Virus record (IMG/VR): IMGVR_UViG_3300047408_000234
Location: 1 to 27,520 of that record
Strand: one strand, 5' to 3'
Length of the DNA stretch: 27,520 nt
Origin: a virus
Below are positions 1-27,520 of the stretch, in pieces; within the stretch, counting starts at the first letter, position 1; each line of letters begins with the position of its first letter. Below the pieces are notes generated by a model, which saw nothing but the letters and a program-made list of their open reading frames with translations, was not told where the DNA came from and did not search any database. The translations under genes and the position numbers were made by a program.

Positions 1-150
1 CCTTCGCTCGATCCCCCGCGAGTTGCGACAGGGGGTATCCGGGGGCCGGGGGGTGGCCGTGGTGGGCGCCGCGGCCGGGGGGCGCAACGGGCCGGGCGAC
101 CGGCGATCGTGGCTCAGAGGGCCGGGGAACGGCCCGGCCGGGCCAAATAG
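1..150 (+). CDS. Possible 3' end of a truncated gene
   Basis: One forward frame is open from the first base to a TAG at 148-150, ending ten bases before the methyltransferase start. It encodes about 49 residues, dominated by Gly and Arg, with an RGG-like stretch (GGGRGGRRGRG). I recognise no domain. It could be the disordered basic tail of a gene cut by the window edge, but sequence this GC-rich stays open by chance often enough that it may not be coding. Its abutment to the next gene is the only contextual support. Confidence 0.25.
   Translation, partial: PSLDPPRVATGGIRGPGGGRGGRRGRGAQRAGRPAIVAQRAGERPGRAK
119..144. repeat. Overlapping hairpin and 14-bp palindrome upstream of the packaging genes
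   Basis: GGGCCG (119-124) pairs with CGGCCC (130-135) around a 5-base loop. The overlapping stretch 131-144 is a perfect 14-bp palindrome, GGCCCGGCCGGGCC. The two structures are mutually exclusive. They lie 16-41 bases before the methyltransferase start codon and close to the terminase genes. Possible roles are a terminator for an upstream gene (there is only AAATAG after it, no U-tract) or a structured site near a packaging signal. Function is not demonstrated. Confidence 0.4.
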
Positions 151-159
151 GGGGTTCCA

Positions 160-1698
160 GTGGTTGACGACCCGACGACGCTCGCGGGCCTCGTGCCTGA
201 TCCGCACAACCGCCGCAAGCACCCGGCCCGCAACGTCGACATGATCGCGGCGAGCCTGCGCACGGTTGGGGCGGCGCGCTCGATTGTGATCGACGAGCAC
301 GGCGAGATCCTCGCGGGCAACGGGGTGGTCGAGGGCGCCGCCGCGGCCGGGATCTCGAAGTTGCAGATCGTCGACGTCGAGGGCGACACCGTCGTCGCCG
401 TGCGCCGCCGCGGATTGACGGCCGACCAAAAACGGACGCTGGCGATCTTCGACAACCGCACGAGCGAACTCGCCGAGTGGAACCCCGAGCAACTCGCGGC
501 CGACCTCGACGCGGGCGTCGACCTCGCGCCGTTTTTTTTCGAAGACGAACTGCGCGCGCTGTTGCCGAACGTGCGACAGGGGCACACCGACCCCGACGCG
601 ATCCCCGATCCGGTGGCGACGGCGATCACGCGCGGCGACGTGTTCGCCCTCGGCGCGCATCGGTTGTGGTGCGGCGACACCACCGACCCCGAGGCGGTCG
701 CGCAGCTGACCCGCGGCGAGCGCGCCACGCTGATCCACGCGGACCCGCCGTACGGGTTGGGCAAAGAGGCCGAGGGGATCGCGAACGACAATCTGCACGG
801 CGTGAACCTCGACGCGTTTCAGATGAAATGGTGGGTCGCGTGGTGCGCGCAGTTGGCCGACAACGGCAGCGCGTACGTGTGGGGCACCGCGCCCGACTTG
901 TGGCGCCTCTGGTGGCGCGGGGGCCTCGGCGACGAGCCGGGCCTGATGGTGCGCAACGAGATCACGTGGGACAAGGGCGCGGCGTTCGGCATGGCGTCGG
1001 ACCTGCACCACTCGTATCCGGTCGGCTCGGAGCGGTGTTTGTTCATCATGCGCGGCCAACAATTTCTCGGCAATCAAAACGTCGCCGATTATTGGGACGG
1101 GTACGAGCCGTTGCGCCTCTGGCTCGAACAGCAACGCGATCAGGCCGGGTGGAAAAACGCCGACATCAACCGGATCACCGGGACGAACATGGCGGGCCAC
1201 TGGTTTACCAAATCGCAATTCCAACCGATCGCCGCCGAGCACTACGCGACGCTCGCCGCCGCGGCCGAGGGCCGCGCGTTTACGATCTCGCACGGCGACC
1301 TGTTCGATCACGTGTTCGGATCCGTGAAGGGCGACGGCAACGCGCACCGCCGCGAACTGTCGGCGCGCCTGCGCGAGTCGCGCACGTACTTCGACAACGC
1401 GCACGACACGATGACCGACGTGTGGAAGTTTCCGCGGGTGCACGGCGCCGATCGCTATGCGCACGCGACGCCGAAACCGGTGGCGATGGTGCTGCGCGCG
1501 TTGCGTTCGTCGAGCGCGCCGGGCGATCTGGTGGCCGTGCCGTTCGGGGGCACCGGCCCCGAACTGATCGCGGCTGAGCAACTCGGCGATCGCCGCGTCG
1601 TTGTCGCCGAGGTCGAGCCGCAATACTGCCAAACGATGATCGATCGGTGGGAAGCGTTCACGAAACAGAAGGCGACGAAGGTGGGCGAGCGTGGGTGA
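160..1698 (+). CDS. ParB-like domain / DNA adenine-type methyltransferase fusion
   Basis: A 512-residue DNA modification methylase, probably modifying phage DNA against host restriction. Residues ~7-110 match the ParB/sulfiredoxin-like N-terminal domain often fused to phage methylases (DPHNRRKH, then ILAGNG and DNRTSELAEW). The catalytic motif DPPYG is at 195-199 and the AdoMet-binding motif FGGTG at 462-466. Catalytic motif before AdoMet motif is the beta-class order, and DPPY favours N6-adenine over N4-cytosine. Residues ~300-420 between them (including GWKNADINRITGTNMAGHWF) are an inserted module that probably includes the target-recognition region, with a helix-turn-helix look. The GTG start is preceded by AGGGGG. 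It sits directly upstream of the small terminase. No cognate restriction enzyme is seen, so it is likely an orphan methylase. Specificity cannot be read from sequence. Confidence 0.9.
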   Translation: MVDDPTTLAGLVPDPHNRRKHPARNVDMIAASLRTVGAARSIVIDEHGEILAGNGVVEGAAAAGISKLQIVDVEGDTVVAVRRRGLTADQKRTLAIFDNRTSELAEWNPEQLAADLDAGVDLAPFFFEDELRALLPNVRQGHTDPDAIPDPVATAITRGDVFALGAHRLWCGDTTDPEAVAQLTRGERATLIHADPPYGLGKEAEGIANDNLHGVNLDAFQMKWWVAWCAQLADNGSAYVWGTAPDLWRLWWRGGLGDEPGLMVRNEITWDKGAAFGMASDLHHSYPVGSERCLFIMRGQQFLGNQNVADYWDGYEPLRLWLEQQRDQAGWKNADINRITGTNMAGHWFTKSQFQPIAAEHYATLAAAAEGRAFTISHGDLFDHVFGSVKGDGNAHRRELSARLRESRTYFDNAHDTMTDVWKFPRVHGADRYAHATPKPVAMVLRALRSSSAPGDLVAVPFGGTGPELIAAEQLGDRRVVVAEVEPQYCQTMIDRWEAFTKQKATKVGERG

Positions 1699-1743
1699 GA
1701 GTGGAACGGCGGCGCTGCGTTTCGGCCTCGTTTCGGGGGCACC

Positions 1744-2262
1744 ATGAAACCGGGCACGAAACCGCGGCCGACGGCGGCGAAACTTCTCGACGGCAACCCC
1801 GGCCACCGGCCGATCAACGTCGACGAGCCGCGCCCGCCCGACGTCGACGAGGCGAACGACGAGCCACCCGCGGAACTCGACGGCCTCGCGGTGGCGTCGG
1901 CGTACTGGCGCGAGGTCGCGCCGCGGTTGCGCCGCTGTCGTCAGATCACCGAGGTCGACCGCGGCGCGCTGCTCGCGCTGTGCATTGAATGGGATCGGTA
2001 TCACGAGGCGCGCGCGAAGGCGTACCCGCGGGTGGTGAAGGCGCCGAGCGGGTATGCCATGCCGAATCCGTGGTTGTCGATTCAGACGAAGGCGCTCGCG
2101 TCGTGCTTGAAGCTGTGGCCCGAACTCGGGTTGACGCCGTCGAGCCGCACGCGCGTCACGGCCAGCGGGCCGGGGCCTGACGGCGATCCGTTCTCCGAGT
2201 TCGACGAGCCGTTGCCGATCGCGCCGGTCGACGACGAGGACGGGCCGACGACGACGCACTGA
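1744..2262 (+). CDS. terS: Terminase small subunit (P27 family)
   Basis: A 172-residue protein expected to bind the phage packaging site and load DNA into the large terminase. Landmarks of the P27-type small terminase are visible: the N-terminal GTKPRPTAAKLLDGNPGHRP stretch followed by EPRPP, the central W/Y-rich helical part (SAYWREVAPRLRRC, EVDRGALLALC), NPWLSIQTKA, and the C-terminal ELGLTPSSRTRV signature. The tail after residue ~145 is acidic and probably disordered. The ATG is preceded by GGGGG. It lies between the methylase and the large terminase, the canonical position. A leftward-facing hairpin follows immediately after its stop codon. Confidence 0.92.
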   Translation: MKPGTKPRPTAAKLLDGNPGHRPINVDEPRPPDVDEANDEPPAELDGLAVASAYWREVAPRLRRCRQITEVDRGALLALCIEWDRYHEARAKAYPRVVKAPSGYAMPNPWLSIQTKALASCLKLWPELGLTPSSRTRVTASGPGPDGDPFSEFDEPLPIAPVDDEDGPTTTH

Positions 2263-2263
2263 A

Positions 2264-2293
2264 AAGAAAAAGGGCCGCGCGGTCACGCGGCCC
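2264..2293 (-). terminator. Rho-independent terminator facing leftward, between terS and terL
   Basis: GGGCCGCG (2272-2279) pairs perfectly with CGCGGCCC (2286-2293), an 8-bp GC stem around a 6-base loop. The forward strand has AAAGAAAAA just 5' of the stem, so a leftward transcript would read hairpin then UUUUUCUUU, the classic intrinsic terminator form. In the rightward direction no U-tract follows, so terminase transcription should pass. No leftward gene lies nearby. It may stop antisense transcription into terS, or it may be a hairpin with another role. Confidence 0.6.
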
Positions 2294-2315
2294 CCGGTCG
2301 ACATGAAGGCCCACC

Positions 2316-4034
2316 TTGGCAGAGCGGGCGTTGAAAAGTATACGCCCGATGCCCCTGTTGGCGATTGAGCATCCGATCGACATCTACGCGCGCGACGTGG
2401 CGGCGCGACGTGTGCCCGCGGGGAAGTATCACCGGCTCGCGTGCGTGCGGCACCTGCGCGACCGGGTGCGCGAACGCTCGGCGGATTTTCCGTACGTGCT
2501 CGACCTCGCGCGCGTCGATCGGTTCGTGCGCTTCGCCGGGCAGCTGCGCCACTACAAAGGCGAGTGGGCGGGGCAGTTCATCACGCTGCAACCGCATCAG
2601 GTGTTCCGCCTCGGCTCGGTGATCGGGTGGATCCACACGCACACCGGCCTGCGGCGGTTTCGCACCGCGTACAACGAACTCCCGCGGAAAAACGGCAAAT
2701 CGCTGGAAGCGGCGATCGTCGCGCTCTATCTGACGTTTTTCGACGGCGAGCCGGGGGCCGAGGCGTATTGCATCGCGACGAAACGCGAGCAGGCCAAGAT
2801 CGTCTTCAACGACTGCAAAAAGCTGGTGCAGTCATCCGGCCTGCGCTCGCGGATCGCGGTGCTCATGGCGAACCTGCACCACGAGGGCAGCGCGTCGAAA
2901 CTGCAACCGCTCGGCGCCGACGCCGACAGCACCGACGGCTTGAATCCCCACGTGCTGATCGCCGACGAGTACCACAAATACAAAAACCGCAACATGCTCG
3001 ACGTGATGGAAACGGCGACCGGCGCCCGCCGTCAACCGGTGAACTTTCAGATCACCACGGCGGGCGACGATCCGCTCTCGCCGTGCGGCGACCAGCACGA
3101 TTACGCGTGCAAGATCCTCGATCGGTTGATCGTCGACGACACGTTCTTCGCGTTCATCGCGCACGCCGAGGCCGCGGACGACTGGACCGATCCGGCGACG
3201 TGGCGCAAAGCGAATCCGAACTACGGGATTTCGGTGCGGCCCGACGACATGATCGCGCTCGCGACCAAAGCGATCAACATGCCCCCGGCCGCGGCGGCGT
3301 TCAAGCAAAAGCGATTGAACTTGTGGGTCGACGCGATGACGCCGTGGTTGTCGGTCGACGGGTGGCGCCGCGGGCAAACGACATGGGCGCCCGCCGACCT
3401 CGCGGGCGACCTCTGTTACGTCGGCGTCGACATGTCCTCGAAGATCGACCTGACCGCGGTGGTGTTGTTGTTCCCGCCGACCGAGGCGCGCGCCACGTGG
3501 CGGGTGATCGCGTGGTGTCTCACCCCCGAGGCGACGCTCGACCACCGCGCCCACCGCGACCGGGCGCCGTATCGCGAGTGGGTCAAGGACGACCGGAAGA
3601 TCCTGCGCACGAACCCCGGCAACCGGATCGATCAAGACCTCGTGCGCGAGTGGATCAACGCCGCGGCCACGGTCTACACGATCGCGTCGGTGGGCGTCGA
3701 CCCGTGGAACGTCGGCAACCTCGTCGCGCATTTGCAGACCGACGGGTTCGATGTCGTCGAGATCCCGCAGAACGTCGGGCAAATGAGCGGCCCGGCCAAA
3801 GACTTCGAGGCCGACGTGCTCGACGGCCTCGTCGACGCGGGCGGGAATCCGCTGCTCGCGTGGTGCGTCTCGAACGCCGTCGTCCAACGCGACGCCAAAG
3901 ACAACATCTACCCGGTGAAGAAAAAGAGCCGCGGCCGGATCGACCCGGTGATCGCGATGCTGCTCGCGCGGAAACTCGCCTCTGGGCCGGGCGACGAACC
4001 GGCCGAGGATCCCGATCTGGTGGTGGCCGCATGA
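2316..4034 (+). CDS. terL: Terminase large subunit
   Basis: A 572-residue packaging motor: N-terminal ATPase driving DNA translocation into the prohead, C-terminal RNase H-like nuclease cutting concatemers. The N-terminus has the Terminase_1 pattern (YARDVAARRVPAGKYHRLAC, then GEWAGQFITLQPHQ). Walker A-like PRKNGKS is at ~123-129 and Walker B LIADEYH at ~213-219. The nuclease begins at VGVDMSSKIDLTAV near residue 369, with its first acidic metal ligand, and further Asp residues follow toward the C-terminus. I chose the TTG start at 2316 because GAAGG sits six bases upstream. An ATG at 2349 is an alternative that keeps all domains. The stop overlaps the next gene by ATGA. Confidence 0.93.
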   Translation: MAERALKSIRPMPLLAIEHPIDIYARDVAARRVPAGKYHRLACVRHLRDRVRERSADFPYVLDLARVDRFVRFAGQLRHYKGEWAGQFITLQPHQVFRLGSVIGWIHTHTGLRRFRTAYNELPRKNGKSLEAAIVALYLTFFDGEPGAEAYCIATKREQAKIVFNDCKKLVQSSGLRSRIAVLMANLHHEGSASKLQPLGADADSTDGLNPHVLIADEYHKYKNRNMLDVMETATGARRQPVNFQITTAGDDPLSPCGDQHDYACKILDRLIVDDTFFAFIAHAEAADDWTDPATWRKANPNYGISVRPDDMIALATKAINMPPAAAAFKQKRLNLWVDAMTPWLSVDGWRRGQTTWAPADLAGDLCYVGVDMSSKIDLTAVVLLFPPTEARATWRVIAWCLTPEATLDHRAHRDRAPYREWVKDDRKILRTNPGNRIDQDLVREWINAAATVYTIASVGVDPWNVGNLVAHLQTDGFDVVEIPQNVGQMSGPAKDFEADVLDGLVDAGGNPLLAWCVSNAVVQRDAKDNIYPVKKKSRGRIDPVIAMLLARKLASGPGDEPAEDPDLVVAA

Positions 4035-4213
4035 AGAAACAACCGAAGAAACCGATCGGTCGTCCGCCGCTCGCGCCCGGTGAAAATCCGGCGCGCGTGC
4101 AGGTGACGCTGCCCCCGCGCGAGTACGACCGGGCCGACGCGATCGCGCGGCGCCACGGCATCTCGATCCCCGAGGTGCTGCGCCGCGGGTTGCGCGTCGT
4201 GCGCGACGAGTAA
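4031..4213 (+). CDS. Small AT-hook / ribbon-helix-helix DNA-binding protein
   Basis: A 60-residue protein starting at an ATG that overlaps the terL stop (ATGA). Residues 1-15 are Lys/Pro rich and contain a GRPP core resembling an AT-hook. Residues ~22-58 (RVQVTLPPREYDRADAIARR, then HGISIPEVLRRGLRVV) fit the beta strand-helix-helix pattern of CopG/Arc-type ribbon-helix-helix proteins, which bind DNA as dimers. A DNA-binding protein coupled to the terminase could regulate late genes or assist packaging-site recognition. The fold call rests on pattern only. Confidence 0.75.
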   Translation: MKKQPKKPIGRPPLAPGENPARVQVTLPPREYDRADAIARRHGISIPEVLRRGLRVVRDE

Positions 4214-4263
4214 ATCACACAAAAACTCGTCGCCGCGCGCGTCGTCTCCATACTGGCCCCACC

Positions 4264-4488
4264 GTGATTCGTTGGTGGTGGCAACCGCCGTGCCTACTGC
4301 GCGTCGTCATCGTCAACCTGAAAGACGATCCGACGACCGCGATCCGCGGCGCGCTGTGGTCGGCGCGCGGCCCGTGGCTCGTGCTGAGAACCGCCGCCCT
4401 CCTCAAAGAAGGCGCGAAGGCAACCCCCCTCGACGGCGACGCCGTCGTCCACGTGCACAACGTCGCCTTCATGCAGGTGTTGACGTAA
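4264..4488 (+). CDS. Small conserved phage protein upstream of portal
   Basis: A 74-residue protein starting at GTG, preceded by a 50-base gap. The sequence starts with a Trp-rich MIRWWW stretch and has a central VVIVNLKDDPTTAIRGALW segment, then RGPWLVLRTAALL and DGDAVVHVHNVAFMQVL. From memory, this resembles short beta-rich proteins found just before portal genes in several siphoviruses of GC-rich bacteria, but I cannot name a verified family. The stop overlaps the portal start (TAATG), implying translational coupling and a head or connector-related role. Function unknown. Confidence 0.75.
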   Translation: MIRWWWQPPCLLRVVIVNLKDDPTTAIRGALWSARGPWLVLRTAALLKEGAKATPLDGDAVVHVHNVAFMQVLT

Positions 4489-6038
4489 TGGCGATCGTCC
4501 AAAGCGGCGGCGCGTTGCAGGCGTTGACGGGCGACCCGCGGACCCCGGTGTCGTCGACCGCCGCCAGCGGCTACGCGCCGTGGCTGATGGCGACGTACGC
4601 GAGCGTCTACGCGCGCCAACAGAACATCCGCACGTGCGTCGATTTTCTCTCGCGCAACATCGCGCAACTCGGGATCGGCGTGTTCCGTCGCGTGTCGGAC
4701 ACCGACCGCGAGTCGCTGCACGATCACGACGTCGCGCTGTGGCTCACGCACCCGAACGCGAGCACGACGCGGTACCGGCTCATCGAAAGTTTGATCGCCG
4801 ACCTCGGGATCTATTTCAACGCGTATTGGTTCAAGGTGCGCAGCATCGAGGGGGGCCGGTTGCGCGTGCGCCTCGTGCGTCTCCCGCCCGCGGAGATGCA
4901 GGTGTTCGGGGGCCTGTTGCCGAGCGGGTACCGGTGGTCGCCGTCGCTGCGCGAGCCGCTCGACATCCCGGTCGGCGACCTCGTCGTCTTCGGGGGCTAC
5001 AACCCGTTCGATCCCAAGTGCGGCCTCTCGCCGATCGACACGTTGCGCCCGCTGCTCGAAGAGGACGCCTCCGCGTTGGCGTACCGGCAATCGTATTGGC
5101 GCAACGCCGCGCGGATGGAAGGCGTGATCCAACGCCCGCGCGACGCGCCGCGGTGGACGTCGGACCAAAAACGCGAGTGGCGGCGACAGTGGATGGAACG
5201 GTTCGCCGGTCCCGAAAACGCGGGGATGATCCCCGTGCTCGAAGACGGGATGACGTGGCAGAACACGTCACACAGCGCGGTCGATTCGGAGTACTCGGAG
5301 TCGCGCAAGCTGTCGCGCGAAGACTGCGCGCGCGCCTACCACATCCCCCTGCCGCTCGTCGGGATCCTCGATCACGCGACGTTCTCGAACATCAAAGAGC
5401 AGCACAAGCAACTCTATTCCGACACCCTCGGCCCGTGGCTCGAAATGGTGCAGGCCGAGATCGAGGCGTCGCTCGTGCCCGAGTCGCCCGACCGTGACGG
5501 CGTCTACGTCGAGTTCAACATCGCCGAAAAACTGAAGGGCAGTTTCGAGGAACAGGCCGCGGCGCTGCAAGCGTCCGTCGGGCGTCCGATCATGACGGCG
5601 AACGAAGGGCGCGCGCGGTTGAACCTGCCCGCGATCAAAGACGATCCCACCGCCGACGACCTCGCCGCGCAACAGGGTGGCCCGACGACGACGCTCTTGC
5701 CCCCGACGCCGCCCACCGGCCCCACGCGCGCGCTCGTCGGTGAGGTGATCGACGTGCCCGCGATCGCGGCGCCCACCAAAGCGATCGCCAGCATCGTGCG
5801 CGACACGTGGCACCGACAGAAAAGCCGATTGGGCCGGGTGCCCGCGGGCGGTCGCGCCGAGGCCCTCAACTATCAACGCGGCGTGTGCGAACTGGCGGGC
5901 GCGCTCGTGCCGCTGCTCGGCCCGTCGCGCGCGACCACGTACGCGGCCACCGTCACGACGCACACCTACGCCCTCTTGCGACAGGGCGCCGATCCGTTCA
6001 CCGCTGATCGCGAGGTACCGCCATGTCCGATCGAGTAA
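4488..6038 (+). CDS. Portal protein (HK97 family)
   Basis: A 516-residue protein expected to form the dodecameric ring at the unique capsid vertex through which DNA enters and leaves. HK97-type portal features include QNIRTCVDFLSRNIAQLGIG near residue ~45, HPNASTTRYRLIESLIADLG, the LPPAEMQV and GLSPIDTLRPLLEEDASA region, SRKLSREDCARAYHIPLPLVG, and TFSNIKEQHKQLYSDTLGPW. The C-terminal third after ~400 (ANEGRARLNLPAIKDDPTADDL) is followed by a Pro/Thr-rich linker and a helical extension not needed for the portal core. It overlaps the protease gene by 16 bases, a normal arrangement for this head module. Confidence 0.93.
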   Translation: MAIVQSGGALQALTGDPRTPVSSTAASGYAPWLMATYASVYARQQNIRTCVDFLSRNIAQLGIGVFRRVSDTDRESLHDHDVALWLTHPNASTTRYRLIESLIADLGIYFNAYWFKVRSIEGGRLRVRLVRLPPAEMQVFGGLLPSGYRWSPSLREPLDIPVGDLVVFGGYNPFDPKCGLSPIDTLRPLLEEDASALAYRQSYWRNAARMEGVIQRPRDAPRWTSDQKREWRRQWMERFAGPENAGMIPVLEDGMTWQNTSHSAVDSEYSESRKLSREDCARAYHIPLPLVGILDHATFSNIKEQHKQLYSDTLGPWLEMVQAEIEASLVPESPDRDGVYVEFNIAEKLKGSFEEQAAALQASVGRPIMTANEGRARLNLPAIKDDPTADDLAAQQGGPTTTLLPPTPPTGPTRALVGEVIDVPAIAAPTKAIASIVRDTWHRQKSRLGRVPAGGRAEALNYQRGVCELAGALVPLLGPSRATTYAATVTTHTYALLRQGADPFTADREVPPCPIE

Positions 6039-7006
6039 ACGGCATCGACCGCGTCATCGCGTTCGTGCTCGAACATCCGTGGGCGCTCACCGACGAGGCG
6101 CGCATCGTGGTCGCCGACGTGCTCGCGCGACGCATCGCGGGGGAACACGCGAGCGACGACGACATCGCCGCCGCCGTCGCGCAGCGGCGCCCACCGACGT
6201 CGGCCACGGGGGGCGTCGCGGTGATCCCGGTGCACGGGATGATCGCGCCGCGCGCCAATCTGCTCAGCGACATCAGCGGCGGCGCGACGTTCGAGGGGTT
6301 GAGCGAGACGTTGTCGGCGGCGGTCGCCTCGCGGCCCCGCGCGATCGTGCTCGATATCAACTCGCCGGGGGGCAACGTCGCCGGGGCGCACGAGTTCGCG
6401 CGCGAGGTGCTCGCGGCCCGCGCGCAGGTGCCGATCGTCGCGCAGTCGAATCACCTGATGGGATCGGCGGCGTACTGGATTGGCAGCGCGGCCACCGAGA
6501 TCGTCGCGTCGCCCTCGTCGCTGGTGGGGGGCATCGGTGTCTACACGCTCTACGCCGACATCTCGGCCGCGCTCGAACGCCGCGGCGTCAAGCACACCCT
6601 AATCGCGGGCGGCGGCGAATATAAGGGCGAGGGCGCCGACGGTGGCCCGCTCAGCGACGGCGCGCTCGCGCACCGCAAAAGCGTCGTCGAGGGGTTCGCG
6701 TCGCAGTTCCTCGCCGACGTCGCCGCGGGTCGCGGGGTGGACGCCGCGGTCGTCCGCGACACGTTCGGGAAGGGCCGCGTGCTACGCGCGCCCGATGCGT
6801 TGCAGGCCGGGATGATCAACCGGATCGCGACGCTGCACGACACGATCACGCGCCTCGGGGGCAGCGTCGCCGCACCTGCTACCGAGGCCGCTCTGGCGAT
6901 CGCCGCCGCCACGGCCCACGAGCCACAAGCCACGGCCCACGAGCGCGCCGCATTTTTCGCCGAGCAACTCGAACTCGCGCGGCAAGCCAATGAAGCAGGG
7001 TTGTAA
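6023..7006 (+). CDS. Prohead protease, S49 (SppA/ClpP-fold) family
   Basis: A 327-residue head maturation protease expected to cleave scaffold and capsid N-terminal domains inside the prohead. The S49 fold is seen from VAVIPVHGMI (~67) through VLDINSPGGNVAGA, QSNHLMGSAAYWIGSAA and PSSLVGGIGVY. The likely catalytic dyad is Ser148 in MGSAAYW and Lys201 in GGEYKGEG, a spacing like that in lambda C-type proteases. The C-terminal ~60 residues are Ala-rich and helical, possibly a scaffold-like tail, because no separate scaffold gene is present. It lies between portal and major capsid as expected. Confidence 0.92.
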   Translation: MSDRVNGIDRVIAFVLEHPWALTDEARIVVADVLARRIAGEHASDDDIAAAVAQRRPPTSATGGVAVIPVHGMIAPRANLLSDISGGATFEGLSETLSAAVASRPRAIVLDINSPGGNVAGAHEFAREVLAARAQVPIVAQSNHLMGSAAYWIGSAATEIVASPSSLVGGIGVYTLYADISAALERRGVKHTLIAGGGEYKGEGADGGPLSDGALAHRKSVVEGFASQFLADVAAGRGVDAAVVRDTFGKGRVLRAPDALQAGMINRIATLHDTITRLGGSVAAPATEAALAIAAATAHEPQATAHERAAFFAEQLELARQANEAGL

Positions 7007-7009
7007 GCC

Positions 7010-8314
7010 ATGAATCTTTCACAGTTGGAAACCGATCTCCGAACCAAGAAGCAGACGTTGCGCGCGCTCGTCGAGAACACGGCGCGCGCGTGTCAGGACC
7101 ACGTGGTGACGCCTGCGACCGCGACGACCCCGGCCGTCACCGGGCGCCTGATGACCGCCGATGAAAAGGCGGCGATCAAGGTGCAACAGGACGAATGCGC
7201 CGCGATCCAAGCACGCATCGACGGGATGCAGGGCGACGCCGCGCTCGTGCGGCTCGTGACCGGCATGACGGCCGACGCCGTGCACGGCGGCGTCAACGGT
7301 GCCGACGCACGCGCGGCGGCGTCGCGCCTCTCGATCGGGCAACAGTTCGTCGGCGATGACGGCGTGCGCGCGTTCCTCGCGGCGGGCGGGCACCGCCGCA
7401 ACGGCGCGTGGGCGTCGCCGCCCGTCGAGTGTTTCGGCCCGCTGCACGCGACGACGCTCACCGAGGATGCGGCGTCGGGCGGCAAGCTGGTCGTGCCGCA
7501 GTACTTGCCGGGCATCCGCTCGGTGATGTTCAAGCGGCTCGTCGTCGCGGATCTGATGGCGTCGGGGCAGGCCACGTCCAACGCGATCATCTACATGGTC
7601 GAGACGACCTTCACCAACGCCGCCGCGGCGGTGGCCGAGGGCACGGCGAAACCGGAAAGCGCGCTCGTGTTCGATCAGCGCACGGATCCCGTCTCGAAGA
7701 TCGCGCACTGGTTGCCCGTTACCGAGGAACTGCTCGAAGACGTGCCCGCGATCTCGTCGTACATTGATGCGCGGCTCACGCTCGGCGTGCAACTCGCCGA
7801 GGAAGATCAGTTGCTCAACGGCAACGGCACGCCGCCGAACATCATGGGCGTGATGAACCGCGCGGGCCTCGCGGCGCCCGTCGCCCGCAACGCCGCGGGA
7901 ACACCGCCCGAGACGAACGCGGACGCGATCCTGCGACAGATCACCGCGATCGCGACGACCGCCTTCGTCTATCCCGACGGCATCGTGATGAACCCCGCGA
8001 ATTGGTTCACCGTCGCAACCTCGAAGGATGCGCAGGGGCAGTACTTCGGGGGCGGGCCGTTCTCGTCGCTGCCAACCGCGTCGCTGTGGGGCACGCCCGT
8101 CGCGATCACGCCGTCGATCGTGGCGAACACGTCGCTCGTCGGCGCGTTCGGCACGATGACGCAGGTGTTCCGCAAGGGCGGGATCCGCGTCGAGGCGAGC
8201 AACTCGCACCAAGATTTCTTCATCAAAAACTTGGTCGCGATCCGCGCCGAGGAACGCCTCGCGCTCGCGTGCTATCGGCCGGGCGCGTTCGGCAAGGTCA
8301 CGGGCCTGAACTAA
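7010..8314 (+). CDS. Major capsid protein (HK97 fold)
   Basis: A 434-residue capsid subunit. Residues ~1-100 are helical and charged (LETDLRTKKQTLRALVENTA, then DECAAIQARIDGM), matching the N-terminal delta domain that acts as internal scaffold and is removed by the protease. The shell domain begins around 150 (ASGGKLVVPQYLPGI) and includes TTFTNAAAAVAEGTAKPES, ITEELLEDVPAISSYI-like helices (here VTEELLEDVPAISSYIDARL), EEDQLLNGNGTPPNIMGVMN, VMNPANWFTVATSKDAQGQY, and the terminal DFFIKNLVAIRAEERLALAC. Overall length and order fit pfam HK97-type capsids. It starts four bases after the protease stop, and a hairpin follows its stop. Confidence 0.94.
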   Translation: MNLSQLETDLRTKKQTLRALVENTARACQDHVVTPATATTPAVTGRLMTADEKAAIKVQQDECAAIQARIDGMQGDAALVRLVTGMTADAVHGGVNGADARAAASRLSIGQQFVGDDGVRAFLAAGGHRRNGAWASPPVECFGPLHATTLTEDAASGGKLVVPQYLPGIRSVMFKRLVVADLMASGQATSNAIIYMVETTFTNAAAAVAEGTAKPESALVFDQRTDPVSKIAHWLPVTEELLEDVPAISSYIDARLTLGVQLAEEDQLLNGNGTPPNIMGVMNRAGLAAPVARNAAGTPPETNADAILRQITAIATTAFVYPDGIVMNPANWFTVATSKDAQGQYFGGGPFSSLPTASLWGTPVAITPSIVANTSLVGAFGTMTQVFRKGGIRVEASNSHQDFFIKNLVAIRAEERLALACYRPGAFGKVTGLN

Positions 8315-8321
8315 ATCACGC

Positions 8322-8352
8322 GCGGTGCGCTTCCTTCGTGGGGGCGCACCGC
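8322..8352. terminator. Hairpin after the capsid gene
   Basis: GCGGTGCGC (8322-8330) pairs perfectly with GCGCACCGC (8344-8352), a 9-bp GC stem with a 13-base loop, eight bases after the capsid stop. There is no U-tract. A structure here could attenuate read-through or stabilise the 3' end of the abundant capsid message rather than terminate fully, because downstream head genes must still be expressed. Confidence 0.5.
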
Positions 8353-8378
8353 CTCGACGCCGACGAAAGGACACAGCG

Positions 8379-8738
8379 ATGACGGACGAAGTGAACGCGA
8401 CCGCCCCGCAAGATCCGGGGTGGAGCAACTCCCCACCGAACGACGGCATCTCGTCGACCGAACCGCCGCCCGGCGACCGCCCGATGAACGAACCGGGGTG
8501 GAGCAACGATCCCGTCGAACCACCGCCCGCGCCCCCGATCACCGCGACCGGCGCGAGCGCAGGCACGCCGGGCACGTGGACGCCCGACGGCGCCGACCCG
8601 TGCGCGGCGTTCACACAGATGGACACGATCACGGCGTCGCCCGTGACCGCGTGGGCGGCGGGCGAATACGTCGTGCTCGGTGACGCCAGCGAAGCGTATT
8701 GGGGCGGCACCGCGTGGACATCCGGCCGGGCGGTGTAA
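8379..8738 (+). CDS. Small Pro-rich protein with C-terminal beta module (possible head decoration or fibre)
   Basis: A 119-residue protein whose ATG is preceded by GAAAGGACACAGCG. The N-terminal half is Pro/Asn rich and low in complexity, with the element PGWSN repeated twice (near residues 12 and 42). The C-terminal half (from ~GTPGTWTPDG through GEYVVLGDASEAYWGGTAW) is a short beta-type module with the pattern seen in head fibre or decoration proteins encoded beside capsid genes. It lies between the capsid and connector genes. Identity is inferred from composition and position; no specific family is confirmed. Confidence 0.65.
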   Translation: MTDEVNATAPQDPGWSNSPPNDGISSTEPPPGDRPMNEPGWSNDPVEPPPAPPITATGASAGTPGTWTPDGADPCAAFTQMDTITASPVTAWAAGEYVVLGDASEAYWGGTAWTSGRAV

Positions 8739-8744
8739 CGCGCC

Positions 8745-8975
8745 ATGTGGTTGTGGGGGGATCCGGGGCCGTGTCCGGTGGACGACGCGCCGCACACGAC
8801 GTGCACGAGCGCCGACTACGGCGGGCGCATCGTGATCGCACAGCTGCCCGCGCGTGATGCGTCGGGCACGGCGCCGCCGCTCAAAGCGGAGACGATCCAA
8901 GCGACGCTGCCCGCGGGGCAGTTCACCACCGGCACCTATCGAGGCGCGCGGCCCCGGCCGACGCGGAAACCCTGA
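8745..8975 (+). CDS. Small conserved head-region protein
   Basis: A 76-residue protein starting at an ATG six bases after the previous stop and ending in TGATG, which contains the next start. It contains WGDPGPCPVDDAPHTTCTS at residues ~4-22, with two cysteines, then a short beta-like stretch (GGRIVIAQLPARD) and a basic C-terminus. I do not recognise a named family. Its position, between capsid and first connector, and its tight coupling suggest a role in the head or neck. Confidence 0.7.
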   Translation: MWLWGDPGPCPVDDAPHTTCTSADYGGRIVIAQLPARDASGTAPPLKAETIQATLPAGQFTTGTYRGARPRPTRKP

Positions 8976-9580
8976 TGGCGTGGACCACGGTCGCGGCGTT
9001 GCCCGTGCGGGTCGCGAAGACGGCGCCGACCGACGAGCCGCTCACGCTCGACGAGGGGAAGCTGCGCGCGGGCCTCGATTGGGCCGTCGGCGATCCGCGT
9101 GACGCGTTGATGCAGTCGTTCATCGCGGCGGCGCGGCAGTACGTCGAGCAGCGCACCGCACGAGCGATCCCGGCGCAGGCGCATCAACTGTTCTACGACG
9201 GGACCGGGATCGGCGTCGGCACGCTGCTCGCGGTGCCCGGCTCGTCGCAACCGCTCGTCAGCGTCGAGGCCGTCACGAGCACCGACGCCGCGGGCGTCGA
9301 TCACCCGCTCGACCCGGCCGCGTACCTCGTGCAACGCGGGAGCGGCCTCATTCAACTCGTCGGCCCGTTGCCCACCGACGTGCGCGCGCTCGAAGGGTGG
9401 CGCGTCGATGTGACGTGTGGCAGCACCCCGCTCGATCCCGGTCTGTTGCAGGTGATCGGGTTGTTGACGGCGCACTACGCGACGCTCGGCCGCGATCTCG
9501 CGACCCTTACGCCCGCCACTGACATTCCGCACGGGTTCGAAGAGGCGATCGCGCCGTTCGTGCCCGAGGTGATCCCGTGA
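8975..9580 (+). CDS. Head-tail connector protein (gp6-like adaptor)
   Basis: A 201-residue protein with the layout of HK97 gp6 / phiE125 gp8-like adaptor proteins, which form a ring beneath the portal. The pattern is an N-terminal TDEPLTLDEGKLRAGLDW, then a helix DALMQSFIAAARQYVEQRTARA that is the family hallmark, a beta-rich middle (VDHPLDPAAYLVQRGSGLIQ), and a C-terminal helix (PGLLQVIGLLTAHYATLGRD). The start overlaps the preceding stop (TGATG) and the stop overlaps the next GTG start (GTGA). Confidence 0.85.
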   Translation: MAWTTVAALPVRVAKTAPTDEPLTLDEGKLRAGLDWAVGDPRDALMQSFIAAARQYVEQRTARAIPAQAHQLFYDGTGIGVGTLLAVPGSSQPLVSVEAVTSTDAAGVDHPLDPAAYLVQRGSGLIQLVGPLPTDVRALEGWRVDVTCGSTPLDPGLLQVIGLLTAHYATLGRDLATLTPATDIPHGFEEAIAPFVPEVIP

Positions 9581-9927
9581 GCCTGATCGGCCCCGGCGCC
9601 CCGATCTCCGCGCGCATCGACCGCGGGATGTTTCAGAACCCCGGCCCGCCGATCCCGGTGGGTACCGGGTTCGTCCAATCGTGGGTTGATCTCCCGCCCC
9701 CGGCGTTCGCGCGTGTCACGCCCGCGACGAAGGCGGCGGTCGAGCAGATCGCGCAGGGCACCGTCGTGTCGATGGCGACGCACCTCGTGACGATCCCCTA
9801 CCGCACGGGCCTCACCACCAAATCGCGATTCGTGATCGACGGGCGCACGATGAGCGTCCTCGGGATTTACGACGAGGGCGAACGCCACGTCGATCTCGTG
9901 CTCGTGTGCGCCGAGGTCGTCAAGTGA
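9577..9927 (+). CDS. Head closure / head-tail joining protein (SPP1 gp16-like)
   Basis: A 116-residue beta-rich protein starting at a GTG that overlaps the previous stop. The C-terminal half has the pattern of head-tail joining proteins: QGTVVSMATHLVTIPYRTGL, then KSRFVIDGRTMSVLGIYD and RHVDLVLVCAEVV. That corresponds to the small beta-barrel with strands ending in the final VLVCAEV strand. These proteins close the connector channel after packaging. It is third in the connector series, as in HK97-like phages. Confidence 0.8.
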   Translation: MSLIGPGAPISARIDRGMFQNPGPPIPVGTGFVQSWVDLPPPAFARVTPATKAAVEQIAQGTVVSMATHLVTIPYRTGLTTKSRFVIDGRTMSVLGIYDEGERHVDLVLVCAEVVK

Positions 9928-10346
9928 GCGTCGCGATGAAATGGACCGGCCTCGACGAGCAGTACGCGCAGCTGGCGTCGCTCGTCGAGGATCTCACCAC
10001 CGACACCGCGCCCGAGGTCGAGCGCGCCGCCACCGACGCGAAGACGACGATCTACAACGGCTACCCAAAGCGCACGGGCAACCTGCGCGACGGGTTGATC
10101 GTGCAAACGAGGGTCGACGCCTCGGGCGGGGTGGTGAAGGCGGTGGTGATCAACACGTCGCCGCACGCGGCCATGTTCGAGCGCGGCACGCAGGCCCGCC
10201 ACAACGCGATCGGGGCGAACCGCGGCTCGATGCCTGCGAATCCGATCTTCTCGGCGACGCTGATCCGCGAGCGGCGCGGCCTGTACGACGAGGCGATTCC
10301 CAACGTCCTCAAGGCGCACGGCGTGACGGTGGTGGGTCGTGCTTAA
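9924..10346 (+). CDS. Neck/tail completion protein, HK97 gp10-like
   Basis: A 140-residue protein starting at a GTG that overlaps the previous stop by GTGA. Features of the HK97 gp10 family are the amphipathic N-terminal helix (LDEQYAQLASLVEDL), YPKRTGNLRDGLIV, VVINTSPHAAMFERGTQAR and the C-terminal PANPIFSATLIRERRGLYDE. The YxxRTGNLR plus HAxxxERGT combination is distinctive. The family contributes to neck assembly or tail attachment. It overlaps the next gene by eight bases. Confidence 0.88.
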   Translation: MSVAMKWTGLDEQYAQLASLVEDLTTDTAPEVERAATDAKTTIYNGYPKRTGNLRDGLIVQTRVDASGGVVKAVVINTSPHAAMFERGTQARHNAIGANRGSMPANPIFSATLIRERRGLYDEAIPNVLKAHGVTVVGRA

Positions 10347-10788
10347 CGCCGCGACCATCACGATCGCGATCTTGAACGTGTTGCAGGGCGACGCGGCGCT
10401 CGCCGCAGTGCTGCCCGACGGCGCGTGGTTCGCCGAGGCGCCACCGGGATCGACGCGGTTCGTGATCGTGCAGTTGATCTCGGCGTCCAACGTGCCGATG
10501 TTCGGCGGCGTCGCGTTCAAGGATTGCGTCTACCTCGTCGAGGCGCGATCGCTCGACTCGCTCGGCGCCGACGTCAACACCGCGTACGCGCGGATCGTCG
10601 ACCTGTTCACCGACACGCCGCTCGTGATCGACGGCTACGGCACGGCGTTGATCCAGTTCGAAGAGGACATCGAGATGGTCGAGGTCGACGACGTCGATCC
10701 GTCGATTCGGTGGAGCCGGTGCGGTGGGCACCTGCACGTGATGATCGCGGCGAGCACCGAGGGCGCGCCGAAACTTTCAACCCCCTAA
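10339..10788 (+). CDS. Tail terminator / tail completion protein (DUF3168-like)
   Basis: A 149-residue protein with GTG start inside the end of the previous gene. It opens with a helix TITIAILNVLQGDAALAAVL, then GAWFAEAPPGSTRFVIVQLI, LVEARSLDSLGADVNTAYAR and DLFTDTPLVIDGYG. This helix, strand and paired helix order matches DUF3168/gpU-like tail terminators that cap the tail tube and join it to the head. Family assignment is by pattern and by position before the tail tube gene, and is moderately secure. Confidence 0.75.
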   Translation: MLNAATITIAILNVLQGDAALAAVLPDGAWFAEAPPGSTRFVIVQLISASNVPMFGGVAFKDCVYLVEARSLDSLGADVNTAYARIVDLFTDTPLVIDGYGTALIQFEEDIEMVEVDDVDPSIRWSRCGGHLHVMIAASTEGAPKLSTP

Positions 10789-10806
10789 TCCGAGAGGAAC
10801 ACCGAC

Positions 10807-11235
10807 ATGGCAGCACCCGATCGACTGCACGGCAAAAACGGCGCGGTGAAAATGGATCCCACGGGCGTCGGCGGCGCGACCGCGGTCGTCGTCGCGTCGC
10901 TCAACAAATGGGATCTCGACATGGCGAAAGACCATGTGAAGGTCACGTGCTTCGGCGACACGAATCAGGTGTACGTCGACGGCCTGCCCGACATCAAGGG
11001 CACGTACGGCGGGATGTACGACCCCAAAGACGGCCTCGTGATCTTCGATGTCGTGCACGGCACCGTCGCGCCGTTCCTCGAAATGATCCCCGACATGAAC
11101 GATCCGACGCTGTTGTGGTCGGGCAAGGCGCTGATGGACGGCAAGGTCACGGTCGACGCGAACGGCGCGATCACGATCGGCGGATCGTTTGTCGCCAACG
11201 GCCCGTGGATCTTCCCGACCGCCGCGGGCGCCTAG
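10807..11235 (+). CDS. Major tail tube protein
   Basis: A 142-residue protein with a strong ribosome site (GAGAGGAA, 8 bases before ATG). The predicted fold is all-beta: KNGAVKMDPTGVGGATAVVV, LNKWDLDMAKDHVKVTCFGD, KGTYGGMYDPKDGLVIFDVV, then KALMDGKVTVDANGAITIGG and GSFVANGPWIF. This is the pattern of short siphovirus tail tube subunits. It lies between the tail terminator and the assembly chaperones, the expected place. The strong ribosome site fits an abundant structural protein. Confidence 0.82.
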   Translation: MAAPDRLHGKNGAVKMDPTGVGGATAVVVASLNKWDLDMAKDHVKVTCFGDTNQVYVDGLPDIKGTYGGMYDPKDGLVIFDVVHGTVAPFLEMIPDMNDPTLLWSGKALMDGKVTVDANGAITIGGSFVANGPWIFPTAAGA

Positions 11236-11253
11236 ACCACAAGGGGGGCCGCG

Positions 11254-11541
11254 GTGGTAGCGGGCGTCGTCGGGCATATCAAGTGGGGGCCGTACACTGC
11301 CGCCGCGATCAACGGGTATCGCGTCACGCCGACCAACAAGGCGCGCACGTCGTGGTCGCTGCGCGCGACGATCGTACTGGCCGACCCGTTCAAGATGACG
11401 CAGGCGCCGCTGGTGTTCGTCGCGAAACACGCGCGCGGCGAGTGGAAGTTTCCGATCGTCGACATGCCCCGGCGCAAGGACGGCCTCTATCAGGGGCCGT
11501 TCGCCGCGACCGTCGGGGCACCACAAAACATTCTGAGGTAG
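11254..11541 (+). CDS. Small protein between tail tube and tail chaperone, unknown
   Basis: A 95-residue protein from a GTG preceded by AAGGGGGG. It looks beta-rich (HIKWGPYTAAAINGYRVTP, SWSLRATIVLADPF, PLVFVAKHARGEWKFPIVDM) and is basic. I do not recognise a family. Its location between tail tube and G/GT, with only three bases to the next start, suggests a tail-related role. It could be a small tail accessory protein. Confidence 0.65.
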   Translation: MVAGVVGHIKWGPYTAAAINGYRVTPTNKARTSWSLRATIVLADPFKMTQAPLVFVAKHARGEWKFPIVDMPRRKDGLYQGPFAATVGAPQNILR

Positions 11542-11544
11542 CGC

Positions 11545-11916
11545 ATGGGTCGCTGTCGTGTCGTCGCGCCCGAGGTCGTGCGGTTGCCGGTGTCAGAGGG
11601 CGACTTCCTCGACGTGCACAAGGAACTCAATTCGGGGCAGTACGTCGAGATGCTCGGCGCGCTCGTCGATCGGAAACCGTTCGCGAAACCGCTCGCGTAT
11701 CTGGTCGGGTGGTCGTTTGTCGGCCTCGACGGGCAACCGATCCCGTACGACCTCGACCTGCCCGAAGAGGTGCGCCGCTCGACGATCGCCGCGCTCGACA
11801 AAGCGACGATGCGCGAGATCACCGCCGCGCTCGACAAACACGAGGCGACCGAAGAGGCCACGCTGAACGCAAAAAAAAAGACCCCGTCTTCGTCGCTCGT
11901 GTCCTCAGTACCATGA
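11545..11916 (+). CDS. Tail assembly chaperone (G-like), zero-frame product
   Basis: A 123-residue protein, probably the G-type chaperone that binds the tape measure during tail assembly. It is helical (FLDVHKELNSGQYVEMLGAL, RRSTIAALDKATMREITAAL) and ends with a low-complexity tail past an A9 run. Codons 110-112 are AAA AAA AAG, so ribosomes can slip back one base there and enter the downstream frame. Without slipping, translation ends 12 codons later at TGA (11914-11916). Its position between tail tube and tape measure is the universal one for this pair. Confidence 0.85.
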   Translation: MGRCRVVAPEVVRLPVSEGDFLDVHKELNSGQYVEMLGALVDRKPFAKPLAYLVGWSFVGLDGQPIPYDLDLPEEVRRSTIAALDKATMREITAALDKHEATEEATLNAKKKTPSSSLVSSVP

Positions 11917-12023
11917 ACATCTGCCGCGCGATGAACGGGTGGCGGTACGAGTGGGTCGACACGTTGCCGCGCGCCGTATACGCGGTGATCGTCGACGAAC
12001 TCAATCGGCAAGCGAAGGACTAA
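11545..12023 (+). CDS. Tail assembly chaperone G-T fusion by -1 ribosomal frameshift
   Basis: The predicted fusion is 159 residues: 112 zero-frame codons, then a -1 shift at A-AAA-AAG (11874-11880), rereading the G at 11880, then 47 codons to the TAA ending at 12023. The T part runs DPVFVARVLSTMNICRAMNG, then WRYEWVDTLPRAVYAVIVDE, then LNRQAKD. Its closing YEWVDTLP pattern resembles the second half of tail chaperone pairs. No start codon with a good ribosome site serves the T part alone, and it abuts the tape measure. As in lambda G/GT, the T domain would recruit tail tube protein to the tape measure complex. Confidence 0.85.
11871..11880 (+). promoter_or_regulatory. Programmed -1 frameshift site
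   Basis: Nine A residues followed by G (11871-11880) contain the heptamer A-AAA-AAG in the proper phase of the G frame. This heptamer is one of the most efficient bacterial -1 slippery sequences. It lies 12 codons before the zero-frame stop, and the -1 frame is open to 12023. Confidence 0.85.
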
Positions 12024-12027
12024 CCCG

Positions 12028-14154
12028 ATGGCGATGACCGGCGTGATGCTCGCCGACTTCAGTGCCTTTCGCAAAGAGGCCGACGAGTCATCCGCGTCGC
12101 TGAAGAAAATGGAATCGGGCGCGGACACCGCCGCGACAAAGCTGTCGAAAATCGGCGAAGGCGTCAACATCAAAAGCACGATCAACGATCCGCTCGGCAC
12201 CGCGTCGACGGTGGCGACCGGGTTCGCCGAATCGCTCGGCGCCGTCGGGGTCGCGGCGGCGGCGACGGCGGTGGGCGTCGGCGTGCTCGGCGGCGCGATG
12301 TTCGCGCTCGGAGAGAAATCGGCGAAGGTGATCGCCGAGTTCGACGATCTCGCCGACAAAACCGGGATGAGCGTGCCCGCCCTCTCGCGCCTCTCGAACG
12401 CCGCCGCCGTGGTCGGCGCGGACATGGGGCAGCTGACGAACGTCGTCTTCAAACTGCAACAGGGGATCGGCGAGAACACCGACGCATTCCAAAAGGGCCT
12501 CGCCGCGATGGGCCTGTCGACCGAAACGCTGCGCGCCGAGGGGCCGGATCGCTATCTGGAAACGGTGGCCGCGGGCCTCAAATCGATCGAGGATCCGGCC
12601 GCGCGCGCCGCGGCGGGCACCGCCGTCCTCGGCCGCGGCTATCGCGACGTCGCCGCCGCGTTGAACGACCTCGCCACCGGGTACGAAAAAACCGCCGCCA
12701 TCGAACCGTTCACCACCAAACAAGCGGCCGACGCCGAGGCGTTCCTGTTCCAGATCAACGCGTTGAAGGTGCAAGTGTCGGCGCTCGGCGTCGCGATCGG
12801 GGGCGAATTGATCGGCCCGCTGTCGACGATGGTGGGGTGGATCGAAAAATTGAAAGGGGCGTACGACGCCCTCCCTGATGGCGTGAAGGTGGTGCTCTCG
12901 CCGATGAACCTCGCGAAGGCCGCGTTCAACGAAGCGTCCGCGGCGATCGACGTGTTCACCGGCAAGGCGACCGAACTGCCCACCGTGACCGGCAACGCGG
13001 CGCAGGGCGTCACCGCATGGCACAACGCCACCGCCGCGTTCATCCCGAAAAAAAAGGAACTGACCGACGCGATCGCGTTGGAGAAGGAAACCACCAAGGG
13101 CCTCAACGCCGAAACACAGCGGCAGATCGATATCACCAACGATCTGAACGCGTCCGCGGCCGGGTGGCAGGCGACGCTCGACACGATCGACGGCAAGATC
13201 GTCGAGGGGATCAAGTTCTACCTCTCCGCGGGCGTGTCGCAAGGGGAACTCGCGAAGGCGTACGGCCTCACCGCGCAACAGGTGAAGGCCGTCGCGATCT
13301 CGCTCGACGACTACGCGACGGCCCTCAACGCCACCGCCGACCTCGAAAAGGCGGAACTCGATCGACGCAAAGAGATCAACGCCTTCGATCTCAAAGCGAC
13401 CAACGATCGGGTGCTCGCCGAGTTCCAGAAAAAACAAGCGGCCGAGGCGAGCGAGGCCGCGTTCCTCAAAGCGAATCTCGCCGACGCACAGGCGCAGGAT
13501 GCGATCCAGCAAGGGGTGAAGGCGACCACGAATACGGTGCTCGACGGATTGAAACAACGCGAGATCGCCACCAAGCGGGCGTACGAAGAGGCGGTCAGCG
13601 ACGCGACCGTGTCGGCGGAAAAAATCAAGGCGCTCGGGGTCGATTGGCAAAACGCGCAGGACGCCACGAACGCCGAGATCAAAAAATCCTCGACCGACAC
13701 CGCGGGCGCGGTCGGCGACGCGTTCTCGCTGAACTTCAAACGGTCGGCCAACGAGTTCGAGAACTTCAAGGGCGTCGTCGTCGCGGGCACCGCGGAGATG
13801 ATCGCGGGCGTCTCGGCGTTCCACGACTCGGGCGCGTACGTGCAAATGCAGAAGGACATGCGCGACGCGCAGCGCGCCCGCGGCGGCACCCCGTTCATCG
13901 ACACCGGATTCGCGCCGCCGCCGATTCAAACGCGCGACAGTGGCGGGCCGGTCGTCGCGGGCACGTCGTACCTGATTGGGGGCGGCAAGGCGCCCGAGAT
14001 TTTCACGCCCGGCGCGACCGGGTTCGTGACGCCCAACGCCGTCGGCGGCGTGCACGTGAACAACGTCTTCAACATCGTCGACACTGAAAGCAACATCACC
14101 CGCCGCGTCGCCGACAACATCACCCGCTCGATCATGGCCGCGCAAAAACTCTGA
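12028..14154 (+). CDS. Tail tape measure protein
   Basis: A 708-residue protein that sets tail length and is ejected with DNA. The N-terminal ~50 residues form a charged helix, followed by an Ala/Gly/Val-rich hydrophobic segment around 72-96 (GAVGVAAAATAVGVGVLGGA). Next comes DLADKTGMSVPALSRLSNAA, a motif frequent in tape measure proteins, then long Lys/Glu/Ala-rich helical coiled-coil stretches to ~620. The C-terminus (GGPVVAGTSYLIGGGKAPEI, FTPGATGFVTP, then NITRRVADNITRSI) is the common tape measure tail. At roughly 0.15 nm per residue the tail would be about 100 nm, by family rule. The stop overlaps the next ATG. Confidence 0.93.
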   Translation: MAMTGVMLADFSAFRKEADESSASLKKMESGADTAATKLSKIGEGVNIKSTINDPLGTASTVATGFAESLGAVGVAAAATAVGVGVLGGAMFALGEKSAKVIAEFDDLADKTGMSVPALSRLSNAAAVVGADMGQLTNVVFKLQQGIGENTDAFQKGLAAMGLSTETLRAEGPDRYLETVAAGLKSIEDPAARAAAGTAVLGRGYRDVAAALNDLATGYEKTAAIEPFTTKQAADAEAFLFQINALKVQVSALGVAIGGELIGPLSTMVGWIEKLKGAYDALPDGVKVVLSPMNLAKAAFNEASAAIDVFTGKATELPTVTGNAAQGVTAWHNATAAFIPKKKELTDAIALEKETTKGLNAETQRQIDITNDLNASAAGWQATLDTIDGKIVEGIKFYLSAGVSQGELAKAYGLTAQQVKAVAISLDDYATALNATADLEKAELDRRKEINAFDLKATNDRVLAEFQKKQAAEASEAAFLKANLADAQAQDAIQQGVKATTNTVLDGLKQREIATKRAYEEAVSDATVSAEKIKALGVDWQNAQDATNAEIKKSSTDTAGAVGDAFSLNFKRSANEFENFKGVVVAGTAEMIAGVSAFHDSGAYVQMQKDMRDAQRARGGTPFIDTGFAPPPIQTRDSGGPVVAGTSYLIGGGKAPEIFTPGATGFVTPNAVGGVHVNNVFNIVDTESNITRRVADNITRSIMAAQKL

Positions 14155-17100
14155 TGCCGTACCAACCCTGCATCCTTGGCACGGCGCGGCTCAATAACTT
14201 CCGCCTCGCCTTCTACGATCAGATGTTCACGGCGGGCATCATCGTCGCCGGGCAACAGGTGCGCGCGCGCGTCAGCGGCCTGACGATCCGCGACGTGATC
14301 AACGACGCGCCGAACACCTGCTCGATCACGTTCGACGGCGTCGCCGCGCCGCAGGCCGAGCAAGCGATCCGCATCACGATCAACGCGCGCGATCCGCGGT
14401 TGCTGTTCAACGGCGCGCTGCAAACGGTCGATAGCAGTTACGAGGGCAAGCCGGAAAATATCTGTTACCCGTGCACCGCGGTCGACGACACCGCGCGCGC
14501 GAACCGGCGCCGCCCGTTCGGCCAGTGGACGACGGTGTCGGCGACGTCGTACGCGCTGCAACTGATCCAACAGTTCGCGTCGGGGTTCTCGACCGCGGGC
14601 GTGCAAGCGGGCCTGCCCCCGGTGACGGTGATCCTCGACGGCACCGAGGGGATGTCGGGCGCGCTCGCGCAGGGCGCGCAGGCGATCGGCGGGTACTACT
14701 ACTTCGAAGACAACACGCTCTACTTTTTCATCACGCCGCCGCCGCACGACGACCCGGCGCCGATCGTCGGCGGGCCGGGCAACCTGCTCGACGATCCGCC
14801 GATCTCGGTGTCGCGCGATGTGTCGCAGCTGCGCACGCGCCAGTACGGCCGCGCGCACGGCGAGGAACTGCTCGCCGACGTCGGGATCGGCGAAACGATC
14901 ATCCCGGTCACGAACGTCGCCGCGTGGTTCGCGCAACCGGGATCCAGCCTGCGCGCGATCGCGGTGTCGCAACGGTTGCAGTACACCGGGATCCAAGCGG
15001 GCGGCAACGGGTCGCTCGTCGGCCCCGGCGCCGCGCCCGGCAACCCGCCCGCGGTCGCGTGCGTGCTCGGGAGCGGCGTGACCTCGGGCCAGCACGCGTA
15101 CGCCTACACGTTCATCACGCCGTCGGGCGAAACCCTCCCATCACCGCTCGGCCCGGTCGCGGTCGGCCTGATGTCGGGGCCGACGAACGCGCCGACACCG
15201 GGCACGCCGACGCCCGGCGCGGGGCCGGATAGCGGCGCGCACGCGTACGGCGTCACGTTCCTCACCGCGGGCGGCGAAACCGCCGTCGGCCCGGCGAGCG
15301 CGGTGGTGACGACCGGCGACGGCACGGTACCCGCGCCGACGAGCGCGCCGCATCCCGGCACGCCCTCGTTCGGCAGCACCGGCCCCGATCCGGGGAGCCA
15401 CGTGTACGCGACGACGTTTGTGGGCGCGTACGGCGAGACGTTGCCGGGGCCGACGAGCGCGGCGGTGGTGACGGGCCTCGCGCCGATCCCCGTTCCGGCG
15501 ACGGCGCCGACACCGGGCACGCCGATCGCGGGTGATGGCGCGCCCGCCTTTCCGCACCAGTACGGCGTGACCTTTTTGACGGCGACCGGCGAAACCACCA
15601 TCGGCCCCCTGAGCGCACCGGTCACGACGAGCGATTCCGGCCCGGTGATCCCCCCGGCGACGGCGCCGACGTTGGTCGAGGTGCCGGGATCGATCGCGTG
15701 GGCGCAAGGCGACAAGGTGCAGATCGGCGTCACGTTCGTCACGGCGGCGGGCGAGACGACGGTGGGGCCGCTCGGCTCGGTGACGATCACGCGCCCGACC
15801 GGCACGAGTGCGATCAACGTCAGCAACATTCCCATCGGGCCACCCGGCACCACGGCCCGGCGCCTCTATCGCATCGGCGTCGTGGGCACGAACCCCACCG
15901 GCCAAATCTTTGTCGTCGCCCTCGCCGACAACGCCTCGACCACGATCAACAACCTGCAAGCCGGATCGTTGTTCAGTAGCAGCGGGCAGGTCGGCCCGCC
16001 CTCGAACACCGCGGGCACGACGCCGTATCGCACCGTGCTGCTCACGGCGATCCCGCTCGGCCCCACGGGCACGACGGGCCGCTGTATCTATCGCAACATC
16101 TCGGCGTCGATGCGCCTGTTGATCTTCATCGGCGACAACACCACGACGACGTTCCTCGACAACAAAACCGATCCCGCGCTCGGCGGCACACCGCCGCCGA
16201 CGAACGCCGCGCAGGCGCCCGCGCAGATCGTCGCCGTCACGACGATCCAGACCGGCCCCGCGGGCACGACGGGCCGGAAGTTGTATCGCACGACCGCGGG
16301 CGGGGCGACGCTGAAGTTGCTGGCGACTCTCGGCGACAACAGCACCACGAGTTTCAACGACACGTTCGCGGACGCGGCGCTCGGCGCCACCGCGCCCACC
16401 GTCGGCGCGACGTCGCCGATCCACATCGTGCCGTTGACGGCGATCCCGCTCGGCCCGAGCGGCACGACGAGCCGGAACATTTACCGCACCGCGGCGGGCG
16501 GATCGCAGCTGCGCTTCCTCGCGACGCTCGGCGACAACACGACCACCACGTTCACCGACACGACGATCGACGCGGGCCTCGGGGCCAACGCGCCCACGGT
16601 CGGCACGGCCCCGGCGAACATGGTGGCGATCACCGGGATCGTGGTCGGCGCCGCCCCGACGACACAGCGGAAACTCTATCGCACCGCGGCGGGCGCCTCA
16701 CAACTCAAACTGCTCGCTACCCTCGCCGACAACAGCACGACGGCCTTTAACGACACGATCGCGGATGCGACGCTCGGCGCCAACGCCCCGACGGCCGACA
16801 CCTCGGGCCTCTCGCAACCGAGCGGGCAGGTGCTCGCCGGATCGACGTCGCTGATTGTCGCGAGCGCGGCCACGTTCCCCGCGAGCGGATGGGCGTTGAT
16901 CGGATCGCTCGTCGTCGCCCGCTACACCGGCATCGCGGGCAACTCGCTTACCGGCATCCCCGCCAGCGGCCCCGGCTCGATTACGACGACGGTCATTTGG
17001 GGCACGCAAGTATTGCCCGCGCCGTCGCTCGTCGGCGTCACCGGCATCGCCGCGCCGATCGTGAAGGGCACCCTGATCAATCTGTGGGTGCAGCGCGACG

Positions 17101-17519
17101 ACGTCGCCGCGCAATCCGATCAAGCGAAGATCGACGCGGCCAACGGCGTGGTGCCCGCCGATGGGATCTACGAGGGGCCGGTGCTCGTCGACGAGCGGCG
17201 CAACGAAGCGTCGATGCGCGCGCTCTGTGATGCGACGCTGATCCAGTTCTCGCGGCCGATCGTCACCGTTCGCTACGCGTGCCGCGACCTGCAATCGAAA
17301 AGCGGGCGCACCGTGCGGATCGACCTCGCGAACCCGGCGATCCACGAGACGTTGACGATTCAGGAAGTGACGATCACCGAGATCGACATCGCGCCGCACC
17401 TCGCGCCGCGGTTCACCGTGACGGCGTCGACCGCGCGATTCAGTCTCGACGACATCCTGCGCCGCTTGTTGTTGGCCGCGGACAGCGCGACGACGCTCGG
17501 GCGCGACGCGACCTCGTAG
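14154..17519 (+). CDS. Large baseplate hub/tail tip protein with internal repeat arrays
   Basis: A 1121-residue protein starting inside the tape measure stop. Residues ~1-250 resemble a phage hub (beta-rich, MPYQPCILGTARLNNFRLAF, RDVINDAPNTCSITFDGVAA, then YYYFEDNTLYFFITPPPHDD). Residues ~311-549 hold five repeats of ~45-50 residues built on YxxTFxTxxGETxxGPxS. Residues ~551-885 hold five repeats of ~65 residues built on PLGPxGTTxRxxYRTAAGGxxL and DNxTTxFxDxxxDxxLGA. A strand-rich segment before the arrays (GETIIPVTNVAAWF) and one after (GSTSLIVASAATFPASG) resemble each other, so the arrays look inserted into a duplicated hub domain. The C-terminal ~230 residues resume the hub. Likely role: tail tip organisation plus surface display. 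Confidence 0.8.
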   Translation: MPYQPCILGTARLNNFRLAFYDQMFTAGIIVAGQQVRARVSGLTIRDVINDAPNTCSITFDGVAAPQAEQAIRITINARDPRLLFNGALQTVDSSYEGKPENICYPCTAVDDTARANRRRPFGQWTTVSATSYALQLIQQFASGFSTAGVQAGLPPVTVILDGTEGMSGALAQGAQAIGGYYYFEDNTLYFFITPPPHDDPAPIVGGPGNLLDDPPISVSRDVSQLRTRQYGRAHGEELLADVGIGETIIPVTNVAAWFAQPGSSLRAIAVSQRLQYTGIQAGGNGSLVGPGAAPGNPPAVACVLGSGVTSGQHAYAYTFITPSGETLPSPLGPVAVGLMSGPTNAPTPGTPTPGAGPDSGAHAYGVTFLTAGGETAVGPASAVVTTGDGTVPAPTSAPHPGTPSFGSTGPDPGSHVYATTFVGAYGETLPGPTSAAVVTGLAPIPVPATAPTPGTPIAGDGAPAFPHQYGVTFLTATGETTIGPLSAPVTTSDSGPVIPPATAPTLVEVPGSIAWAQGDKVQIGVTFVTAAGETTVGPLGSVTITRPTGTSAINVSNIPIGPPGTTARRLYRIGVVGTNPTGQIFVVALADNASTTINNLQAGSLFSSSGQVGPPSNTAGTTPYRTVLLTAIPLGPTGTTGRCIYRNISASMRLLIFIGDNTTTTFLDNKTDPALGGTPPPTNAAQAPAQIVAVTTIQTGPAGTTGRKLYRTTAGGATLKLLATLGDNSTTSFNDTFADAALGATAPTVGATSPIHIVPLTAIPLGPSGTTSRNIYRTAAGGSQLRFLATLGDNTTTTFTDTTIDAGLGANAPTVGTAPANMVAITGIVVGAAPTTQRKLYRTAAGASQLKLLATLADNSTTAFNDTIADATLGANAPTADTSGLSQPSGQVLAGSTSLIVASAATFPASGWALIGSLVVARYTGIAGNSLTGIPASGPGSITTTVIWGTQVLPAPSLVGVTGIAAPIVKGTLINLWVQRDDVAAQSDQAKIDAANGVVPADGIYEGPVLVDERRNEASMRALCDATLIQFSRPIVTVRYACRDLQSKSGRTVRIDLANPAIHETLTIQEVTITEIDIAPHLAPRFTVTASTARFSLDDILRRLLLAADSATTLGRDATS
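15084..15803 (+). repeat. Five tandem ~50-residue GET-type repeats in the hub gene
   Basis: Protein residues 311-550. The units share YxxTFxTxxGETxxGPxSxxV followed by a Pro/Thr-rich linker (APTPGTP in most). They resemble small fibronectin/Ig-like beta sandwiches joined by flexible linkers. The copies are clearly diverged and not identical at DNA level, so the array is old rather than a recent duplication. Confidence 0.75.
15804..16806 (+). repeat. Five tandem ~65-residue GTTxRxxYR-type repeats in the hub gene
   Basis: Protein residues ~551-885. The units follow the pattern AIPLGPxGTTxRxxYRTAAG, then LxxLATLGDNxTTxFxDxxxD and LGAxAPT. Copies 3 to 5 are most alike in protein, but use different synonymous codons (TTG versus CTC for Leu, for example). 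This implies selection on protein sequence. Copies 1 and 2 are more diverged. Confidence 0.75.
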
Positions 17520-17531
17520 AAGGAACCCCGC

Positions 17532-18800
17532 ATGGCTATCACCATCGACCGCACGAATTACAACGCACTGGTGGACGACGACGGCACGAACACGAAGGGC
17601 ACGCCGTGGTCGAAAAACCAAGTGAAGATCGTGCTGATGGACCCGATCGACGTCGCGCTCGCGAAGCTGGTGCCGGTGACAGGCGGCACGAACGTGGTGT
17701 TCGGGCCGGGGCCGGGCGTGCAATCACCAGCGGCGGTGGCGCAGTTCAACATCTCGGGCACCGCTCCGCTCGTTTTTCAATCGACGGACGCGGGTGCGCA
17801 GGCCAACAACAAAACATGGGACGTGCTCGCGGGACCCTTGAGCCTCACGTTTCGCGCCGTCACGGACGGCTACACCGGGGCGGGCAATTGGCTGGTCGTG
17901 ACGCGCACGACGGGCAACGCCGGGATCGCGAACGTCAATCTGCCCGAGAACGTGTCGGTCGGCGGCGTGCTCACCGTCGCCGGGTACGGGACGCATCAGA
18001 TGTCCGCGAGCGGGGCAAACGGGAATGTGTTCATCGTCCAGAACACGCAGGCGGGCGCCGCCGCGTACGCCGCGATCAACGTGGGCAACAACGCCAATTC
18101 GTCGTTGCTCCAATTGCTCGCGTACTCGTCGGCCTATGCCGGGGCCGCCGAAGCGTTCAACGCGCCGAATTCGAGCAGTGTCGTGGGCCTCGGCGCGGGC
18201 GGGCTGACGCTCGTCGCCAACAACGGATCGCTGCGCTTCCACACCGGCACGTCGTTCCTTGAACGAATGCGGGTCGATCAGGCGTCGGGGGCGGTGTTGA
18301 TCGGCACGACGGTGCCATTCTCGGCGCCGAAACTTGGAATCTTTGGTGATCTCACCGTGGGCAATCTGCAAGTGCTCCAAAATTCCAACGGCGGCAACTC
18401 GGGGAACTTTACGTTGTTCGTGAACAGCGCGAACGCCGCGTGCGGCACGATCACGCAAACAGGGGCGGCGTCGATTGTCTACTCGACCTCCTCAGACGCC
18501 CGCCTGAAAATCGATCAGGGCCGCGCGACGAACCTCGAAGCGTTGCGCGCCGTCGTCGTCCACGACTTCCGATGGAAGGCCGACGACACATGGGATCGCG
18601 GCGTGTTCGCGCAGGAGGCGCAGGCGGTGTTCCCGCGCGCCGTCGTGCCGGGCACCGACGACACCACCGAGAGCGGCGCCCTCGCGAAACCGTGGATGAC
18701 CGACTACAGCAAATTCGTCTCCGACCTGATCGTCGGGTGGCAACAACACGACGCCGCGATCGCGCAGCTGCGCACCGAACTTCTCGCACTGAAAGGATGA
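17532..18800 (+). CDS. Tail fibre/spike with C-terminal S74 intramolecular chaperone
   Basis: A 422-residue protein. The N-terminal ~60 residues probably attach to the baseplate. The middle is Gly/Asn/Ala-rich beta sequence typical of trimeric fibre shafts (GNVFIVQNTQAGAAAYAAIN, NGSLRFHTGTSFLERMRVDQ). The last ~100 residues are a peptidase S74 domain: TSSDARLKID with Ser321 and Lys326 spaced exactly as in the S74 catalytic dyad (SDxRLK), then HDFRWK, GVFAQEAQAVFP and a C-terminal coiled helix (WQQHDAAIAQLRTELLALKG). The domain trimerises, guides folding, then cleaves itself off before Ser321. Receptor binding is inferred. Confidence 0.88.
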   Translation: MAITIDRTNYNALVDDDGTNTKGTPWSKNQVKIVLMDPIDVALAKLVPVTGGTNVVFGPGPGVQSPAAVAQFNISGTAPLVFQSTDAGAQANNKTWDVLAGPLSLTFRAVTDGYTGAGNWLVVTRTTGNAGIANVNLPENVSVGGVLTVAGYGTHQMSASGANGNVFIVQNTQAGAAAYAAINVGNNANSSLLQLLAYSSAYAGAAEAFNAPNSSSVVGLGAGGLTLVANNGSLRFHTGTSFLERMRVDQASGAVLIGTTVPFSAPKLGIFGDLTVGNLQVLQNSNGGNSGNFTLFVNSANAACGTITQTGAASIVYSTSSDARLKIDQGRATNLEALRAVVVHDFRWKADDTWDRGVFAQEAQAVFPRAVVPGTDDTTESGALAKPWMTDYSKFVSDLIVGWQQHDAAIAQLRTELLALKG

Positions 18801-18804
18801 TCGA

Positions 18805-19143
18805 ATGCCCAACGATGCGTTTACCCAACAGGCCCTCGCCGACGATCCGAAGTTCGTGAAACGGCTCGCCAACGCCCTCGGCAAGGTCGCGTGGGAGGTG
18901 TTGAACGAAGACGCCGCCGCGCCGAATCACATGGCGCGCGCGCAGTACGCGCAACGCGTGAACGCGAATCCGCAGAGCACCGCGCAGCAACTCGCGCCGT
19001 CGTTCGTGAACCGGCCGAACGTGTTTGGGTTCGCCACGTCGTACGACTTCACCGTGGGCGGCACGGTGACGGCCTCGGGCGACGCCGACATCGAGAGCCA
19101 ACTGCACACCGATTGGGATGATCTCGCGGGGATCATCGCGTGA
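18805..19143 (+). CDS. Small tail-region protein, unknown
   Basis: A 112-residue protein with a good ribosome site (AAGGATG) before its ATG. It contains TQQALADDPKFVKRLANALG, KVAWEVLNEDAAAPNHMARA and VNRPNVFGFATSYDFTVGGT, ending in DADIESQLHTDWDDLAGIIA. I have the impression of similar proteins at the end of siphovirus tail modules but cannot name the family. The stop overlaps the next gene (GTGA), linking it to the following small genes. Confidence 0.7.
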   Translation: MPNDAFTQQALADDPKFVKRLANALGKVAWEVLNEDAAAPNHMARAQYAQRVNANPQSTAQQLAPSFVNRPNVFGFATSYDFTVGGTVTASGDADIESQLHTDWDDLAGIIA

Positions 19144-19364
19144 CGAAGACGCTCGACGCCGCGGCCTACTGGAAACTGCGCGCCCTCTGTTCCGACACGC
19201 AACGCTTCGCGGTCGCGGTGCAGGCGGCGCGCGACGCCTTCGCCGCGGCGCAGCAAAAGCAGGCCGCGCTGCTCGTCGAGTACGGCCTCGACGCGACCGC
19301 GGCCACCTTCACCCTCGACGACGACGCGCTCGCCGTCACGTTCCCGGAGGCGCCGCCCCCGTGA
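19140..19364 (+). CDS. Small helical protein, unknown
   Basis: A 74-residue protein starting at a GTG overlapping the previous stop and ending over the next GTG. Residues ~5-48 are one long Ala/Gln/Arg-rich helix (YWKLRALCSDTQRFAVAVQA, ARDAFAAAQQKQAALLVEYG) with coiled-coil character, followed by a short beta-like end (ATFTLDDDALAVTFPE). There is no membrane segment. Function unknown; the coupling suggests it works with its neighbours. Confidence 0.65.
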   Translation: MTKTLDAAAYWKLRALCSDTQRFAVAVQAARDAFAAAQQKQAALLVEYGLDATAATFTLDDDALAVTFPEAPPP

Positions 19365-19576
19365 TCCGCCTCGTGCTCGTCGTCGTCGCGGCGAGCAGCT
19401 GCGCGTGCGTCGGCCTGCGACACCTCGACGCCGGGATCGACGAGGTGCGCGAGATCGTCCGTCGACAGAATTGCCGCGACGGCGCGCCCGCGCGCGTGTT
19501 GATCGATCCGCATTGCGTCGACGGGATCTGCGGTGTCACCTGCGCGCCCGATCGGTGGTGGCCCGCGGTGCGATGA
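19361..19576 (+). CDS. Small putative lipoprotein/secreted Cys-rich protein
   Basis: A 71-residue protein from a GTG overlapping the previous stop. It starts MIRLVLVVVAASSCACVGLR, a short signal-like stretch with a weak lipobox (ASSC). The mature part has a helix (IDEVREIVRRQNC) and several cysteines (PHCVDGICGVTCAP), which could form disulfides outside the cytoplasm. It may be an outer-membrane lipoprotein such as an o-spanin or a surface-exclusion protein. The frame is confirmed by exact overlap with both neighbours. The lipoprotein call is an inference. Confidence 0.55.
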   Translation: MIRLVLVVVAASSCACVGLRHLDAGIDEVREIVRRQNCRDGAPARVLIDPHCVDGICGVTCAPDRWWPAVR

Positions 19577-19602
19577 CGCCCGTAAACCAACAGGAAAAAC
19601 CC

Positions 19603-20991
19603 ATGCCCACAAAAGACGTCGTGATCCGCGGCACGCTCGAATGGGACGGCAGCGTCCCACCCGATCCGCAACCACCGACCGACACGATCACGCTGCACCC
19701 CGGCGACAACCTGCAAGCGGCGCACGACGCCGCGCCCGAGGGCGCGCTGCTCCTGCTCACGCCCGGCACCTATCAGGGGCCGCTGACGTCGAGCAAGGCG
19801 CTCCGGTGGGAGTCGTCACCGAGCGTGCCACCGGGCCGCATTGCGCGCGCGGCGGTGCTGCCCGTGATCACCTCGAACGGGCAAACGCTCACCAACACCG
19901 CGAACGGCGCGTCGTTCACCGGGATCTGTTGGCGCTCGACCAACAAGGGCAACACGATCCTCGTCGACACGGGCGAGAACTTCCTGCTCGATCGCTGTCA
20001 GGTGCTCGGCGATCCGATCGCCGGGCAGCATCGCGGCCTGCTCGCGCACGGCAAAAACGCGCGCGTCCTCGGGTGCTACTTCGATGATCACTTCGAGCCG
20101 GGCCGCGACACCAACGCGATCGGCGGGTACGACGGCACCGACGGCCTGCTCGTCGAGGACTGCTATTTGTCGGCGGCGTCGCAGGGGATCATGTTCGGCG
20201 GCGGCGATTCGGCGTCGGCCGAGCGCAACCCGCGCAACATCACGATCCGCAAATGCCACTTCACCAAAAATCCGATCTGGTACTACGCGGACCCGGCGAC
20301 CGGCCGCGGCATGGGGCAGATCAAGTGCGCCTTCGAATTGAAGTGCGCCGAGAACGTGCTGGTCGAGGATTGCACGTTCGAATATTGCGGCACGGGCGGC
20401 GGGTCGAGCGGCTATCTCGTGCTGTTGACGCCGCGCAACCAAAACAACCGCACGCCGTGGTCGTGCATTCGCAACGTCACCTTCAACCGGTGCGCGTTCC
20501 GCTACGGCGGCGGCGGGTTTCAGCTGCTCGGCAAAGACGACACGTACCCGAGCGGCCCGCTCGACGGCGTCACGATCCGCGACTGCTACATGGAGAACAT
20601 CGATCCCAAGGCCGGGCCGTGGCTCGGGCAGGGGCGGATCTTCCTGTTCAACAGTGGCCCGGCCAACGTCGACGTCGCCGCGTTCACGGCGACCGGCGCG
20701 AACCTGAACGCCGCGTGCTATTTCATCGGCCCGTTGTCGGGCCTGAAGTTCGCCAACGCGCTGCTCCCCGAGTCGAAGTACGGCATCAAGATCGACAACC
20801 CACCGGGCGGGCAAGGATGGGACGACGTGATCACCAAGCTGGCGCCCGACGCCGTGATCGATCTGCAACCCGACGACACCGGGGCCGAGACGTATCCGCC
20901 GTTCCCGTCGGCGACGCGCAGCGACTACTGGCGCCGCTGGTATCGCGCGCTCGTCGACGCCGCGGAACGGGCCGCGACGCAGGACGTGTAA
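19603..20991 (+). CDS. Right-handed beta-helix tail spike / putative depolymerase
   Basis: A protein of ~462 residues. It has a pectate-lyase-like parallel beta-helix: ITLHPGDNLQAAHDAAPEGA, LLLTPGTYQGPL, then repeating strand-turn units such as FLLDRCQVLGD, LLVEDCYLSAASQGIMFGGG, ITIRKCHFTKN, VLVEDCTFEYCGTGGG, VTFNRCAFRYGGGG and VTIRDCYMENID. The repeated [VI]xxRxCxF ladder is diagnostic. It is probably a virion spike binding or cutting host surface polysaccharide. I chose ATG 19603 because AGGA lies seven bases upstream. An in-frame ATG at 19573 overlapping the preceding stop is an alternative adding 10 residues. It is the last gene of the late operon, and no separate lysis gene follows. Confidence 0.82.
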   Translation: MPTKDVVIRGTLEWDGSVPPDPQPPTDTITLHPGDNLQAAHDAAPEGALLLLTPGTYQGPLTSSKALRWESSPSVPPGRIARAAVLPVITSNGQTLTNTANGASFTGICWRSTNKGNTILVDTGENFLLDRCQVLGDPIAGQHRGLLAHGKNARVLGCYFDDHFEPGRDTNAIGGYDGTDGLLVEDCYLSAASQGIMFGGGDSASAERNPRNITIRKCHFTKNPIWYYADPATGRGMGQIKCAFELKCAENVLVEDCTFEYCGTGGGSSGYLVLLTPRNQNNRTPWSCIRNVTFNRCAFRYGGGGFQLLGKDDTYPSGPLDGVTIRDCYMENIDPKAGPWLGQGRIFLFNSGPANVDVAAFTATGANLNAACYFIGPLSGLKFANALLPESKYGIKIDNPPGGQGWDDVITKLAPDAVIDLQPDDTGAETYPPFPSATRSDYWRRWYRALVDAAERAATQDV

Positions 20992-20992
20992 T

Positions 20993-21025
20993 CCGCCCGC
21001 CGCGCCTGCTACCAACGGCGGGCGG
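20993..21025 (+). terminator. Hairpin at the end of the late operon
   Basis: CCGCCCGCCG (20993-21002) pairs perfectly with CGGCGGGCGG (21016-21025), a 10-bp GC stem with a 13-base loop, one base after the spike stop. No U-tract follows, so it may be an incomplete intrinsic terminator or may work with other factors. Its position after the last structural gene fits operon end. Confidence 0.6.
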
Positions 21026-21123
21026 GGGATCGACGGCGCGGGCCGGGGTCGCCGCATCGCGGCAATTCAGTCGTGGCGGTGGGTGCGTCCGCGTCGTCGG
21101 TCCACTTTCAACGGAGGCCCGTC

Positions 21124-21279
21124 ATGGGGGTGCTCGAAGTTCTGATCGTCGTGCTGCTCGTGCTGTGGTTGCTCGGCGGGTTCGTCGTGCCGGTCGGCGG
21201 GTCGCTCATCCACCTGTTGCTGGTGATCGTGCTCGTGCTGATCATCCTCCGGTGGGTGCAGCGGGCCGGGCCGCTGTAG
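21124..21279 (+). CDS. 51-residue two-helix membrane protein (lmo0937-like)
   Basis: Starts at ATG with GGAGG eight bases upstream. Two hydrophobic segments at ~4-23 and ~28-43 are separated by a short VPVGG turn, with HLLL in the second helix and a basic end (RWVQRAG). The WLLG, then GGSLIHLLLVI pattern matches the small lmo0937/DUF5670 membrane family found widely in bacterial chromosomes. It sits between the late-operon hairpin and attP, so it may be a lysogeny-associated cargo gene. With two helices and its location just after structural genes, a holin-like role is the alternative. Neither role can be proven from sequence. Confidence 0.8.
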   Translation: MGVLEVLIVVLLVLWLLGGFVVPVGGSLIHLLLVIVLVLIILRWVQRAGPL

Positions 21280-21371
21280 AACCGGCCGAGGTCGGCGGCG
21301 GCTGATCTTTGCCCCTGCGAAAAAGCCGATCGGGTAAAGTGTTGCAAACGTGGGGCTTCTATCCGCAACCT
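21280..21371. other. Non-coding left flank of attP
   Basis: No supported gene. The stretch holds one forward copy of TCTTTGCCCC (21306-21315), 57 bases before the attP core, and is otherwise unremarkable. It contains no D-arm or recognisable 5' half of a tRNA. Confidence 0.5.
21306..21315 (+). repeat. Putative integrase arm-type site, left arm
   Basis: TCTTTGCCCC, identical to copies on the right side of attP. Location on the opposite flank of the core supports an arm-binding role, by analogy with lambda-type attP sites. Binding is inferred, not shown. Confidence 0.5.
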
Positions 21372-21421
21372 TTAGGCTCATAACCCAAAGGTCGCGGGTT
21401 CAAATCCCGCCCCCGCAACCA
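21372..21421 (+). repeat. attP: attP core: 3' part of initiator tRNA-fMet
   Basis: Bases 21375-21421 reproduce a bacterial initiator tRNA from the anticodon stem to CCA: anticodon loop CTCATAA (CAU) at 21377-21383, CCC on the 3' side, variable loop AGGTC, T arm GCGGG/TTCAAAT/CCCGC, acceptor CCCCGCA, A73 and CCA. The A at position 72 (21417) is the initiator hallmark. Upstream there is no D-arm, and position 29 is A, which mispairs with C41, so the identity ends at about 21375. The loop is flanked by CCTTTAGG (21369-21376) and CCCAAAGG (21384-21391), an 8-bp inverted repeat with one mismatch. That matches a tyrosine-integrase crossover at an anticodon loop. Confidence 0.85.
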
Positions 21422-21479
21422 CAAAGACCCCCGAAAATCACAGCAAAACGCCCGATCGCGGCACGACGTGTCCTCGATC

Positions 21480-21490
21480 GGGGGCAAAGA
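21480..21490 (-). repeat. Putative integrase arm-type site, inverted copy
   Basis: The reverse complement reads TCTTTGCCCCC. It lies 59 bases after the attP core in the opposite orientation to the other copies. Confidence 0.5.
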
Positions 21491-21536
21491 CGGCGCTCGC
21501 AGGAACTCGCGTTTTCTCTCAGCAAATCGCATCGCC

Positions 21537-21568
21537 TCTTTGCCCCCTTTGCCCCTCCCTTTGCCCCC
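21537..21568 (+). repeat. Three clustered putative integrase arm-type sites
   Basis: TTTGCCCC occurs three times at 21539-21546, 21548-21555 and 21560-21567, separated by 9 and 12 bases start to start. The first copy is preceded by TC, as in the left-arm copy; the others by CC. A tight cluster in an otherwise gene-free stretch next to attP fits arm-type sites. Confidence 0.55.
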
Positions 21569-21695
21569 GCTCAGAGGCCGCAGGACGGGCGCGGGCGGCG
21601 GGGGGTGTAAGGGTCGCCGACACTGGTGATCGTCAATCGTGGTGGCGCTGTGCGAGCCGAGGACGGCGTTTCGGGCGGGGGCGACGGGCGGGCGG

Positions 21696-21968
21696 TTATG
21701 CGGGGCGCCCGGCCTTGGTGGCGACGCGTAGCAGGCGCCGCGCGCACGCCGTCGCCGGGTCGACCTGTCGGTGCTCGTGTCCGCAACGGTGCAGCGCGGT
21801 GTTGTCGAGGCGTATCGGGCGCCGGTAGATCGCGGCGCTGTAGCGGTGCTCGGTCCACGGTTGCTCGGCCGGGCCGCGCTCGACGTCCTCGGCCTCGACG
21901 AACGCGACGAGGTCGTCGGCGACCCCGGCGACGTCCGACGAATCGACCTGTTTGATGATCTCGCTCAC
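21696..21968 (-). CDS. Last gene of the integrase operon, unknown
   Basis: A 90-residue protein starting at a GTG that overlaps the excisionase stop (GTGA). This start is chosen over a longer upstream in-frame extension, which would overlap the excisionase gene. It begins MSEIIKQVDSSDVAGVADDL, is acidic in the first half, then has EHRYSAAIYRRPIRLDNTAL and HRCGHEHRQVDPATACARRL, with His and Cys residues that might bind a metal. No family recognised. Co-translation with integrase and excisionase suggests an accessory role in recombination or lysogeny. Confidence 0.7.
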   Translation of the reverse strand: MSEIIKQVDSSDVAGVADDLVAFVEAEDVERGPAEQPWTEHRYSAAIYRRPIRLDNTALHRCGHEHRQVDPATACARRLLRVATKAGRPA

Positions 21969-22237
21969 CGCGCCGCCCCCCGCCGTCGGCCGAACGACGT
22001 CGCGCGGAACGCGGCCTCGCCGCTGATGTAGCGGTGCACCAATGTGCCCGAGTACGCGGCGCGGCAAAGGATTGGCGGGTGCACGAGGAATCGATCGAAC
22101 TCGCCGCGGTTTTTCAGTTCATAAAACCGCGCGTGCTTCACGCGAAAGATCGCCATGAGGTCGAGCGGCCCGAGCAACGCCCCGGCCGCGGCGCGCGCGA
22201 GCGCCGTCGCCTCGTCGACAGGTCGAGGGGGCGTCAC
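21965..22237 (-). CDS. xis: Excisionase-like DNA-binding protein
   Basis: A 90-residue protein from a GTG that overlaps the integrase stop by GTGA. The core (LLGPLDLMAIFRVKHARFYE, then LKNRGEFDRFLVHPP, and SGTLVHRYISGE) fits the winged-helix MerR/AlpA-like excisionase pattern: a helix-turn-helix that begins with a 'select the rule' helix, a RGEF turn, then a C-terminal helix ending in a short acidic motif. Such proteins bend attachment-site DNA and favour excision. Its location directly after int supports this. The C-terminus is basic. Confidence 0.72.
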   Translation of the reverse strand: MTPPRPVDEATALARAAAGALLGPLDLMAIFRVKHARFYELKNRGEFDRFLVHPPILCRAAYSGTLVHRYISGEAAFRATSFGRRRGAAR

Positions 22238-23541
22238 GACTTGCGCCCCTTCGAGACGAGCCGCGGCTTGAACACGTCCGCGAGATATCCCGCCGTGCGG
22301 TTGCTCACCTCGCGCTGCCGGTCGCGGACGAACGGCGCATAGATGCGCGTCGTCTTCGGATCGCTGTGCCCAAGGTGTGCTTGGATGTCACCCAAGTGAC
22401 ACCCGGCCGCGATCATCGCCTTCGCGAGCGAGTGCCGCGCGGCGTAGGGGCGCACGCCGTGCGGCCACCCGGCCTCATGGATCAAATTACCGTACCGGCT
22501 CGTGTCGAATTCGCCGAACGCGTCGGCCGCGATCATCGCCTGCCATGCGGCGACGCCGTCGGCGTTCAGTTCGACGGGATGCGCGGGTTCGTTCTTCGCC
22601 GGGCGCACCATCCAGAAAGCCGGGGCGGTCAACTCGACGTCCTCGGGGCGAGCCCACCCCACCTGACAGGGGCGCTGTCCGGTGGTCGCGGCGACCGCGA
22701 ACCGCGCGAACGTGGCCGCGTCGATCGCCTTGAGGCGCTGCAACGTGCCGATCACCACCGACGGCGGCACCGTGGTCACGAGCGCCTTCGGCCGCGCCGG
22801 GATCGTGACCTCGGCGACGGGCGACACGTCGCCCGCGTTCCCGAGTTTGCGAAACAGTTCGTCGAGCACGCGGCACCGATGGCGGATCGTCAACGGCGAC
22901 ACGATCGCACGACTCGTCGCCGGGGCGCTGCGCTCGTAACTAGTGACCGTGTTCGCCGGGCGCTGATGGGCGGCGACCACCGTGCTGCTCCGTGTGTAGC
23001 CTGCGATCCGTCGCGTGCCCTTGCGCAGGTGTGCCTTCACCGTCGCGCCCTCGACCTCGTACGCCTCGACGGCGCACGCCTCGCGGGCGTACCCGGTGAC
23101 CCGCACCGTGCGGATCGTGTGCGGCGAGGGTTTTGTCTGCCACTCAGCGATCGCGCGTTCGATGATCTGTTTAGTGATCGCGAACCGCGAGAGGCCGCCG
23201 AGCCGTTTGCCGTCGATCACCAGTTCGAGCCACGCGCGCAGGTGCGATCGGTCGGCCTTGAAACACGAGCGGCCCTTGATCATCTCAAAAAACGCGAGCG
23301 CGTCGACGTCGAGCGTGCCGCGCGATTGGGTAGCGTAGCGGGCGACCGTGCCTCGGCCGCGCGCCGCGGTTTCGAGGCGCTCGCGCTCGTTGTCGCGCCA
23401 CCGTCGGACGGTCGCGAGGGTGGTGTCGGCCGGAAAGCGGCACGGGGTCGACGGTTGCCCGTTCACGGTGATCAACACCTCGAACCGGCCGTCGGGGTAC
23501 CGGTAGATGTTGGGTTCGATCTTCGTGCGCTTCGCCTTCAT
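22234..23541 (-). CDS. int: Tyrosine integrase with unusual repeat insertion
   Basis: A 435-residue tyrosine recombinase. Catalytic residues are Arg290 (TGQRPCQV), Lys316, Arg369 (PYAARHS, with Tyr366 where His is usual), His392 (LGHSD) and the nucleophile Tyr401 (TTRIYAPF). The N-terminal ~60 residues look like an arm-binding domain (RYPDGRFEVLITVNGQPSTP). The core-binding helices span ~75-145 and 213-235. Between them, residues 145-214 form an insertion of about six short units ending in [GAS][YH]xR. The insertion is flanked by an 18-bp imperfect direct repeat in the DNA. The expected target is the tRNA-derived attP ~0.8 kb downstream. The start is ATG at 23541, inside the stop of a 15-codon ORF. 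Confidence 0.93.
   Translation of the reverse strand: MKAKRTKIEPNIYRYPDGRFEVLITVNGQPSTPCRFPADTTLATVRRWRDNERERLETAARGRGTVARYATQSRGTLDVDALAFFEMIKGRSCFKADRSHLRAWLELVIDGKRLGGLSRFAITKQIIERAIAEWQTKPSPHTIRTVRVTGYAREACAVEAYEVEGATVKAHLRKGTRRIAGYTRSSTVVAAHQRPANTVTSYERSAPATSRAIVSPLTIRHRCRVLDELFRKLGNAGDVSPVAEVTIPARPKALVTTVPPSVVIGTLQRLKAIDAATFARFAVAATTGQRPCQVGWARPEDVELTAPAFWMVRPAKNEPAHPVELNADGVAAWQAMIAADAFGEFDTSRYGNLIHEAGWPHGVRPYAARHSLAKAMIAAGCHLGDIQAHLGHSDPKTTRIYAPFVRDRQREVSNRTAGYLADVFKPRLVSKGRKS
22882..22899. repeat. Imperfect direct repeat flanking the integrase insertion (copy 2)
   Basis: Encodes SPLTIR (residues 215-220). It matches the 18 bp at 23110-23127, which encodes SPHTIR, at 15 of 18 positions. 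The copies are 228 bp apart, in frame. The three differences fall in a single codon. Confidence 0.6.
23110..23127. repeat. Imperfect direct repeat flanking the integrase insertion (copy 1)
   Basis: Encodes SPHTIR (residues 139-144), just before the repeat-rich insertion. See the copy at 22882-22899. Confidence 0.6.
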
Positions 23542-23585
23542 ATGTGCGCCTCGCCGATCTTGTCGGGCGTGAAGACGATCGTCAT
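23538..23585 (-). CDS. 15-residue linker ORF coupling the RHH gene to int
   Basis: An ORF encoding MTIVFTPDKIGEAHI. Its ATG lies in the stop of the ribbon-helix-helix gene (ATGA) and its stop lies in the int start (ATGA). It is too short for a domain. Double overlap with two real genes strongly suggests it is translated and acts to couple int translation to the upstream gene. The alternative is chance, since int has its own possible GCGAGG site inside it. Confidence 0.5.
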   Translation of the reverse strand: MTIVFTPDKIGEAHI

Positions 23586-23905
23586 CGCGTCGCCGCCTTC
23601 GTCGCCTCGGCGTCGAGCACGTCGGCGATCCGCAGTTTGATCCACGACTGCCGCGCGATCCCGATGCGCGCGGCCTCGGCGTCGATCCGTTTCAACAGGT
23701 CGCGCGGAAAATCGACGTTCACTTTGAACGTATCGCGGCCGGGCCGCGTCGCGTTTTTCCAATCGATGTGCGCCGAGACGTCTTCGCCCGCTTCGAATTT
23801 GCGATCGAACTCTTTAGCGGTGATGGGAATAGGAGTCGCGTTCGCGCGGGCGCGCGCGGCGGCACGAGATGATGCGGATCGTTTCTTCGCGGTACGTGTA
23901 GACAC
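23582..23905 (-). CDS. BrnA/CopG-like ribbon-helix-helix antitoxin-type protein
   Basis: A 107-residue DNA-binding protein. After a basic Ala/Arg-rich N-terminus (residues ~5-25), the body reads ITAKEFDRKFEAGEDVSAHI, DWKNATRP, then FKVNVDFPRDLLKRIDAEAA and RIGIARQSWIKLRIADVL. The last section is a ribbon-helix-helix with the pattern of CopG/BrnA-family antitoxins. I place the start at GTG 23905 because GGAAAGG sits nine bases upstream. An in-frame ATG at 23923 lacks a ribosome site. No BrnT-type toxin is adjacent, so it is probably an orphan and may regulate the operon through the repeats just upstream. Confidence 0.78.
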   Translation of the reverse strand: MSTRTAKKRSASSRAAARARANATPIPITAKEFDRKFEAGEDVSAHIDWKNATRPGRDTFKVNVDFPRDLLKRIDAEAARIGIARQSWIKLRIADVLDAEATKAATR

Positions 23906-23921
23906 AAGCCCAAACCTTTCC

Positions 23922-23947
23922 ATGCTGTAAGCATACCATAACCATAC
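23922..23947. promoter_or_regulatory. Operator-like AT-rich repeat patch upstream of the RHH gene
   Basis: In the GC-rich window this patch stands out. It contains a perfect tandem repeat ACCATA-ACCATA (23935-23946) and an inverted repeat ATGC-N5-GCAT (23922-23934). On the leftward strand TATGGT and TATGCT resemble -10 elements, but no convincing -35 is present. Ribbon-helix-helix repressors bind such short repeats, so this may be the operator and promoter of the RHH-int-xis segment. Confidence 0.5.
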
Positions 23948-23951
23948 ACCC

Positions 23952-24275
23952 TCACGCGGGGCCGTCGGCGGGCGTCGCGGCGAGATACGCGAGCCGGGCC
24001 GCGTCGCGTTTCGAGAGGCCGGGCGGATCCTCGTCGTGCCCGCCGTAGCACGTGCACCGCCGTTGCTGGTGCGCCACCGATCCGATGACTTGCCGCACGA
24101 AGCATTCGACGTGCACCGCGGGCGGCGTCGGGCCTGAATAGAAGTACCCGCAATCGTCGGCCGCGATCGGTTCGTCGCACCATGAACACGGCACGCCGAC
24201 CGGGGTGGGCACGTGCGCGATCTCGGGGTCGCGACACACCGCCGAGAACGGCGCCGGGCCGAACCATCGCATCAT
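23952..24275 (-). CDS. Cys/His-rich putative zinc protein
   Basis: A 107-residue protein starting at ATGATG, overlapping the previous stop. Likely zinc ligands are CSWC (~30-33), HVEC (~55-58) and CTCYGG (~74-79). It also has VRQVIGSVAHQQRRC, a segment I recall from small uncharacterised proteins with a treble-clef-like CxxC/HxxC arrangement. The C-terminus DPPGLSKRDAARLAYLA is helical. No enzymatic motif. It lies directly upstream of the RHH gene, separated by the operator-like patch. Confidence 0.7.
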   Translation of the reverse strand: MMRWFGPAPFSAVCRDPEIAHVPTPVGVPCSWCDEPIAADDCGYFYSGPTPPAVHVECFVRQVIGSVAHQQRRCTCYGGHDEDPPGLSKRDAARLAYLAATPADGPA

Positions 24276-24475
24276 TGGCCGACCTGCACCGTCACCGCGC
24301 CGACACTCCCGCGCGGATCCGCAGGGTCGACGTAGAGCCGGTGTTTCGAGATGACGCGCACGCCCGGCCCGTCGGCGCCGTAGACGCTCGCGATGAACTC
24401 GCCGCCGTACCACACCTCGACGACGACCGCGCCGGGGATCGAGGCGTGTTCCGCCAATCGCAATTCGCTTTTCAC
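24272..24475 (-). CDS. Small beta-rich protein, unknown
   Basis: A 67-residue protein. I place the start at GTG 24475, which overlaps the previous stop (GTGA). The sequence begins MKSELRLAEHASIPGAVVVE, then VWYGGEFIASVYGADGPGVR and VISKHRLYVDPADP, ending in SVGAVTVQVGQ. It looks like a compact beta protein. The repeated pattern EVWYGGEFIASVYGADGPGV is common in small phage and plasmid proteins of unknown role. The stop overlaps the next gene. Confidence 0.65.
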   Translation of the reverse strand: MKSELRLAEHASIPGAVVVEVWYGGEFIASVYGADGPGVRVISKHRLYVDPADPRGSVGAVTVQVGQ

Positions 24476-24804
24476 AGTGGCAACCACCACCCATCGGCGG
24501 CGAGTGCGAGGTGCAGCGCGCGGCGTGCCCGCGGCGTCGCGAGCGCCAAGTTCGATTCGGGGAACGCGCTCACCGTGCGACAGGTCGGACACCCGAGCAG
24601 GTAGAACGCGGTGTGCGCGATCGGGTCGGCCTCGTCGATCTCGGCGTGCTCGACGTGCTGCACGAGGATCCGCGAGGCGCACCCGGTCGGGCAGTCGCGC
24701 GGCGGCGGGTAGGTCACGTTCGTGCGCGGGTCGGTCCACGGGAATCCCTCGTCGTGGCAGGTGCGCCGCGCCACGTCGTACAACTCGGGTTGCTCGGGTT
24801 GCAT
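24472..24804 (-). CDS. Cys-rich small protein, unknown
   Basis: A 110-residue protein with a strong ribosome site (AAGAGGTGG) before ATG. Cysteines occur in RTCHDEGF, RDCPTGCAS and GCPTCRTVS; the last two resemble a split CxxC zinc site. The C-terminal half is helical (ATPRARRALHLALAADGWWL). No known family. It lies in a run of Cys-rich small genes. Confidence 0.68.
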   Translation of the reverse strand: MQPEQPELYDVARRTCHDEGFPWTDPRTNVTYPPPRDCPTGCASRILVQHVEHAEIDEADPIAHTAFYLLGCPTCRTVSAFPESNLALATPRARRALHLALAADGWWLPL

Positions 24805-24815
24805 CGGTCCACCTC

Positions 24816-25145
24816 TTACGAGTCGATCGGCAACGGTTGGATCCCGGCGCACTGCATACAGACCTTCGGGGCCTCGACGTTGCGCGCGGGGTTGAACACG
24901 ATCGGCGCGCCGCATTTGGTGCACGCGGCGATCCGGCCCTCGGGCGGAAACCGCCGCCCCGGATAGTCGGCGACGCGGCGACAGATCCACCCGTCGACGG
25001 CCCGCGGCGCGGTTTGCCCGACCGGCGTGAACCCCGCGGGCGTGCGCTCGAAGAACTGCCCACCCGTGATGATGTCCTCGGGGCGCTCGCAAAACGGGCA
25101 GTCCTCGCGGCGGTTCGGCCACCACGGGTGCACCGGGCAGGACAT
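24816..25145 (-). CDS. Zinc-ribbon protein, unknown
   Basis: A 109-residue protein starting inside the stop of the upstream gene (TGATG). It has three CxxC pairs: CPFC (~16-19), CTKC (~74-77) and CMQC (~94-97), plus an early CPVHP. The last two pairs, 20 residues apart, form a typical zinc ribbon (CTKCGAPIVFNP, KVCMQCAG). The middle is an EDIITGGQFFERTPAGFTPV segment of unknown fold. Possibly nucleic-acid binding or structural. Confidence 0.72.
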   Translation of the reverse strand: MSCPVHPWWPNRREDCPFCERPEDIITGGQFFERTPAGFTPVGQTAPRAVDGWICRRVADYPGRRFPPEGRIAACTKCGAPIVFNPARNVEAPKVCMQCAGIQPLPIDS

Positions 25146-25723
25146 CAGATTTTCACCACCTCGTCGCGATCCGAATCTTTCGCGACCAAAATCCGCCCTC
25201 CGTGCAGCGCGCGCAGGTGCCGCACGCGCTCGGCCTCGACGGCGATCGCGGTGGTCGTCGAGGCGCGGCCTGATCGCGACGGCGGCGGCGACTTTGGCAA
25301 AACTCTCGCCGGGCGCGTGCACGAGGCCCTCGATCGTTGTCCGCAACACGCGCCCACCGCCGACGCGCTCGACCGCGACGGCGAGCCGCAAAAACGCGAC
25401 GTCGTCGAGCCACTGCGCGGGCACGCACCCGTGCATACACGACAGGCGCTTCACGAGGCCCCACACGCGACAGATCAACGGCCGGATCGCGTGCACGGGC
25501 ACCGCTCGTCGGCCGACAGGTAGACGCACCGGCCGCGCGTGTCGGTCGTCCGCGGTTTGCAGTGGGTCGCCAGTTGCAACCGGCGCGCCTCGGCGTCGGT
25601 GAGCAGGATGCCCCCCTGACACGAGATCCCACACCGCCCCTGACACGCGATCGGGGGCAGCGTCGCATACAACGCGTCGAGGGCGGCGAACGCCTCGCGC
25701 TCGGCGGCGGTCGGTTTGCTCAT
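25145..25723 (-). pseudogene. YkgJ-like Cys-cluster protein with two compensating frame breaks
   Basis: The start MSKPTAAEREAFAALDALYA, then CQGRCGISCQGGILLTDAEA and RGRCVYLSADERC read in one frame that ends at TGA 25475. The natural continuation PVHAIRPLICRVWGLVKRLS, CMHGCVP and AVAVERVGGG is in the -1 frame from about 25497. At about 25250-25280 the coding sense returns to the first frame (STTTAIAVEAERVRHLRALH, GGRILVAKDSDRDEVVKI) and ends at 25145. The joined protein of ~190 residues has the YkgJ pattern of clustered Cys followed by CPxxxxRPxxCRxWG. Two single-base changes, one loss and one gain, either inactivate it or are sequence errors. No known slippery site lies at either break. Confidence 0.65.
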
Positions 25724-25932
25724 CACGATTCCCCGGCCTCGATATCGATTGCACCGTCGCCACGTTCGTCGCCACCCGCGAGATGCACGAGCACGCCGCG
25801 CAGGGCGCGCCACTCGTCGGCACCCATCACCAGATCGCCGAGCTTGCCGAACGTGACACCGGGTGCCGAGGCCGCGAACACGGCCACGTGTTCATGGGCG
25901 CCGAGGCGCTCGTATCGAAATCGAAAAATCAC
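25723..25932 (-). CDS. Small protein, unknown
   Basis: A 69-residue protein from a GTG overlapping the upstream stop (GTGA), with a stop overlapping the next ATG (TGATG). It begins MIFRFRYERLGAHEHVAVFA, then TFGKLGDLVMGADEWRALRG and ends in an acidic tail. The first half looks beta and the GADEWRALRGVL part helical. I recall similar short proteins from phage accessory regions, but no function is known. Confidence 0.65.
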   Translation of the reverse strand: MIFRFRYERLGAHEHVAVFAASAPGVTFGKLGDLVMGADEWRALRGVLVHLAGGDERGDGAIDIEAGES

Positions 25933-26138
25933 GATTCACCTGCCAACTGGCGATCGATCTGATCGGCCATGTCGCGCAGGATCGCGGGCACGACGATCAA
26001 CAGGTCCGCTGGCAGCTGCGCCGAGAATCCGTTCCCGTCGCGCCCGTTGAACACGATCAACGCGACGCCCTCGGCGCCGGTCGCCACGCGGGCCACCGTT
26101 GCCGCGGCGTCGTACTTGCCGGGGCCGTTGGGTTTCAT
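25929..26138 (-). CDS. Small protein, unknown
   Basis: A 69-residue protein from an ATG overlapping the upstream stop (ATGA). It contains DAAATVARVATGAEGVALIV, FNGRDGNGFSAQLPADLLIV and a C-terminal helix ILRDMADQIDRQLAGES. It resembles other short accessory-region proteins but I cannot name a family. Confidence 0.65.
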   Translation of the reverse strand: MKPNGPGKYDAAATVARVATGAEGVALIVFNGRDGNGFSAQLPADLLIVVPAILRDMADQIDRQLAGES

Positions 26139-26464
26139 CCGTCGTCCTCGTCGCCGTCGCCGTGCAACTCGCGCCGCGAGGCGAGGACGACGTTGCCGAC
26201 GATGCAATCGTCGCGCGCGCCGCCCGCCTGATGGTAGAGCGCCGTCGCGAACCCGTTGATCGGCAAGTGGTCGCGTTTCCCGTCCTCATTCAACACGAGG
26301 TACATCGGGCCGTCGCCGTCGAGGATCTCGAACGGCGCGGGCACGACTTCGATGTACCCGCCGACAGTGTGCTGCAACTCTTCGAGCGTGAACATCACCC
26401 GCCCGTCTTTCGGCATGAACGGGATCGGCGGTTCGCCCGGTTTCAGCAACGCGCCCATCGTCAC
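26135..26464 (-). CDS. DUF3846-like protein
   Basis: A 109-residue protein starting at a GTG that overlaps the upstream stop. The pattern VMFTLEELQHTVGGYIEVVP, then LVLNEDGKRDHLPINGFATA and DDCIVGNVVLASR matches the DUF3846 family, which is common in phage and plasmid accessory regions and has unknown function. An in-frame ATG two codons later is an alternative start. The C-terminus is very acidic. Confidence 0.8.
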   Translation of the reverse strand: MTMGALLKPGEPPIPFMPKDGRVMFTLEELQHTVGGYIEVVPAPFEILDGDGPMYLVLNEDGKRDHLPINGFATALYHQAGGARDDCIVGNVVLASRRELHGDGDEDDG

Positions 26465-26928
26465 GCCTCGGCGGCGAAAATGTCGACCACGTACGGCTTC
26501 GCGGTGCGCACGTAGCCGTCGTCCTTTTTCTTCAGATACCCGTGATTGATCAGCGGCGAGAACCCCGCCCGCTTACTCGACACGCCGAGTTCCTGCGCGA
26601 CCTCGGCGACCGGGCGCGGCGTTTTCAGATCGAACTTGTCGAGCACCTGCGCGGTGCGCTGGCGTTGCACGCGGATCGCGTCGCGGCCCGTCGGCCGGTG
26701 TGGTTTTTTCTTTTTCGCGCGCGCCTTCGCCTTCACCTTGTGCGCGCGGTCGCCGTCGAGCGCGAGCGCCTCGGCGAGGACGGTGTTGTGGCCGTTCGTC
26801 TTCGCCGCCTTCGCGGATCCGTTCAACAATCCGATCGTCGTCCGAATCGCCTCCGCGGCCGACTCGTGGTACGCGAGCAACCGATCGAGCCGTGTTTGCG
26901 TTGCGCCGCCGTGGGGGTGGGTCGCCAT
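26461..26928 (-). CDS. Basic helix-turn-helix DNA-binding protein
   Basis: A 155-residue protein. Residues ~65-85 are an extremely basic linker (HKVKAKARAKKKKPHRP). The C-terminal part reads RTAQVLDKFDLKTPRPVAEV, AQELGVSSKRAGFSPLINHG and YLKKKDDGYVRT, a winged-helix pattern with a helix-turn-helix at ~112-130 and a wing hairpin. The N-terminal half is helical (LDRLLAYHESAAEAIRTTIG). It likely binds DNA and could regulate the early or accessory genes. It starts two bases after the upstream gene's stop. Confidence 0.72.
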   Translation of the reverse strand: MATHPHGGATQTRLDRLLAYHESAAEAIRTTIGLLNGSAKAAKTNGHNTVLAEALALDGDRAHKVKAKARAKKKKPHRPTGRDAIRVQRQRTAQVLDKFDLKTPRPVAEVAQELGVSSKRAGFSPLINHGYLKKKDDGYVRTAKPYVVDIFAAEA

Positions 26929-26930
26929 GT

Positions 26931-27398
26931 CTAACTCGCCTTCTTGTGGCGCGAAGTGAACCGCGACACGCGACGGCCGGTGCGCCGTTTCCCGGTGTGC
27001 GTGTTCTCCTGTCGGTGTTTCAACGATCCGAACGTCACAATCTCATCGTCGCGCTGATGCTCGGTGTGGTTGCGCACCCATGATTCAAGCGGGTGATCGC
27101 CGCCGAGGCCCTTCGCCTCGAACGCCGCGCCGAGCACCGCGAGCGCGACGGCCCCGAGTCGCGGCAACGCGAGCGCCGCGGGCGCGATGTGCCGGAACAC
27201 GTCGGCGGTGTCCTTCACCTGCAACTCCCGATTCAAAATCGCCGACAGGTTCGCCGCGGCGATGAAGTTGAAGCACTCGACGTGCGCGAGGTCGGCGCGC
27301 GTGAACGTGTCGCGGCCGATTTTCAGCAGCGGCGCCGACACGCGCGCCTGCAACGTGCGCGCGGTCGACTGGCCGAGAACGCGATTGGAAAAATCCAT
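26931..27398 (-). CDS. First gene of the leftward operon, unknown
   Basis: A 155-residue protein with AAGGGAAA nine bases before ATG. It has a helical N-terminal half (LLKIGRDTFTRADLAHVECF, NFIAAANLSAILNRELQVKD, TADVFRHIAPAALALPRLGA) and a basic tail (TGKRRTGRRVSRFTSRHKKA) likely to contact nucleic acid. Residues ~105-125 are charged and helical. I do not recognise a family. It is the promoter-proximal visible gene, preceded by a leader with a (GTG)6 run on the forward strand. Confidence 0.68.
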   Translation of the reverse strand: MDFSNRVLGQSTARTLQARVSAPLLKIGRDTFTRADLAHVECFNFIAAANLSAILNRELQVKDTADVFRHIAPAALALPRLGAVALAVLGAAFEAKGLGGDHPLESWVRNHTEHQRDDEIVTFGSLKHRQENTHTGKRRTGRRVSRFTSRHKKAS

Positions 27399-27520
27399 CA
27401 GCGTTTCCCTTGTGGTGGTGGTGGTGGTGACGGCGATCGACGTCGCCGCGATCGGCGAGTTACCGGGGCCGCGGAATCGTTTTCGCTATTGACAGGACGC
27501 GCGATCTGTGAGGGGGGGGG
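27399..27520. other. Leader of the leftward operon and window end
   Basis: No gene is supported. A (GTG)6 run at 27412-27429 reads as (CAC)6 in the leftward transcript, just upstream of the ribosome site of the first gene. TTGACA occurs at 27489-27494 in the forward direction, but no -10 element is in range before the end. The final nine bases are G, which suggests a contig end or a read-quality artefact rather than a biological terminus. Confidence 0.4.

Follow-up and report, generated by a model that had tools for sequence, protein, structure and literature searches.

The window analysed here is the whole of a virus record of 27,520 bases, with a GC content of about 68%. Its genome is siphophage-like, and genes for a terminase, a portal, a protease, a major head protein and a tape-measure-like protein were identified. 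A single ORF of 512 amino acids at 160-1695 (+) is ParB-like at its N-terminus and a DNA methyltransferase at its C-terminus. The gene of interest encodes a tyrosine recombinase with an insert of six short repeat units in its core-binding region; the features, in the order in which the protein is read, are as follows.

22234..23541, minus strand: tyrosine recombinase (phage integrase), 435 amino acids, identified by PF00589, phrog_1 and AlphaFold fold matches
23134..23172, minus strand: preceding core-binding helix (alpha-C-like), residues 124-136, from DSSP on the AlphaFold model
22900..23109, minus strand: insert of six V/I-x-x-[YH]-x-R units, residues 145-214; absent in L063 and L067, two units in L009, L015 and others
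23083..23100, minus strand: unit 1, VTGYAR, which resembles units 4 and 6 (sequence)
23053..23070, minus strand: unit 2, VEAYEV, the least conserved of the units (sequence and comparison of arrays)
23023..23040, minus strand: unit 3, VKAHLR, H class (sequence and comparison of arrays)
22990..23007, minus strand: unit 4, IAGYTR, Y class (sequence and comparison of arrays)
22960..22977, minus strand: unit 5, VAAHQR, H class (sequence and comparison of arrays)
22930..22947, minus strand: unit 6, VTSYER, Y class, followed by a conserved SAPATS (sequence and comparison of arrays)
22843..22896, minus strand: last core-binding helix (alpha-D-like), residues 216-233, adjoining the insert, from DSSP on the AlphaFold model

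Two small ORFs flank the integrase gene. The first, of 90 amino acids at 21965-22237 (-), overlaps the end of the gene and could by its position encode an excisionase; family searches with it matched no family. The second, of 113 amino acids at 23582-23923 (-), lies directly upstream and has weak matches to CopG-type antitoxins and a phage repressor family.

The assignment of the integrase rests on several lines of evidence. PF00589 scored 31.4 bits, above its curated gathering score of 27.1, and the phrog_1 integrase family matched the ORF at 2.9e-14. Structural matches to the AlphaFold model were lambda Int, Tn1549 Int, XerH and Cre, and the core-binding and catalytic fold is present, with Z scores of 14-17 against lambda Int, Tn1549 Int and an archaeal Xer that cover both domains. 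The catalytic set R290, K316, R369, H392 and Y401 is invariant in a 15-row alignment of relatives, and in all 15 the histidine of the HxxR motif is a tyrosine (Y366, in RPYxxRH), so that the pentad RKHRH reads RKYRH. Residues 6-61 are predicted to form N-terminal strands and a helix, inside the whole-chain match to lambda Int, and this N-terminus was matched by no family model. The integrase thus has core-binding and catalytic domains and a predicted arm-binding domain.

To this otherwise ordinary tyrosine recombinase the insert adds about 70-75 residues, as six units of about ten residues with the pattern V/I-x-[AGS]-[YH]-x-R. All six units named in the initial annotation were found, and their spacing is not due to chance, as six [VI].[AGS][YH] motifs spaced 9-12 residues apart never arose when its residue order was shuffled 100,000 times. 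When four divergent arrays were compared, position 1 was V or I, and position 4 was Y, F or H, in 24/24 units, and position 6 was arginine in just 17 of the 24. Units 1, 4 and 6 form a Y class and units 3 and 5 an H class, with unit 2 alone. The net charge of the loop in the six-unit forms is +7 to +12, and no repeat is evident at the DNA level among the six units of the window gene. Searches of Pfam, NCBIfam, the PDB, phages and plasmids, which detect short repeats poorly, gave no match to back the suggested likeness to V-x-GYxR / PHxR repeats of surface proteins. Consensus-repeat searches of phages and plasmids did not find the array either; weak plasmid matches, to Phaeobacter and to a D/H/K-rich Priestia protein that lacks the motif, look like chance.

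An SPxTIR motif does occur on both sides of the insert, as SPHTIR from residue 139 and SPLTIR from residue 215, 228 bp apart and in frame. The two copies match at 15/18 bases, which had been taken as a sign of duplication. This is chance level: an equally good in-frame pair of 18-mers was present in 94 of 200 codon shuffles, and the integrase gene itself contains a better pair, matching at 17/18. Moreover, the two sites diverge independently in relatives, reading SKHAIR and GTLTIR in P0002; they are separate conserved motifs there, and the idea of a flanking duplication is not supported.

The history of the insert is best seen in its relatives, about 20 distinct integrases recovered from scans of viral contigs queried with conserved sub-regions. 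The loop between the two helices has 8-17 residues in insert-free forms, 25-27 in intermediate forms, 42-49 in two-unit forms and 83-85 in six-unit forms. Six units are found in four integrases (the window, L002, L007 and L012) and two units in L009, L015, L016, L019, L020, L022, L023, L056 and L061; L017, which ends at a contig edge, shows at least two. Among insert-free relatives, L063 and L067 have loops of 8 residues and L004, L005 and L043 loops of 13-17, a normal short loop being, for example, W-QIDGVSDK-TILHRCRVL. The L067 region reads ...AAWQIDGVSDKTILHRCRVLRELYQTL, which is how this integrase group looks without an array. The same loop in L064, L065, L066 and L003 holds 25-27 R/K-rich residues without the V-x-x-Y-x-R motif, which suggests that this stretch ahead of the final core-binding helix is a general growth site. 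Relatives with no insert (L063 and L067), two units and six therefore bear out the proposal that a module with internal repeats is inserted in the core-binding region; relatives with short loops exist, and the segment is not a normal part of the domain throughout the clade. Close relatives were not found by other routes: a viral-contig scan queried with the full integrase as a single protein gave zero matches, the one protein that came from a genome-contig scan was Xer-like and unrelated, and neither the integrase profile nor the array profile found a close relative in 398 Pseudomonadota genomes each. The single array-profile match in those genomes, L049, lay in overlapping frames with no motif context and was judged to be chance.

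In a tree of the relatives computed with the loop left out, the insert-free rows are the earliest to split off, the 13 rows that have two or more units cluster together (support 89/87), and all six-unit forms fall inside one 8-row clade (100/100) that also contains two-unit forms. The tree thus indicates that zero units came before two, and that six units arose inside the two-unit clade. An AU test rejected the six-unit rows as a single clade (p 0.02). Six units may have been gained twice, or gained once and then lost in some lineages; the unit-by-unit resemblance of the L012 array, 46% identical to that of the window, to the others favours the latter. In two-unit forms the first unit has its closest counterpart in unit 1 and the second in unit 6, which argues that the extra units are internal, and the alternation of H and Y classes suggests a two-strand hairpin as the unit of duplication. 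Growth of the array probably occurred through repeat duplication.

There is little sign that the array drifts freely. In most pairs its codon positions 1 and 2 vary less than position 3, and codon-model omega values, which are rough because synonymous sites are saturated, were 0.035 for the array and 0.026 for the remainder of the gene in six-unit forms, and 0.059 and 0.053, respectively, in two-unit forms. These values point to codon-level constraint like that on the rest of the protein.

The window integrase was modelled with AlphaFold from the 15-row alignment, giving a pLDDT of 78 overall and means for ten-residue blocks of the array mostly of 44-69. DSSP assigned strands in the array at 145-148, 151-153, 158-163, 166-173, 176-179, 197-199 and 202-205. 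The model draws the six-unit array, with modest confidence, as a β-meander, which could be partly disordered; the model of the two-unit relative L015 has hairpin-like strands between helices 127-139 and 178-196. The insert had been thought to split the final core-binding helix, but the predicted helices at 124-136 and 216-233 are intact and the insert lies between them. Structures of core-binding domains alone, 2kd1 and 3lys, align over residues 72-251 through just 96-99 residues, so the array is additional to a complete core-binding fold, and it is not essential to that fold, since relatives manage with loops of 8 residues.

We suggest that the array is a β extension of the core-binding domain, built from repeats and carrying net positive charge, which contacts DNA next to the recognition helix, a reading that we rank first and to which we give about an even chance. 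Six V/I-x-[AGS]-[YH]-x-R strands joined by short turns would occupy the loop that links core-binding helices three and four, making up to three β-hairpins that grew from a two-unit hairpin through the addition of internal hairpins. V/I and the small residues would lie on one side of each strand and Y/H and R on the other and, because the latter share a side, one basic aromatic face of the sheet is expected. The module may touch the DNA backbone adjacent to the core site and help to hold or bend the DNA, with a possible effect on site binding. Contact with the backbone is the most likely because the module adjoins the N-terminus of a helix that lies in the major groove in related recombinases. 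We infer that the helix after the array is the last core-binding helix, the counterpart of αD in Tn1549 Int: N150 and R153 fall near the start of the αD-like helix when counted back from the catalytic arginine, an approximate mapping, and from roughly this helix onward Tn1549 Int is also matched by the profile of the insert-free relatives. The array is thus probably close to DNA.

The closest analogue is found in Tn1549/Tn916 Int, where a β-hairpin is added to an arm-binding tyrosine recombinase. In Tn1549 Int the inserted hairpin makes contact with the DNA backbone, and recombination depends on it: once it is deleted, the protein still binds, but cleavage and strand exchange suffer (PMC5871717). 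Tn1549 Int matches the core-binding and catalytic fold of the six-unit model at Z 14.5 and that of a two-unit relative at Z 16.6, and away from the array both models agree well with lambda Int too. However, its hairpin belongs to the catalytic domain, between β1 and β4, whereas the module described here separates helices C and D of the core-binding domain (124-136 and 216-233), not at the Tn916-like position, and is built from two or six repeats. Lambda Int has the arm-binding, core-binding and catalytic layout that is predicted for the window integrase, and the model aligns with it over residues 6-398 (1z1g, Z 15.3); unlike the window integrase, it has only a short loop there, as judged from a weak profile alignment. 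Clade-specific additions to the common tyrosine recombinase core are already known, including tandem core-binding domains in RitA and insertions in the catalytic domain of Arch2 (PMC8138268), and the repeat-built array is a variant among them. The subgroup additions described in passages of Smyshlyaev et al. 2021 included no repeat-built insertion in the core-binding loop (PMC8138268), and a search of mainly open-access literature found no recombinase described with such an array.

Our second-ranked reading, possible but clearly less probable than DNA contact, is that the array is a protein-protein interface, linking integrase subunits to one another within the synaptic complex or serving as a docking site for a directionality or host factor. 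Core-binding domains contact neighbouring subunits in recombinase tetramers, a conserved β surface with aromatic and basic residues would suit a partner, and an interface would produce the same signals as DNA contact; the small ORF overlapping the integrase stop could encode such a partner. However, no partner was found, that ORF having matched no family, and the net positive charge and the place beside the DNA-reading helix favour DNA. The array probably widens the grip of the integrase on one or the other, DNA or a partner. More tentatively still, it may be a modular, length-variable β-repeat array that reads DNA or tunes synapsis, in which phages gain and lose strand pairs and so alter grip, bend or site choice.

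Neutral expansion of a tolerated loop by replication slippage, with no function, is rather unlikely and ranks below both DNA contact and an interface. Loop length does differ widely among relatives, and two-unit and six-unit states may have interchanged more than once, as the rejection of a single six-unit clade allows. Yet four divergent arrays retain unit order, motif and near-equal length, the conservation of codon positions and the low array omega speak against drift, and slippage finds no evident DNA-level repeat among the units. We consider it very unlikely that the segment matters as DNA, for example as attP, arm sites or a regulatory element: attP lies within int in some phages, but conservation here is at the protein level, with third codon positions the least conserved in most pairs, and an Rfam search of the window gave no match. 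An intein or intron is also considered unlikely for a conserved, in-frame insert of 70 amino acids. Least probable of all is that a small mobile sequence inserted recently and duplicated an 18-bp target site at SPxTIR, which is refuted for a recent event by the chance-level match of the flanks; moreover, divergent relatives share the module, and their flanks do not match.

Tyrosine recombinases determine where phages and other mobile DNA integrate. The natural relatives with zero, two or six units beside the recognition helix are a ready series in which to study how a β surface affects DNA binding, bending and site choice, and one that could be used for integrase engineering, and repeat duplication would be one way for recombinases to acquire new domains. 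Four of the two-unit relatives, L019, L020, L022 and L023, carry a separate insertion early in the catalytic domain, VSRPRVRAPHDPEAYAxREAxRRRDxQQ, of about 26 amino acids.
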